Part shown: positions 1 to 53,611 of the stretch, in pieces
Numbering within the stretch: position 1 is the stretch's first letter
How the letters are laid out: each line of letters opens with the position of its first letter
NCBI RefSeq assembly: GCF_014646655.1
Contig: NZ_BMNR01000012.1
Location: forward strand, 1-53,611
Length of the DNA: 53,611 bases
Direction of reading: 5' to 3'
Origin: Yeosuana aromativorans
GTDB lineage: Bacteria > Bacteroidota > Bacteroidia > Flavobacteriales > Flavobacteriaceae
Position numbers and translations under genes: made by a program
The notes under the pieces: generated by a model
Databases searched by the model: none
What the model saw: the letters and a program-made list of their open reading frames with translations, nothing else
What the model was told of the DNA's origin: nothing

Positions 1-115
1 TCAGGAACCAAGCGTCTTGTTCCGTTTCCCTTTTGGGAAAGTGCCCCAGTTTTTCCAGTGCCTCTGTCACTGGAAAATTACGGGCTGTTTCACAATTTAT
101 TTTTTTTCTTTTCAT
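1..115 (-). CDS. N-terminal fragment of a CHC2/toprim-type DNA primase-like protein of a mobile element (partial)
   Basis: Reading the minus strand from an ATG at 115 gives 38 open codons that run off the window without a stop. The start resembles the N-terminus of zinc-finger (CHC2) primase-like proteins encoded on Bacteroidota mobilizable elements: a short basic lead, a Cys at residue 8, then a helix ending in EKLGHFP and an Asp-Ala-Trp-Phe-Leu stretch where these proteins begin their zinc-finger fold. The gene follows the VapE-type gene in the same direction, a usual pairing of such elements. The toprim and remaining zinc-ligand parts lie outside the window, so the family call is by resemblance only. 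Confidence 0.5.
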   Translation of the reverse strand, partial: MKRKKINCETARNFPVTEALEKLGHFPKRETEQDAWFL

Positions 116-144
116 CAGCTAAATAATTTATTTTTTCCATTTTC

Positions 145-334
145 ACCTACCTACTTACCTAAACCTTTATCAATAAGGGTTAAGGTCTTAGGTCAGTTCG
201 AAATCCACCTTACCTTTCTTACCAATTAGGTAAGTTGGAAGGGAACCAGGTAACTTGGTTCTTAATAAAGTTACCTGAGGAACCCACTGAAACCATGGGG
301 CATTCGGTCCCTCTAGGTAACTAGGTAGGTCGTT
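145..334. repeat. Iteron-like cluster of AGGTAA/TTACCT hexamers
   Basis: Between the partial primase gene and the VapE-type gene, AGGTAA occurs on the plus strand at 228-233, 248-253 and 315-320, and as TTACCT at 155-160, 210-215 and 271-276. Near copies lie at 219-224 and 323-328. Chance would give about 0.1 copies in this length. Two plus-strand copies sit within small inverted repeats (CCAA...TTGG near 223-238, AACCA...TGGTT near 244-260). This could be an element replication or transfer origin, or a regulator array; function is inferred from position beside primase/helicase-type genes. Confidence 0.5.
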
Positions 335-1534
335 TTAGCCATTTATAGGTAATTCCAGTTCCCATGGACTGCTATTAAAAGTCGGTCTTGCCAAATATCC
401 ATACACCTGCCGCTTGGGGTGCTTCACGCGCTGAAAGTTAAAACCCGAAAAGGCCTTGCCAATGTTCACTTGGTTGAGCCTCACGTTCAAACAGGACAAT
501 GTGACCATGACATCGGATGCCGTCAGGAAATCCTCGATCTCGGTCGATTTCTCATAATACTTGGCGACCAGCTCCTGTTCCGTGGTGAGCCTTGTATATT
601 TCTTGTTCCGTTCCTCGTTTTCACGGATATCCTGGATTGTCAGTTCAGGATTGAAACCATGGTTCTTATAGGCCAGATGGTATGCTTGTGTCCATACACT
701 TTTGATATCAACCTCTTTTGAATACGCAAAATCAATCTGGCCCTTTAGCTCAAAGCACAGCCAACGCACGGAACCCGTTTCATCATTGAGAAAGGAGGAC
801 ATATTGGTGGACCCCATAAAGGAACATATCCTGGGCAGGGTGGTGTTCTTTCTGTCATAGGGCAGTCTTTCGTTGATGAATGTCTTGGAGAAAAAGGCCT
901 TTAGGGCGTTGACATCTTTTTTGGAAAGCACGGCCAGTTCATCGAGGTTAAACAGAAAATTCCTGCACAGTTGGATCCTGGCATCCTTATCGTTACTGAT
1001 GTCCTCGGCCATATATTCGGCCAGTTCGGGCGGGCACAGGTACCTGCACCAGGTGGACTTGCCAGAGCTTTGTCCTTTGTGGCTGATTATCAAGGCCTGC
1101 TTGTTGAAATAATTGGGCTCAAGGGCACACCGTATCGCCCGGACCAACCATTTCCTTAAATGGTATAAGAAAGCATCATCGTCATAGGTGGGCACATGGG
1201 ACGCCAATTTTGCAATATGGTCAGATCCGTCCCATACGGGAAGGGACTCAAAATAGGCCTTGATAGGGTTGTGCCTCTTGATAAGTTCCGACTTGATCAA
1301 GATCTCGAGCTTGGCGGAACTGATCTCGATTCCCGCTTTGGCCAGCTCTATGATCAAAGAGTTCACGTTGAGATAGTGCCATGATTTGTCCCCTTTAAGT
1401 GATATCTGGAAATCATGCGATATCTCATTATAAAAGATATCATACTTTGAGCAGAGATATTCATGGGTATAATCATAGATTGTTTTCTTCTTGGAGTCTT
1501 TGACCAAATAAAGCCTATTGTTCGTTGGATCCAT
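335..1534 (-). CDS. VapE/virulence-associated E family P-loop protein (mobile-element primase/helicase-like)
   Basis: 399 residues. A Walker A motif, GQSSGKST, lies at about residues 154-161 and a Walker B-like FLFNLDE at about 193-199, followed by an Arg-rich sensor region (SVRWLCFEL). This matches the VapE family, P-loop proteins related to superfamily 3 helicases and found on phages, satellites and mobilizable elements; in Bacteroidota they usually accompany an excisionase-like protein and a primase. The ATG start at 1534 follows a 106-nt gap from the upstream excisionase-like gene. The DNA is clearly more GC-rich than the rest of the window, consistent with horizontal transfer. A role in element replication is inferred. 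Confidence 0.8.
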   Translation of the reverse strand: MDPTNNRLYLVKDSKKKTIYDYTHEYLCSKYDIFYNEISHDFQISLKGDKSWHYLNVNSLIIELAKAGIEISSAKLEILIKSELIKRHNPIKAYFESLPVWDGSDHIAKLASHVPTYDDDAFLYHLRKWLVRAIRCALEPNYFNKQALIISHKGQSSGKSTWCRYLCPPELAEYMAEDISNDKDARIQLCRNFLFNLDELAVLSKKDVNALKAFFSKTFINERLPYDRKNTTLPRICSFMGSTNMSSFLNDETGSVRWLCFELKGQIDFAYSKEVDIKSVWTQAYHLAYKNHGFNPELTIQDIRENEERNKKYTRLTTEQELVAKYYEKSTEIEDFLTASDVMVTLSCLNVRLNQVNIGKAFSGFNFQRVKHPKRQVYGYLARPTFNSSPWELELPING

Positions 1535-1640
1535 GTCTTACGCTTTGGAAAACGGCAAAAGGTATTGCCATTTGATTAAGAATTGATTTTGGAAATTGAA
1601 TGCCCCTGCCTTCTTTTACTTCTAAAGGTGCCGTAATGGT

Positions 1641-1892
1641 TTAGGCCCCCATCACAAGATCAGGTTTGCGGCTATTTTGCAGTAACCATTCCACGAGTTT
1701 ACTTTTCTCGAAAAAGAGCATCTTGCCGTTGGGCTTGGAGTGCGGGATCTTTCCGGAAGCCGTCAGTTTATAAAGGTAGCTTCTGGATATGCCCGTATAG
1801 TCACAGGCCTCATCAAAGGTCAGGACCTCTTTGCTTCCTATCAGTAGTTTTTCCAAACGATCCAATCGTTCAAGAATTAATAAAGTGTCCAT
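1641..1892 (-). CDS. Excisionase-like helix-turn-helix DNA-binding protein
   Basis: 83 residues. The middle (about 24-70) is a winged-helix of the MerR/excisionase type (HTH_17): a helix with LTFDEACDYTGIS, then RSYLYKLTASGKIPHSKPNGK and a wing ending in FEKSKLVEWLL. Such proteins act as recombination directionality factors or regulators for mobile elements. The N-terminal 20 residues are a Leu/Glu/Arg helix likely to dimerise. It is encoded just upstream of the VapE-type gene on the same strand. A perfect 18-bp palindrome lies 27 bp upstream of its ATG and may be its own operator. No integrase is visible in the window. Confidence 0.8.
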   Translation of the reverse strand: MDTLLILERLDRLEKLLIGSKEVLTFDEACDYTGISRSYLYKLTASGKIPHSKPNGKMLFFEKSKLVEWLLQNSRKPDLVMGA

Positions 1893-1919
1893 TTTTATTG
1901 TTTTTAGGTTAATAAAATG

Positions 1920-1937
1920 AACAAAAGCGCTTTTGTT
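1920..1937. promoter_or_regulatory. 18-bp perfect palindrome upstream of the excisionase-like gene
   Basis: AACAAAAGC followed directly by GCTTTTGTT is perfectly self-complementary and lies 27 bp upstream of the ATG at 1892. A second small inverted repeat, ATCCC-TTTTT-GGGAT, follows immediately at about 1938-1954. The position fits an operator for autoregulation by the helix-turn-helix protein or another element repressor. Binding is inferred. Confidence 0.45.
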
Positions 1938-1954
1938 ATCCCTTTTTGGGATTA

Positions 1955-2344
1955 TGGAACTAAAGGTATAAAAGATGGCTATTGAAAGAATGAAAATTTT
2001 GATAATTTATTCACAAATAATTGATAAACAACACATTAAAACAAAAAATATTAAATTATATAATGATTTCTTTCAGTGATTTTATTTGAATACTTATTGT
2101 ATCAAATGACATTAATTTTAAAGGACAGAAAACGACCTGATTCTTGGTTTTTTTAGGTTATTAACAATTGAAATCTATGGTCTTTGTAATTTTTGTAGCT
2201 TGAAAGCGCAGTTTTTTTACTTAAACCACTTTGTTCAAAATTTGAAAATCAAGAAATCTGTGATTAGATTTCTTATGATAATAGAAATGAAGTTGAATTC
2301 TAAATAAGAAACAAAGAATCCAACCTCAAATCTTTTACATTGTT
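1955..2344. other. AT-rich intergenic region between mobile element and NO-reductase operon
   Basis: No convincing gene on either strand. Base composition falls here from the GC-rich mobile element to the AT-rich host background, so the element boundary may lie here. The only promoter-like feature is a weak TACCTTTA on the minus strand, upstream of the excisionase-like gene. No terminator for the minus-strand genes upstream was expected or seen. Confidence 0.4.
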
Positions 2345-4570
2345 TTATTTGGTAATTTTTCTTTTTAAATTATAAATGGTTTCATCAATAGCAAACCAAC
2401 AGAAGTAAAAAATACCAACTGAGAATATGATATCTCCAACCATACGCATCCATTTAAGTGTTTGAACAGTAGGCGAGTAAAGCAACTCAGAGTCCCTCGC
2501 GAATGAATACCCTTTGGTTATGGAAGTATAAGCTTGAATAATACCAACGGGAAGCAGGCTTAAAACAATCATGGCTATTAAACCAATATTAAGCAGCCAA
2601 AAAGCTCTTTTTAGCTTTGTATTTGACCACATTCTATCAGAATAGAAACGTAAACAGATCAAAATAAAGCCCATACCCAGCATACCATACACGCCAAATA
2701 AAGCCGCATGGGCATGTACCGCAGTTGTATTTAAGCCTTGTATATAGTATAGTGCAATCGGCGGATTGATTAAAAATCCAAAAATACCCGCTCCAACAAA
2801 ATTCCAAAAAGCAACAGCTAAAAAGAAAAATATGGGCCATTTGTATTTTTGCATCCATTGTTTACTTTTCAAAAGGTTCCAATTCTCTCTAATTTCAAAT
2901 CCCATCAGTGTCAGTGGGACCACTTCCAAAGCACTAAATGTAGCGCCCAATGCAATAGCTTGAATAGGTGTTCCTGAATAGTACAAATGGTGCAATGTGC
3001 CAATAATACCACCGGCTAAAAATATAGAAGCGGAGGCAACAGACACACGTCCTGCGGTTTTTGTAGATATGATCTTCATTCTTGAAAATATAAACGCAAT
3101 AATGACGGTTGCAAACACCTCGAAAAAGCCCTCTACCCATAAGTGGACAAGCCACCATCTCCAATAATTAATAACAGGTAAGCTACTGTTCTCACCATAC
3201 ATGAGTCCAGAGAAAAAGAACATACCAATCGCTAATACCGATATTAACAATATGATCAATAAGTGTTTAGATTCATCGTTCTTACGAATACCATAAATAA
3301 TATGGCGGCTTACCATGATCACCCAAAGCACTAATCCAATGCCTAAAAATATTTGCCAGAATCTGCCTAGATCCATGTATTCGTAGCCTTGGTGGCCAAA
3401 AAAGAAATTAGCCGTTAAATTAAAAAACTGGTGTATGCCCAGCCATTCACCAAACATAGAACCAAGTACAATAACTATTAGGGCAACAAATAAGAAATTA
3501 ATGCCAAAAACTTGATATTTCATTTCTTTGCCTGAAATCATAGGAGCCAAAAACAGACCGGTACTGAGCCATATTGTAGCAATCCAAAACACTGCAAGCT
3601 GCGTATGCCATGTTCTGGTTACTGAATAGGGGAGGATATCCGATAAATTAAATCCAAAAAAGGCTTGACCTTCAACGGTATAATGCACGGTGATTACCCC
3701 TAAAACAATTTGCAAGGCAATGAGCAACGAGATGACTATAAAATATTTTAACAGGGCCTTTTGAGATCTGTATAATTTAAGATTTACTAGTGGATCTGAA
3801 TCTGGTTTTGTAACCAAATCACCCTTTTCATGGTTTAGTAAATAGTAATAGGTAAGTATGCCGATGAATAACAACAGTAACACAATGGATAACCCGGACC
3901 AGACTAAAGAGCCCTTGGTAATTGTGTTGTCAATTAACGGTTCGTGTGGCCAATTTGATGTATAGGTGTAATCTTTACCGGGTCTGTTGGTACTGGCTGC
4001 CCATGATGTCCAGAATAGAAAAGCATTGAGTTGTTCTAATTTTTTAGTATCCGTTAAGGCACCTTTAGGAATGGCGTAAACTTCTTTTCCCTCTGAAAAA
4101 ATAGATGTGTAATGTTTGATGTTTTCTTTAATGGCAGCTAACTGACTTTGCGAAATGGTTATTGACTTGTCCGCTTCATTATAGGTATTTGTTTTGATAT
4201 CCTTGATTAAACGTGCTTTTAAGGCTGCTTTATTTTCAACATCTAAATTTTCATATTTAGAATTGAAATCCTTTTTAGCCCATGCATCGAGCATGAATAC
4301 TGCTTCTTTATGGATCCAGTCCGCAGTCCAATCGGGGGCCACATAACTGCCGTGTCCCCAAATGGATCCCACTTCCATACCTCCAATAGACTCCCAAACG
4401 TTTTGTCCTGTTTGAATATCTTTTTTGGTATAAAGGACCTCTTGGGTCTCCTTTACAATAACGGTATCTGGTATGGGAGGTTGTGTTTGGTAAACTTCAG
4501 TTCCAATCCAAATTAGTGTTATGAAGGATAGTACAATAACACTGGTAAATGCAATCCATGTTTTTTTCAT
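2345..4570 (-). CDS. norZ: Quinol-dependent nitric oxide reductase (qNor)
   Basis: 741 residues, usual for the single-subunit quinol-oxidising NO reductase, which reduces 2 NO to N2O in the cytoplasmic membrane. There is an N-terminal membrane anchor (about 7-25), a periplasmic region to about 220, then a haem-copper-oxidase-like membrane bundle. Expected metal and haem ligands are visible: His322 (TWHTQL), His476/Glu480 in HLWVEGFFE, His527-His528 (LHHLYYSG) and His619/His621 (HAHAALFG). The long N-terminal extension separates it from cytochrome c-dependent NorB. It is the last gene of a three-gene minus-strand operon with a cupin and a 2Fe-2S ferredoxin, so NO detoxification rather than complete denitrification is likely; no other denitrification genes are seen. 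Confidence 0.95.
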   Translation of the reverse strand: MKKTWIAFTSVIVLSFITLIWIGTEVYQTQPPIPDTVIVKETQEVLYTKKDIQTGQNVWESIGGMEVGSIWGHGSYVAPDWTADWIHKEAVFMLDAWAKKDFNSKYENLDVENKAALKARLIKDIKTNTYNEADKSITISQSQLAAIKENIKHYTSIFSEGKEVYAIPKGALTDTKKLEQLNAFLFWTSWAASTNRPGKDYTYTSNWPHEPLIDNTITKGSLVWSGLSIVLLLLFIGILTYYYLLNHEKGDLVTKPDSDPLVNLKLYRSQKALLKYFIVISLLIALQIVLGVITVHYTVEGQAFFGFNLSDILPYSVTRTWHTQLAVFWIATIWLSTGLFLAPMISGKEMKYQVFGINFLFVALIVIVLGSMFGEWLGIHQFFNLTANFFFGHQGYEYMDLGRFWQIFLGIGLVLWVIMVSRHIIYGIRKNDESKHLLIILLISVLAIGMFFFSGLMYGENSSLPVINYWRWWLVHLWVEGFFEVFATVIIAFIFSRMKIISTKTAGRVSVASASIFLAGGIIGTLHHLYYSGTPIQAIALGATFSALEVVPLTLMGFEIRENWNLLKSKQWMQKYKWPIFFFLAVAFWNFVGAGIFGFLINPPIALYYIQGLNTTAVHAHAALFGVYGMLGMGFILICLRFYSDRMWSNTKLKRAFWLLNIGLIAMIVLSLLPVGIIQAYTSITKGYSFARDSELLYSPTVQTLKWMRMVGDIIFSVGIFYFCWFAIDETIYNLKRKITK

Positions 4571-4597
4571 TGTGATAAATTTTTAAAATTTTTGGGG

Positions 4598-4933
4598 TTA
4601 TAATGTAGCGTTAATTCGTTCTATACTATCAAAATTTGAAATAGACAGTCGAACGATACAGTCTGATAAACATCTTAAATCATGTGGGATATTCTCATCT
4701 AAAGCAATTAAATCTCCTTTTTTGAGGACTTGTTTCTCACCGTTTACTCCAAAATCAACCTCGCCATCAAAAAGTTCTAGGATTATAGGAAAAGGAGCCT
4801 TGTGCTCTTTCATGGATTGTCCTTTTTTCATTACGATTCTGACCTCTTTTGAGGTTTTGGTTTTTAGTAGTACTGTGACAGATGGTTTATTATCTTGATA
4901 GGTAATGTTTTCCAATATTGATATTGTATTCAT
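4598..4933 (-). CDS. Small cupin-domain protein
   Basis: 111 residues forming a single cupin barrel: HKAPFPIILELFDGEVDFGVNGE in the first cupin motif region and KKGDLIALDENIPHDLRCLSDC in the second (His about 92). The first-motif His cluster is reduced to one His (in KEHKAPFP), so metal binding may be weaker than in typical cupins. It lies 13 nt after the ferredoxin gene and 27 nt before norZ on the same strand, so it is surely co-transcribed. Similar small cupins occur next to NO or haem-related genes; a sensing or protective role is inferred only. Confidence 0.8.
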   Translation of the reverse strand: MNTISILENITYQDNKPSVTVLLKTKTSKEVRIVMKKGQSMKEHKAPFPIILELFDGEVDFGVNGEKQVLKKGDLIALDENIPHDLRCLSDCIVRLSISNFDSIERINATL

Positions 4934-4946
4934 GATTTTGATATTT

Positions 4947-5267
4947 TTATTTGTGGTCTGTAATTATTTTAAAAGTGAGATTGTTGATTTTTTCATCTAA
5001 TATGATTTGACAGGCCAAACGACTCGTATTATCAACATAATTAACTTGATTGAGTGTTTTCGTTTCAGATAGGTCTTTTGTATCATTTAGTGAACCTTCA
5101 ATAAGTTTTACATGGCAGGTACCACAAAGGCCGCGTCCAAGACATTCTCCAATGTCTTCGTAATACCGATCTACGACAAGCTCCATTAAATTGGGGTATT
5201 CAAAACGATTGAATGGGATTTTGATGGATTCATTGTTGCTTGTTATAATGTTCACGTTAAAATTCAA
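4947..5267 (-). CDS. [2Fe-2S] ferredoxin (adrenodoxin-like spacing)
   Basis: 106 residues. Four cysteines fit a plant/adrenodoxin-type 2Fe-2S cluster: Cys42-x5-Cys48-x2-Cys51 (ECLGRGLCGTC) and Cys86 (RLACQ). It is a small soluble electron carrier. It is the first gene of the operon with the cupin and norZ and sits directly behind a promoter with a strong palindrome. qNor takes electrons from quinol, so the ferredoxin is not obviously its donor; it may serve repair or another NO-linked reductase. The start used is TTG at 5267; a GTG four codons later is an alternative. Confidence 0.85.
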   Translation of the reverse strand: MNFNVNIITSNNESIKIPFNRFEYPNLMELVVDRYYEDIGECLGRGLCGTCHVKLIEGSLNDTKDLSETKTLNQVNYVDNTSRLACQIILDEKINNLTFKIITDHK

Positions 5268-5327
5268 TTTAAAATCTTTTAAGTTACTAAAATGCCCTTG
5301 TTTTTCAAAAGCTTATTGGATTGGGTA

Positions 5328-5376
5328 CAAATTTAAGTTATAATTTTTAAATAGGATAAAAATATCCTATTTAAAA
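5328..5376 (-). promoter_or_regulatory. Promoter and 32-bp operator palindrome of the ferredoxin-cupin-norZ operon
   Basis: On the minus strand a -7 element TAAATTTG (plus-strand CAAATTTA, 5328-5335) fits the Bacteroidota consensus TAnnTTTG. No TTG is found at the expected -33 spacing. Instead a perfect inverted repeat covers that region: arms 5345-5358 (TTTTAAATAGGATA) and 5363-5376, with a 4-nt AAAA spacer. The core GGATA-N4-TATCC has the dyad geometry of a dimeric regulator. Its centre would lie about 38-40 nt upstream of transcription start, fitting an activator, though a repressor is equally possible. The regulator is not in the window. Confidence 0.65.
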
Positions 5377-5839
5377 TAAAATTATCCTTTGACGAAGAAT
5401 GGACCAGAAATTAATAGACTTTTAGAAGCAGGAAAAAAATTAAAATAAAGATTTTAAAAAAATAGACATACAGAGAATAATTGGTTACTAGTCAAAATGC
5501 CTTATGTGATGAGACAAAAATGAAAATAAGATATTGTCAATAGGAATAACTTGGACGTTTTATTAATATTTGAAATTTTATATGAGCTAACAGATTGTAA
5601 CCGCTACGTTTCTATTTTTCATATTTTTGCCCTGTGATCAATAATTTGTTTGAAAAAACAGTTTCTCCAGAGGTTATTTGAGGATAATTTTTCCATTTAT
5701 TCGAATAACTTGATAGAAAGCGATGATTGGTACATTTGGAGAGTAACTAATTCTAAAATATATTTCAGTTATTCTTTATAGTGTAATATTTTACAAACTA
5801 ATTTCAAAATTGTTTGTGATCTAAAATAAATAGAAAGAA
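5377..5839. other. AT-rich intergenic region between divergent nor operon and ClC gene
   Basis: About 460 bp without a supportable gene. A lone extra ATTATCC half-site at 5381-5387 follows the palindrome of the nor operon. The rest is AT-rich and should contain the promoter of the ClC gene, but no good TTG-N19-TAnnTTTG match was found by eye. Confidence 0.4.
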
Positions 5840-7120
5840 GTGAAATTAAAGCGAAGAAGAAAATTAGTAAAATATTTAAACGTTTTAGACCAACCAATAA
5901 AGTTTAACCCTTTCGCTTTCAATCGGACTTTTTGGTTATGGGCTTTTCTCGGATTAATTGGTGGTATAATATCCGGTGTATATTGGGTTGGGTTGGAATT
6001 TTTAACTCACATATTAGCAATATTTGAGGGATGGAAAGTTATTCCGGTAATGGCTATATGTGGGTTTCTAGCTGGCTTGGTGATTCATTTCATTGGTGAC
6101 CCAGGAGAGATTCATCTCATTGTGAATAACATTCGCTTCAATAAAGGCAAACTTGACCCCAGGAACAATCCTTCTATGATTCTTTCTTCTCTACTGTGTG
6201 TTGCTTCCGGCGGTAGTCTTGGCCCTGAAGCGCCATTGGTACAAGTAACAGGTTCAACTGGAACTTGGTTGGGAAAAATGTTCAGATTGAAAGGAGAGGA
6301 GTTAAGGTCATTGAGCATTGCAGGTATGGCCGCTGGTTTTACGGCATTATTTGGAGCCCCTTTGGGCGGTAGTTTATTTTCTTTGGAAATACTGCATCAT
6401 GAGCACGCGGTCGAATATTATAAAGCGATTATTCCAGCCTTGGTGGCAAGCTGCTTTAGTTATTTGGTATTTGCAATAATAATTCATTTGGGACTTGCTC
6501 CAATATGGGATTTATCTGCCTATGAATATTCAGGAATTTTTGATTTTGGTTACGCTATCTTATTTGCAATTATTGGAGCAGGTTTCGGATGGGCATTTAT
6601 TTTTAGTACAAAGTTTTTTAAATCTATTTTTGATAAAAAACCAATCCCTATTTATTTGAAAACTTTAATTGGTGGTTTTGTACTTGGAATAATAGCTTTT
6701 TATTTTCCTATAACACGATATTTTGGACATCAAGAAATTAACGAACTCTTATCAGGAAATTTTTCAATAAAATTATTATTTGCGATTTTGATTTTCAAAA
6801 TTATCGCTATTTCAATAACCGTAACCTCAGGTTGGCGGGGAGGATTTATAATTCCATTGTTCTTTGTTGGTGCAACTTTGGGCTTAATTATTCACCAATT
6901 GTTTCCATCAATAAATCTGACCTTGGCAATTGTGAGTTGTATGGGAGCAATAAACGCCTGTGTTACGCGAACACCAATGAGCACTACCATTTTACTTGCG
7001 ACCCTGACAGGTTTTGGACATTTTATACCAATTTTATTTGCAAGTTTAACAGGTTATTTCTTGGCTCCAAGAATACCTTTTATCAGTTCACAATTGGAGA
7101 ACGGAAAAATTCAACACTAA
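5840..7120 (+). CDS. ClC-family chloride channel/antiporter
   Basis: 426 residues, about ten hydrophobic segments. The ClC signature is clear: GPEAP at 128-132 is the equivalent of the GREGP anion-selectivity motif, with Glu130 as the gating glutamate, followed by LVQVTGSTGTWLG; GAPLGGSLFSLE comes next, and GWRGGFIIPLFFVGATLG matches the later pore loop. No C-terminal CBS domains, as in short bacterial ClCs. It moves chloride (or another anion) across the inner membrane, perhaps with proton exchange. The start is a GTG at 5840; a later start would remove a basic leader (KLKRRRK), which could be cytoplasmic. It is divergent from the nor operon. Confidence 0.9.
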   Translation: MKLKRRRKLVKYLNVLDQPIKFNPFAFNRTFWLWAFLGLIGGIISGVYWVGLEFLTHILAIFEGWKVIPVMAICGFLAGLVIHFIGDPGEIHLIVNNIRFNKGKLDPRNNPSMILSSLLCVASGGSLGPEAPLVQVTGSTGTWLGKMFRLKGEELRSLSIAGMAAGFTALFGAPLGGSLFSLEILHHEHAVEYYKAIIPALVASCFSYLVFAIIIHLGLAPIWDLSAYEYSGIFDFGYAILFAIIGAGFGWAFIFSTKFFKSIFDKKPIPIYLKTLIGGFVLGIIAFYFPITRYFGHQEINELLSGNFSIKLLFAILIFKIIAISITVTSGWRGGFIIPLFFVGATLGLIIHQLFPSINLTLAIVSCMGAINACVTRTPMSTTILLATLTGFGHFIPILFASLTGYFLAPRIPFISSQLENGKIQH

Positions 7121-7545
7121 CTCTGTATATGCATACCCCTCTCTTTAAAAATAAAATTTAAGAAGTTTTGCTTTATGAAATTAGATCAATTAATCTATTG
7201 ATTGTCTGGCAGAACGGTTGAGAGCTATTTCTTTAGGAATATATTTATTGGTTGAAATATTGGTGGTTCCATGAATGTAGAAATCTTTTTTTTAAGATTA
7301 TATATTTAATTAATAAATGAATATATTGAACTAAATCTCTCCTAAGAGAATAAAAAAAATCTTTCGTTTATATCACAACTTGATGAATAATAAAGTCTGT
7401 AGAAAATAAAAATCTTAATTGTTTCATTAAAAAAGAATATTCTTTTCTATCAAATTACATCAATTAATATCAAAAGCTATAAATCATCTTAAAACTTCAA
7501 AATGTTGTACCTATGTTGTACCCAAGGCATTTTTATAAAAAATAA
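7121..7545. other. Intergenic region with tandem TGTTGTACC repeats next to tRNA-Met
   Basis: No gene is supportable. Near its right end TGTTGTACC occurs twice at 7503-7511 and 7514-7522, an 11-bp period. The repeats lie about 60 bp from the 3' end of the tRNA-Met gene, a common integration target, and resemble arm-type or residual attachment sequences. No integrase is present in the window, so this is only a hint of a past insertion. Confidence 0.35.
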
Positions 7546-7571
7546 AAGGGTTTCAATTTCTCGAAACCCTT
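7546..7571 (-). terminator. Hairpin downstream of tRNA-Met
   Basis: Arms AAGGGTTTC (7546-7554) and GAAACCCTT (7563-7571) flank an 8-nt loop. On the minus strand the hairpin follows the tRNA by 11 nt and is followed by a T-rich stretch (complement of ATAAAAAATAAAA), fitting an intrinsic terminator for the tRNA transcript. Confidence 0.65.
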
Positions 7572-7582
7572 GTTATTACTTG

Positions 7583-7656
7583 TAGCGAGAGCGGGGCACG
7601 ATCCCGCGACCTCCGGGTTATGAATCCGACGCTCTAACCAGCTGAGCTACCTCGCC
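7583..7656 (-). tRNA. tRNA-Met (anticodon CAT)
   Basis: A 74-nt cloverleaf on the minus strand without encoded CCA. Acceptor GGCGAGG pairs with TCTCGCT (two G-U pairs at the ends), D arm GCTC/GAGC, anticodon loop TTCATAA with CAT at 7620-7622, T stem GCGGG/CCCGC. The anticodon stem has an A31-C39 mismatch next to the loop. The T loop is ATCGTGC rather than the usual TTCGAnn, so the 54-58 pair is swapped to A-T. An elongator methionine tRNA is most likely; an Ile2 tRNA read through lysidine cannot be excluded by sequence alone. Confidence 0.93.
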
Positions 7657-7667
7657 TTTTAAGGCTG

Positions 7668-7697
7668 CAAATATAAAAACAATATTATTGTTAGCAA
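7668..7697 (-). promoter_or_regulatory. Promoter of tRNA-Met
   Basis: On the minus strand TTG (plus-strand CAA at 7695-7697), exactly 19 nt, then TATATTTG (plus-strand CAAATATA at 7668-7675). This is a full match to the Bacteroidota primary sigma-factor consensus, ending 11 nt before the tRNA. Confidence 0.75.
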
Positions 7698-7785
7698 ACA
7701 TAAGTTATGCAAAATATTATTAAAAAATGTTGTTAAACTTATCAATTTATGTATATATTGAGCAACATAAATTTTAAAAACACTT

Positions 7786-8178
7786 ATGGACGATAAAATT
7801 AAATTTGAAATAGAATTTCCTATACACGCTTCACCACAATTATTATATCAATATATATCCACACCATCAGGTTTATCAGAATGGTTTTCAGACAACGTGA
7901 ATTCAAGAGGCGAGTTGTTTACTTTTATTTGGGACGATAGTGAAGAACAAGCCAAGTTATTGAGCAAAAAAACAGGAGAACGCGTAAAATTTAGATGGCT
8001 TAGCGATGAAGAAGATGAATTATTGACTTATTTTGAGATAAGGATCCAGGTGGACGAAATCACTAAAGATGTTTCTTTAATGATTGTTGATTTTGCTTAT
8101 GATGATGAAATTGATGAGGCAAAAATGTTATGGGAAAATCAAATATCAAGCTTAAAGCAGGTTTTAGGTTCAGCATAG
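7786..8178 (+). CDS. START-like/SRPBCC domain protein
   Basis: 130 residues, acidic. The pattern fits a helix-grip (START-like/AHSA1) fold: an N-terminal strand IKFEIEFPIHASPQLLYQYI, the helix with TPSGLSEWFSDNV typical of AHSA1-like proteins, central strands FTFIWDDSEEQAKLL and VKFRWLSDEEDELLTYFEI, and a long C-terminal helix (AKMLWENQISSLKQVL). Such proteins bind hydrophobic ligands; this Bacteroidota group has no assigned ligand. It stands upstream of the class IV aminotransferase on the same strand, 71 nt apart. Confidence 0.85.
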   Translation: MDDKIKFEIEFPIHASPQLLYQYISTPSGLSEWFSDNVNSRGELFTFIWDDSEEQAKLLSKKTGERVKFRWLSDEEDELLTYFEIRIQVDEITKDVSLMIVDFAYDDEIDEAKMLWENQISSLKQVLGSA

Positions 8179-8249
8179 TAAATAATTATAATACAAATAC
8201 TTAAGTGTCCTAACTCTTGTTTTTTTATAAGGGTTTTGGGCTTTTTTTT

Positions 8250-9092
8250 ATGATAAATTTTAACGAAAAACTACAGGATGACAACGCATTGTTGTCAATA
8301 CACAACAGAGGGTTTAACTATGGTGATGCGCTTTTTGAAACCCTAAAAGTATCTTATGGCAAGCCGCTGTTTTGGGAAGACCATTATTTTAGGCTTATGG
8401 CATCCATGCGTATGATGCGTATGGATATACCAATGAATTTCACCATGGATTTTCTAGAAAATCAAATCAAGCAATTACTGGAAGCTAATAATTTGCAACA
8501 GGTATCATCCCGTGTAAAACTAATCGTTTACAGGAGTGAGGGCGGATTCTATTTGCCAAAAACCAATGATGTAGGTTTTATGATAACAGCAAGTCAGATT
8601 GAAGATGATTTTTATTTGCTTAAAACCGATTCGTATGAAATAGACCTGTTCAAAGATTTTTATGTATCACCAAGTTTACTTTCTACACTAAAAACCAATA
8701 ATAAGGCCATAAATGTAGTTGGAAGTGTGTTTGCCAATGAGAATAATTTGCAAAATTGTTTATTGTTAAATACTGATAAACAGGTTATTGAAGCACTAAA
8801 CGGAAATGTTTTTGTAGTTAAGGGGCATACTATAAAAACACCACCCTTAACGGATGGTTGTTTAAAAGGCATTATGCGAAAACAGCTTATTGAAGTTATA
8901 AGTGAACTACCCGATTATGAGTTACTGGAAGCATCCGTATCACCTTTTGAACTTCAAAAAGCCGATGAAATTTGGGTTACTAATGTTATTATGGGAATTC
9001 AGCCTGTGACCAAATACAGAAAGAAATTGTTTGAAGCCAATGTGGCCAAAACGGTTTTGCAGAAATTAAATGTAAGAATGCGGTTGCACTAA
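8250..9092 (+). CDS. Class IV aminotransferase (PabC/IlvE-like PLP enzyme)
   Basis: 280 residues from the ATG at 8250; an upstream TTG at 8217 adds only a Phe/Gly-rich stretch unlike the family and is rejected. Fold-type IV PLP features are visible: N-terminal NRGFNYGDALFETLKV, the PLP lysine expected at Lys148 (TLKTNN), and VIEALNGNVFVVKG with Glu181, then TPPLTDGCLKGIMR, which binds the cofactor phosphate. The length and motifs fit 4-amino-4-deoxychorismate lyase (folate) or a branched-chain/D-amino acid aminotransferase; the sequence does not decide. Its 3' end overlaps the convergent yqgE gene by 4 bp. Confidence 0.85.
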   Translation: MINFNEKLQDDNALLSIHNRGFNYGDALFETLKVSYGKPLFWEDHYFRLMASMRMMRMDIPMNFTMDFLENQIKQLLEANNLQQVSSRVKLIVYRSEGGFYLPKTNDVGFMITASQIEDDFYLLKTDSYEIDLFKDFYVSPSLLSTLKTNNKAINVVGSVFANENNLQNCLLLNTDKQVIEALNGNVFVVKGHTIKTPPLTDGCLKGIMRKQLIEVISELPDYELLEASVSPFELQKADEIWVTNVIMGIQPVTKYRKKLFEANVAKTVLQKLNVRMRLH

Positions 9093-9649
9093 TTGTAATT
9101 GGGATTCTCCGGCGCATTGGACCAAATACTATACTCGCCTCCAAATTCGAGCATTTTTTCTTTCCAAAAAGATTCATAGTCTTTTTCTATGATTTCTTTT
9201 TTATAGATGTTTTCTGTAACAACCCAAGAGCTTGCTTTTAGCTCATTCTCCAATTGATTGGATTTCCAACCTGAATAACCAAGAAAAAAACGAATGTCTG
9301 TTTCATTAATTTGATGATTGGCAATGAGTTCGGCTACCTTATTAAAATCACCACCCCAAAAAATGCCAAGGGAAATTTCAATACTTTCTGGAATTAAATG
9401 TGGTACTTTATGAATAAAATAGAGATTATCCTGTTCTACAGGTCCACCATTATATACTTTAAATGAAGCTTCTACCTCAGGAACTAAATCATTAATAGTA
9501 TACTCTAAAGGTTTGTTGAGTATAAAACCAATGGAGCCTTCATCATTATGGTCTGCTAGTAAAACTATAGACCTATTAAAAGAAATATCACCTATAATAG
9601 CAGGCTCAGCTATTAACAAATCACCTTTTTTTGGTTTCGTTGTAATCAT
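9089..9649 (-). CDS. YqgE/AlgH family protein
   Basis: 186 residues, the usual length. Family motifs are present: GDLLIAEPAIIGDISFNRSIVLLADHNDEGSIGFILNKPLE at the N-terminus, a central YNGGPVEQDNLYFIHKVP, and IRFFLGYSGWKSNQLENEL near residue 135. YqgE/AlgH proteins are widespread, cytoplasmic and of uncertain role (AlgH was linked to alginate regulation in Pseudomonas). The last codons overlap the convergent aminotransferase gene. Confidence 0.95.
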   Translation of the reverse strand: MITTKPKKGDLLIAEPAIIGDISFNRSIVLLADHNDEGSIGFILNKPLEYTINDLVPEVEASFKVYNGGPVEQDNLYFIHKVPHLIPESIEISLGIFWGGDFNKVAELIANHQINETDIRFFLGYSGWKSNQLENELKASSWVVTENIYKKEIIEKDYESFWKEKMLEFGGEYSIWSNAPENPNYN

Positions 9650-9723
9650 TTAAGGCAAATTAGTGTTTTAAACTTAGTATTTATTTATTAAAAAAGCAAC
9701 TGTTTGCTTGTTTTTTCAATAAA

Positions 9724-9749
9724 AAAAGCCTTCACAAATGAAGGCTTTT
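9724..9749 (-). terminator. Rho-independent terminator of the HU gene
   Basis: Arms AAAAGCCTTC (9724-9733) and GAAGGCTTTT (9740-9749) with a 6-nt loop. On the minus strand the stem ends in a run of T (complement of 9721-9727). It lies 20 nt downstream of the HU stop. Confidence 0.85.
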
Positions 9750-9769
9750 AAAATATTTAACGAAGTAAA

Positions 9770-10042
9770 TTAGTTTATAGCGTTAGATAAATCTGAACCA
9801 GCTTTAAACTTAACCACTTTTTTAGCTTTGATTTTAATGGTTTCTCCAGTTTGAGGGTTTCTACCTTCTCTTGCAGCTCTTTTAGAAACTGACCAAGAAC
9901 CAAATCCTACTAATGATACGCGTTTACCTTTTTGTAAGGCACCTTCAATATCAATTAATAATGATTCCAATGCTTTTTTAGCAGCAGCTTTAGTAATTCC
10001 AGCGTTTTCTGCCATTCCATCGATTAAATCTGTTTTGTTCAT
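9770..10042 (-). CDS. HU-family histone-like DNA-binding protein
   Basis: 90 residues, the standard HU length. MNKTDLIDGMAENAGITKAAAKKALESLL forms the dimerisation helices, RVSLVGFGSWSVSKRAAREGRNPQTGETI the beta-arm with the conserved RxGRNPxTG, then IKAKKVVKFKAGSDL. HU bends and packages DNA. It is a single-gene unit with its own promoter and terminator, as expected for an abundant protein. Confidence 0.97.
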   Translation of the reverse strand: MNKTDLIDGMAENAGITKAAAKKALESLLIDIEGALQKGKRVSLVGFGSWSVSKRAAREGRNPQTGETIKIKAKKVVKFKAGSDLSNAIN

Positions 10043-10099
10043 AATGTAAAATTTAATTATTAATAAATTGTTGGTTAAACATTTTTGTTAAATCCTATA

Positions 10100-10129
10100 C
10101 AAATTTATACGGATTATGCAATCATGCAA
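10100..10129 (-). promoter_or_regulatory. Promoter of the HU gene
   Basis: On the minus strand TTG (plus-strand CAA at 10127-10129), 19 nt, then TAAATTTG (plus-strand CAAATTTA at 10100-10107). This is a full consensus match for a Bacteroidota promoter, giving a leader of about 50 nt before the ATG at 10042. Confidence 0.75.
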
Positions 10130-10234
10130 GTAATAGCAAGGGAAATGCGCTGTAATGTTGATAACTTATGACATTTGTTGATAACGCCTATGCATTTTGT
10201 CGATTTTTTTCAAAATATCAGTAAAAATAGGGCT

Positions 10235-11182
10235 TTAGAGCATTTTGGCATCCGCTTCAAACGTATACCCATTTAAAAGTGATTTGACATCCATGGAACG
10301 TTTTCCAGGAAGTTGTATTTCTTTTATGATAATAAAGCCATTTTTGCCTGCAACTTTAAGGTCTTGTTTTGAGGCAATAACAGTTCCTGTCACAAAATTG
10401 TGGTCAGTTTCTTCTATTTCGCTTTTAAATATCTTTACTGAAACGGAATCATTATTATTAATCAGGGTACACCAAGCGCCTGGATATGGGCTCAAGCCAC
10501 GGATTTTATTATGGATGTTGGTCATGGATTCGTTCCAATCTATTTTGCAGTTGTCTTTATTGAGCTTGTAAGCAGTTTTGATATCTTTAAATTCTATTTG
10601 TGGTGTTGTATTTACAGATCCATGTTGTATTAAATCAACGGTTTTTAATACCAACTGACTGCCTAAGTCCATTAGTTTATCATGTAAACTTCCGGCATTG
10701 TCATTGGGTTCAATAGCTATGGATTCTTGCAGAATCATTTCGCCTGTATCAATTTTTTCATCAATAAAAAACGTGGAAACGCCAGTTTTGGTCTCACCAT
10801 TTATAATGGCCCAATTGATAGGAGCTGCTCCTCGATAATTTGGCAGTAGTGATGCATGTAGATTAAATGTACCATAAACGGGCATCTGCCAAACTGCTTT
10901 GGGCAGCATCCTGAAAGCCACCACAATTTGTAAATTGGCTTGGAGCGCTCTTAACTCAGCCAAAAACGATTCGTCTTTTAAATTAGTGGGTTGTAGGATT
11001 GTTAAGTTTTGCGATACGGCGTATTGTTTCACGGCACTTTCATGTAGTTTTTGTCCACGTCCCGCAGGTCGGTCTGGTGCTGTAATAACACCAACTATTT
11101 TGTACTGGTTTTCTACCAATGCCTGCAATGATGCCACAGCAAAATCAGGGGTTCCCATGAATACAATCCGTAGTTCTTTCAT
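10235..11182 (-). CDS. fmt: Methionyl-tRNA formyltransferase
   Basis: 315 residues, normal for Fmt, which formylates initiator Met-tRNA using 10-formyltetrahydrofolate. The catalytic trio is visible: Asn107, His109 (FNLHASLLPNYRGAAPINW) and Asp145 (DEKIDTGEM), numbered one above E. coli. The N-terminal Rossmann start MKELRIVFMGTPDFA is typical, and the C-terminal OB-like domain is complete (PYPGAW at about residue 230). Its ATG overlaps the recQ stop by 4 nt (ATGA), so the two genes are translationally coupled. Confidence 0.97.
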   Translation of the reverse strand: MKELRIVFMGTPDFAVASLQALVENQYKIVGVITAPDRPAGRGQKLHESAVKQYAVSQNLTILQPTNLKDESFLAELRALQANLQIVVAFRMLPKAVWQMPVYGTFNLHASLLPNYRGAAPINWAIINGETKTGVSTFFIDEKIDTGEMILQESIAIEPNDNAGSLHDKLMDLGSQLVLKTVDLIQHGSVNTTPQIEFKDIKTAYKLNKDNCKIDWNESMTNIHNKIRGLSPYPGAWCTLINNNDSVSVKIFKSEIEETDHNFVTGTVIASKQDLKVAGKNGFIIIKEIQLPGKRSMDVKSLLNGYTFEADAKML

Positions 11183-13086
11183 TTATGAAAAAGTTTATAA
11201 GTGTTTGTTTTTGTAACTGAAATGATTTGATGTTCTAGCAATAGCTGTATGACGTTGTTTAACTCTGTTTCGGGACATTTTAGAGCAGCTACAATGCTTC
11301 TTGATGACATGTCGGAATGTTCCAATAACTCAATAACACGATTTCTAAGAGCTTTTAGGTCTTGGGGTTTTATGTTTTTTTTTGCCTTGGAACAAACCGA
11401 GCAAATACCACAGTCAATTGTTTCCTTTTCTCCAAAATAGGAGAGTAGCTGTCTGCTTTTACAAACGGTATCGTTTTTAATGTAATCAAGAACAGCGTTC
11501 ACTTGTGCCAGTTTTAAGTTGTTTTGTTGTTCTATAATGTTGGCAATTCTGTTAATGGTCTTGTCGTCTTCCCGAGGTTGGATAAACGTAATCTGGGCAT
11601 CTGTTTTTGAAAGGTTTAGACTGATAATTTCGTCTTTTTCCAATTGTTTTAAAACAGAAATAACAACCGTTTCTGATGTTGCCGCTTTGTCTGCAATCTT
11701 TAGTGTGTTAATGGTGGTATCATGCTCAAAGATACCACCATACATTCTGAGCATGGTTTTAACAATGAGCGCCTTATCTTGGTGGGTTTCCAAATAATGA
11801 AACACGACGGGGTTTGATGCAACAACCTGCATGGATACTTTATTGTGGAACTGCCTTGATAAGTTAATAATACTGGTTCTGTCCAACAACAGCAACGCAT
11901 TGTAACAAATTATATTGCTGAAATTATAGGTTTTACAAAATGTGTTAAAATCGAAATCATGCGTGGTGTATTCACCTTCTCCATAGGATATTTGAAAGTA
12001 ATTGCAAAGCTTTCTATACACTTGCTTAATGTAATCAACGGTTGGTAATACGCTTAAAAATTGGTTTTTAACCAGCTGTTCATCACTATTGTTTTTAAGA
12101 ATGACCGCAAAGGCTTTTTCACCATTTCTGCCAGCACGACCTGCTTCTTGGAAATAACTTTCCATACTTTCCGGCAGGTTAAAATGGATGACTGTTTTTA
12201 CATCGGGTTTATCAATGCCCATTCCAAAGGCATTTGTGGCTATCATAACTTGCTTTTGGTTGTTCAACCATTGGCTCATGTTGGATTCTTTCTCCTTATT
12301 GGAAAGGCCGCCGTGATAATAAGTTGCGCCTATTCCTTTGGATTCTAAAAAGGTACTGATATCCAAAGTCAACTTTCTGTTTCTTACATAAATAATGGAA
12401 GGCGCTGTATATTTTTTTAATATGCTCTCAATGCGATAATATTTATCATCTTCATGCAACACCATATAGGCTAAATTAGGTCTTGCAAAGGACTGTTTGA
12501 AGATTTTAGGCTGGATAAAATCCAGTTCGTTGACAATATCCTCAACTACTTTTGGTGTAGCCGAAGCCGTTAAGGCCACAACATTAACACTGGGCTGAAT
12601 TTGTCTTAACAACGTAATATTTTTATAGGCCGGCCTAAAATCATTGCCCCATTGTGAAATACAATGCGCTTCATCAACAGCAATCAGATTCACGTTCATT
12701 TGCTTGATACGCTCTTGAATCAGTTCCTGTTGTAAACGCTCTGGCGACAAATACAGGAATTTGTAATTGCCATAGATGCAATTATCTAATAAGCAATCCA
12801 ACTGCTCGGGTTTAATGCCACTTGTTATCGCCATAGCCTTAATGCCTTTGTCCTTAAGGTTTTCCACTTGATTCTTCATAAGGGCAACCAATGGCGAAAT
12901 AACAATACAAATACCATCTTTGACCAGGGCAGGTATTTGAAAGCACAGAGATTTTCCGCCACCAGTGGGCAATAGTACAAAGGTGTCTTCACCGGCAATG
13001 ACAGCATCTATAATGTCTTCTTGAAGCGGTCTAAACTCAGTGAAGTTCCAATAGCGTTCTAATATGTTTATAGGATGTTGCAACAA
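11179..13086 (-). CDS. recQ: RecQ-family ATP-dependent DNA helicase
   Basis: 635 residues. Superfamily 2 motifs are in order: FRPLQEDII (motif 0), LPTGGGKSLC (Walker A, about 39-48), DEAH at 138-141, ALTASATP, YYHGGLSNKEK, and QEAGRAGRNG (motif VI). A zinc module follows near residues 530-565 with Cys residues in CKSRQLLSYFGE and CGICSVC, then a winged-helix. No clear HRDC domain follows, so it is a shorter RecQ type. It unwinds DNA in recombination repair. The start is one of two consecutive TTG codons, 6 nt after the upstream stop. Confidence 0.95.
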   Translation of the reverse strand: MLQHPINILERYWNFTEFRPLQEDIIDAVIAGEDTFVLLPTGGGKSLCFQIPALVKDGICIVISPLVALMKNQVENLKDKGIKAMAITSGIKPEQLDCLLDNCIYGNYKFLYLSPERLQQELIQERIKQMNVNLIAVDEAHCISQWGNDFRPAYKNITLLRQIQPSVNVVALTASATPKVVEDIVNELDFIQPKIFKQSFARPNLAYMVLHEDDKYYRIESILKKYTAPSIIYVRNRKLTLDISTFLESKGIGATYYHGGLSNKEKESNMSQWLNNQKQVMIATNAFGMGIDKPDVKTVIHFNLPESMESYFQEAGRAGRNGEKAFAVILKNNSDEQLVKNQFLSVLPTVDYIKQVYRKLCNYFQISYGEGEYTTHDFDFNTFCKTYNFSNIICYNALLLLDRTSIINLSRQFHNKVSMQVVASNPVVFHYLETHQDKALIVKTMLRMYGGIFEHDTTINTLKIADKAATSETVVISVLKQLEKDEIISLNLSKTDAQITFIQPREDDKTINRIANIIEQQNNLKLAQVNAVLDYIKNDTVCKSRQLLSYFGEKETIDCGICSVCSKAKKNIKPQDLKALRNRVIELLEHSDMSSRSIVAALKCPETELNNVIQLLLEHQIISVTKTNTYKLFHK

Positions 13087-13092
13087 GCAGCT

Positions 13093-13647
13093 TTAAAGGT
13101 TATCTATAATAAAATCGGTGCGTTCTTCAATAGTTCCAAAGGGAACTTCTGTAATAAAGTATCCTAAATCCTGATAGGTTTGCTTTAATAACTGATGAAT
13201 TTCAACAGATTCCTCAAAGGTTTCAAGGCGTTCATTATCTGAAATGTAAATGGATTCCCAAGGTGGTAACAAAAACACATGGTTATATTTGTTATTGTGA
13301 CAAATACTTAAAAAATCGTCATTATATACTTGGTTAAAAAATGCCATATAGGCTAATACATCAGGAATACCACGGTCAAAAAACACCAATGGTTCTTTTA
13401 TAAGTGAGGCCTTTTTAAATTGTTCCAAACGTCCGTGTAACAATCTGTTGTTAAAATCCATGGGGTCTTTTACAAATGCAATAGGATTTGATTTGTGGTC
13501 TGACGGATCATGGGATTGTTTTGCTTCTAAAGTCAAGGTTCTGATAATTTCATCAAAGCAATAAAAATTCAGATGTTTCAATTCATTTATAATGGAAGTC
13601 TTTCCAGTTCCTGGTCCGCCCGTAATGACAATTTTCTTACTATTCAA
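13093..13647 (-). CDS. AAA/NadR-like P-loop ATPase
   Basis: 184 residues. An N-terminal Walker A, GGPGTGKT (9-16), and a short kinase-like fold with FFDRGIPDVLAYMAF (about 105) and a lid with ISDNERLETFEESVEIHQLL. This is the small AAA_28 family of unassigned ATPases/kinases, common in Bacteroidota. It lies 6 nt upstream of recQ on the same strand and probably heads the ATPase-recQ-fmt transcript. The start is a TTG at 13647. The substrate is unknown. Confidence 0.85.
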   Translation of the reverse strand: MNSKKIVITGGPGTGKTSIINELKHLNFYCFDEIIRTLTLEAKQSHDPSDHKSNPIAFVKDPMDFNNRLLHGRLEQFKKASLIKEPLVFFDRGIPDVLAYMAFFNQVYNDDFLSICHNNKYNHVFLLPPWESIYISDNERLETFEESVEIHQLLKQTYQDLGYFITEVPFGTIEERTDFIIDNL

Positions 13648-13711
13648 GGAATCAATATTTTGCTGTAAAATTCGGAATTTAAATGATTAAAAAAAAATGT
13701 AACCAAAACAG

Positions 13712-13719
13712 TATATTTG
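13712..13719 (+). promoter_or_regulatory. -7 element upstream of the DUF493 gene
   Basis: TATATTTG fits TAnnTTTG and lies 17 nt before the ATG at 13737, so an earlier ATG at 13683 would precede transcription start and is rejected. No clear TTG is found at -33. Confidence 0.5.
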
Positions 13720-13736
13720 CACCATATAAAATAATT

Positions 13737-14030
13737 ATGAGTTCAAATCAAAATCCCGAGGAATTTTACGAAAAACTAAAAGGCCAATTATACGAAACGG
13801 CTGCGTGGCCATCAGAATACCTGTATAAGTTTATTATTAAATCAGATGTGCATGCCATAGCTAAAATTGAGGCTATGTTTAATAACATAGGTGCAGTAAT
13901 TCACACAACAGAATCAAAAAATGGTAAATACACCAGCATATCCATTAACGTACTGATGGAAAACCCAGAAGCCGTGATTGCAAAGTACAAAGAAGTTGCA
14001 AATAATGTAGAAGGCGTCATTAGCCTTTAG
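13737..14030 (+). CDS. DUF493 (YbeD-like) family protein
   Basis: 97 residues from the ATG at 13737. The ferredoxin-like alpha-beta DUF493 fold is recognisable: EFYEKLKGQLYETAAWPSEYLYKFIIKSD, then AKIEAMFNNIGAVIHTTESKNGKYTSISINVLMENPEAVIAKYKEV. E. coli YbeD belongs to the same family; its role (possibly regulatory, near lipoate genes there) is unsettled. The gene is divergent from the ATPase gene. Confidence 0.92.
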   Translation: MSSNQNPEEFYEKLKGQLYETAAWPSEYLYKFIIKSDVHAIAKIEAMFNNIGAVIHTTESKNGKYTSISINVLMENPEAVIAKYKEVANNVEGVISL

Positions 14031-14041
14031 TTTTTTTTTGT

Positions 14042-14049
14042 TACTTTTG
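14042..14049 (+). promoter_or_regulatory. Possible -7 element for the DUF4290-murA unit
   Basis: TACTTTTG matches TAnnTTTG about 50 nt upstream of the DUF4290 start, just after the T-rich end of the DUF493 gene. A -33 match was not evident, so this is weak. Confidence 0.35.
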
Positions 14050-14099
14050 AACTTGCATAACAACTACATGCACAAATATTTAACTCTACACATTTTATT

Positions 14100-14747
14100 T
14101 TGACAATAGATAATTTAGAATACAACACAGAACGTGAGCATTTAATCATTCCAGAATATGGTCGCCACATGCAAAAAATGATTAATTACGCCAAAACAAT
14201 AGAAAACAAGGAAGAGCGCGAAAAAATCGCCAAGTCCATTATTGCCGTCATGGGTAACCTGCAACCGCATTTACGTGATGTGCCTGATTTTCAGCATAAA
14301 CTATGGGACCAATTGTTTATTATGTCCAATTTTGAATTGGATGTTGATTCTCCATACCCAAAGCCATCCAAGGAATTTCTTGAGGAACATCCAGAACCAT
14401 TAAAGTACCCACAAAATTTTCCAAAATACCGTTTCTATGGCAACAATATCAAAACCATGATTGACGTTGCTAATACGTGGGAGGAAGGTGAGCTTAAGGA
14501 AGCCCTTATTTTTACCATTGCCAATCACATGAAAAAGTGTTTTTTAAACTGGAACAAGGATACTGTTGAAGACGATGTTATTTTTCAGCATTTATATGAG
14601 CTGTCTGGTGGTAAAATAAACCTTAAGAACACTGATGAGGATTTATCAGATGCTACCAGCTTAATGCGTACCAAGACCAAATTCAATACCGGAGGAAAAA
14701 AAGGAGGCCACAAGAAAAACTCAAATCGCCAAAGAAAACGTTATTAA
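14100..14747 (+). CDS. DUF4290 family protein
   Basis: 215 residues. The N-terminus LEYNTEREHLIIPEYGRHMQKMINYA is the hallmark of DUF4290, a Bacteroidota-specific family of unknown role. The middle is helical and the C-terminus is a very basic tail rich in Lys, Gly and Arg (KKGGHKKNSNRQRKR), suggesting nucleic acid or ribosome contact. The start is TTG at 14100, supported by the conserved N-terminus. It is followed 9 nt later by murA, an arrangement I recall as common in Flavobacteriaceae. Confidence 0.92.
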   Translation: MTIDNLEYNTEREHLIIPEYGRHMQKMINYAKTIENKEEREKIAKSIIAVMGNLQPHLRDVPDFQHKLWDQLFIMSNFELDVDSPYPKPSKEFLEEHPEPLKYPQNFPKYRFYGNNIKTMIDVANTWEEGELKEALIFTIANHMKKCFLNWNKDTVEDDVIFQHLYELSGGKINLKNTDEDLSDATSLMRTKTKFNTGGKKGGHKKNSNRQRKRY

Positions 14748-14756
14748 ACCTAATGT

Positions 14757-16067
14757 ATGGGAACATTTAAAATTGAAGGTGGCCATCAGTTAAAAGGTCA
14801 GATTCAACCGCAAGGCGCTAAAAATGAAGCCTTACAGATTTTATGTGCCGTATTGCTCACTCCAGAGCTTGTCACCATTCACAACATTCCTGACATTGTA
14901 GATGTCAATAAGCTTATCAATTTGCTAAGAAAATTAGGCGTTAAAGTTAATGAGCTTCATCACGGTTCATATACATTTCAAGCAGACGACTTGAATTTAA
15001 AATATTTGGAATCAGACGATTTTAAGGTTGACGGACGTGGTTTGCGTGGTTCCATTATGATTGTTGGTCCCTTATTGGCGCGTTTTGGAAAAGGCTACAT
15101 TCCCAAGCCGGGAGGTGATAAAATTGGTCGTAGACGTTTGGATACCCATTTTGAAGGTTTGATAAAATTAGGTGCCAAATTTAGATACAGTAAAGAAGAA
15201 CAGTTTTATGGTGTTGAAGCCAAAAAACTTAAGGGCGCTTATATGCTTTTGGAGGAAGCCTCGGTTACCGGAACAGCCAATATTGTTATGGCTGCCGTGT
15301 TGGCCGAAGGTACCACCACCATTTACAATGCCGCTTGCGAACCCTATTTGCAGCAATTATGTAAAATGTTGAATAGAATGGGTGCTAAAATTAGTGGCGT
15401 GGGATCCAATATGTTGATTATTGAAGGTGTTGATAGCTTAGGAGGCACCACACATACCATGTTGCCCGATATGATTGAAATTGGTAGTTGGATCGGACTG
15501 GCTGCCATGACCAAAAGTGAACTGACCATTAAAAACGTGAGTTGGGATGATTTGGGATTAATTCCCAATGTGTTTAGAAAATTGGGTATCACCGTTGAAA
15601 AACAAGGTGATGATATCCATATTCCGGCACATACCAATGGCTATGAGATACAAAGTTTTATTGATGGCTCTATTTTAACCATTTCAGATGCGCCTTGGCC
15701 TGGATTTACACCCGATTTGTTAAGTATTGTTTTGGTAGTGGCCACACAAGCAAGAGGCAGCGTATTGATTCATCAAAAAATGTTTGAAAGCCGTTTGTTC
15801 TTTGTAGATAAACTCATTGATATGGGCGCAAAGATTATTTTATGCGACCCACACAGAGCTACGGTGATTGGCCATGATTTTAAATCGACATTAAAAGCCA
15901 CCACCATGACCTCACCTGATATTCGTGCTGGAGTTTCTTTGTTAATTGCGGCATTATCGGCTAAAGGCACGTCAACCATTCAAAATATTGAGCAGATTGA
16001 TAGAGGCTATGAGCGTATTGATGAACGTCTGCGCGCTATAGGTGCTCATATAGAACGGGTGGAGTAG
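14757..16067 (+). CDS. murA: UDP-N-acetylglucosamine 1-carboxyvinyltransferase
   Basis: 436 residues. It makes the first committed step of peptidoglycan synthesis, adding enolpyruvate from PEP to UDP-GlcNAc. Lys22 (GAKNEAL) and the Asp of WPGFTPDL match catalytic residues. The active-site loop reads KPGGDKIGRRRLDTH: residue 121 is Asp (codon 15117-15119), where E. coli has Cys115. Cys-to-Asp here is known to make MurA insensitive to fosfomycin, as in Mycobacterium and Chlamydia. The gene is co-directional with DUF4290, 9 nt downstream. Confidence 0.96.
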   Translation: MGTFKIEGGHQLKGQIQPQGAKNEALQILCAVLLTPELVTIHNIPDIVDVNKLINLLRKLGVKVNELHHGSYTFQADDLNLKYLESDDFKVDGRGLRGSIMIVGPLLARFGKGYIPKPGGDKIGRRRLDTHFEGLIKLGAKFRYSKEEQFYGVEAKKLKGAYMLLEEASVTGTANIVMAAVLAEGTTTIYNAACEPYLQQLCKMLNRMGAKISGVGSNMLIIEGVDSLGGTTHTMLPDMIEIGSWIGLAAMTKSELTIKNVSWDDLGLIPNVFRKLGITVEKQGDDIHIPAHTNGYEIQSFIDGSILTISDAPWPGFTPDLLSIVLVVATQARGSVLIHQKMFESRLFFVDKLIDMGAKIILCDPHRATVIGHDFKSTLKATTMTSPDIRAGVSLLIAALSAKGTSTIQNIEQIDRGYERIDERLRAIGAHIERVE

Positions 16068-16088
16068 ATTTTGGAAAAGTGCATGCAC

Positions 16089-16110
16089 GCTTGATCACAA
16101 GCTTTTTTTT
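16089..16110 (+). terminator. Probable murA terminator
   Basis: A short stem GCTTG (16089-16093) / CAAGC (16098-16102) with loop ATCA is followed by eight T. It overlaps the last codons of the convergent serine hydrolase gene. The stem is short, so confidence is moderate. Confidence 0.5.
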
Positions 16111-17135
16111 CGTCTAACTATTTTCACAACTCGGTTATATATGATTTCTGCTAAATTCCAGTCATAACCATCAAAGTTAGTTGTGTTATTAAATTGAATG
16201 ACAACCGTGTCTATATCCTTAAAATATTTTGCGATGCTTTGATAACCAACTAGCAGGCCCGTATGCTCGTACTTATAAACGGAGGAATAAATCTCCTGTT
16301 CTCCTTCATTAAATACAGAACCATCATTTAAAGCTCTCAAGAATTTACCAACATCCTCTGCAGTTGCTAGCATTAAGCCTGTATACTGGGTTTTAAAATC
16401 TTCATCAACTCCAACATAATAGCCACTCATTACATCATTTATATCCACGTCATGCAAGGAACCAAACGTGTGTTTTAACCCAAGTGGATTTAAAATCTCT
16501 TCTTTTATATATTGTTGGTGTGGATATCCCAACGTTTTATCAATAAGATCTTCAATCAACATGTAATTGGTATTTGAATACCCATAATCTTTACCTGGTT
16601 TAAAGTCTGCTGGTAAATCCAGTGCATAATTAAGTGTTTCTTGTCTGTTTTTTGGAGGATTTATCCAATAATCAGGGTGGTCAACGTAATTGGGAATGCC
16701 ACTTCGATGTTGCAGCATCATTCTCAAGGTAATCTTATCTGAATACTCAATTCTATCGGCTAGTTCTGGAAAATATTCAGCAAGCGTTTTATCCAACGAC
16801 AAACGGCCTGCTTTGACTAATTTTGTGGTAGCAACAGCAATATATAGTTTGGTAATACTAGCAATTTTGAATAATGCTTGTGGATAAGCAGGTATTTTCT
16901 TTTTTCTATCATGCCAGCCTGCAGCATAAAACTCAGCTGGTTTTCCTGCTTGGTCAACATAAACAATCATGCCGTCAAATCCATAATTTATTCCTTCATT
17001 TAATTGTTCTTGAACCGTATCAGGTAGTGGTGTTATCCAAGCTCTCACCAAAATCCATGGTACAAAATACAAAGAAGCTATGCTTGCCGTAATAAATGCT
17101 ATTCTGAGTATTCGTTTAATTTGTTTTTTGTTCAT
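16095..17135 (-). CDS. Beta-lactamase-fold serine hydrolase (class C/DD-peptidase-like)
   Basis: 346 residues with an N-terminal membrane anchor (about 10-32). Penicillin-recognising motifs: Ser93-Ile-Thr-Lys96 (SxxK, IASITKLY), Tyr186-Ser-Asn188 (YxN), and a late HTG in YEHTGLLVG. This family includes class C beta-lactamases, D,D-peptidases and esterases; the sequence does not decide the substrate. The active site is most likely on the periplasmic side. It is a single gene, convergent with murA, although a cell wall role from that position alone would be inference. Confidence 0.88.
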   Translation of the reverse strand: MNKKQIKRILRIAFITASIASLYFVPWILVRAWITPLPDTVQEQLNEGINYGFDGMIVYVDQAGKPAEFYAAGWHDRKKKIPAYPQALFKIASITKLYIAVATTKLVKAGRLSLDKTLAEYFPELADRIEYSDKITLRMMLQHRSGIPNYVDHPDYWINPPKNRQETLNYALDLPADFKPGKDYGYSNTNYMLIEDLIDKTLGYPHQQYIKEEILNPLGLKHTFGSLHDVDINDVMSGYYVGVDEDFKTQYTGLMLATAEDVGKFLRALNDGSVFNEGEQEIYSSVYKYEHTGLLVGYQSIAKYFKDIDTVVIQFNNTTNFDGYDWNLAEIIYNRVVKIVRRKKSL

Positions 17136-17233
17136 ATTATTTTTGTTAATCTAGTTTTTTTATTTTCTGAGTACTGAAAATCAATCAAATATAAATATTT
17201 TTTAAGTTTAGTTTAGTTCAGCAGGTTTTGATA

Positions 17234-18310
17234 TTACTTTGGTTTTTTTTCTTCAGTATTGAATTTCCATTTTAAACCAAACAACGGTCTTAATATATTG
17301 ATTCTTCTTAAAATAAATTCATAAATAAGGAAACAAACCATAAAAGTGAAAAGCATGATTCCAACAAATTCTACAAACGGAGGCAGATTTAATGGCAAGA
17401 TAATTAAGGCTCCTGCAAACAATACAAACATATGAATGATGTAAACCGGATAAGCTGCTTGACTTAAATAGGTTAACCTAGCGCTTGGTTTATTGAGGTA
17501 TTGGTATCCAAGCCCAAAAACGCCAAATATCCAACAATTTGATTCAATAGCTTTGAGGTAATACATAGCAGGATTTTCAAAACCATTAAGACGTAACGCG
17601 AAAAGAATGACGGCTATGGCTATGTATAACCATTTCCATTTCAAGAGCGTTTGCCAAAAGCTATTGCCGCTATACACAAAGAGAAACCCAAAAAAGAAAG
17701 CTAGTAGGCCAATAAAAAATCCATGCCAGGTTTGTGCATATAATTCAAATAATTGTGGCTTAACCAGTATTAACTCTAGGATAAAGAAGACAGACACAGA
17801 CAATGGACCAACTGCATAGGACATCACTTTTGATATTATCTTTTTGAATTTACCATTGTCATGTTTTTTCAAATAAAAAAAGAGGGGTGAAAGTATAATC
17901 ACATAAGCGAAAATATTACCCAAAAACCACAAATGACCACTATCTGGAAAATAGCTAAAAGGCATCTTGTAGAATTTTTGAAAAATAATCATGTGCAAAG
18001 GCGTGATGGCAAAATAACCAAAAACAAAGGGTAAAAGAATGCGCTTGGCGCGTTCTGTGAGCAATTGTTTCCAATTTCGTTTTTTCATTGCAAAATAGAG
18101 GCCCATTCCAGATACAAAAAATAAGAGCGGAATTCGCCACACGTTTAACATAGTCATAGGTGTCCACAATCCTTCTAAAGCGTCCTCACTTCTTATAAAA
18201 CCAATAAACATGGCCCAAGGTTGAAATATGATGGCTATATGGTAAATCAATAGTAAACCAATAGCGATAACGCGTATCCAGTCTATGTCGTATCTTCTTT
18301 CAGTTGTCAT
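17234..18310 (-). CDS. Acyltransferase family 3 membrane protein
   Basis: 358 residues, about ten hydrophobic segments. The N-terminus RRYDIDWIRVIAIGLLLIYHIAIIF carries the Asp/Arg and His (about residue 22) typical of the Acyltransferase_3 family (OpgC/OatA-like), and PLLFFVSGMGLYFAMKKR follows. These integral membrane enzymes transfer acyl groups to sugars or polymers at the envelope. The substrate is not predictable. It is followed on the same strand by the serine hydrolase gene 98 nt downstream. Confidence 0.9.
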   Translation of the reverse strand: MTTERRYDIDWIRVIAIGLLLIYHIAIIFQPWAMFIGFIRSEDALEGLWTPMTMLNVWRIPLLFFVSGMGLYFAMKKRNWKQLLTERAKRILLPFVFGYFAITPLHMIIFQKFYKMPFSYFPDSGHLWFLGNIFAYVIILSPLFFYLKKHDNGKFKKIISKVMSYAVGPLSVSVFFILELILVKPQLFELYAQTWHGFFIGLLAFFFGFLFVYSGNSFWQTLLKWKWLYIAIAVILFALRLNGFENPAMYYLKAIESNCWIFGVFGLGYQYLNKPSARLTYLSQAAYPVYIIHMFVLFAGALIILPLNLPPFVEFVGIMLFTFMVCFLIYEFILRRINILRPLFGLKWKFNTEEKKPK

Positions 18311-18335
18311 TCTAAGTTGTTTTATAATTGGTTAT

Positions 18336-18932
18336 TTATTGTAACATCATTGCCACAACCGGACGCGCTTTTTGCAATTCATCCATATCAAGAGTGAAGC
18401 CCATTGGTTTTAATTGTTGAATGATCATATCGTAAAAAGGTTTGATCTCAGCAAAATTTCCCATTACAGTCTCACGTGGTGTTGCGCCAAAATTATTTCT
18501 AATGGTTTTATCTGCGTTGGCATCTATTAGCATTTGAACAATTTCAATACGGCCAAAAAAAGCGGCGTTATGTAAAGCGGTGCCTCCATCATTGTTTTTT
18601 ATGGACAAATCGGCATGCGCGTCAATAAGTGCCTTGGCTATTTCTGGTTTATTAAATGTAGCTGCTGTCATTAATGGTGTTGAACCGCTCATGGGCTCTT
18701 TTTCATTTATATTTGTACCAGCTTTTATATGCTGTTTTACTGCGTCCAGATTTCCAGTTATAACAGCGGTTTGAATGTCTATACTAGGTTTTTTTGCTGT
18801 TGATTTGGTTTCAGTCTTACTAATAGTCTGACTGTCTTTTTTGTTAGATTGGGCGCAGCCAGTATTAATTAAAATAATGAATAGAGCCATTTTTAGTGTC
18901 ATTTTAATGGAATTGATTTTTTGTGTTTTCAT
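18336..18932 (-). CDS. Ankyrin-repeat lipoprotein
   Basis: 198 residues. A lipoprotein signal ends in LINTGCAQS (Cys about 26), so it is exported and lipid-anchored. About four ankyrin repeats follow (residues 55-150), with clear consensus pieces such as GSTPLMTAATFNKPEIAKALIDAHADLS and GGTALHNAAFFGRIEIVQMLIDANAD. Ankyrin repeats bind proteins. It lies 25 nt upstream of the acyltransferase gene on the same strand, probably one transcript, and is divergent from the AraC-TPR gene. Confidence 0.88.
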   Translation of the reverse strand: MKTQKINSIKMTLKMALFIILINTGCAQSNKKDSQTISKTETKSTAKKPSIDIQTAVITGNLDAVKQHIKAGTNINEKEPMSGSTPLMTAATFNKPEIAKALIDAHADLSIKNNDGGTALHNAAFFGRIEIVQMLIDANADKTIRNNFGATPRETVMGNFAEIKPFYDMIIQQLKPMGFTLDMDELQKARPVVAMMLQ

Positions 18933-19155
18933 GATTTAAATTTTTTAGAATTATTATTTTGATTTTTCTACTACAAAGATCTGGTAATATGTGATGCAGC
19001 AATAAACAGCCATGTGGCAACTTATATCAAGTTTGTTTTAAGCATAAAAACTATGGCGCAGAAGTATCAATTATGAAGCATTTGTAAAATGATGTCTTAA
19101 AAAAAAGGAAAAGCGTTTAAATAAAATTTTCTATTTTAGTTAGAGTTAAAAATAT

Positions 19156-21231
19156 ATGTCTGGTAATCTTCATCAAGTGAAATTTATAGAACAAGCCGAG
19201 TCTTTGGTAGTTGAAAATATTTCCAATGAGCAATTTGGTGTTTCTGAGTTGGCAGATCTTATGAACATGAGCCGTTCAAATTTGCTCAGAAAAATCAAGA
19301 AACAAACCCAGCTTAGTGCCAGTCAATTTATTCGTGAAGTACGCCTTAAAAAAAGCATGGACATGTTGCAACAAACCGAGATGACCATTTCTGAGATTTC
19401 TTATCAGGTTGGTTTTGGAAACACCTCATACTTTATTAAATGCTTTAAGGAACTTTATGGATATCCGCCGGGCGAAGTTAGAAAAGGAGATAAAGAAGTC
19501 CCTGTTACAGATGCCATTACCAAGACACCTTCTGGTTTTATAAAACAGTACCGATTACCTATTGTTGTGATAACTGCCATCATTGTTGTTGCAGTAGCCG
19601 TTTTGGTTTTTAATATATTCTTTATTCACTCAGATGAAAAAGCGATGGACATAAAAAAATCCATTGCCGTATTGCCTTTTAAAAACATGAGTAGTGATTC
19701 TACTAATCTTTATTTTGTGAATGGACTTATGGAATCTACCCTCAATAATTTACAAAAGATTAAAGATTTAAGGGTGATTAGCAGAACGTCCGTAGAAAAA
19801 TACAGGCATACAAACAAGACAATTTCTGAAATTGCAAAAGAGCTCAACGTCAGTTATTTGGTTGAAGGCAGTGGCCAGCGCATTGATGATCAGGTGTTAT
19901 TGAATATTCATTTAATAGAAGCCTCAAATGACACCCCAATATGGGCTGAACAATACAAGCACAAGGTGGTAGATATTTTCTCTTTACAAAATGCGGTAGC
20001 CAAAAAAATTGCAGATGCCATTCAGGCTAAGGTAACACCAGCAGAATTGCAACAAATTGATAAAAAACCTACCGAAAATTTGGTGGCATACGATTACTAC
20101 CTTAAAGCCCTAGAGCCCTATCAAACAGAGACTAAAGAAGGTTTGGAAAAAGCCATTCCCTTATTTAAAAAAGCAATAACCGAGGATCCTAAATTTGCCT
20201 TGGCATATTCTAAACTGGCTGTGTCTTATTACTACTTAGACTTAAATCTAACCAAAAAGCGTTATACAGATGTCATTAATAATTACGCCGACAAAGCCTT
20301 ACTTTATGATTCCAAATCTGCCGAAAGTCTGATTGCAAAGGCACTCTATTACATAAACATTAATGAGTATCGATTGGCGGTACCACATTTAGAAAAAGCA
20401 TTGGAATATAATCCCAATTCATCTTCTGTGGTACAAATATTAGCCGATTTGTATTCTCGTGTCATTCCAGATACAGGCAAATATTTGCAATATGCCCTAA
20501 AAGGCTTGCAAATTGATATTCAATCAAATGATTCAATAAGTAAAAGCTACATGTATCTGGCTCTTAGCAATGCCTTTGTTCAAAATGGTTTTACAGATGA
20601 AGCGCTCAAGTATATAGACCTTTCCTTAGATTACAACCCAAACAATTATTATGCACCTTATCTAAAAGTATTTATCCAATATGCAAAACAGCAAAATATG
20701 GTAAAGGCTACAAGGTCATTGGTAAAAGAATGGGAAAAAGATACTACGCGTTTAGATATTATGCAGGAAGTGGCAAAGTTTTATTACTTTCAAGAAAAGT
20801 ATGATAGTGCTTACTATTACTACGATAAGTTTGTTAAAATTAAAGAAAGGAATGGTTTACACATGTATCCGCAAGAAGATTTGAAGATAGGATTAGTGTA
20901 TGAAAAAATGGGCCATGACGAAAAGGCTAAAGCCTTTTACAAAGCGTATGCTGAATATTGTGAAAATGACCAATCTATATACCAATCAGCTAGTTTGGCA
21001 ATGAAATATTTGCATGAGGGTAAAAACGATTTGGCCGTAGAACAACTTAAAATTTTTGCCACCAAAAACAATTACCAATATTGGATTTTGTTGTTTATTG
21101 AAAAGGATCCACTCATGAAATCCTTGAAAAGTCACCCGGAATATAATGAGGTCATTCAGAAAATTAAAGATAGATTCTGGGAAAATCACAATCAATTGAA
21201 ACAATCATTAACAAAAAAAGGATTGATATAA
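19156..21231 (+). CDS. AraC-type helix-turn-helix, transmembrane, TolB-like and TPR regulator
   Basis: 691 residues in one chain. Residues about 15-110 form an AraC-type DNA-binding domain (FGVSELADLMNMSRSNLLRKIKK, then ISEISYQVGFGNTSYFIKCFKELYGYPPGE). A single membrane helix spans about 135-157. The part outside starts with IAVLPFKNMSSDSTNLYFVNGLMES, a FlgO/TolB-like domain often seen in adenylate-cyclase-associated and CadC-like proteins, to about 290. At least five TPR-like repeats fill 300-680. It looks like a one-component membrane transcription regulator. Targets are unknown; the divergent ankyrin-acyltransferase unit is a candidate. Confidence 0.9.
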   Translation: MSGNLHQVKFIEQAESLVVENISNEQFGVSELADLMNMSRSNLLRKIKKQTQLSASQFIREVRLKKSMDMLQQTEMTISEISYQVGFGNTSYFIKCFKELYGYPPGEVRKGDKEVPVTDAITKTPSGFIKQYRLPIVVITAIIVVAVAVLVFNIFFIHSDEKAMDIKKSIAVLPFKNMSSDSTNLYFVNGLMESTLNNLQKIKDLRVISRTSVEKYRHTNKTISEIAKELNVSYLVEGSGQRIDDQVLLNIHLIEASNDTPIWAEQYKHKVVDIFSLQNAVAKKIADAIQAKVTPAELQQIDKKPTENLVAYDYYLKALEPYQTETKEGLEKAIPLFKKAITEDPKFALAYSKLAVSYYYLDLNLTKKRYTDVINNYADKALLYDSKSAESLIAKALYYININEYRLAVPHLEKALEYNPNSSSVVQILADLYSRVIPDTGKYLQYALKGLQIDIQSNDSISKSYMYLALSNAFVQNGFTDEALKYIDLSLDYNPNNYYAPYLKVFIQYAKQQNMVKATRSLVKEWEKDTTRLDIMQEVAKFYYFQEKYDSAYYYYDKFVKIKERNGLHMYPQEDLKIGLVYEKMGHDEKAKAFYKAYAEYCENDQSIYQSASLAMKYLHEGKNDLAVEQLKIFATKNNYQYWILLFIEKDPLMKSLKSHPEYNEVIQKIKDRFWENHNQLKQSLTKKGLI

Positions 21232-21285
21232 AATCAAAAAACAGTTTTTGTCAAAAACCTTTTATTTTGGATAACTTCTAACATT

Positions 21286-21555
21286 TTAAAAAATACCAAC
21301 GGCCAGTTCTGCCCAAATCATTACAAATCCAATAATAACAGTAGCTATCAATGCTAAGCGTTTTGATGGTTTAGAAACACGTTGTAAAATAAAATCAATA
21401 GCCAAACCAACACAAAACAAGAGTGCACCCATCACTAAAAAATCAAGACGACTCCAATTGACTTCGTCCGTAAATTGCATAGCTATAAATGGAATTAACA
21501 ATAGCGCCAACAAACTAGAAAGAATAATAAAAAGTCTTTTGTTTTTCATAAGCAT
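21286..21555 (-). CDS. Small membrane protein with three predicted helices (unknown function)
   Basis: 89 residues from ATG 21555 (a second ATG at 21549 gives the cleaner start MKNKRLF). Hydrophobic segments are at about 8-27, 38-58 and 68-88, with TDEVNWSRLDFLVMGALLFCVGLAIDF between the first two and a C-terminus AELAVGIF. This pattern is shared by a widespread family of small inner membrane proteins without assigned function. It lies 27 nt after the photolyase gene and is the last gene of photolyase operon 2. Confidence 0.75.
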   Translation of the reverse strand: MLMKNKRLFIILSSLLALLLIPFIAMQFTDEVNWSRLDFLVMGALLFCVGLAIDFILQRVSKPSKRLALIATVIIGFVMIWAELAVGIF

Positions 21556-21582
21556 TAAAAACTAAATTTAATAAATATTTAT

Positions 21583-22887
21583 TTAATTCAATGCTCTTTT
21601 ATAAGTTTCCAAACAACGTTCCCTGGCAAATTTATGATCAACAATAGGAGTAGGATACGTAAGCTCTTGAAAATCGGGAACCCATTGTTTTATATAGTCT
21701 AGGTTTTTGTCAAACTTTTCAATTTGTGTGGTTGGGTTGAAAATCCTGAAATACGGAGCAGCATCCACACCGCAACCGGCAACCCATTGCCAATTCCCAA
21801 CGTTGCTGGCCATTTCATAATCGTGTAATTTTTCAGCAAAATAGGCTTCACCCCAGCGCCAATCAATCAATAAATGCTTGCATAAAAAGCTTCCTACCAG
21901 CATACGTACACGGTTATGCATAAACCCGGTTTCATTGAGCTGTCGCATGCCGGCATCAACTAACGGATAGCCTGTTTTACCGTCACACCATGCTTTAAAT
22001 TCTTGTTCATTATTTCGCCAAACAATGCGGTCATATTGCGGTTTAAAGCTTTCGGTAGCTGTATGTGGAAAATGCCAAAGAATTTGCATAAAAAATTCGC
22101 GCCAAATCAGTTCTTGCCAAAAGATTTCATTCTGTTCTGCAGTAGCTTGTTTAATAATGTTTCGAATACTAACGGTTCCAAAGCGCAAATGTGGCCCCAA
22201 TCTGGAGGTAGAATCTTTTGCTGGGAAATTACGGGTTGCTTCGTAATTTTTTATAAGGTTTGTTGAAACAGTATAAGGCTTAATGGATTGTGTTGAAGTC
22301 TTGAATCCCATATCATTCAGATTAACTGATGGCAGAGATGTGTTTTTTACAAGATTGTTTAAGAGTGATTTGGTATCAAAAGTATTGATTTCTAATGCTT
22401 TAAAAGTAGATTTCCATTGTTTCATGTAAGGCGTGTACACAACATAAGGTGTGCCATCACTTTTTACAATTTCATCTTTTTCAAATATAACTTGATCCTT
22501 AAAAGTTTTGAATCCTATGGATTTATTATCAAGAAAGTTTTTTATTTCATAATCTCTCTTGGTGGTATAGGGTTCATAATCATGATTGGTAAAAACAGTC
22601 TCAATGGAATAATCTTGAACAAGTTGATTAAAAACATCTATGGGTTTGCCATGAAACATTCCAAGACTTAAGCCATAATCATTTTTAAGAGTTTGGTTTA
22701 TGCTTTGTAAGGTTTCATAAATAAAGGTAACACGTGCATCGTCTTCAGGAAGCTTATCCAAAATTTCGGAATCAAAAATGAAAACAGGAAGTACAGGAAG
22801 ATTTCCTTGTAAGGCATGATATAAACCCACGTTATCATCAAGCCTTAAATCGCGCCGAAACCAAAAAATATTGATAGGTTGCTGCAT
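21583..22887 (-). CDS. phrB: Class I CPD deoxyribodipyrimidine photolyase
   Basis: 434 residues from the ATG at 22887; a TTG at 22902 is rejected because the typical start (QPINIFWFRRDLRLDD) follows the ATG. The N-terminal antenna domain runs to about 130 and the FAD domain from about 200. The expected tryptophans are present: AWCDGKTGYPLVDAGMRQL, DWRWGE, and NVGNWQWVAG (Trp366, Trp368), then the DNA/FAD contact DAAPYFRIFNPTTQ. It uses light to split cyclobutane pyrimidine dimers, with reduced FAD. The start lies 1 nt downstream of the SRPBCC gene stop. It is the penultimate gene of operon 2. Confidence 0.96.
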   Translation of the reverse strand: MQQPINIFWFRRDLRLDDNVGLYHALQGNLPVLPVFIFDSEILDKLPEDDARVTFIYETLQSINQTLKNDYGLSLGMFHGKPIDVFNQLVQDYSIETVFTNHDYEPYTTKRDYEIKNFLDNKSIGFKTFKDQVIFEKDEIVKSDGTPYVVYTPYMKQWKSTFKALEINTFDTKSLLNNLVKNTSLPSVNLNDMGFKTSTQSIKPYTVSTNLIKNYEATRNFPAKDSTSRLGPHLRFGTVSIRNIIKQATAEQNEIFWQELIWREFFMQILWHFPHTATESFKPQYDRIVWRNNEQEFKAWCDGKTGYPLVDAGMRQLNETGFMHNRVRMLVGSFLCKHLLIDWRWGEAYFAEKLHDYEMASNVGNWQWVAGCGVDAAPYFRIFNPTTQIEKFDKNLDYIKQWVPDFQELTYPTPIVDHKFARERCLETYKRALN

Positions 22888-22888
22888 A

Positions 22889-23350
22889 TTAGTAGGTTCC
22901 AAATAAAGCTTCTAATTTTTTGGTTCTGTAGTTGAAAATTTCTTCAAGTTTAGGTCTTATTAAAATGGGATGCACCAATTGCCCAAGAAACCCAAAAGGC
23001 ACTTTGTAGTCAATGATATCTTCCATTTCAATGCCACCATCTATTTCCTTGATAAAATGTTTATGATGCCAAAGGGCATAAGGACCAAAGCGCTGTTCAT
23101 CCACAAAATAATGGTTGTCTATAACATGAGTGATTTCTGTGACCCATTTGGTTTTAATACCCAAAACAGGTGTTACGATATACTGGATGATTTGACCAGC
23201 AAACATAGGTCTGTCTGCACCGGAGAGAATATGAAAACCCATATAATCGGGGGTGATAGTCTTTAGGTTTTTAGGATCTGATAGGAAATCCCAAGCTTGC
23301 TTAACAGTGATTGGCAACTTTTGTTTTTTGTGTAAGGTGTAAATCTTCAT
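22889..23350 (-). CDS. SRPBCC family protein (COG4276-like), photolyase neighbour
   Basis: 153 residues with a START/SRPBCC helix-grip fold: MKIYTLHKKQKLPITVKQAWDFLSDPKNLKTITP at the start, a central strand KTKWVTEITHVIDNHYFVDEQRFGPYALWHHKHFIKE, and a C-terminal helix with FNYRTKKLEALF. Members of this group are often called cell-division inhibitor-like and found beside photolyase genes. The ligand is unknown. It sits 3 nt after tspO and 1 nt before phrB, in one operon. Confidence 0.88.
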   Translation of the reverse strand: MKIYTLHKKQKLPITVKQAWDFLSDPKNLKTITPDYMGFHILSGADRPMFAGQIIQYIVTPVLGIKTKWVTEITHVIDNHYFVDEQRFGPYALWHHKHFIKEIDGGIEMEDIIDYKVPFGFLGQLVHPILIRPKLEEIFNYRTKKLEALFGTY

Positions 23351-23353
23351 GTT

Positions 23354-23815
23354 TTAATTGTAAAGTAAAATGTAGAGATTCAAGGAACAAGCCACTATTA
23401 ACCAAAGTGTATAAGGGAGTATTAATAAGGATTTTAAGCCCAATTGTTTTTGGTAGGTAAACAAAAATGCTGCTACAATATAGAGTAGGGAAACGATAAA
23501 AACGAAACCTAAGGCTATTAGATGCTGATTAAAAAACACAAAATTCCACCCAACATTCAAAATAAACTGAACAGTGAATAATATTTTCACTTTGGTGTTG
23601 GGCACCATCATATATAAATAGGCCATGTATATTGAAAAGCAAAACATGATTGTTGACCAGGCTACTCCAAAAGCCCATCCTGGAGGTGTCCAAGGCGCTT
23701 TATTAAGCTGCATATACCAATTGGTCTGAGGACCGTTATTCATTAATAATGTGCCAATAGCCAGAGCACCAAAATTGATTACCAAAAAAAACAGTATATA
23801 TTTTAGTGTTTTCAT
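23354..23815 (-). CDS. tspO: TspO/MBR family tryptophan-rich sensory protein
   Basis: 153 residues with five hydrophobic helices, a standard TspO. Motifs: NWYMQLNKAPWTPPGWAFGVAWSTIMFCFSIYMAYLY in the loop and helix 2, QFILNVGWNFVFFNQ in helix 4. TspO binds porphyrins and haem degradation products and is linked to light and oxidative stress (first described in Rhodobacter). Its ATG overlaps the stop of a 57-residue gene upstream by 4 nt (ATGA). Confidence 0.95.
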   Translation of the reverse strand: MKTLKYILFFLVINFGALAIGTLLMNNGPQTNWYMQLNKAPWTPPGWAFGVAWSTIMFCFSIYMAYLYMMVPNTKVKILFTVQFILNVGWNFVFFNQHLIALGFVFIVSLLYIVAAFLFTYQKQLGLKSLLILPYTLWLIVACSLNLYILLYN

Positions 23816-23985
23816 TTTGGGGAATTTAAGCGGTCTATCTTGTTTAAGATTTCTTGAGCCTCAGCAAATTTTTTATCACTTTCTTTTCTGTCAGTGAGTA
23901 ACAACATTTGAAATTCCTTCATGAGCTTTTCATACTTCTTTTGAAGCTTTTCCTCTTTTGGATTGGTTTTAAATACAGCAACCAT
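23812..23985 (-). CDS. Lacal_2735-like small protein
   Basis: 57 residues, charged and wholly helical: MVAVFKTNPKEEKLQKKYEKL followed by MKEFQMLLLTDRKESDKKF and AEAQEILNKIDRL. This matches the short Bacteroidota family called Lacal_2735, in which two helices carry KLxKKYxKLMxEA and SDxKxAEAxEI patterns; function is unknown. It starts 2 nt downstream of the glutathione peroxidase stop, and its stop overlaps the tspO start by 4 nt, so it is clearly translated within operon 2. Confidence 0.85.
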   Translation of the reverse strand: MVAVFKTNPKEEKLQKKYEKLMKEFQMLLLTDRKESDKKFAEAQEILNKIDRLNSPK

Positions 23986-23987
23986 GA

Positions 23988-24533
23988 TTATTGTTTTAAA
24001 TGTTTGGTAATGGTATCGCTCATAGGATTGACTATGGAATAATAAAAATCCACTAAGTTTCCGCTTGGGTCAACTAAATATTTTTGAAAATTCCATTTAA
24101 CGGTTGAACTGGATTGGTCGTTTTTGCCTTTATCGGTTAACCATTGATATAATGGATGTTGGTTGTTTCCTTTGACATCAATTTTCTCGGTCATCACAAA
24201 AGAAACGCCATAATTAGCCTGACAAAATTCCTTGATTTGCTGTGGAGTTCCTGGTTCTTGGTTTCCAAATTGATTACAAGGCAGTCCAATAACCATCAAG
24301 TTGTCTTTGTAGGTATCATAGAGTTTTTGTAAATCCTTGTATTGACCGGTAAAGCCACATTTAGAGGCCACATTTACAAATAGAATATATTTACCTTTGT
24401 ATTGTGATAAATCAATAGGATTTCCAGTTAAGCTATTGATTTTGATATTATAAATTGATTCTGTGGGTGTTGTTTGTGCCGTGGTTTTATTGAAAATTGA
24501 AAACATAAGAGTGATAATAAATAGTTTTTTCAT
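23988..24533 (-). CDS. Glutathione peroxidase-family thiol peroxidase (exported)
   Basis: 181 residues from ATG 24533, which removes an overlap with the upstream gene and gives a signal peptide (MKKLFIITLMFSIFNKTTAQ). GPX motifs: FVNVASKCGFTGQYKDLQKLY, with peroxidatic Cys in place of selenocysteine; LPCNQFGNQEPG; and WNFQKYLVDPSG. Bacterial Cys-GPXs usually reduce hydroperoxides with thioredoxin. The signal peptide suggests a periplasmic or outer site, so it would act on lipid peroxides there. It lies 4 nt downstream of the SDR gene in operon 2. Confidence 0.93.
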   Translation of the reverse strand: MKKLFIITLMFSIFNKTTAQTTPTESIYNIKINSLTGNPIDLSQYKGKYILFVNVASKCGFTGQYKDLQKLYDTYKDNLMVIGLPCNQFGNQEPGTPQQIKEFCQANYGVSFVMTEKIDVKGNNQHPLYQWLTDKGKNDQSSSTVKWNFQKYLVDPSGNLVDFYYSIVNPMSDTITKHLKQ

Positions 24534-24537
24534 CTGT

Positions 24538-25221
24538 TTAAATTTTAAAGGTAACAATCCCGCAGTCCATTTCAAAGACTTGACCCGAAATAGAGGCAGC
24601 TTTTTCAGATATTAAAAAAGCCGCCATACTTGCTACTTCATCAGGGTTTAGGAATTTCTTAAGTGGATGACGCTCTGTAATGGCGTCAATCATTTTGTCG
24701 TTGCGTAATAGTTTTGATGCCAATTCTGTGTTTGTGACAGTAGGGGCAATGGCATTAATTCTTAATGTAGGAGCCAGTTCTGCACCAAGTGATTTTACCA
24801 AGCCCTCAATGCCCGATTTTGCTGTTGCAATACTGGCATGAAAAGGCATTCCCAATTTTGCCGCTACCGTGCTAAATAACACAATGGACGGTTTTGTTCC
24901 TTTTTTGAGGGCTGGTAAATAGGTTTGAATAGCATTAACCGCTCCCAAAACATTAATTTCAAAATCGTCCCTAAAATCATCTAGACTGAGCCTTGAAATT
25001 GGCTTTAAATTAATGCTGCCTGGGCAATATACCAAGGCATCAGCAGTTTCTATGCTTGGTAATTCGTCTTTTAAAACATCGCAAGACATGTGTGTCAAGT
25101 TTTTGTGTTCTTGTTGCGGTGTTGTTCGGCTTATATTAATGACTTTATTGTTTGGCAGTAAAAGATACAATAGGGCGTTGCCTATTCCTTTACTGCCTCC
25201 AATAATGATAATTGTTTTCAT
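24538..25221 (-). CDS. Short-chain dehydrogenase/reductase
   Basis: 227 residues. N-terminal NAD(P) motif IIIGGSKGIGNALL (GxxxGxG), NNAG-equivalent CPGS at about 68, a Ser in FSTVAAKLG (about 117), and INAIAPTVTNTELASKLL. The usual YxxxK motif is absent: HASIATAKSGIEGLV places His-Ala-Ser-Ile-Ala-Thr-Ala-Lys, so Lys is kept but the catalytic Tyr is replaced. This may be an atypical SDR with altered chemistry. It sits 7 nt downstream of folE in operon 2; similar SDRs accompany photolyase/folE clusters in other bacteria. The substrate is unknown. Confidence 0.9.
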   Translation of the reverse strand: MKTIIIIGGSKGIGNALLYLLLPNNKVINISRTTPQQEHKNLTHMSCDVLKDELPSIETADALVYCPGSINLKPISRLSLDDFRDDFEINVLGAVNAIQTYLPALKKGTKPSIVLFSTVAAKLGMPFHASIATAKSGIEGLVKSLGAELAPTLRINAIAPTVTNTELASKLLRNDKMIDAITERHPLKKFLNPDEVASMAAFLISEKAASISGQVFEMDCGIVTFKI

Positions 25222-25228
25222 CTATTAA

Positions 25229-25930
25229 TTAATTGTTTAGATAATTCTGCAATTCTGCAATCTTTTCAGGTTTATTAAAAACACCACCATAGTACGATGT
25301 TACTGTTGCAGAAGTATCGTCCTTGATGCCTCTTGACGACACACATAAATGTTTAGCGTCAATAATAATGGCAATATCCTCAGTGTCCAGTATTTGTTTT
25401 AACTCATTGGCAATTTGATTGGTCAACCGCTCTTGTACTTGAGGCCTTTTGGCATAATATTGAACAATACGGTTCAATTTAGATAATCCAATAACTTTTC
25501 CAGAAGAAATGTAAGCAACATGGGCTTTACCAATTATTGGTACAAAGTGGTGCTCACAGTTGGAGTAAAAACTGATATTTTTTTCAACCAACATTTGATT
25601 GTATTGATATTTGTTATCAAACAAGGCTACTTTGGGTTTGTTTTGTGGATTTAAACCTGAAAATATTTCATCAATATACATTTTGGCAACGCGTTTTGGT
25701 GTGCCTTTTAGGGAATCATCGGTTAGATCCAATCCCATAACTTCCATGATTTCTTCAAAAAGCAACGCAATTCTTTCTTTCTTTTCAGCATCGCTGAGTT
25801 TAAAGGCATCAGGACGCATTGGGGTTTCCAAACTTGTAAATAAGTGGTCGTCACCAATCTCATCAAATGAAAAGGATTTTAAGGCGTGCCCATTTTTTTT
25901 TGTTTTTACTCGTAAAGTGTCTGTATTCAT
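25229..25930 (-). CDS. folE: GTP cyclohydrolase I
   Basis: 233 residues. The catalytic and zinc-binding parts are complete: FYSNCEHHFVPIIGKAHVAYI (Cys and His ligands), IVQYYAKRPQVQERLTNQIA, and DAKHLCVSSRGIKD with the third zinc Cys. It converts GTP to dihydroneopterin triphosphate, the entry to folates and pterins. The N-terminal 45 residues form a variable extension. In this operon it may supply the methenyltetrahydrofolate antenna of the photolyases; that is inference. A second, housekeeping folE elsewhere in the genome is likely. Confidence 0.96.
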   Translation of the reverse strand: MNTDTLRVKTKKNGHALKSFSFDEIGDDHLFTSLETPMRPDAFKLSDAEKKERIALLFEEIMEVMGLDLTDDSLKGTPKRVAKMYIDEIFSGLNPQNKPKVALFDNKYQYNQMLVEKNISFYSNCEHHFVPIIGKAHVAYISSGKVIGLSKLNRIVQYYAKRPQVQERLTNQIANELKQILDTEDIAIIIDAKHLCVSSRGIKDDTSATVTSYYGGVFNKPEKIAELQNYLNN

Positions 25931-25985
25931 AGCAATCTTTTTTATGTGCTGTCTTTAAGTACTCATCTCTTAAAGCAAAGCAACG

Positions 25986-26258
25986 TTAACGTTTTGAAAT
26001 TGAGTTATGTGTAATATGTTTTTGTCTTGAACATTTAAATCGCCCTTTGACAAAGCCTCTAAGCTTTACATGTTTTGTGGAACGGCCTTGAACACGTTTT
26101 CGCCATCGTTTAAAGCTACTTGGTTTTAATTCCCTGCGCATGAGTTCTATGACCTCTTGTTCTGAACAATTAAATTGATAGGCTATGGCTTCAAAAGGAG
26201 TGCGGTCTTCCCAAGCCATTTCTATAATTCTGTCAATATCTTTTGGAAGGTTTGTCAT
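25986..26258 (-). CDS. TIGR03643 family protein (helix-turn-helix-like)
   Basis: 90 residues. The N-terminus LPKDIDRIIEMAWEDRTPFEAIAYQFNCSEQEVIELMRRELKPSSFKRWRKRVQGR is the full TIGR03643 pattern. The segment around FEAIAYQFNCSEQEVIELMRR looks like a helix-turn-helix, and the C-terminal half is highly basic, so nucleic acid binding is possible. Members are repeatedly found near photolyase and cryptochrome genes. The start overlaps the upstream gene by 1 nt. Confidence 0.88.
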   Translation of the reverse strand: MTNLPKDIDRIIEMAWEDRTPFEAIAYQFNCSEQEVIELMRRELKPSSFKRWRKRVQGRSTKHVKLRGFVKGRFKCSRQKHITHNSISKR

Positions 26259-26686
26259 TAACTATCTATAAAGGCATATTGAGCGTCAAATTCAATCTTT
26301 TTGCTAAATAGTTTTTTGAAAAAACTTTTATTTTCCTTGAAATTGATATTGTTTTTAAAACGAATAAATTTTCCTTGGGCATGAATACTGCTTCCATTTG
26401 ATTTGTATATCACTAAATGATAAAACGGAATTATCCATGTGTAGTTTCTTAAGCCTTTGTTGATTCTAACCAATAAACCGTTTGGGCGTAATTCTAAGTT
26501 GGCATATGTTATATCTGAAATGGAATTTACATACTGTTTTAAATTTGGGCTTACCTCTTCAATAACCATGCGTTTTGAGCCAATTCCTTTCATTTTAAAT
26601 ACTTCCAATAAAGAAAAAGGTTTGCCAACCACATCATTGATTAATTGGGTGTTGCTTTTATCTGAATATGTAGTATCTAAAACCAT
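26258..26686 (-). CDS. Conserved-looking protein of unknown function heading photolyase operon 2
   Basis: 142 residues, not recognised. It is soluble-looking, mixed alpha/beta, without signal peptide or cysteine clusters. Aromatic and basic residues are frequent, with strand-like pieces NLELRPNGLLVRINKGLRNYTWIIPFYHLVIY and a basic C-terminal stretch (ENKSFFKKLFSKKIEF). It is the first gene behind the second 30-bp palindrome and overlaps TIGR03643 by 1 nt. The predicted -7 element ends only 4 nt before the ATG, so its mRNA may be leaderless. Confidence 0.75.
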   Translation of the reverse strand: MVLDTTYSDKSNTQLINDVVGKPFSLLEVFKMKGIGSKRMVIEEVSPNLKQYVNSISDITYANLELRPNGLLVRINKGLRNYTWIIPFYHLVIYKSNGSSIHAQGKFIRFKNNINFKENKSFFKKLFSKKIEFDAQYAFIDS

Positions 26687-26690
26687 GAGT

Positions 26691-26743
26691 TAAAGATACA
26701 AAAAATTATAAAATGTTTAATATTTTTAATTAAAAGTTAAACA
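26691..26743 (-). promoter_or_regulatory. Promoter and 30-bp operator of photolyase operon 2
   Basis: Minus strand -7 element TATCTTTA (26691-26698), close to TAnnTTTG. Fifteen nucleotides upstream lies a 30-bp dyad, 26714-26743, with arms TGTTTAA (26714-26720) and TTAAACA (26737-26743) and a 16-nt AT-rich spacer. It matches the operator at 35339-35368 at 26 of 30 positions, and a further ATTAACA follows each. The operator covers the place of the -33 element, which has no TTG. A shared regulator is inferred. Confidence 0.7.
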
Positions 26744-26818
26744 AAAAATTAACACTTAATTCTTTTTCGTCATTGACTTCAAACAATTGAACTATTTAAA
26801 TATGTAATAAACAACTTG

Positions 26819-28288
26819 TTACGAATGCTTTATAGTGTGTTTTTTTAGGATGCGTTCGGCTTCTTTTTTTACCGTATTATCTTTTTTTAATTTCCATAAA
26901 ATATCACTTGCTTTTTTTCTGGTTTCTTTAATATCTACTATTGGATAAGGATAATCTATTCCCAGTTTAAAGTTATGGAAAGCTTGATCCAGCTCTGTCA
27001 TTAAGTAGGGCTGATGCACAAAAGGAATTTCTAACTGTCTTAATTCTGGAACCCATTTTTTTATGAAATTACCATCTGGGTCATGTTCTAAGCTGTTTTT
27101 TATAGGATTGTAAATACGAAGCGTATTTATGCCGGTTGCCCCAGCTTGCATTTGCAATTGTGGGAAGTGGATACCGGGTTCAAAATCCAAAAATAGTTGT
27201 GATAAATGCTTGGAAGCATCCTGCCAGGGTTGCCATAAATTATGAGTGAAAAATGAAACTACCAAGGCTCGCATTCTAAAATTCAAATAGCCGGTTTCTG
27301 CCAAACATCGCATACAGGCATCAATAAGCGGATATCCCGTTTGGCCTGTTTTCCAAACTTCTTGGTATTCTTTACTAACATGTTTCTTTAATTTTTGAAA
27401 TCCTTTATTAATACTTTCTTCTTCCATGGTGTGTTCCATTTCAAACTTTTGAACAAAGTGCGATTGCCATCTCAATCTTGATATAAATGCATCCAAAGGT
27501 TTCTTGTCCTTTGCAGTGTCTCTTAACGTTTTGGCACGTTGATATACTTCCCGTATCGATAGGTTGCCCCATGCTATGTAGGGCGATAGTCTGCTACAGC
27601 TTGTTCTGGATAATTCTGGTTTTGAAATATGGAACATGTAGTTTTCATATCGTTTGTTTAAAAACGAATCTAAGTATTTTAGAGCAGTTGATCGTCCGCC
27701 TTTTTGGAACAGGGAATTTGTACTGGACTCTAGCGGCATAATTGAAAATAAGGTCTCCAAAGATTCAATTTCTTTTATGGTTAGCAATTGTGAATCACTT
27801 GGATGAAACGGTAAAAGATTGGTTTCAAAATAATCATTGTTTTTTTCTAACCAGTTTTCCCGATTCTTTAAACCACGAAAAACGCCATTGTTAATGGACT
27901 CATTCCAAGTAATCATATTGTTTTTGCAAAATCTCTTGAAGGATTGGTCTCTAACATAGGTTGTTAATATACCGGTTTCTTGGTGGGAGTATATCTCATG
28001 TATTTGAAAAACTGACAGTAATTGGTTTACGGTAGCGATAATGTCAGATTTCACTATTAAAATTTTGGAATTGTAAGAGTCTAATTCGGTATTTAAATCT
28101 ACCAAAGACTGTTTGATGAAGTTCCAATGGCGTTCACTGTAATGCGGATCATTCATGAGCAATTCCTCAAAAACGTACAAGAGTAAAACCCGTTTACCAG
28201 ACTTTAAAGCATTAAAAATTGCTTCATTATCCTGTAACCTTAGATCGCGCTTTAACCAGACAAGTTGTATTTGGGGTTTAGTATTCAT
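26819..28288 (-). CDS. Divergent cryptochrome/photolyase family protein
   Basis: 489 residues. Photolyase-type start ([16 protein letters not shown]) and FAD-binding domain with [49 protein letters not shown] and [13 protein letters not shown]. The segment that in CPD photolyases reads NWQW is here FPQLQMQ (375-381), so both tryptophans, including the FAD-proximal one of the electron-transfer chain, are missing. Its exact activity is unknown; it belongs to the FAD-binding photolyase-like group found across bacteria. Its start overlaps the end of the FeS photolyase gene by 11 nt; it is the last gene of operon 1. Confidence 0.9.
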
Positions 28289-29810
28289 CTTGATGTTCTA
28301 TAATGTGTTTTGCTTTTGTTTTTATTTTGTGTAGTTCAGCAGCATCCATTTTATCCAATAACTTATACATCATGCCCATTCTGTAATTGTTTTCCAAAAA
28401 TGGTCTTTTATCATCCAGAAAGTTCCAATACAAACTGTTAAACGGACAGGCACCATCTTCAGTCTTTTTGTTTTTATTATAATGACAATTACTGCAGTAA
28501 TTACTCATTTTGTTAATGTAAGCAGCGGACGACACATAGGGCTTGGTAGCAATTTTTCCGCCATCAGCAAATTGACTCATCCCACGGGTATTGGTTATTT
28601 GCACCCATTCTATAGCATCAATGTAAATCCCTAAATACCAAGCATCAACTTCGTCGGGATTTGTTTGGGTCAGCAAGGCATAGTTACCGGTTATCATCAA
28701 GCGTTGGATGTGATGTGCATAACTGTTTTCAAGTGAGTTGTTTATGCTGTGTTTTAAGCAATTCATTTTTGTGTTTCCAGTCCAAAAGAACTCGGCCAAC
28801 GAATGGGTGTTTTTTAATGTGTTTTCATTTTTAAAAGCAGGCATTAAAGCCCAATACATACCTCTCATATATTCTCTCCAGCCAATAATTTGCCTTGTAA
28901 AACCTTCTACTTGCGAAATATGAATCTCATTTTTATGAAGAGCGTAATAATTTGTAATGGTTTTTATAACATCTTTGGGAGCGATTAATTTTAGGTTTAG
29001 GGCAAATGATAATCTGGAATGAAAGAGGTTATTTTCCTCTGTATGTATAGCATCTTGGTAATCCCCAAAGGAAATCAATAAGTGCTCGCAAAAATATTTA
29101 AGCTGTTCCAGGGCTTGCTTTCTGTTAATTGGATATGGAAATGTATCTCCATTGAAATGGCCTATAGTTTTAATTTGGGCTTTTTGGATGTCTTTTACAA
29201 TATCTGAAATATTATTTTTAAAGATTTTAGCTTTAGGAATGGTGTCTGTTTCATTCCATTTTTTTCTATTGCTTTCATCAAAATTCCATTTGCCGCCCTC
29301 AGGCTGGCCTCCAAGCATTAAGATATCATGTTTTTTACGCATGCATCTATAGAAATTTTCCATTACCCACTGTTTTTTACCTTTAAAAAAAATGGATAAC
29401 TCCTTGCGGTCTGTATAAAAATGTTCAGCAGAAACTACTTTTGAATTGATTTTTAGTGATTTACAAAATGCTGTTAGTTGTTGTTCCAATCGATATTCAT
29501 CTGGAAAGATATATTCAAATGTTTCAATATTATTTTTCTGAATTAATTGATTTAGATTATCAGTCAAATTGTGCTTATTATCATTACTATTGATTTTATA
29601 GTATGCAACTTGGTGCCCCATTTGTTTCAAATCTGAATGAAACTGACGCATGGCAGCAAAAAAACCAATAACTTTTTGAATATGATGTTGCACATAATCG
29701 GTTTCTTGTCTCATTTCAAAAAGGCAATACAAAACATTTTCGTTTTTATTTTTAAACCAAGAATGCTTGATATTAAGTTGGTCGCCTAATATGAGTCTGA
29801 GTATTTTCAT
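28278..29810 (-). CDS. FeS-BCP photolyase/cryptochrome (6-4 photolyase type, PhrB/CryB-like)
   Basis: 510 residues from the ATG at 29810; a longer frame starting at 29888 lies within the previous gene and is rejected. N-terminal DPRP domain (LILGDQL) and FAD domain. Four cysteines sit at 351, 439, 442 and 455 (CSNC, DGACPFN), one residue from the [4Fe-4S] ligands of Agrobacterium PhrB (350, 438, 441, 454). This family repairs (6-4) photoproducts or acts as a cryptochrome, with lumazine as antenna. The ATG lies 1 nt after the DASH gene stop. Confidence 0.95.
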
Positions 29811-29811
29811 T

Positions 29812-31122
29812 TTAAAAAAGTGTTTCTTGAAGCCATAAATTTTGGTAAGTTCCATTTGCATCATAACGATCTGCCTGTAATGACACATTAAATACTCTGT
29901 CTCTGGGGTCGTTGCCTACACCTGATACATACATCCAGTTACCATAATTACTATGTACATCATAATCTATAAGCATGGATTCAAAATAAGCAGCACCAAT
30001 TCTCCAATCTAATTGTAGGTTTTTAGAAAAAAATGAGGCTACATTTTGTCGCCCTCGATTGCTCACCCAACCTGTTTTTTTCAATTCAATCATATTGGCG
30101 TTTACAAACGGCGAAGCTGTTTTACCATTAATCCAGTTTGACACTAAAGTTTGGTCAGAATTCCAATGGTAGCTTTTGTTTAAAATCCCACCAATTTTAA
30201 AAATATCGTTACCGTGTTTTAAGGCTATATATTTAAAGAAATCTCTCCAAATCAGTTCAAAAAATAGCCAGTAAGTAGATTCGTTTTTGTGGTATTTTTC
30301 TTCAAAGTCTTTCAGTTTCCAATAGATGGTTCTAGCTGAAATGCTTCCGTTAGCTAGCCAAGGAGATAATTTTGAGCTGTAATCCGTTCCTATTAAACCG
30401 TTTCTGGTTTTTTTGTAAACGCTTATTTTTTGTGTTTTAAAAAAATAATCATCCAAACGTTCTAAAGCGCTAGATTCGCCACCTTCAAAAGGAAATGTGG
30501 AATTTTTATGTGTTTTAAACGTTGTAAACCCCAGTTCTTCTAATGTTGGGATTGTTGTTGTGTTTTTAATGTTTAATATGGTTTCTGTGCCTTTGTTTTG
30601 CACAGTTGGTCTTACTTTACAAGACGTTTCAATTTTTTTTCTAAAATTAGTGAATACCTCTGGAATCGTTTGTGTTTCAGAAGCTACGTCTTCTGGATGA
30701 AAGAGGAATTGGTCAAATTCTTCATTAAAAATCACCGATTTGTGCACAGTCTTTTTAACCTTCTCAATAATTTTTAATTCTTCCTGTGTAAATTCTTTTT
30801 CAAAGTAGATTGATTCGATATTATGTGATTTTATTAAATCACTAACATGGTTTTCTGAATAACCTTTATAAACAAAGAGTTCAATATTGAGCTTTTTAAG
30901 GTTCTGCTTTAAATTGTTAACCGTTTCAATCAAAAAACGGACTCTAAATTTCTCCGTTTTTTTAAAACCAAATTTAGTTAATTCAAAATTTCTAAGGTCA
31001 AAAACAAATATCGCAATAACGTGGTTACTGTTTTTAATGGCAGTATTTAAAACCATATTATCCTGAACTCTTAGGTTGTTTTTAAACCATACTAAGGATA
31101 TGTTGTTTTGTTTCGTCTGCAT
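29812..31122 (-). CDS. DASH-family cryptochrome
   Basis: 436 residues. The N-terminus [16 protein letters not shown] is photolyase-like, with Asn in place of the usual Arg in RRDLR. The C-terminal [34 protein letters not shown] is the DASH hallmark. DASH cryptochromes bind FAD and usually methenyltetrahydrofolate and repair CPDs in single-stranded DNA; some act in signalling. Its ATG lies within the DUF2256 gene (31-nt overlap, different frame). Confidence 0.95.
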
Positions 31123-31241
31123 TTTTCACTACAATAAGTTACATGCTCCCAATTGTTTTTCCATTTTTTTCTCCAGGTAAATGGTAATTGGCAAACCGGA
31201 CAAATTTTTTGAGGCAAATGTTGTTTCAATAACCTAGGCAT
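31092..31241 (-). CDS. DUF2256 small zinc-ribbon-like protein
   Basis: 49 residues: [19 protein letters not shown], then [18 protein letters not shown] and SEKCRRNK. Four cysteines (14, 17, 37, 41) in a C-x2-C ... C-x3-C pattern, with the DUF2256 signature PFTWRKKW and YCSEKCR. It overlaps the upstream SDR gene by 8 nt and the downstream DASH gene by 31 nt, in different frames. DUF2256 proteins occur with remarkable regularity next to cryptochromes and photolyases; a role in their function is plausible but unproven. Confidence 0.9.
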
Positions 31242-32658
31242 TTCCAAGTTTTTTTATCATGCCCTTAAAAATCAATCCATGAAATGGTAATACGCTGTAC
31301 CAGTAAAGTCTGCCGGCCAGACCGCGAGGTCTAAAGGTGGCTGTTTGCTTAAGTGTTTCATCTTCAATTTTAAATTCCAGCCAAGCTTCGCCTGGGAGCT
31401 TCATTTCTGCGTACAGCAAGAGTTTTTTCTGGGATTTATCGGCATAAATAACACGCCAAAAATCAAGAGCATCTCCAATATTCAATTCGGTTTGATGGGT
31501 TCTGCCCCGACGTAACCCAATGCCGCCAACCAGTTTATCTAGATAGCCTCTGATTTTCCATAAAAACGTGCCATAGTACCAGCCTGTATTTCCACCAATA
31601 GACCAGATTTTATTAAGAGTGGCATCTGTATTTTTAACCTGTATTTCTTTGTAATCTTTAAAGCATCCGTATGAAGGTACATTGATGTATTTATGCATGC
31701 TGTTTTTTAGGCGACCACTGCTTACCATGGAGTCTTTCCAACTGGACACAATGCTATTTTGCTCAATTTTTTCAAAAGCCAGTGCTACGGCTTCTTTGTA
31801 TGTAATAGGATGAACATCCAGTAATTGATTGATATTGCTTGGTTTTCCAACAATTTGAACGCCCATACTATCAACCAATGTTGACGCCAATTTATAGGAT
31901 GTGGATGTTACAAAATACAGCCAATACGATGATAATTTGGGAGTCATTACAGGCACGGTTATAATGTGTCGTTTTAGTTTGCGGATCTTGGCAAACTGCA
32001 ACAGCATGTCTTTGTAGGTGAGTATTTCTGGTCCAAAAATATCATAGGATTGATTGTAAAGTTCCGTTTTCCCTTTAGCTCTTGTTAGAAATGTTAATAC
32101 ATCTCTCACGGCTAGAGGCTGTGATTTGGTATGTAACCATTTTGGAGCAATCATCACAGGAAGTTTTTCAACCAAATCGCGAATAATTTCAAAAGACGAA
32201 CTGCCCGAACCAACTATTATTCCAGCTTTAAAGGTTGTCAAGGCATATTTTTTTGAAGCTAAAGCTTCTTCTACATTTTTACGTGAACGAAGGTGTTTAG
32301 AAAGTTTTTCTTCATTGGTTATCCCGCTCAAATAAATCACCTGCTTTGTCTGGGTACTTTCAATATAGGTTTTAAAGTTGATGGCGCACGCATGTTCCAA
32401 AGCTTCAAAGTTTTTGGACGTATTGGACATAGAGTGAATCAAATAATACGCTACATCAATGTCCTTGGGAATATTCTTAAGGGTTTCTTGTTTTAAAAAA
32501 TCAGCTTCAACAAATTGTATGTGCTTGTCTTCAAGATAGGTTTTATCAGCACGTAACGTGTCGCGTACAGCACATACAACGTCATGACCTTCATTAACCA
32601 ACATGGGAATGAGGCGTTTTCCTATATAGCCTGTTGCTCCTGTAACAAGTATTTTCAT
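31234..32658 (-). CDS. SDR/NAD(P)-binding protein with DUF2867 domain
   Basis: 474 residues. An extended-SDR Rossmann domain ([21 protein letters not shown], GxxGxxG at about 7-13) to about 290 is fused to a C-terminal DUF2867 domain, a START-like fold rich in aromatic residues ([44 protein letters not shown]). Such fusions are found near photolyase genes in many bacteria. An NAD(P)-dependent redox role with a hydrophobic ligand is inferred. It ends 8 nt inside the start of DUF2256. Confidence 0.9.
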
Positions 32659-32705
32659 TGGTTATGAATTTAGTTTTATAACCAGATGCTAAAAAAATAA
32701 TAACC

Positions 32706-33326
32706 TTATTGAATTTTTGGTCTCTGGTATTCCAATCGTGTTTTTAAGCAAGGTACTGAATAACCATCCAATCCATTGATAGTGGCCACTTTTCCTTTTG
32801 ACAAATTGATAAACCCATCATCTTCCAATAGGTTGTTGCCTATGTATAAATCTTGGATTGCTCCAATCACTAAAATGGTATTGTTTGCCTTGATGTCATA
32901 TTCCTCAACATATTTCATGGCCATTTGTATGGGTGCGTGTTTTACAAAAGGCACGTTATAACGGTCCTTGTACTCTTCTTCTAAATTGGTTACATCAAAT
33001 TCTGAAATGGACTTATCATATTTAGCTGAGGTGTGATGCGCGTCTGCTAAAACAGATTCGTGAACATGATTGATGGTGAAATATTCTGTTTCTTTAATAT
33101 TGTCATAAGTATTCCGGATTACGGTTGTAGGCCTTAAAAAGAATCCCAAAAGGGCAGGGTTGGAGCCAATATGGGTTACCGAACTAAAAATGGCCACATT
33201 TGAAATACCATCGTTTGATTTTGTGCCAATCAAGTTGGCCGATTTATAGCCTGAACAGCTATTGATGAGATTGATTTTATATAAATGATGCATGGCATCA
33301 ATATCTTGTTTTGTAAAATGCGTCAT
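32706..33326 (-). CDS. Flavin reductase-like FMN-binding protein
   Basis: 206 residues. A flavin-reductase split barrel: LINSCSGYKSANLIGTKSNDGISNVAIFSSVTHIGSNPALLGFFLRPTTVIRNTYDNI is the flavin-binding part, with TINHV and a long middle helix. Proteins of this kind bind FMN and reduce flavins or other acceptors with NAD(P)H. In this cluster it may keep flavins reduced for the photolyases, which is inference. It lies 47 nt upstream of the SDR-DUF2867 gene and 3 nt after the UbiB-type gene stop. Confidence 0.88.
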   Translation of the reverse strand: MTHFTKQDIDAMHHLYKINLINSCSGYKSANLIGTKSNDGISNVAIFSSVTHIGSNPALLGFFLRPTTVIRNTYDNIKETEYFTINHVHESVLADAHHTSAKYDKSISEFDVTNLEEEYKDRYNVPFVKHAPIQMAMKYVEEYDIKANNTILVIGAIQDLYIGNNLLEDDGFINLSKGKVATINGLDGYSVPCLKTRLEYQRPKIQ

Positions 33327-33329
33327 TGG

Positions 33330-34640
33330 TTAGTTTGCATTTAAATTATTAATCTTAATGTGTTTAGCTTTAAGATCAAACATTAAGTTATACAATCCAA
33401 AGAATGTTCTATTTATATAAATAAAATGCTTGGAACCTCGGTTGCCATTCATTTTTCTTAATTCGGTGTTTTTAGAATAACGCTCACCCAGCTCTGCAAT
33501 CTTTCCAAAGAAATCAGCATTTGAAAAATCAAAATAATCATTGTGAAATGGTTGCGTAAACAGACTTAACATTTCATGGAACATATTGGTAAAGAAGTCC
33601 AGCTCTTCTTGAGTATCATCATCTTTTAGAATTTCCAATTCGTATAATTTGGACACAAAATAAGTTTTATTGTTGATGTTTTTGGGTTCCGCCAGTTCAA
33701 AATAGGGCGTATAAAATTCATTGGGAATAATTTTCATGCATCCAAAATCCAATGCAATTAATTGACCCTCTTTTGAAATCAAAAAGTTGCCCGGATGTGG
33801 ATCGGCATGAACTTTTTTGAGTTTGTGGATTTGATACATATAAAAATCCCAAAGCGCTTGTCCTAACTGATTTGCTTTTGCTTGATTGGTATTGTGGGCT
33901 GTGAATTCAGAAAGATGTTCACCTTCCATATAATCCATGGTAATGATACGTTCAGAAGAAAGATCTTCATAATATTCTGGAAACGATAGGTTGGAAATGT
34001 GAGAGCACGCCAAAGCAATTTCCTTACTTTGACTGATTTCCAACCTATAATCTGTCTCCTCCATTAATTTTCCTTCAACTTCTTTAAAGTATTTATCAGA
34101 ATCCTTGCCCTTTATGTTAAACATGCTCATGGCAATGGGTTTAACCATAGCGAGATCTGATGCAATACTTTCTGCAACTCCTGGATATTGGATTTTCACA
34201 GCAAGTTTTTTCCCATTTTTTTCTGCAATGTGCACTTGGCCAATGCTAGCAGCGTTTACAGAAGTTGCATTGAAGGAATCATAAATGTCATAAGGTGATT
34301 TTCCAAAGTATTTTTTAAATGTTTTGATGACCAAAGGCGGTGATAACGGCGGAACAGAAAACTGGGCCAAAGAAAATTTTTCAACATAAGCTTGAGGTAG
34401 GATGCTTTTTTCCATACTTAGCATTTGAGCCACTTTTAAAGCGCTTCCTTTAAGTTGTTTTAACCCGTTGTAAATGTCATCAGCGTTGTTTTTGTTGAGG
34501 CGTTCTTTGGCTTCAAATTCAGTATTCACTAATTTGTCACCGTAATATTTTAGGTAATTAACACCTACTTTAGCACCGGTTGATACTAATTTTGAGGCTC
34601 GTTGTATTTTTGAAACAGGTATACTGTCTATGGTCTTCAT
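33330..34640 (-). CDS. ABC1/UbiB (AarF) family atypical kinase
   Basis: 436 residues. UbiB/ADCK features: SALKVAQMLSM, where the usual KxGQ motif reads KVAQ (69-72); the Ala-rich loop VNAASIGQVHIAE (about 128-140); AVKIQYPG with Lys149; KVHADPHPGNFLI (catalytic loop) and LDFGCMK (metal motif). There is no C-terminal membrane helix. The family uses ATP to support quinone or lipid pathways. The Gly-to-Ala change in KxGQ is notable. Gene 2 of operon 1, 9 nt after the TetR-like gene. Confidence 0.92.
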   Translation of the reverse strand: MKTIDSIPVSKIQRASKLVSTGAKVGVNYLKYYGDKLVNTEFEAKERLNKNNADDIYNGLKQLKGSALKVAQMLSMEKSILPQAYVEKFSLAQFSVPPLSPPLVIKTFKKYFGKSPYDIYDSFNATSVNAASIGQVHIAEKNGKKLAVKIQYPGVAESIASDLAMVKPIAMSMFNIKGKDSDKYFKEVEGKLMEETDYRLEISQSKEIALACSHISNLSFPEYYEDLSSERIITMDYMEGEHLSEFTAHNTNQAKANQLGQALWDFYMYQIHKLKKVHADPHPGNFLISKEGQLIALDFGCMKIIPNEFYTPYFELAEPKNINNKTYFVSKLYELEILKDDDTQEELDFFTNMFHEMLSLFTQPFHNDYFDFSNADFFGKIAELGERYSKNTELRKMNGNRGSKHFIYINRTFFGLYNLMFDLKAKHIKINNLNAN

Positions 34641-34649
34641 ATAGAGAGA

Positions 34650-35306
34650 TTAGTTCATGTGCATTTTTTCCTTGAAAAGAAATTTTCCAAGGTCAATAAC
34701 ACTTTTTAGTGGAGCAATATGTAATACATCAAAACTGGTATTGACGGATTTTTCAATAAATATGTCTGTTTTTTCAAATCCAGCAGACGTATCATCCAAC
34801 CAAAATTTTATGGTAACCAAGAGTTGTATCCACGCTGATTCTTGTAATGCTTTCTTTTGGATTTTTTCTATGTTTTCTTGATTGATATCCAAGGTCTCAA
34901 TATCTAATTCAGAAATGTACTGTGCAAAACTTTTTCTAAGCCCCGATAAAGGAGCAAGGCTATTCAAGTCTTTTTTACAGTCTTTTAGAACATAAATCAC
35001 ATAGCTTCTATTAGCTGTTAAGTTTTCAAAAAACGTAAAGTAGAAACTCAACAGCTTGTTTCTGGCATCAAATGATTGATAGTCTTTACTGGCTTGCAAG
35101 ATTTTTATGGTGTTATCAAAAAACGTACTAAATATTTGTTTCTCAATGGCCTCAAATGAACCAAAATAGTTGTAAAATTGAGATTCTTCAAAATTATTGC
35201 TTTTAGAAAATAGATAAACAGATTTTGGTTTATCATGATGTTCAAGCACATAATCCATGTACATTGTTAATATATCTGAAGTTGATATTGTTTTCTTTTT
35301 AGCCAT
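34650..35306 (-). CDS. TetR-like transcription regulator
   Basis: 218 residues from the ATG at 35306; an upstream TTG start would include the promoter's -7 region and is rejected. An N-terminal helix-turn-helix region (to about 55) with SNNFEESQFYNYFGSFEAIEKQIF, matching the TetR recognition helix and the F-Y-x-Y-F-G-S-K/F-E pattern, followed by an all-helical ligand domain. TetR proteins are usually repressors controlled by a small ligand. It is the first gene behind the 35339-35368 palindrome; it may bind there and also at 26714-26743. Confidence 0.85.
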   Translation of the reverse strand: MAKKKTISTSDILTMYMDYVLEHHDKPKSVYLFSKSNNFEESQFYNYFGSFEAIEKQIFSTFFDNTIKILQASKDYQSFDARNKLLSFYFTFFENLTANRSYVIYVLKDCKKDLNSLAPLSGLRKSFAQYISELDIETLDINQENIEKIQKKALQESAWIQLLVTIKFWLDDTSAGFEKTDIFIEKSVNTSFDVLHIAPLKSVIDLGKFLFKEKMHMN

Positions 35307-35325
35307 AATTGTTATAATTATAGTA

Positions 35326-35368
35326 CAAAGATACAAAATGTTTAATCTTTATTAATAAAAGTTAAACA
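35326..35368 (-). promoter_or_regulatory. Promoter and 30-bp operator of photolyase operon 1
   Basis: Minus strand -7 element TATCTTTG (plus-strand CAAAGATA, 35326-35333) is a perfect TAnnTTTG. Five nucleotides upstream is a near-perfect 30-bp palindrome, 35339-35368, arms TGTTTAA and TTAAACA, with an inner TTTATTAATAAA that is itself a palindrome. Only two positions per arm break the symmetry. The dyad covers the -33 position, which has no TTG. The same element precedes operon 2, one helical turn (10 bp) further from the -7. Confidence 0.75.
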
Positions 35369-35528
35369 AAATTAACATAATAATTTGATATTATCGTATA
35401 TTAGGTAAATTGAAAAGGGTTCAGAAGGAAAATGGATAACCAAAAACATGATAACATCTATTCTGTTTTAGGTTTTTGTTAACATTTAATAGCTTATTTT
35501 TATAACAATCATTAAAAACTACTAAACA

Positions 35529-36377
35529 ATGAAAAAACACGTATTATTTATTTTTTTACTGGCAGTATCTGTAGTAGGATATTCGCAGATAGAGACTCCG
35601 CAACCAAGTCCTACAGCCAAAATGGAACAAAAAGTGGGATTGACGGATGTAACCTTGGAATATTCTCGTCCGTCCATGAGAGGACGTACTATTTTTGGAA
35701 ATTTAGTTCCCTATGGGAAAGTATGGCGCACCGGAGCCAATTCCAATACAAAGATTACTTTTAGTGATGATGTCACTATTGATGGACAAACCCTTAAAGC
35801 AGGATCTTATGCTATTTATACCATACCTAATGAAAAATCATGGGATGTGATTTTTTACACAGACACTAATAATTGGGGGACTCCACAAACATGGGATGAT
35901 AGTAAAGTGGCTGCAAAAGTTACGGCAAATGTATATGATATGCCCATGAAAATCGATACTTTTACCATGACGTTTGATCATTTGTCCAATAGTGGAGCTA
36001 CTTTAGGTATGCTTTGGGAAAATGTCTATGTAGGTGTTCCGTTTAGTGTTCCAACCGACAACAAAGTGTTGGCTAATATTAATGATGTTATGAGCGGCAA
36101 TCCAACAGCAAATGATTATTTTGCGGCAGCTGTTTATTATCTACAAGAACTAAAGGACATTAAAACTGCAAAGGAATGGATTGATAAAGCCATGTCTATG
36201 ACTGAGAAACCTGCTTATTGGCAACTTAGGCAACAGTCTTTGATTTATGCCAAATTTGGCGATAAAAAAGGAGCTATTGAAATTGCTAAAAAATCTTTGG
36301 CAGGAGCTGAAAAAGCAGGTAATCAAGATTATGTAAAAATGAACAATGATTCCCTAAAAGAATGGGGAGCTATGTAA
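35529..36377 (+). CDS. DUF2911 family exported protein
   Basis: 282 residues. A signal peptide (MKKHVLFIFLLAVSVVGYSQ) precedes the DUF2911 domain: QKVGLTDVTLEYSRPSMRGRTIFGNLVPYGKVWRTGANSNTKITFSDDVTIDGQ, KAGSYAIYTIPNEKSWDVIFY. From about 185 on, TPR-like helices follow (NDYFAAAVYYLQELKDIKTAKEWIDKAM). The family is common in Bacteroidota and has no assigned function. It is divergent from the TetR operon, 152 nt from its operator. Confidence 0.9.
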   Translation: MKKHVLFIFLLAVSVVGYSQIETPQPSPTAKMEQKVGLTDVTLEYSRPSMRGRTIFGNLVPYGKVWRTGANSNTKITFSDDVTIDGQTLKAGSYAIYTIPNEKSWDVIFYTDTNNWGTPQTWDDSKVAAKVTANVYDMPMKIDTFTMTFDHLSNSGATLGMLWENVYVGVPFSVPTDNKVLANINDVMSGNPTANDYFAAAVYYLQELKDIKTAKEWIDKAMSMTEKPAYWQLRQQSLIYAKFGDKKGAIEIAKKSLAGAEKAGNQDYVKMNNDSLKEWGAM

Positions 36378-36438
36378 TTTAGACTTCTTAGACCGTTTAG
36401 AACACTTAGATTATAAGCTTTTTGAAAGCTAGACGAAC

Positions 36439-36465
36439 AAAGCACAACCAAATTGGTTGTGCTTT
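36439..36465. terminator. Bidirectional terminator between DUF2911 and XRE genes
   Basis: A 27-nt palindrome: arms AAAGCACAACCAA and TTGGTTGTGCTTT around one A, flanked by GTTTT on the right and by an A-rich stretch (GAACAAAG) on the left, so it can serve both converging transcripts. The XRE gene ends at 36469, just beyond it. Confidence 0.8.
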
Positions 36466-36468
36466 GTT

Positions 36469-36669
36469 TTAATCACTGTTTTCTAATATAAAGATGTCTT
36501 CAACGGGTATTTTGAAAAGTTTGGCTATTTTAAGAGCCAATAGGGTGGAAGGCACATATTTGTTTTTTTCCATAGCATTGATGGTTTGCCTGCTTACACC
36601 TATTTTTTCGGCTAAATCGGCTTGTGTCATATCATGAATAGCACGTTGTACTTTTATGTTATTCTTCAT
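36469..36669 (-). CDS. XRE/Cro-type helix-turn-helix regulator
   Basis: 66 residues, a single HTH_3 domain: IKVQRAIHDMTQADLAEKIGVSRQTINAMEKNKYVPSTLLALKIAKLFKIPVEDIFIL. Such small regulators commonly pair with a membrane protein gene in Bacteroidota and Firmicutes. Its start overlaps the membrane protein gene upstream by 11 nt, so they form one operon; the regulator probably controls that operon. Confidence 0.95.
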   Translation of the reverse strand: MKNNIKVQRAIHDMTQADLAEKIGVSRQTINAMEKNKYVPSTLLALKIAKLFKIPVEDIFILENSD

Positions 36670-37135
36670 TGCTATTGGATTTTAGTTTTAAAAAGTTAAA
36701 ACGAACAATAAAGAAAATTAACGGTGTAAACATATTAAAAACTAATACATGAAAATATGCCAAATCGTAAATAAACAAAGTAACAAACAACAATATTGCA
36801 TAATTTACAATTATTGCCCAAACTAGCGAATCTTTGCGTAATTTATAAATAAATTCATCCTCAACTTTCTCTCTTGAAAATCCAACAATAAGACCACCAA
36901 TTATGATGGCAATTGTAATAAGTTCATCAACAATACTATTTTCTTGAATGTTAAAAAAAGATATTTTACCATCAACGCTAATGTTGAGTCCGTCATAAAT
37001 TGAAAGGACTTTTGTTGTTAAAAGATTGGTTTCATAACCTTCAATGGTAAATATAATTCCAGCAATTATACCCACGATAAAAAGTACCCAACCTAAGGTT
37101 TTATACTTGTTTGGTAATAAATAATTTGTTTTCAT
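36659..37135 (-). CDS. Four-helix membrane protein paired with XRE regulator
   Basis: 158 residues with about four hydrophobic segments (about 12-32, 70-84, 101-119, 123-145) and a basic C-terminus (RFNFLKLKSNSNEE). It is not assigned to a family with confidence; the pairing with an XRE regulator resembles DUF2178-type cassettes. The tail overlaps the XRE gene by 11 nt. It may be the sensor or target of the regulator. Function unknown. Confidence 0.75.
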   Translation of the reverse strand: MKTNYLLPNKYKTLGWVLFIVGIIAGIIFTIEGYETNLLTTKVLSIYDGLNISVDGKISFFNIQENSIVDELITIAIIIGGLIVGFSREKVEDEFIYKLRKDSLVWAIIVNYAILLFVTLFIYDLAYFHVLVFNMFTPLIFFIVRFNFLKLKSNSNEE

Positions 37136-37244
37136 AACTTTTCGTTTTAAATGATTTATCTGATTGATAAATTAAAAGTAAAACAAGTTTTACATATAGA
37201 CAAATAAAATTAACAAAAAGTAATAAAAACCAGTCTTTTAAATA

Positions 37245-38240
37245 TTAATAATGCAGTTTAACAAGGTCTCTGATATCATCCAGGGTTTTGATGAGTTGTT
37301 TGCTAAACTCAAACGTCATGATATCGCTTTCGGTTTTGCCTTTTCTTAGTAGTTTGTTGAAGTGAACGGTTTCGTAATTATATCCAATGGTGTTATACCC
37401 AAAATCAATAATTTCTTCTTTTCCATCTACAATCAATGAAACTGTACTTGGACAATGAAATTGCCTATTGATCTTAATCGTTCCTTTTTCACAATAGAAA
37501 ATGGCCTCCGTAGGTAATTCCTCAAGTAGCGAACTGTTTAGATTGGCAGTAACATTGTTGTCATAGTGAAAGGTTATGTTGCAAGATGAATCTGCACTAT
37601 TATCAAAAAATGAAGCCTTTGCTTGTATGGATTTAGGGACATCTAAAGTTGACAACGCAGCAAAAATAGGGTAGATGCCAATATCTAAAAGGCTACCACC
37701 ACCAAGTGATTTTTTAAAAAGCCTGGAGTTATCATCAAATTCACGAAAAAAGCCAAAACTAGCCTCTACTTTTAAAATGTTTCCATAGGTTTTGTTTTTC
37801 AATTCCTGCAAAACAAATTGGTAATGCGGAAGAAAATACGTCCAAAGCGCTTCCATGAGCAGGACATTTTTCTCTTTGGCTCTTGCAATCATCGTATCAA
37901 CTTCAGTAGCATTCATAGCAAAAGGCTTTTCGCATAACACTGCAATACCATGATCCAAACACAACAAGGTATTGTCTTTATGCAAGGCATGTGGTGTGGC
38001 AATGTAAACCGCATCAACATTGGAGTCGTTTGCTAAGGCCTCATAACTTGAGTAAGCTTTTGAAGCTCCATATTGGTCAGCAAAATCGTCGGCTTTTTCT
38101 TGGGAGCGAGAGCCTACGGCATACAATTCAGCATCTTGTATGGTTAATAAATCCTTTGCAAATTTATGGGCAATGTTTCCCAGGCCAATAATTCCCCAAC
38201 GGATCTTTCTATTTTGAAGTGATTCTTTCATTTGTGTCAT
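37245..38240 (-). CDS. Gfo/Idh/MocA family oxidoreductase
   Basis: 331 residues from ATG 38240 (ATG 38231 is also possible and closer to the Rossmann start). NAD-binding IRWGIIGLGNIAHKFAKDL, then the family CEKPFAMN with catalytic-site Lys, and a C-terminal GFO_IDH_MocA domain with GGGSLLDIGIYPIFAA. These enzymes oxidise or reduce sugars and polyols using NAD(P). The gene overlaps the symporter gene by 32 nt and probably acts in sugar use with the PIG-L deacetylase. Confidence 0.93.
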   Translation of the reverse strand: MTQMKESLQNRKIRWGIIGLGNIAHKFAKDLLTIQDAELYAVGSRSQEKADDFADQYGASKAYSSYEALANDSNVDAVYIATPHALHKDNTLLCLDHGIAVLCEKPFAMNATEVDTMIARAKEKNVLLMEALWTYFLPHYQFVLQELKNKTYGNILKVEASFGFFREFDDNSRLFKKSLGGGSLLDIGIYPIFAALSTLDVPKSIQAKASFFDNSADSSCNITFHYDNNVTANLNSSLLEELPTEAIFYCEKGTIKINRQFHCPSTVSLIVDGKEEIIDFGYNTIGYNYETVHFNKLLRKGKTESDIMTFEFSKQLIKTLDDIRDLVKLHY

Positions 38241-39903
38241 TTATTACTTGTATAATTAATGCTATACCCATGACTAGCATACATCCAAACAGATTGAGCC
38301 ATAAATAAGGCATCCAGTCATACCACCAACCAATAATAATAATGGCTTGTGTGATTAAGGCCGCAATAAACACTGCATTGGCTTTTACAAACTTAAAGAA
38401 AAAAGCCAGCAGGAAAATACCTAAAACATTTCCGTAGAATATTGACCCAATTATATTTACCAACTGAATTAAATTATCGGCAAGATAAGCTATACATGCT
38501 ATGGATATGGCTATAAAGCCCCAAGCCATGGTAAACCATTTGGTAGCGTTTAAATAATGTGTTTCATCTCCATCTTTGAAAATGGAGCGTTTATATAAAT
38601 CCATAGTAGTGGTAGAGGCCAGAGCATTTAACTCGCCTGCTGTACTGGACATTGCGGCACTTAAAATCACGGCAAGCAATAGGCCAATCAAGCCTCTTGG
38701 CAGGTTGTTTAAAATAAAATGAATGAATACATAGTCTTTATCATTGGTTTCAACACTCACTAATGTGTCATCTGATGCTTTTTGAATCAGCTCTTTGGCA
38801 ACCTCTCTGTTGTTTTTGTCGGCTTCATTTGCAAGATTTATATCCTTGATATATTTAACATTCTTAGTTTCTATATAAGAATTAACTAAATCTTTTTTGT
38901 TATTAAAAATCTCATTTTGTTTCTTTTCTAAAGCTTTATAATCTTCTGCGTAAGGTGAATTTAAAACTGTTTTTTCCGCCGCTGGATTAAAGTTGATAGG
39001 TGAGGTGTTGAATTGATAAAACACAAAAACCATCACGCCAACCAACAAAATGAAGAATTGCATAGGGACTTTAAGTAAGCCATTAAAAAGTAATCCCATT
39101 TGCATTTCTTTGATGGATTTTCCCGAAAGGTAGCGTTGTACTTGGCTTTGGTCAGTTCCAAAATAGGAGAGCGCCAAAAACGTTCCGCCAATGAGTCCGC
39201 TCCAAACGGTGTATCTGTTTTTCAAATTAAACGAAAAATCCAACATGTTCATTTTACCACTAGCCCCAGCAATGTCAAGAGCTTTGGTAAATGTGATGTT
39301 GTCTGGCAAGTAACTTATGATTAAAAAGAAAGCGGTGAACATACCAATAAAAATGACAGCCATTTGATGTTTCTGCGTCATGCTTACGGCTTTTGTACCG
39401 CCGGATACCGTATAAATAATTACCAATAACCCGATGATAATGTTTAGAATATTCAAATTCCATCCCAATACGGCGGATAGTATAATAGCTGGAGCATATA
39501 TGGTTATTCCAGCTGACAGACCACGTTGAATTAAAAACAACGAGGCTGTTAAACTTCTTGTTTTAAGATCAAATCTGTTTTCTAAAAACTCATAAGCCGT
39601 GTATACTTTCAAACGATGATATAATGGAATAAATACCATGCAGATAATAATCATGGCTATGGGGACACCAAAATAAAATTGTACAAACCCCATACCGTCA
39701 TTAAACGCTTGTCCTGGTGTTGATAAAAATGTGATGGCACTGGCCTGCGTTGCCATAACGGATAGCCCTATAGTCCACCATTTGGCATCGTTTCCACCTT
39801 GGATAAAATCATGGACGTTTTTGCTGCCTCTTGTTTTCCAAGAACCATAGATTACTATAGTGAATAAGGTGCCCAATAATACAATCCAGTCTAATAATTC
39901 CAT
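38209..39903 (-). CDS. Sodium:solute symporter (SSS family)
   Basis: 564 residues, about 13 hydrophobic helices. The family patterns are visible: SVMATQASAITFLSTPGQAFNDGMGFVQFYFGVPIAMIIICMVFIPLYHRLKVYTAYEFLENRF and AVILSAAMSSTAGELNALASTTTMDLYKR. It imports a solute with Na+. A large loop of about 80 residues (around 300-380) is specific to this group. Substrate unknown; the neighbours suggest a sugar or amino sugar derivative. It is preceded by a 36-residue membrane protein. Confidence 0.95.
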   Translation of the reverse strand: MELLDWIVLLGTLFTIVIYGSWKTRGSKNVHDFIQGGNDAKWWTIGLSVMATQASAITFLSTPGQAFNDGMGFVQFYFGVPIAMIIICMVFIPLYHRLKVYTAYEFLENRFDLKTRSLTASLFLIQRGLSAGITIYAPAIILSAVLGWNLNILNIIIGLLVIIYTVSGGTKAVSMTQKHQMAVIFIGMFTAFFLIISYLPDNITFTKALDIAGASGKMNMLDFSFNLKNRYTVWSGLIGGTFLALSYFGTDQSQVQRYLSGKSIKEMQMGLLFNGLLKVPMQFFILLVGVMVFVFYQFNTSPINFNPAAEKTVLNSPYAEDYKALEKKQNEIFNNKKDLVNSYIETKNVKYIKDINLANEADKNNREVAKELIQKASDDTLVSVETNDKDYVFIHFILNNLPRGLIGLLLAVILSAAMSSTAGELNALASTTTMDLYKRSIFKDGDETHYLNATKWFTMAWGFIAISIACIAYLADNLIQLVNIIGSIFYGNVLGIFLLAFFFKFVKANAVFIAALITQAIIIIGWWYDWMPYLWLNLFGCMLVMGIALIIQVINDTNERITSK

Positions 39904-39907
39904 ATAC

Positions 39908-40018
39908 CTAGTAGCGTTTCATTACGATATAGAATATTATAAAATACAACACATTAGCAATCAACACGATGGTGTACAGTCGTTTCCAAGGTGTTTTGCC
40001 TGTTGTTTTGTTATTCAT
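39908..40018 (-). CDS. 36-residue single-span membrane protein between PIG-L and symporter genes
   Basis: The frame MNNKTTGKTPWKRLYTIVLI continues as ANVLYFIIFYIVMKRY and stops. The first 13 residues are polar and basic, and the rest is one membrane helix. The start lies 1 nt downstream of the PIG-L stop and the stop 4 nt upstream of the symporter ATG, so it sits tightly in the operon. It may be a small accessory subunit of the symporter, as known for other SSS transporters (for example DUF4212 partners), but this is inference. Confidence 0.75.
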   Translation of the reverse strand: MNNKTTGKTPWKRLYTIVLIANVLYFIIFYIVMKRY

Positions 40019-40019
40019 A

Positions 40020-42545
40020 CTAGTTCTTTAATTTTGTAGTAACCTTAATATTGTCTTTTCCAATGGAAAGCATATTGGCAAACAGCCGGTAGGCTCCAGA
40101 GACGCCTTCAGGAAATTCCCTAAAAAAGCTCAATCCTGTATAAATATAATAGCCTTTACCATATTTGGCAACCAAAAGACTTCCATCTTTGGGAGTTTCG
40201 CCTTTATCATGCATAGACAAAATAGGCGTGAAATTGTCTGACCACTTATCAGGAAAATATAAACCGCGCTCTTGTGTCCACCCTTCAAAATCTTTTTGGG
40301 TGATTTTGTTTGGATAATTAAGAAGCGGATTGTTCGGATTTAAAAAAGTTACTTCTGCATGTTCATCAGTGACCCGGTCTCTAGATAAGCTTAAATCGTA
40401 AGGCGCTAAGTCATCAACTTTTAATCTTGAATTTGTATTGTATTGCACAATCATATTGCCACCTTGTTTTACAAAATCAAACAGTACTTGTTGTTTATAT
40501 TTTAAATCCTCTACCGTATTGTAAGCCCTAACGCCAACAACTACAGCATCAAATCTGCTCAAGGTTTCGGCATTAATATCTTTGGGAGAAATGGTAACTA
40601 CATTATAACCAATTTGTTTTAAGCTTTCTGGAACCACATCACCAGCGCCTTCAATATACGCAATATTATCGCCTTTCTTTTGAATATCTAATCTAACCAC
40701 TTTGCTTTCACTGGGTAATAACACCGTTTGAAAAGGGATATGGTCATAATCTATTTCATCAAGTTCTTTGGTATAAATACTATCTCCAATATGAATCATC
40801 GGTGTGATGAGCCCTTCGTTTTCATTCTTTGGAGGAATAATAGTAAAAACAAGGGTTTGTTCTTCTCCTTTATGTACTATTGAAATGGTTTGTTTTTCGG
40901 GATAAACGCTCCAGCCTTTTGGATGAGCAATTGATACATACCCTTCCACTTTATCTTTTCCAGCTTTTACAATAACAGGGATTTCTTTTTGTTCATCCGT
41001 ATTAAAAATGATGACCTTTTCTGCAACTTTAGCCGAGACTTCTGGAATAATGACGAACGGTTTGTAAACTTCTCCTTTTACGGGATCATTGGTTTTATAA
41101 ACTACTGGTTTTGAAATGGTCACAGGAACATTATCAATCAATAGATTGAATTCTACAGCGGCTGCAGGCGGCGTTTCAGGAAGACCAATTAATACAGGGT
41201 TATCAACTCTGTACATGCCCAATGTTCCTTTATGCATAAGCCAATAAGGCGTTGTTGGCTCTTGGTTTTTTGAAATTAACAAGGTATCCTTGATAGTTTT
41301 ATCTTGATTGTTTTTTAGTGTTATATGTTTTGAAACCAGGTGGTTGTTAATGTTGAGGCTTTCTAAAGCAATGTTTGTATTACTTCTGTTGATGGCTTCA
41401 ATAGTCAGCGGAACGCTTGAATTTGGTGTAGCTTGGTTAGTATTTGCAACAGCCTCCAAATACAATCCGGCACAAGCGGCAATAATATTTTTTATTGCTT
41501 TGGATTTAAGCGTTCTCCAATGTTCATCATCTAATTTCTGAATTAATTGATACGCTTTTACCAGTTCTGGAATTGATGCCGATGGATTGTTAAAATCATA
41601 ATCAGATTCCACTTTGTTCAGAATATTCCCGATAGGTTTTCCACCTTTTACGCGGTTCCAAGACGTGTCAATACCATCAAAAATATTTGATTTATCAGTT
41701 GGTAAATCACCTTTTAAAAGCTCAAGATATTCTGTTTCCTCACCCCGACTACCCGTACTGCCAAAGCCTTGTGTTTTATGACTGCTCCTGCTTAATGCCG
41801 CAATTTCGGAATTACTCAATCCTTTTGATGGGAAATAGGTTCCTGTATTGATAGTCATTAAATTAGTTTTATCAGCCTTATCAAATTTTTCCTGACTGCC
41901 ATAAAACCACCATGAAGTATTAAAAAATAAGCGTTGCGGTTGCCAGAGACTGGTTTGGTTTAGTTGTTCTGGGAATGCTGATTGTTTGTTGGCCAAATCA
42001 AAAGCTTTAACACTTAACATGGCCGAACTGGTATGGTGCCCGTGTGTTGTGCCTGGAGTTCTATGGTCAAACCGATTGATAATGACATCGGGCTTAAATT
42101 TTCTGATTGCCAGCACTACATCACTCAACACTTTATCTTTGTCCCAAATGGACAAGGTTTCATCAGGATTTTTTGAGTATCCAAAATCATTGGCTCTTGT
42201 AAATAGTTGCTCACCACCATCAATGTGTCTTGCCCCTAACAATTCTTCAGTTCTAATCACACCCAAAAGTTCCCTGATTTCTGGGCCAATTAAATTTTGC
42301 CCGCCATCACCCCGCGTCATGGATAAATAGGCTGTTCTGGCTTTTATTTCATTGGATAAATACGAGATGAGCCGTGTGTTTTCATCATCAGGATGTGCTC
42401 CAACATACAATACCGAACCCAGAAAATTCAGTTTTTGAATGGATTCATAAATTTCAGACGCATTTAATTTTTTTGGCTGTTGCGCCTGGATCAGTAATGG
42501 AGCATAACAAAAAATAAGGAGGTAAAGTAACGTTTTTCGCATCAT
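40020..42545 (-). CDS. PIG-L family deacetylase with large C-terminal region
   Basis: 841 residues. A signal peptide (to about 21) is followed by a PIG-L/LmbE domain: AHPDDE at 50-55 and THGHHTSSA near 165, the zinc ligands. Middle regions are beta-rich, and the C-terminal part (about 620-830) has a GATase/ThuA-like fold (RFDAVVVGVRAYNT, FVKQGGNMIVQYNTN). PIG-L enzymes deacetylate N-acetyl sugars or related compounds. It is exported and heads the operon with the small membrane protein, symporter and Gfo/Idh genes. Confidence 0.93.
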   Translation of the reverse strand: MMRKTLLYLLIFCYAPLLIQAQQPKKLNASEIYESIQKLNFLGSVLYVGAHPDDENTRLISYLSNEIKARTAYLSMTRGDGGQNLIGPEIRELLGVIRTEELLGARHIDGGEQLFTRANDFGYSKNPDETLSIWDKDKVLSDVVLAIRKFKPDVIINRFDHRTPGTTHGHHTSSAMLSVKAFDLANKQSAFPEQLNQTSLWQPQRLFFNTSWWFYGSQEKFDKADKTNLMTINTGTYFPSKGLSNSEIAALSRSSHKTQGFGSTGSRGEETEYLELLKGDLPTDKSNIFDGIDTSWNRVKGGKPIGNILNKVESDYDFNNPSASIPELVKAYQLIQKLDDEHWRTLKSKAIKNIIAACAGLYLEAVANTNQATPNSSVPLTIEAINRSNTNIALESLNINNHLVSKHITLKNNQDKTIKDTLLISKNQEPTTPYWLMHKGTLGMYRVDNPVLIGLPETPPAAAVEFNLLIDNVPVTISKPVVYKTNDPVKGEVYKPFVIIPEVSAKVAEKVIIFNTDEQKEIPVIVKAGKDKVEGYVSIAHPKGWSVYPEKQTISIVHKGEEQTLVFTIIPPKNENEGLITPMIHIGDSIYTKELDEIDYDHIPFQTVLLPSESKVVRLDIQKKGDNIAYIEGAGDVVPESLKQIGYNVVTISPKDINAETLSRFDAVVVGVRAYNTVEDLKYKQQVLFDFVKQGGNMIVQYNTNSRLKVDDLAPYDLSLSRDRVTDEHAEVTFLNPNNPLLNYPNKITQKDFEGWTQERGLYFPDKWSDNFTPILSMHDKGETPKDGSLLVAKYGKGYYIYTGLSFFREFPEGVSGAYRLFANMLSIGKDNIKVTTKLKN

Positions 42546-42632
42546 GTATTGAATTGGTAATTTACCAAATATAGAAAAAGAAATCAGCGAACTTGAAGGC
42601 TTTAATGTTTCTTTAACGAAATGAAAAGAAAA

Positions 42633-43703
42633 CTAAAACCATTTCTTTTTTTTGAAATAAAATAACATTGCAAGAAAAAGAACAATCATAATGCCCCACA
42701 AAATAAAGTAGGCGTATTTGTAATGCAATTCTGGGATGTGGTCAAAATTCATTCCATAAACCCCGGTAAAAAAGGTGAGCGGAATGAATATAGTGGCTAT
42801 AACTGTAAGCACTTTCATGACTTCATTCATTTTGTTGCTCAAGGCGGTCATATACATGTCCATTAAACTCCAAATCATTTCCCTGTAGATATCAATATTT
42901 TCTGAAAGTTGAATGACGTGGTCATAAATATCCCTAAAATAATGCAGGGTTTTGTCTTTTATCAATTCATTTTCGTTCTTTTCAATTTTGCTAATTATTT
43001 CACGTAACGGAAAGATAGCTCGTCTTACTTTTAAGACTTCTCGTTTTAGATTTTGTATTTCCTGGCTTATTTCTTCTTGTGAAAATCCATTGAACAAATT
43101 ATCCTCCAAATCCTCAATCTTATTGCCCATTGTTTCAACAACAATATAGTAATGGTCTATCACGGCATCAATTAAGGCATAAAGTAAATAATCTGCGCCC
43201 AAACCTCTGATGCGCCCTTTTGAAAGGCGTATCCGGTCGCGTACAGTATCAAACACATCACCTTCGGCCTCTTGAAAGGACAATACATAATTATCGCCCA
43301 TAATGAAACTTACCTGTTCTGTGATAACTTGTTCATCCTTATCATAATACAGCATTTTTAAGACCACAAACATATAATTGTCATAATCCTCAACCTTGGG
43401 CCTTTGCGATGTGTTAACAATGTCTTCTAATGTGAGCGGATGGATATTGTAATGATTGCCTATTTTTTCAATTGAATCTACATGGTTGAGTCCATTGATG
43501 TTAGTCCATGTTACGTTTTTGGTTAATTTATATTGGAAGGTATCTTCAATTTTGACATGGACTTTCTCTTCAATAACGTCTTGGTTGTAATCAAACGATT
43601 CAATAAAAAGATTTTGGGACTCTTTTTCGCCAGTGTAAACAATAGATCCAGGACTTAATCCTATCTTTTTTTTATATTGATGTGTTCTTTTCTTATTCTT
43701 CAT
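42633..43703 (-). CDS. corA: CorA-like magnesium/cobalt transporter
   Basis: 356 residues. The C-terminal signature TGVYGMNFDHIPEL contains the GMN motif of CorA between two membrane helices (about 298-318, 330-350). The N-terminal domain contains the usual alpha-beta funnel start (HPLTLEDIVNTSQRPKVEDYDNYMFVVLKML). It imports Mg2+, Co2+ or Ni2+. It is followed 31 nt later on the same strand by an MscS-type channel gene in reverse order of transcription, that is, corA lies upstream of mscS? No: on this minus strand mscS lies at higher coordinates, so it is transcribed first and corA second. Confidence 0.95.
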   Translation of the reverse strand: MKNKKRTHQYKKKIGLSPGSIVYTGEKESQNLFIESFDYNQDVIEEKVHVKIEDTFQYKLTKNVTWTNINGLNHVDSIEKIGNHYNIHPLTLEDIVNTSQRPKVEDYDNYMFVVLKMLYYDKDEQVITEQVSFIMGDNYVLSFQEAEGDVFDTVRDRIRLSKGRIRGLGADYLLYALIDAVIDHYYIVVETMGNKIEDLEDNLFNGFSQEEISQEIQNLKREVLKVRRAIFPLREIISKIEKNENELIKDKTLHYFRDIYDHVIQLSENIDIYREMIWSLMDMYMTALSNKMNEVMKVLTVIATIFIPLTFFTGVYGMNFDHIPELHYKYAYFILWGIMIVLFLAMLFYFKKKKWF

Positions 43704-43734
43704 GAAAAGCTATTGATATTATAAATATAAGATT

Positions 43735-44265
43735 TTAATCATAATCTTCCTCAATAGCATCTTTTTGAATAAGGGTTACTGCTTTTTGTAACATGAGATT
43801 GTTTGGATACGTTACTAAATTACCATTGTCTAACCTTAAATGCAGCTGAAAAGCGCCAATATCCTCAATGATGGCTTCAACAGGAAAATCTTTATCGTGA
43901 ATTTGTATTTTATCTCCAACTTTATAAGGAAAGGAGAAAAACATGATAACGCCAGACGTGATATTACTTAAAATAGACCAAATGGCAAATAGAGCAATTC
44001 CAACCACAGCAAACACTGACGAAAATACCAATGCTATTTGATTGGGTTCAACTCCCAATACAATGGCTTCAATGAGTATGGCAATTAAAAATAAAGTAAC
44101 GGTAATATATCTGCCCATGAGGTTGACCCTGGCTATATTGATGTTGCTCCTTTTGCCAATCCCTTTAAGTATTTTTTTAAAAATGAAGTTTAAAACAATA
44201 AATAGAACAATTAAGATGATAGAAAATATAATCTCTTTTGAAAATGTGCCAAACGAATTTTCCAT
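43735..44265 (-). CDS. Small MscS-type mechanosensitive channel
   Basis: 176 residues, much shorter than E. coli MscS (286). Three membrane helices (about 10-30, 48-68, 74-95) and the beta domain: ILSNITSGVIMFFSFPYKVGDKIQIHDKDFPVEAIIEDIGAFQLHLRLDNGNLVTYPNNLMLQKAVTLI. The C-terminal alpha-beta domain is missing, so it is a reduced member; such short versions are common in Bacteroidota. It relieves osmotic pressure. It precedes corA on the same strand by 31 nt. Confidence 0.9.
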   Translation of the reverse strand: MENSFGTFSKEIIFSIILIVLFIVLNFIFKKILKGIGKRSNINIARVNLMGRYITVTLFLIAILIEAIVLGVEPNQIALVFSSVFAVVGIALFAIWSILSNITSGVIMFFSFPYKVGDKIQIHDKDFPVEAIIEDIGAFQLHLRLDNGNLVTYPNNLMLQKAVTLIQKDAIEEDYD

Positions 44266-44308
44266 ACTGAAATAAAATTTTTAACAAAGATAAGTTTAAT
44301 ACACCAAA

Positions 44309-44896
44309 TTACTTTACCAATTCTAAAAGGACTTGATAAACCAAGTTCACTGGAAGCCCCATAACGTTAAAATAAGAGCCTTCAATTTTTGTGACACCAA
44401 TCTGGCCAATCCATTCCTGGACGCCATAAGCACCGGCTTTGTCAAATGGTTTGCAGATTTTGATATAATAATCAATTTCATCGGCAGTGAGTTCTTTAAA
44501 CGTCACTTTTGTGATATCATTGATTGTTTTTTGAATGGTTTTGGTAGTAAAACAAACCGATGTAATGACCTCATGTGTTTTCCCACTTAAAGATTGTATC
44601 ATATTGAATGCATCTCTTTCACTATTAGGTTTTCCTAAAGCTTGGTTGTTATGCCACACAATGGTGTCACTAGTAATAAGGATATCATGCTCTTTAAGTT
44701 CTTCTTTAAATGGTAATGCTTTTAATTGCGATAGATAATCACTAATTTCAAAGTGTTTTAATCTAGGTGGATATTCTTCTTTTACAGGTTTTAATCGAAT
44801 TTCAAAATCCAAGCCCAGTTCTTTAAAAAACAACTGTCTTCTTGGTGAGCCAGAAGCTAAAATGATATGATGGTTTTTTAATTTTTCCTTAAGCAT
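44309..44896 (-). CDS. maf: Maf-like nucleoside triphosphate pyrophosphatase
   Basis: 195 residues. The family start IILASGSPRRQLFFKELGLDFEI, the DTIV motif (ITSDTIVWHNNQALGKP) and the C-terminal GSYFNVMGLPVNLVY all fit Maf, which hydrolyses noncanonical nucleotides such as dTTP/UTP or modified bases. The ATG overlaps the stop of the UbiA gene by 1 nt (TAATG), so the genes are coupled. Confidence 0.95.
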   Translation of the reverse strand: MLKEKLKNHHIILASGSPRRQLFFKELGLDFEIRLKPVKEEYPPRLKHFEISDYLSQLKALPFKEELKEHDILITSDTIVWHNNQALGKPNSERDAFNMIQSLSGKTHEVITSVCFTTKTIQKTINDITKVTFKELTADEIDYYIKICKPFDKAGAYGVQEWIGQIGVTKIEGSYFNVMGLPVNLVYQVLLELVK

Positions 44897-45831
44897 TATG
44901 ATAACAAAACATATTTGTACAATAACATGGACAACATGCCAAAAAGCATGACCAATTTAAACAGATTGCTGATGATTTGAAAATCCTTTTTAGTTTTTGA
45001 ATAAGCTATTTTAATGATTGTATAGATTAGTGGAGCCACTATTAAAACCAAAAAATAGATAACCGCAATAGGCTGTTTGTATAGTGTGTTAACAATGTAA
45101 AAAACAATAAGCAACAACGGAATAAATGATAATGCAAACAATAGCTTTAATGCCCTGTCACGCCCTAAAACAATGGGCAGTGTTTGCATGCCAACTTTGT
45201 AATCACCATCAATATCTTCAATGTCCTTGATGATTTCCCGAAGGAAATTCAATATAAATGCAAACAAGGCGTAGTCCAATAAAATTTTGAAAAAAGTAAG
45301 TTGAATGCCTTGGTTTTGAGGTGTGATAGCAGGAATTAACTCAAATATTCCAACAATGATAATGCTTAAGGCGACCAAAATTGAAATGACAATATTGCCA
45401 ATTAATAAAGTCCGCTTTAAATAAGAGGCATACACGTATAACAACACCGAAATGATCACAAATATGGAGAACAATCCACTTTTGGCAACTATGTTTGACA
45501 GGTAAAAGCCGATTGCCATGCCCAAAACATTTAAAATAATAAATAGATTATAGGCTGTTTTTTCAGATATGTGTTTTCCAATGATTACCTTTTCTGGTTT
45601 ATTGATTTCATCGGTCTCAACATCATAAATATCATTAATGACATTTCCTGCCGCCGCAATGCAAATGGTTGCTACCATTAAAAGAATAAATTCAAACCCG
45701 TTTAAGGACATGCTGACTCCAAAAGGTTTCAATAAAGCATATTTGATAAGCCATTGAACCAAAGCAATCATCAATAAATTTTTCCAACGGATGAGGTCAA
45801 GGATGCTTGGTATCATATTATACTTATCCAT
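44896..45831 (-). CDS. UbiA-family prenyltransferase (geranylgeranylglycerol-phosphate geranylgeranyltransferase-like)
   Basis: 311 residues, about nine hydrophobic helices. The first Asp-rich motif NVINDIYDVETDEINKPEKVI and the second DIEDIDGDYKVGMQTLPIVLGRDRA fit UbiA. Flavobacterial members of this type are usually annotated after the archaeal ether-lipid enzyme that adds geranylgeranyl to geranylgeranylglyceryl phosphate, but the real substrate is unproven. It sits between the small membrane protein gene and maf on the same strand, 15 nt after the former. Confidence 0.9.
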   Translation of the reverse strand: MDKYNMIPSILDLIRWKNLLMIALVQWLIKYALLKPFGVSMSLNGFEFILLMVATICIAAAGNVINDIYDVETDEINKPEKVIIGKHISEKTAYNLFIILNVLGMAIGFYLSNIVAKSGLFSIFVIISVLLYVYASYLKRTLLIGNIVISILVALSIIIVGIFELIPAITPQNQGIQLTFFKILLDYALFAFILNFLREIIKDIEDIDGDYKVGMQTLPIVLGRDRALKLLFALSFIPLLLIVFYIVNTLYKQPIAVIYFLVLIVAPLIYTIIKIAYSKTKKDFQIISNLFKLVMLFGMLSMLLYKYVLLS

Positions 45832-45846
45832 TAGTTTTCAAAAGCT

Positions 45847-46182
45847 CTAGAAAAGAGGTGATATTATGTATTTGTAGCAAAGAAAGGAAAGCAAAAGGCT
45901 TAAGCCAATTGTTACAACCATAATTTTAACGGATTTCCTTTTTTCTGCTTTTCTTATCCTATTTTTAATACCCTCCTTTTCAGTTTTAGTCAATCTTTTA
46001 TGAGAAAAGTGGATTTGATGGTGTATATGAGTTTCTTCATTTAACTTGTCTTTTAATTCGGAAAATGCTTTTTTAGAGTGTTGGTTGAAAATGCTTTGGT
46101 TATTTCCAAACCCAATATACCCAAAACCTGTACTATGCCTTCTCCTTTGTCTAGTCATTAAAAAATCAATCATACTTGGCAT
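45847..46182 (-). CDS. Small single-span membrane protein of unknown function
   Basis: About 111 residues; ATGs at 46182, 46173 and 46158 are all possible, the last lying after the KdsC stop and giving MTRQRRRHSTGFGYIGFGNNQ. The N-terminal half is polar and His-rich (HIHHQIHFSHKRL), followed by a basic helix (EGIKNRIRKAEKRKSVK) and one C-terminal membrane helix (about 88-108). No family recognised. It is in the KdsC-UbiA-maf operon. Confidence 0.7.
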   Translation of the reverse strand: MPSMIDFLMTRQRRRHSTGFGYIGFGNNQSIFNQHSKKAFSELKDKLNEETHIHHQIHFSHKRLTKTEKEGIKNRIRKAEKRKSVKIMVVTIGLSLLLSFLCYKYIISPLF

Positions 46183-46696
46183 CAAAGTTTTTGTTCCATT
46201 TTTCCTGGACTTTAAGTACCTGTTCTATAACATCCCTTACGGCCCCAAAGCCACCATTTTTATGGGACACATATTTAGAAATATTCTTTATTTCTGGCAC
46301 GGCGTCTTGTGGACAGCATGGTAGACCAACTCGCTTCATAACTGGATAGTCGGGTAGATCATCACCCATATAAAGAACGTTTTCAGATTTGATATTGTAT
46401 TTGTTGAGGTATTCATCCAATAGTTTGATTTTGTCATGGGCTTTTAGGTAAATGTCCTTAATGCCCAATCCTTCCAAACGGATACGGACGCCTTCATTTG
46501 ATCCGCCGGTAATGATGCAGATATTGTACCCTTGGTCAATGGCGGTCTTAAGAGCGTAGCCGTCTTTCATGTTCATGGTGCGTAACAATTCTCCTGAACT
46601 GGTAACGGTTACCGTGGCATTAGTTAAAACACCATCAACATCAAAAACAAAGGTGGTTATGTGTTCCAGATATTCTTTATAGCTTTTTTCTTCCAT
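46166..46696 (-). CDS. KdsC-like HAD phosphatase
   Basis: 176 residues. HAD motifs: VFDVDGVLTNATV (motif I, nucleophile Asp about 19), IITGGSN (motif II, about 60), AHDKIKLLDEYL and MGDDLPDYPVMKRVGLPCCPQDAVPEI (motif III/IV). This is the tetrameric cap-less type that removes phosphate from KDO 8-phosphate or a related sugar phosphate. Its start overlaps the DUF2520 gene by 20 nt. Confidence 0.92.
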   Translation of the reverse strand: MEEKSYKEYLEHITTFVFDVDGVLTNATVTVTSSGELLRTMNMKDGYALKTAIDQGYNICIITGGSNEGVRIRLEGLGIKDIYLKAHDKIKLLDEYLNKYNIKSENVLYMGDDLPDYPVMKRVGLPCCPQDAVPEIKNISKYVSHKNGGFGAVRDVIEQVLKVQEKWNKNFDAKYD

Positions 46697-47444
46697 GGGT
46701 GTGTTGTATTGAAGCTGTCAACAATTCATAAATGTCTTTATGATGTGAACCTTCAAGTAATTTTAAATGTTTTTTAATGGTTTTTTTGTCGTTGCGTTTG
46801 GCGGGGCCTGTTTGTGCCATGTAAGGGGACATGGTCTGGATTTTCTTGGCAGTCTCTAAAATAAGGGGTTTTAGAACATCAAATTCCACACTTTTAGATT
46901 CTGTTATTTCATGGGCAATCCTGTATAATTGATTGGTAAAATTATTGGCGAAAACAGCAGCTAGATGCAATGAGCTTCGTTGTTCTGTGCTTACCTTATA
47001 ACTGGTACTTCCAATACTTTCGGCCAATAACTTTAGCGTATTAAAATCATTCTTATCCATAGCTTCAATACAAATGGGAACATTTGAAAAATCCATATCG
47101 GCTTCCTTACTAAATGTTTGCAATGGATAAAATACACCACGTCTGTGCTTTTTATCCAAATCATGAATGCCAACACTACCTGAGGTGTGCACCACCAGTC
47201 TGTTTTCAAAAGTAAGCTTGGAAGAAAGATTGGAAATGACATCATCACTCACTGCCAAAACATACACGTCAGCCTCTTTTAGCGAAGACAGATTATCTGT
47301 AACTTCAACGGTGTTTTTATATAAATCAATAGGTTTTGTTTTTCGGCTAAACCATTGATTTACAATAATATTTTCAGCTTTATTGAAAGCTTTAAACAAA
47401 TGTGTACCCACATTACCAGCGCCTAGTATAACAACAGAAATCAT
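46677..47444 (-). CDS. Rossmann/DUF2520 domain protein
   Basis: 255 residues. An N-terminal Rossmann domain (VVILGAGNVGTHLFKAFNKA, GxGxxG) and a C-terminal DUF2520 helical domain with AAVFANNFTNQLYRIAHEI, SPYMAQTGPAKRNDKKTIKKHL. The fold resembles ProC/NADP oxidoreductases. The role is unknown. First gene of the operon DUF2520-kdsC-like-membrane protein-UbiA-maf; divergent from the globin. Confidence 0.92.
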   Translation of the reverse strand: MISVVILGAGNVGTHLFKAFNKAENIIVNQWFSRKTKPIDLYKNTVEVTDNLSSLKEADVYVLAVSDDVISNLSSKLTFENRLVVHTSGSVGIHDLDKKHRRGVFYPLQTFSKEADMDFSNVPICIEAMDKNDFNTLKLLAESIGSTSYKVSTEQRSSLHLAAVFANNFTNQLYRIAHEITESKSVEFDVLKPLILETAKKIQTMSPYMAQTGPAKRNDKKTIKKHLKLLEGSHHKDIYELLTASIQHTHGRKKL

Positions 47445-47490
47445 AGTGCTAAAATAAGTAAGTAAACGGTTATATAAAAGCCTATTGGTG

Positions 47491-47498
47491 TATCTTTG
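47491..47498 (+). promoter_or_regulatory. -7 element of the globin gene
   Basis: TATCTTTG, a perfect TAnnTTTG, ends 6 nt before the ATG at 47505. Transcription would start at or just before the ATG, so the mRNA may be leaderless. The TTG codon inside this element (47496) is therefore unlikely to be the start. Confidence 0.55.
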
Positions 47499-47504
47499 TT
47501 TACT

Positions 47505-47894
47505 ATGGAAAAAAAAGATATAAAAAACCGAGATGATATTTTTTTGTTGGTCTCAACATTTTATGGCAAAGTGCGTAAGGATGCTGTTCTAGGGCCTTTT
47601 TTTAATGAGGTCATCACCGATTGGGACGATCATTTAAGTAAACTCACAGCTTTTTGGGAATCCAATTTGTTTTTGAAAACAAAATATTTGGGAAATCCTT
47701 TAGAGGCTCACGTAAAAGTTGACAGTATGTTTAACCATTCCATTACAGACAAACATTTTGGTTTGTGGTTAAACCTTTGGATTCAGACCATAGATGAGCT
47801 CTTTACGGGAGATTATGCCGAAAACGCAAAGCATAGAGCTAGAAAAATGGGCACATTTTTATATTTAAAAATTTTTGAAGCGCGACAAAACTAA
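47505..47894 (+). CDS. Group III truncated haemoglobin
   Basis: 129 residues from ATG 47505. A 2/2 globin: REDIFLLVSTFYGKVRKD-like N-terminus (helix A/B with the Phe-Tyr pair), AFWESNLFLKTKYLGNPLEAHVKV, with His in GNPLEAHVKV, and the proximal His in ITDKHFGLWLNLWIQTIDELF. The spacing fits group III (trHbP). Such globins bind O2 or NO; group III roles are less clear. Divergent from the DUF2520 gene and upstream of the cytochrome c biogenesis gene. Confidence 0.93.
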   Translation: MEKKDIKNRDDIFLLVSTFYGKVRKDAVLGPFFNEVITDWDDHLSKLTAFWESNLFLKTKYLGNPLEAHVKVDSMFNHSITDKHFGLWLNLWIQTIDELFTGDYAENAKHRARKMGTFLYLKIFEARQN

Positions 47895-47962
47895 GCATTC
47901 AATACGTTAAAATTTAAGGATATTTTTATGATTTATATCATTTCTTACTGAACAAAATGCCC

Positions 47963-47970
47963 TAAATTTG
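47963..47970 (+). promoter_or_regulatory. -7 element of the CcsBA gene
   Basis: TAAATTTG, a perfect TAnnTTTG, lies 25 nt before the ATG at 47996 and supports that start over the TTG at 47981. Confidence 0.5.
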
Positions 47971-47995
47971 TGGCTCATTATTGAACTTAAATATC

Positions 47996-50900
47996 ATGTT
48001 AGATAAAATCTCCAAAATCCTATTTTCTACACGTCTTACTGCAGTTTTATTTCTTGTGTTTGCGGCTGCGATGGCAACGGGAACCATTTTAGATGCCGGA
48101 CAAAGCACGTCGCCAACGCCGTATACAAGAACCTTGATTTACAACGCTTGGTGGTTTGAGGCTATTCTATTGTTTTTTGTTATAAACTTTGCTGGTAATA
48201 TTTTTAGATACCGTCTTTATAAAAAAGAAAAATGGGCCACGTTTACGCTTCACATTGCGTTTGTGTTCATCATTGTTGGTGCATTTATAACCAGATATAC
48301 TGGTTTTGAAGGCATGATGCATATTCGAGAAGGCGCTACAGAGCATACGTTTCTTTCACAAAAAACATATGTAACGGCTTATATTGATGGAGACTATAAA
48401 ATTGATGGTGTACCGCAACGATTACCTATTGAAAGGCAAGTGGATTTTTCTCCTCGTTTAAAAAACAGTTTTTCCATCAATGCTAAATATGACCAACAAC
48501 CTGTGTCAATAGAATTAGAAAAATTTGTTGCAGGAGCAGAAGAAGATATTGTGCCCGATGATAATGGAGAAAATTATCTAAAAATAGTTGAGGCAGAAAA
48601 TGGGGGAGCGGTCAACCATTTTTTGAAGGATGGTCAAATAATGATTATCCACAATGTATTGTTTACACTTAATTCTCCTACCGAAGGCGCTATTAATTTC
48701 ACTTATAATGATGATGGTCTTTTTATTAAATCCCCATTTGAAGGCGAATATATGACCATGGCAACCATGGCTAAAGGCGTTTTGGTTAAAGATAGCCTAC
48801 AGCCTTTGGCATTGCGTTCACGGTATGTCATAGGCAGTATGCAAATGGTGTTTCCAAAACCGGTTATAAAAGGCAAAATAGACATTGTAAAAAAATCCCA
48901 GATACTAAATACACAGGATGAAGATGGATTACTGTTTAAAATTTCAACCAATGGAGAAAGCAAAACAGTAGGTGTTTTAGGTGGCAAAGGGCTAAATAAC
49001 CCATTTAAAACAGTTAAAATTGGTGGATTGGATATTCACCTTCGTTATGGGGCTAAAGTATTGGAACTTCCATTTGATATTAAACTCAATGATTTTGAGG
49101 CAGAGCGTTATCCGGGAACAACCAGAGGCTACTCATCATACTCCAGTAAAGTAACCGTTTTTGATAAAGAAGATGGAAATTTTGATTATAAAATTTATAT
49201 GAACCATATATTAGAACTTAAAGGATACCGCTTCTTCCAATCTAGTTTTGACGGCGATGAAAAAGGCACTGTGCTTTCAGTCAACCATGATTTTTGGGGA
49301 ACTTGGGTAACCTATATTGGTTATTTTATGTTGTTCTTTGGATTGATGGCCATTATGTTTAGTAAGGGAACTCGATTTAAGTTTTTGGAAAGCCAACTAA
49401 ATAGCATCAAGGCAAAAAAATCAAAATTCCTGGCCATCTTATTGATAGGTTTTGGTTTGAATGCATTTTCGCAAGGACATTCTGAAGGTGACGGACATAT
49501 CCATTCTAAACCAACAAAAGCACAAATAGATTCTATTTTAAAGGCCAATATTACTCCAAAAGAACATGCAGATAAATTTGGACATTTGGTTATCCAAGAT
49601 TTAAGTGGTCGTATGATGCCTGTTAATACCTATGCTTCAGAATTACTTAGAAAGCTAAGTAAAGATGATGAGTATGAATCTTTTAATGCCGATCAAATAT
49701 TCTTGTCAATACAAGAAAGTCCCATGCTTTGGTACAATGTGCCAATCATTTATTTGAAATCCAAAAAAGACGACTCTATTAGAAAAATAATTGGGGTTGA
49801 TAAAGACGTGAAATATGCTTCGCTCTCCGATTTTTTAACAGATGAAGGACAATATAAATTGGCACCCTATCTTGATGAGGCTTATAAGGCACAAGTTCCC
49901 AACGCATTTCAAAAAGAGTTCAAGGAAGCCGATCAACGGGTTAATTTATTATACAACACTATTGAAGGCAAATCCTTGAAAATATTTCCAGTTCCCAATG
50001 ATTCAAATAATAAATGGATCTCATCGGCAGAATACAGGGAAGGTAATTATAAAATAGAGGATTCTCTATATGCCAATTTTGTAAACAATGGGTTTAGAGC
50101 GTATCTATATACGTTACAAAATGCTAAAGAAACAGGTAATTTTAAAGACGCTGACAAACTGTTGGAATCTTTCAAAAAAACCCAACACCGTTATGGTGAA
50201 TCCGTGATGATAAGTGACAAAAAGGTCAATACTGAGGTGCTTTATAATAAATATGATATTTTCAAAAAATTGTTCAGTTGGTATCTGTACGCAGGAACTT
50301 TGTTGTTCGTGGTTCTTATTGTCCAAATTTTTAAAAGCAAAAGCAAGGCATTAAAAATTTCGATTAACGTATTTAAACTAGCCATTTTAGGGCTGTTTAT
50401 TCTACATACCTTAGGACTTATCTTGCGTTGGTATATATCTGGGCATGCACCTTGGAGTGATGCCTATGAGTCCATGATTTATGTGGCTTGGGCAACCATG
50501 CTCTTTGGTTTGTTGTTTGGTAGAAAAAGTGACCTTACTATAGCTGCTACAGCTTTTGTGACTTCCATGATATTAATGGTCGCCCATTGGAACTGGATGG
50601 ATCCTGCTATTGCCAATTTACAGCCAGTTTTAAACAGTTATTGGTTAATGATTCACGTGGCCGTTATTGTGGCAAGTTATGGTCCTTTTACCTTAGGAAT
50701 GATATTAGGTTTTGTGGCCCTGTTTTTAATGATTTTTACAAACAAGGATAATAAAGAAAACATGCTCATTAACATTAATGAAATTTCTATTATTAATGAA
50801 ATGTCTTTAACCATAGGTTTAGTTATGCTAACCATTGGAAACTTTTTGGGAGGTATGTGGGCCAATGAAAGTTGGGGACGCTATTGGGGCTGGGATCCAA

Positions 50901-51184
50901 AGGAAACTTGGGCTCTTATCAGCATTATGATTTATGCCTTTGTTATTCATATGCGATTAGTGCCAGGACTTCGCGGACGTTGGTTTTTTAACCTGATGTC
51001 GGTAGCAGCTTACGCTAGTATCATGATGACGTATTTTGGGGTTAACTTCTATTTGGCAGGATTGCATTCTTACGCTAGTGGAGACCAAATTGTGAGCGTT
51101 AAATTTATTGTGGCAGCTGTGCTGTTTTTAGCTGTGGTAGGATATTTTTCTTATAGAAAATATTTGAAATTTTACAAGAAATAG
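47996..51184 (+). CDS. ccsBA: Fused cytochrome c biogenesis protein (ResB-CcsA/ResC fusion)
   Basis: 1,062 residues from ATG 47996. The N-terminal ResB part (about 1-470) has membrane helices at about 15-33, 50-68, 77-97 and 455-475 around a long exported region. A second exported region follows (to about 760), and the C-terminal CcsA/ResC part has about seven helices with the haem-handling WWD motif GRYWGWDPKETWALISIMIYAFVIHMR near 965-990 and the flanking His residues (HVAVIVASYG, HNWMD-like AHWNWMDP). It exports haem and attaches it to c-type cytochromes (System II). Confidence 0.95.
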   Translation: MLDKISKILFSTRLTAVLFLVFAAAMATGTILDAGQSTSPTPYTRTLIYNAWWFEAILLFFVINFAGNIFRYRLYKKEKWATFTLHIAFVFIIVGAFITRYTGFEGMMHIREGATEHTFLSQKTYVTAYIDGDYKIDGVPQRLPIERQVDFSPRLKNSFSINAKYDQQPVSIELEKFVAGAEEDIVPDDNGENYLKIVEAENGGAVNHFLKDGQIMIIHNVLFTLNSPTEGAINFTYNDDGLFIKSPFEGEYMTMATMAKGVLVKDSLQPLALRSRYVIGSMQMVFPKPVIKGKIDIVKKSQILNTQDEDGLLFKISTNGESKTVGVLGGKGLNNPFKTVKIGGLDIHLRYGAKVLELPFDIKLNDFEAERYPGTTRGYSSYSSKVTVFDKEDGNFDYKIYMNHILELKGYRFFQSSFDGDEKGTVLSVNHDFWGTWVTYIGYFMLFFGLMAIMFSKGTRFKFLESQLNSIKAKKSKFLAILLIGFGLNAFSQGHSEGDGHIHSKPTKAQIDSILKANITPKEHADKFGHLVIQDLSGRMMPVNTYASELLRKLSKDDEYESFNADQIFLSIQESPMLWYNVPIIYLKSKKDDSIRKIIGVDKDVKYASLSDFLTDEGQYKLAPYLDEAYKAQVPNAFQKEFKEADQRVNLLYNTIEGKSLKIFPVPNDSNNKWISSAEYREGNYKIEDSLYANFVNNGFRAYLYTLQNAKETGNFKDADKLLESFKKTQHRYGESVMISDKKVNTEVLYNKYDIFKKLFSWYLYAGTLLFVVLIVQIFKSKSKALKISINVFKLAILGLFILHTLGLILRWYISGHAPWSDAYESMIYVAWATMLFGLLFGRKSDLTIAATAFVTSMILMVAHWNWMDPAIANLQPVLNSYWLMIHVAVIVASYGPFTLGMILGFVALFLMIFTNKDNKENMLININEISIINEMSLTIGLVMLTIGNFLGGMWANESWGRYWGWDPKETWALISIMIYAFVIHMRLVPGLRGRWFFNLMSVAAYASIMMTYFGVNFYLAGLHSYASGDQIVSVKFIVAAVLFLAVVGYFSYRKYLKFYKK

Positions 51185-51222
51185 AATTTTCAAAAGAAGC
51201 TGATTAAACTTCTTTGTAAGCT

Positions 51223-51261
51223 AGTTGGATTGTTTTCGACATAAATTGAAACAATCCAACT
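51223..51261 (+). terminator. Terminator of the CcsBA gene
   Basis: Arms AGTTGGATTGTTT (51223-51235) and AAACAATCCAACT (51249-51261) with a 13-nt loop are followed by ATTTTTTG. The DM13 gene ATG lies 10 nt further on. Confidence 0.8.
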
Positions 51262-51271
51262 ATTTTTTGTC

Positions 51272-51718
51272 ATGAAACTTCTATTTATAATCATTTTAGC
51301 AATTACCACTTTTCAATCCTGTTCAACATCTTCTGATGATTCCATGGACAGCAATCAAATGAACGATTCTATGCCAAATGATAATTCAGATAATGGAACA
51401 ATGGACACCAACTCAGGGAAATTGTATATGGGTGATTTTATGTCTGGAGCGCATACAACACAAGGGAAAGCCACTGTAAATTCAGAACATACAAAATTAA
51501 ACTTCACGAATTTTAAAACCGATAATGGTCCTGTGCTAAATGTGTATTTAGCTACCGATACATCAGTAACTTCATACATGGATTTAGGCGCTTTAAAAGG
51601 AATAGAAGGGGATTACGAATATGATTTGCCAAACAATGTTGATTTATCCACCTATAAATATGTGATTATTTGGTGTGTTGAATATTCCGTTAATTTTGGA
51701 TATGCTGTTTTGGAGTAA
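51272..51718 (+). CDS. DM13-domain lipoprotein
   Basis: 148 residues. A lipoprotein signal with LTTFQSC-like lipobox (Cys about 16), an Asp/Asn/Ser/Met-rich linker to about 50, then a DM13 domain: GKLYMGDFMSGAHTTQGKATV, LNFTNFKTDNGPVLNVYLATDT, LSTYKYVIIWCVEYSVNFGYAVL, with the conserved Cys in IWC. DM13 domains are proposed to take part in electron transfer. It is anchored on the envelope. Its end lies 16 nt from the end of the convergent DUF3307 gene. Confidence 0.88.
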   Translation: MKLLFIIILAITTFQSCSTSSDDSMDSNQMNDSMPNDNSDNGTMDTNSGKLYMGDFMSGAHTTQGKATVNSEHTKLNFTNFKTDNGPVLNVYLATDTSVTSYMDLGALKGIEGDYEYDLPNNVDLSTYKYVIIWCVEYSVNFGYAVLE

Positions 51719-51734
51719 GAAAGTGTAATGGCAA

Positions 51735-52451
51735 CTAGATTAGTTCTATGATATATTTATATTCCATTCCAAACAAAAACGCCAGGCCAAAACTAATTAA
51801 TGTTCCAATAAGGATGTACTCTGTTAACTTTCGGTCTTTGGATTTTGATAAATCCCCAAATCTGAATACGGATTTTGCCGCCAGTAAAAAACCAATACCT
51901 TCCCAGTAATTCATGGCAATAAAAGCAAATATAAACAAGCGCTCTAGCATGCCAATGTAAGCACCGGCATTTTCTAAAGACTCTTGGCTGGTATTTTCTT
52001 CTAAATACCATTTTGATATGATGGTTTTCATGATGATGGAAGATACCACCGTAACGCCTATCACATTAGTAATTAACAATAAGACCTTTGGGCTATAAAA
52101 GCTTTCTATATTGAGGTTATAGGGCTCGTAGATATTGACCACAATAGCTATAACTATAATGTGCAACAATTGGTCCGTCCCAAAAAGCAATCTGGGGTTT
52201 ATTTTGGATTTAAGGAGAAGCTTGAAAACATCAATGATATAGTGTGACACAATGATGATGACCATGCCCAACCAATACTTAAAATCAGCTTGAAGCACCA
52301 ACAGAAGAGCCCCAAAATGAACTACTATGTGCCAATATAGAAATTTAGATTTGAGCTTGTTTGTTTCCTTATGAACCACCCATTTTTCTGGCTGAAACAA
52401 AAAATCTCCCAAAAAGTGGGCCAGTACGAGCTTTATTGACAAGCTTAGCAT
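51735..52451 (-). CDS. DUF3307 family membrane protein
   Basis: 238 residues, about seven hydrophobic segments. The start LVLAHFLGDFLFQPEKWVVHKETNKLKSKFLYWHIVVHFGALLL and VSHYIIDVFK carry the DUF3307 pattern of His and Asp residues in membrane helices. The role is unknown. The ATG overlaps the SatD gene end by 7 nt; SatD-DUF3307 pairs recur in Bacteroidota. Confidence 0.9.
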   Translation of the reverse strand: MLSLSIKLVLAHFLGDFLFQPEKWVVHKETNKLKSKFLYWHIVVHFGALLLVLQADFKYWLGMVIIIVSHYIIDVFKLLLKSKINPRLLFGTDQLLHIIVIAIVVNIYEPYNLNIESFYSPKVLLLITNVIGVTVVSSIIMKTIISKWYLEENTSQESLENAGAYIGMLERLFIFAFIAMNYWEGIGFLLAAKSVFRFGDLSKSKDRKLTEYILIGTLISFGLAFLFGMEYKYIIELI

Positions 52452-53047
52452 ACCGTTTTTATTTGTGAGTTATAGTATAGTACCATTTTCAAAATTTCAT
52501 CATAGCCACTACGTTTTAAGCCTTGGCTAATGTTCCCTTGGGTTTTATCAAAATAATTGGCAAGTTCTTTTTGATTTAGTTCAGGATGTTCCATGGCGAT
52601 TTTAATTAAGCTAGCGGTGGTAACGGTCCAATTGTTCATGGTTAACTGGGCCAATTCTAGCATAATGTTTATTTGTGAGTCAAAGGCCGTAAACGGTGAT
52701 CTTATGGCCAAGGTATTCTTTTTTAACCGTTCAAAACACTCTCCTGAATTAACAAATGCACTGCCATTGGATTCAGTTATCTTGTTTGATGTATATGTTT
52801 TATCGCCAATGCCTATCGCCATCCGCACATCAATATCTTTAAACTGTTTTATGGTGGCTTTTATTAAAACGGCTATTTCCAAGGCATCTTCTGGTTTTAC
52901 TTCCAGTTGAAAACTGTCGCCTCTATAAATTTCCCATTGTGTAGGTTCTTTGCCGTATTTATTGAAGACTGTTTTTAAAGCATCAAGCCATTTTTTTGGT
53001 TCGCTTTCTTTTGAATTGACAATGTCTCCTGTAATAATACTGGTCAT
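52445..53047 (-). CDS. SatD family protein with C-terminal helix-turn-helix
   Basis: 200 residues. The N-terminus SIITGDIVNSKESEP and YRGDSFQLEVKPEDALEIAVLIKATIK match SatD proteins; the pattern resembles a nucleotide-cyclase-like fold. The C-terminal part contains a helix-turn-helix, LNQKELANYFDKTQGNISQGLKRSGYDEI. SatD was first seen in streptococcal acid-tolerance loci, but its activity is unsettled. It may regulate itself through the repeats upstream of its promoter. Confidence 0.88.
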   Translation of the reverse strand: MTSIITGDIVNSKESEPKKWLDALKTVFNKYGKEPTQWEIYRGDSFQLEVKPEDALEIAVLIKATIKQFKDIDVRMAIGIGDKTYTSNKITESNGSAFVNSGECFERLKKNTLAIRSPFTAFDSQINIMLELAQLTMNNWTVTTASLIKIAMEHPELNQKELANYFDKTQGNISQGLKRSGYDEILKMVLYYNSQIKTVC

Positions 53048-53065
53048 TTTATACTACTTTATAGT

Positions 53066-53096
53066 CAAATGTATCCATTTTTTGGTTAATCACCAA
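53066..53096 (-). promoter_or_regulatory. Promoter of the satD-DUF3307 operon
   Basis: Minus strand TTG (plus-strand CAA 53094-53096), 20 nt, then TACATTTG (plus-strand CAAATGTA 53066-53073) fits the Bacteroidota consensus, 18 nt before the ATG at 53047. Confidence 0.6.
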
Positions 53097-53099
53097 ATA

Positions 53100-53163
53100 T
53101 ATTAGTTAAAAGGCTAATAATATAAAATATTAGTTTAAAAGCTAATAATATAAAATATTAGTT
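53100..53163. repeat. 28-bp tandem repeat next to the satD promoter
   Basis: Two full units (53100-53127, 53128-53155) and a third start (53156-53163), each TATTAGTT ... CTAATAATATAAAA, differ at only a few positions. Inside each unit TATTAG and CTAATA form an inverted repeat. The array begins 3 bp upstream of the -33 element of satD, so it is probably a multi-site operator; the SatD helix-turn-helix is a candidate ligand. Confidence 0.6.
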
Positions 53164-53203
53164 ATATGAATGATATTTATCTTTATCTTAAAATGCAATC
53201 ATA

Positions 53204-53217
53204 TTAGTTGCAACTAA
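53204..53217. promoter_or_regulatory. 14-bp palindrome upstream of the TMEM175 gene
   Basis: TTAGTTGCAACTAA is perfectly self-complementary and lies about 75 bp upstream of the TMEM175 start. Its TTAG/CTAA ends resemble those of the nearby 28-bp repeats. It looks like a MarR-type or similar dimer site; the binder is unknown. Confidence 0.45.
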
Positions 53218-53292
53218 ATATATGTATATTATTTATTGCTGATAATTTGTATTTTGTGTACTCAAAAATATCAATGATAAAAAAATAATATA

Positions 53293-53520
53293 ATGACAAA
53301 AGGACGACTTGAAGCCTTTACGGATGGGGTTTTGGCAATTATCATCACCATTATGGTATTGGAATTAAAGGTGCCTCATGATGGAGGCGCTTTTGAAGAT
53401 TTAAAACCGCTGTTGCCAGTTTTTGTAAGTTATGTGCTGAGTTTTGTTTATTTGGCCATTTACTGGAACAATCATCACCATATGATGCATACCGTAAAGC
53501 ATGTTAATGACCCGTCCTGA
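53293..53520 (+). pseudogene. TMEM175-type potassium channel gene, interrupted by an insertion sequence
   Basis: The reading frame opens MTKGRLEAFTDGVLAIIITI and continues through VPHDGGAFEDLKPLLPVFVSYVLSFVYLAIYWNNHHHMMHTVKHVN, which is the first half of a bacterial TMEM175 (DUF1211) subunit with its F-S/T-D-G-V/A motif. About 72 residues in, at Asn, the frame meets the left end of an insertion sequence and stops at TGA 53520. Family members are about 190 residues with six helices; here only about two remain. The rest may lie beyond the insertion, outside the window. Confidence 0.85.
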
Positions 53521-53611
53521 AATAAGGCTACATAATTTTAAACATTATGTACAAAAATGACAAAGTAATCAGACGGTATTCAGAACCTTTTAAACTGAAA
53601 ATTCTGGACGA
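53508..53611 (+). mobile_element. Left end of an insertion sequence (IS3-like)
   Basis: The left end is placed at TG 53508 because the TMEM175 frame loses family similarity there. The end reads TGACCCGTCCTGAAATAAGG, typical of an IS inverted repeat starting in TG. A transposase reading frame opens 39 nt inside. The right end and target duplication are beyond the window. Confidence 0.75.
53547..53611 (+). CDS. Transposase OrfA-like protein, N-terminus (partial)
   Basis: ATG 53547 opens MYKNDKVIRRYSEPFKLKIL and continues to the window edge. The R-x-Y-S-x-x-F-K-x-K-I-L pattern is the start of the HTH domain of IS3-family orfA transposases, and this exact type of N-terminus is frequent in Bacteroidota. 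OrfA binds the IS ends; OrfB with the DDE catalytic residues would follow. Confidence 0.8.
   Translation, partial: MYKNDKVIRRYSEPFKLKILD

Follow-up and report, generated by a model that had tools for sequence, protein, structure and literature searches.

A 30-bp dyad shared by photolyase, carotenoid and rhodopsin promoters of flavobacteria is a probable operator of a CarH/LitR-like MerR protein

Two consecutive photolyase operons of Yeosuana aromativorans, located in a 53,611-nucleotide stretch of DNA (the window), carry at their promoters the same 30-bp dyad, TGTTTAA-N16-TTAAACA, that is found before carotenoid and fasciclin genes elsewhere in the genome and before rhodopsin genes of other flavobacteria. 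It is probable that this dyad is the operator of a CarH/LitR-like MerR protein, not of a TetR-like protein; this MerR would serve as a dark, AdoB12-dependent repressor of photolyases, carotenoids and proteorhodopsin together. The assignment is based on the shared operator, its placement at promoters, the co-occurrence and co-variation of operator and MerR, conserved CarH residues and a predicted CarH-like fold. DNA binding by the MerR protein, the use of B12 as chromophore, repression in the dark and release in the light would follow by analogy with CarH/LitR biology, CarH being the AdoB12-dependent MerR photoreceptor that represents class I LitR.

Both dyads lie exactly where an earlier note on this DNA had placed them (Table 1), and their identity at 26 of 30 positions is borne out. 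On the minus strand, the -7 box of operon 1, TATCTTTG, begins 5 bp past the right arm of operator 1, and that of operon 2, TATCTTTA, begins 15 bp past the right arm of operator 2; therefore, the 10-bp difference in spacing that had been claimed is correct. No -33 TTG was seen by eye at either promoter, in agreement with the same note, and the -33 region of both promoters falls within or abuts the dyad. Exact matches in the window are limited to these two, and none was obtained in 100 dinucleotide shuffles of the window. The gene content of the two operons supports the proposed light/photo-oxidation regulon. A single regulator for both operons, as had been put forward, is retained here, but the ORFs that it would govern number 16 (7 in operon 1 and 9 in operon 2) and not about 18.

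Table 1. Locations of the dyads, the genes of the two window operons and the MerR gene. Positions are those of the window unless another locus is named.
Feature	Position	Strand	Basis or remark
Operator 1	35339..35368	-	TGTTTAACTTTTATTAATAAAGATTAAACA in operon-1 reading direction
TetR_C_23 protein, operon 1 first gene	34650..35336	-	Pfam
ABC1 atypical kinase-like protein	33330..34640	-	PF03109
Flavin reductase-like protein	32706..33326	-	PF01613
NAD(P)-binding and DUF2867 protein	31234..32658	-	PF11066, PF13460
Cryptochrome DASH	29812..31122	-	TIGR02765, above cut-off
Photolyase-related protein (DPRP family)	28278..29888	-	PF04244
Photolyase/cryptochrome family protein, operon 1 last gene	26819..28288	-	FAD_binding_7; under NCBIfam cut-offs
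Operator 2	26714..26743	-	TGTTTAACTTTTAATTAAAAATATTAAACA in operon-2 reading direction
Hypothetical protein, 142 aa, operon 2 first gene	26258..26686	-	
DUF2805 protein	25986..26258	-	PF10985
GTP cyclohydrolase I (FolE)	25229..25930	-	PF01227
Short-chain dehydrogenase	24538..25221	-	PF13561
Glutathione peroxidase family	23988..24575	-	PF00255
TspO/MBR	23354..23815	-	PF03073
Polyketide_cyc/START-like protein	22889..23350	-	PF03364
DNA photolyase	21583..22902	-	Top NCBIfam scores are 8-HDF and PRK10674 photolyase models, under their cut-offs
89-aa ORF closing operon 2	21286..21555	-	No Pfam family
MerR gene	L005:8916-9854 (G000 contig C4)		Different contig from the window; adjoins the carotenoid operon

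Across the whole genome the exact dyad occurs at six places, compared with one for a backwards control, so the statement that no third copy exists holds within the window but not genome-wide. Allowing one mismatch gives 10 places against 4 for the control, which alone is near noise, and one-mismatch genome sites were left unused. One exact copy directly precedes the start codon of crtI and follows, at a distance of 12 bp, the gene for a CarH/LitR-like protein combining MerR and B12-binding regions; two more stand in tandem ahead of a fasciclin gene. The sixth, at C1:302413, is flanked by a 516-aa ORF and an HMGL-like gene, is unlike the other sites and may be due to chance. Within the carotenoid cluster, a 151-aa ORF with no Pfam hit is, as a guess from its position, crtZ. 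All seven genomes of the genus carry the motif, each at no fewer than two of these shared targets, with 36 forward sites against 4 for the control; a search of related genomes, which the earlier note had offered as a check, thus found the motif upstream of orthologous operons. A chance origin of the dyads is ruled out by the window shuffles and by the genome and genus controls.

The usual LitR/CarH regulators had been thought to be missing from view; however, the MerR gene beside the operator-bearing carotenoid operon is CarH/LitR-like. Its product has an N-terminal MerR HTH and a C-terminal B12-binding region (PF13411 and PF02607), and no Pfam hit to the Rossmann-type B12-binding family at E up to 0.001. 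The top PDB fold matches of its AF2 model (pLDDT 88.5) are the Thermus CarH structures 5c8d, 5c8e and 5c8f, with E values of 1.7e-12 and up. Superposition over the full length is loose (TM about 0.5, rmsd 11-19), and the cobalamin-binding domain alone superposes closely (rmsd about 4, target-normalised TM 0.72-0.78). Against the NCBIfam CarH equivalog, NF052513, the protein scores 64.3 bits versus a cut-off of 400; judged by sequence, it is CarH-like and no CarH equivalog. We compared residues in 43 MerR proteins, 34 full-type and 9 diverged. The W-x9-EH motif, which belongs to the adenosyl pocket and aligns with TtCarH, keeps W and E in 43/43 and H in 42/43, and the E-x-H-x-x-G motif (ExH[DE]xG), the His of which is the lower-axial ligand, keeps E and H in 43/43 and G in 42/43. 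The second cobalt ligand of TtCarH in the light state, which we take to be His132 and which is possibly not universal, corresponds to Gly, Thr or Ser in all nine diverged proteins and to Gln in all 34 full-type proteins; therefore, the photochemistry may differ.

In raw counts that ignore relatedness, and with MerR-less genomes that may also be without target genes, the motif was present in 85 of 87 genomes with a full-type MerR versus 5 of 33 without among 120 genomes of the family (Fisher 5e-20), and in 86 of 112 MerR-bearing versus 8 of 80 MerR-less genomes in the class outside the family. The family genomes hold 327 sites against 15 for the control, the two with a full-type MerR and no exact site being G026 and G098. 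The MerR-less genomes of the class hold 8 sites against 5, which is near control, and 26 of the 112 MerR-bearing genomes are without exact sites. Outside the family, 31 of 64 loci have a site, with one mismatch or none, within the 250 bp that follow the MerR gene, compared with 0 of 640 shuffles. These loci were drawn from the 112 MerR-bearing genomes and comprise 24 from the best matches (the top 30 included 29 non-own loci, of which 5 from the family were dropped), every one of the 26 MerR genomes that lack the motif, and 14 hand-chosen motif-bearing ones.

The operator also changes with the MerR protein. Residue 34 of the recognition helix is Ile in 34/34 full-type and Lys in 7/9 diverged proteins. 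The promoters examined in all seven Lys34 genomes contain at least one TGTC...GACA site, given looser arms and a spacing of 16-17 bp, and no TGTT...AACA site, whereas those of G013 and G031, in which a diverged MerR keeps Ile34, have TGTT...AACA sites. Because the looser pattern was written after the sequences had been seen, it serves more to describe these sites than to test them blindly; none of 2000 shuffled stretches of 300 bp matched it, nor did any of 26 full-type TetR loci. The exact form, TGTCTAA-N16-TTAGACA, is weak evidence alone, being found in 5 of 120 family genomes against 3 control sites: three carriers (G072, G038 and G044) are Lys34 and two (G012 and G027, one site each) have a full-type MerR. 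Among the Lys34 genomes, the site before the TetR operon is mixed (TGTC...AACA) in G072, and no clear one is seen there in G020; G020 and G044 also contain mixed sites, and in G034 a single exact TGTTTAA site lies outside the promoters examined. In the wider class, missing exact sites are not in general linked to residue 34: most of the 26 motif-less MerRs keep Ile or Met, Val or Ala being found in a few, and this residue does not explain the missing sites.

In a rhodopsin scan from which the best 80 of 591 were kept, the operator, with at most one mismatch, precedes 63 of the 80 flavobacterial rhodopsin genes, compared with 0 of 1600 shuffles. Six named genomes were hand-chosen among these 80 loci, and in five of them it lies between the rhodopsin gene and that for the retinal-forming dioxygenase. 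In the family rhodopsin set, from which 3 of 25 hits were dropped (G073 at a contig end, G110 partial, G051 under the cut-off), 5 of 17 genomes with a full-type MerR are without a site at the rhodopsin gene at up to two mismatches; of the 5 genomes in which no full-type MerR was detected, 2 carry a one-mismatch site there. The -7 box is spaced from the operator in steps of about 10 bp, with a preferred offset per target. This geometry was taken from the 63 rhodopsin loci and from other groups, in which duplicate contexts and sites less than 40 bp from a locus end were dropped; crtI sites gathered from genus and family loci number 29 distinct examples.

In the mechanism that we propose, AdoB12-loaded MerR would sit on the dyad in the dark and block transcription, covering the -7 box at crtI, fasciclin and many rhodopsin promoters and the -33 region at the two window operons. 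In the light, the cobalt-carbon bond would break and MerR would leave the DNA. Photolyases, cryptochromes and pterin, antioxidant and carotenoid genes would then switch on together, along with proteorhodopsin and the retinal-forming dioxygenase where these are present.

The earlier note had nominated the TetR-like protein, which would bind the dyad and autoregulate both operons. Its gene is the first behind operator 1, the operator (at most one mismatch) precedes TetR orthologues in 28 of 34 loci (those of the best 30 of 76 TetR matches plus G046, G031, G013 and G085), and the motif is found in 70 of 76 genomes with TetR. However, 20 of 44 TetR-less genomes also carry the motif, so its presence does not follow the TetR gene; it is kept in 18 of 19 genomes with a full-type MerR and no TetR, and in just 3 of 8 with TetR and no full-type MerR. 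TetR is present in four of the seven Lys34 genomes and is 53-64% identical to that of the window, yet the operator has changed with MerR, as in G044 (64%) and G072 (61%); G065, with TetR 62% identical and no hit to MerR, has lost the site. Furthermore, crtI, rhodopsin and fasciclin targets lie away from the TetR gene, and Pfam detects solely the C-terminal TetR_C_23 domain in the protein. Co-occurrence and co-variation thus count against TetR as the regulator to the point that we rejected it as very improbable; the TetR_C_23 protein is most likely a regulated gene. Barely credible is a purely structural role for the dyads, such as an operon 1 terminator or an AT-rich promoter feature. Such a role would suit the AT-rich spacer and the location of operator 2, which follows operon 1 and precedes operon 2, but the arms are conserved symmetrically at unlinked promoters, the -7 offset has a preferred value per target, the dyad is rare in genomes without MerR, and symmetric arm changes track a recognition-helix residue.

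A different doubt concerns the light signal. The MerR protein could bind the dyad and respond not to AdoB12 but to a partner protein, another chromophore or a redox signal; the class II LitR of Pseudomonas uses a partner protein and class III another chromophore. The Gln that replaces the TtCarH His beside the Trp in 34/34 full-type proteins and the lack of a Rossmann-type B12-binding Pfam hit (E up to 0.001) are in keeping with this. Nevertheless, the near-complete retention of ExH[DE]xG (E and H 43/43, G 42/43) and W-x9-EH (42-43 of 43), together with fold matches centred on CarH and the cobalamin-binding domain, make such a signal rather unlikely, and we favor AdoB12.

The proposed regulator resembles CarH of Thermus thermophilus and Myxococcus (class I LitR) in its MerR HTH, four-helix cap and Rossmann-like domain, in keeping both motifs, in its adjoining carotenoid genes and in a predicted fold closest to CarH. 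A candidate operator at the carotenoid promoter beside the MerR gene is also as expected of CarH. Unlike CarH, it has Gln at the presumed His132 position and falls under the NCBIfam CarH cut-off, its identity to full-length CarH in structural alignments is 18-20%, TGTTTAA arms form an inverted repeat of 30 bp in its probable operator, and its regulon would take in photolyases, fasciclins and rhodopsins. Similar genes are under LitR-family control in Pseudomonas, where, in the portions of the source drawn on here, class II LitR (PplR1/PmlR2) controls photolyase, short-chain dehydrogenase, folE and cryptochrome-like genes, keeps one of two B12-binding domains and, for PmlR2, relies on a LOV protein for the light signal (PMC9758184). 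Its operator, TGTACA-N12-TGTACA, has two 6-bp arms, and of its two sites one overlaps the -35 region; arms and spacing are unlike those here, and those portions do not mention rhodopsin genes (PMC9758184). A MerR-like regulator is also tied to a photolyase gene in Vibrio cholerae, where VCA0056 lies in a predicted operon with that gene and a VCA0056 ChrR double mutant is blind to blue light (PMC5241685). That system is gammaproteobacterial and works beside ChrR, and the portions of the source used here give no operator (PMC5241685).

We lean toward a broader view, in which flavobacterial rhodopsin phototrophy is switched on by a B12-based CarH-type photoreceptor, in one switch with repair, pterin, antioxidant and carotenoid genes across much of Bacteroidia, and in which Ile or Lys at residue 34 sets the operator sequence. 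The latter would give a naturally occurring pair of operator specificities, with TGTT..AACA for Ile34 and TGTC..GACA for Lys34. An easily scored 30-bp operator and a named candidate photoreceptor make light control of rhodopsin/retinal, photolyase and carotenoid genes directly testable, with the prediction that the light responses of these bacteria depend on vitamin B12. If proteorhodopsin and its retinal enzyme share an operator, and the same repressor holds the repair, pterin, antioxidant and carotenoid genes, then light-driven growth, photoprotection and cobalamin supply would be wired together. The presence of the site before carotenoid and light-driven proton-pump genes in many flavobacteria suggests a single switch for all aspects of life in light.

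The motif TGTTTAA-N16-TTAAACA has exactly two exact matches in the window, a number that would not be expected by chance, and both lie where the earlier note had placed them and agree with each other at 26 of 30 bases, as it had counted. They precede two minus-strand operons with 16 open reading frames (ORFs) in all, somewhat short of the 18 or so genes first estimated. That no third copy exists is correct for the window but not for the genome, in which exact dyads occur at six places, compared with one for a control motif written backwards. One of these is directly 5' of a crtI-like start codon and follows, after 12 bp, the gene of a 312-aa MerR protein whose cap domain is of the B12-binding type; phytoene synthase and lycopene cyclase genes belong to the same cluster. 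A tandem pair, 40 bp apart, precedes a gene with three fasciclin stretches, and the sixth dyad, flanked by a 516-aa ORF and an HMGL-like gene and with a G+C-richer spacer, may be a chance copy. Tandem dyads 40-42 bp apart are also seen at fasciclin promoters in five compared genomes (G001, G003, G005, G006 and G050), and several fasciclin paralogues carry the site.

Coordinates of the features discussed (G000, the window's own genome; L numbers, fetched loci)
Feature	Position	Strand	Description
Operator 1	35339-35368		exact dyad before operon 1
Operon 1		minus	TetR_C_23, ABC1 kinase-like, flavin reductase, NAD-binding/DUF2867, cryptochrome DASH, DPRP, photolyase-family protein
Extra half-site, operator 1	35372-35377	minus	TGTTAA, 9 bp upstream of left arm
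Operator 2	26714-26743		exact dyad before operon 2
Operon 2		minus	142-aa hypothetical (hyp142), DUF2805, FolE, SDR, glutathione peroxidase, TspO, START-like, photolyase, 89-aa ORF
Extra half-site, operator 2	26749-26754	minus	TGTTAA, 11 bp upstream of left arm
MerR gene	L005:8916-9854		beside crtI
Tandem dyads	G000:C4:118288 and 118328 (L006 10289 and 10329)		before fasciclin gene
Sixth exact dyad	G000:C1:302413-302442 (L007 9914)		
Oxidoreductase-like gene	L026:1262-2875		537 aa, thiamine-diphosphate type; POR_N and TPP_enzyme_C (domains from L026 alone)
ECF sigma factor gene	L286:2541-3050		behind MerR and operator, outside family
ECF sigma factor gene	L292:2578-3117		behind MerR and operator, outside family

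The earlier note had suggested looking for the motif at orthologous operons of relatives, and within the genus the exact dyad is indeed found before both the TetR-ABC1 and the hyp142-DUF2805 operons. Six other genomes of the genus also have it before crtI and fasciclin genes, with not every place occupied in every genome: in G002 the exact dyad occurs only twice, upstream of crtI and 232 bp upstream of a glutathione peroxidase gene, and G001 has one site between divergent rhodopsin and beta-carotene 15,15'-dioxygenase genes. The oxidoreductase-like gene of L026, with ORFs of the same length in L030, L033, L044 and L046, points away from the operon 2 dyad, or in G002 from that of the glutathione peroxidase operon; in the window, its place is occupied by the end of operon 1.

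The regulator originally put forward was the TetR-like protein encoded first in operon 1. We tallied the motif, MerR and TetR in a family sample of 120 genomes, one per genus, counting MerR matches above 200 bits as full-type. As raw counts that ignore kinship, the motif is present in 85 of 87 genomes with full-type MerR versus 5 of 33 others, and in 70 of 76 genomes with TetR versus 20 of 44 without it; sites in the 120 genomes total 327, compared with 15 for the control. Where MerR occurs without TetR the motif is found in 18 of 19 family genomes, whereas TetR without full-type MerR is accompanied by it in 3 of 8, of which G013 and G031 encode a diverged MerR with Ile retained at recognition-helix residue 34 and G085 is an 81% complete assembly. 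Only 1 of 22 family genomes with neither MerR kind nor TetR has the motif. TetR as regulator is not supported. Among 198 genomes from the rest of the class, again with kinship ignored, 86 of 112 MerR-bearing genomes have the motif versus 8 of 80 others, and the genomes without MerR contain 8 sites, near the control value of 5. MerR-less genomes may also be without the target genes, which would confound these counts; this objection, and that of relatedness, is partly met by G065 and by the co-variation of residue 34 with the operator. In G065, a single-contig assembly, TetR (62% identical) and ABC1 (76%) are kept, MerR is unmatched, and the dyad before TetR is gone.

The co-variation comes from nine family genomes with a MerR about 33-39% identical, adjoining crtI in all nine and also a fasciclin gene in eight. 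Residue 34 is Lys in seven of these versus Ile in all 34 full-type proteins examined, the recognition helix reading HTLRKWE[ST]RY in place of HTIRIWEKRY. By a loose C/G-arm pattern that was framed after viewing the sequences, and whose strict version is weak, the Lys34 genomes have TGTC...GACA at the MerR-fasciclin promoter in six of seven and before the TetR operon in the seventh (G046), and no TGTT...AACA arms were found in their examined promoters. The diverged Ile34 genomes keep TGTT...AACA, at the MerR gene in G013 and before TetR in G031. Full-type TetR loci, read whole, have T/A arms in 24 of 26 and C/G arms in 0 of 26, with neither type seen in 2000 shuffles. Mixed TGTC...AACA sites occur in G020, G044 and G072 (Lys34) and in G031 (Ile34); a clear site was not found at the TetR promoter of G020, and G034 (Lys34) has one exact TGTTTAA site outside the examined promoters. 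In the wider class, a changed residue 34 does not in general account for missing sites.

Outside the family, 31 of 64 class loci, chosen from the 112 MerR-bearing genomes, have a site with at most one mismatch no more than 250 bp past the MerR gene, compared with 0 of 640 shuffles. The gene after this site encodes an ECF sigma factor in both loci checked and is crtI-like in five. Many other MerR loci outside the family have an ORF of similar length at the ECF position, a hint that in other parts of the class light may act through a two-step cascade.

The MerR protein is CarH-like. In a sequence search of the PDB it aligns with CarH of T. thermophilus (TtCarH) across the HTH and B12 regions, and 43 MerR proteins retain the W-x9-EH motif (Trp and Glu in 43, His in 42) and the ExH[DE]xG motif (E and H in 43, G in 42). 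The best PDB matches to its AlphaFold2 model (26-row alignment, mean pLDDT 88.5) are CarH structures, with a loose superposition on full-length CarH (TM about 0.5) and a better fit of the cobalamin-binding domain alone (target-normalised TM 0.72-0.78). Plain CarH membership is argued against by a Gln in 34 of 34 full-type proteins at the position aligned with what we take to be His132 of TtCarH (H132A variants are named in PDB match titles), and by a score of 64 bits against the NCBIfam CarH model versus the 400 required. The protein is probably class I LitR-like, and we infer that it binds B12.

Given the flavobacterial -7 consensus TAnnTTTG, as it appears in the portion of PMC9723704 consulted, the 10-bp offset between the two window promoters is borne out, with -7 boxes beginning 5 and 15 bp after the right arm. 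Relative to the right-arm end, TAnnTTTR starts at -15 in 27 of 29 crtI and 7 of 7 fasciclin sites, at -16 in 29 of 63 rhodopsin sites, and at +5 in 29 of 34 TetR sites (+4 in 3 more), and hyp142 sites have it at +5 in 4 of 5 and at +15 in 4 of 5; minor peaks are at -26 (9 rhodopsin) and -36 (6 rhodopsin, 8 TetR, 5 crtI). The box positions step by about 10 bp, generalising the 10-bp observation, and from one helix face the operator would cover either the -7 box or the -33 region. A TGTTWA half-site 9-11 bp upstream of the left arm accompanies 12 of 34 TetR and 4 of 5 hyp142 sites, both window sites included. Most relatives with this half-site have it at 10 bp; the arrangement is a direct repeat that resembles a third binding position.

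Rhodopsin matches were found in 25 of the 120 family genomes, with 22 genes usable. Of 17 in full-type MerR genomes, 10 have an upstream site with at most one mismatch and 12 with at most two; of the five without a detected full-type MerR, two (G061 and G085) have a one-mismatch site. Among the best 80 of 591 rhodopsin loci in named genomes, nearly all titled flavobacteria or Bacteroidetes, sites within 150 bp of the start are exact in 38, with one mismatch in 25, two in 7 and three or more in 10, compared with 1600 shuffles, of which none had at most one mismatch and 19 had two. Of 11 Polaribacter-titled loci in this set, seven (L221, L223, L230, L239, L240, L242 and L264) have no site within two mismatches, and operator-type regulation may have been lost or changed there. 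Locus L258 (OMJU01000080.1), filed as Candidatus Rokubacteria, has a flavobacterial-type rhodopsin with an exact operator and is probably a misbinned contig. Six named genomes scanned whole contain 2-7 exact sites each and none for the control. Divergent rhodopsin and dioxygenase genes have a site between them in Robiginitalea myxolifaciens, Kordia periserrulae, Leeuwenhoekiella nanhaiensis, Nonlabens tegetincola and a Dokdonia MAG; the rhodopsin site of the sixth genome, that of Polaribacter irgensii, has a single mismatch. Neighbors of the sites include TetR, FolE, hyp142, START, CrtI and fasciclin genes and, in single instances, methionine sulfoxide reductase, peroxiredoxin and HhH-GPD repair genes; for several sites no clear target was seen. 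N. tegetincola also has a second, distant rhodopsin (L384, 27% identical to that of G001), with an exact dyad 8 bp before the ORF.

In the excerpts consulted, CarH/LitR proteins are described as negative regulators inactivated by AdoB12 photolysis (PMC6739363), and a MerR-like protein is involved in the blue-light response of V. cholerae (PMC5241685). The nearest regulon we found to that of the window, likewise from an excerpt, belongs to Pseudomonas class II LitR, with the operator TGTACA-N12-TGTACA and photolyase, folE, cryptochrome-like and SDR genes as targets (PMC9758184). Other papers, seen in part, report a carotenoid cluster headed by a MerR gene in Nonlabens spongiae (PMC11855829), enrichment of photolyase genes in rhodopsin-bearing Flavobacteriia (PMC5932025), and, in 2013, a Dokdonia proteorhodopsin regulation still called open, with an RpoD consensus preceding the rhodopsin gene of MED134 but not those of two other strains (PMC3587595). 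Among the open-access matches listed, as titles and abstract beginnings and with subscription literature outside the search, none ties CarH/LitR or the operator to rhodopsin genes. The proposal of a shared light regulon for both operons is supported; the CarH-like MerR encoded beside crtI is its most likely regulator, and the regulon most likely extends to proteorhodopsin.
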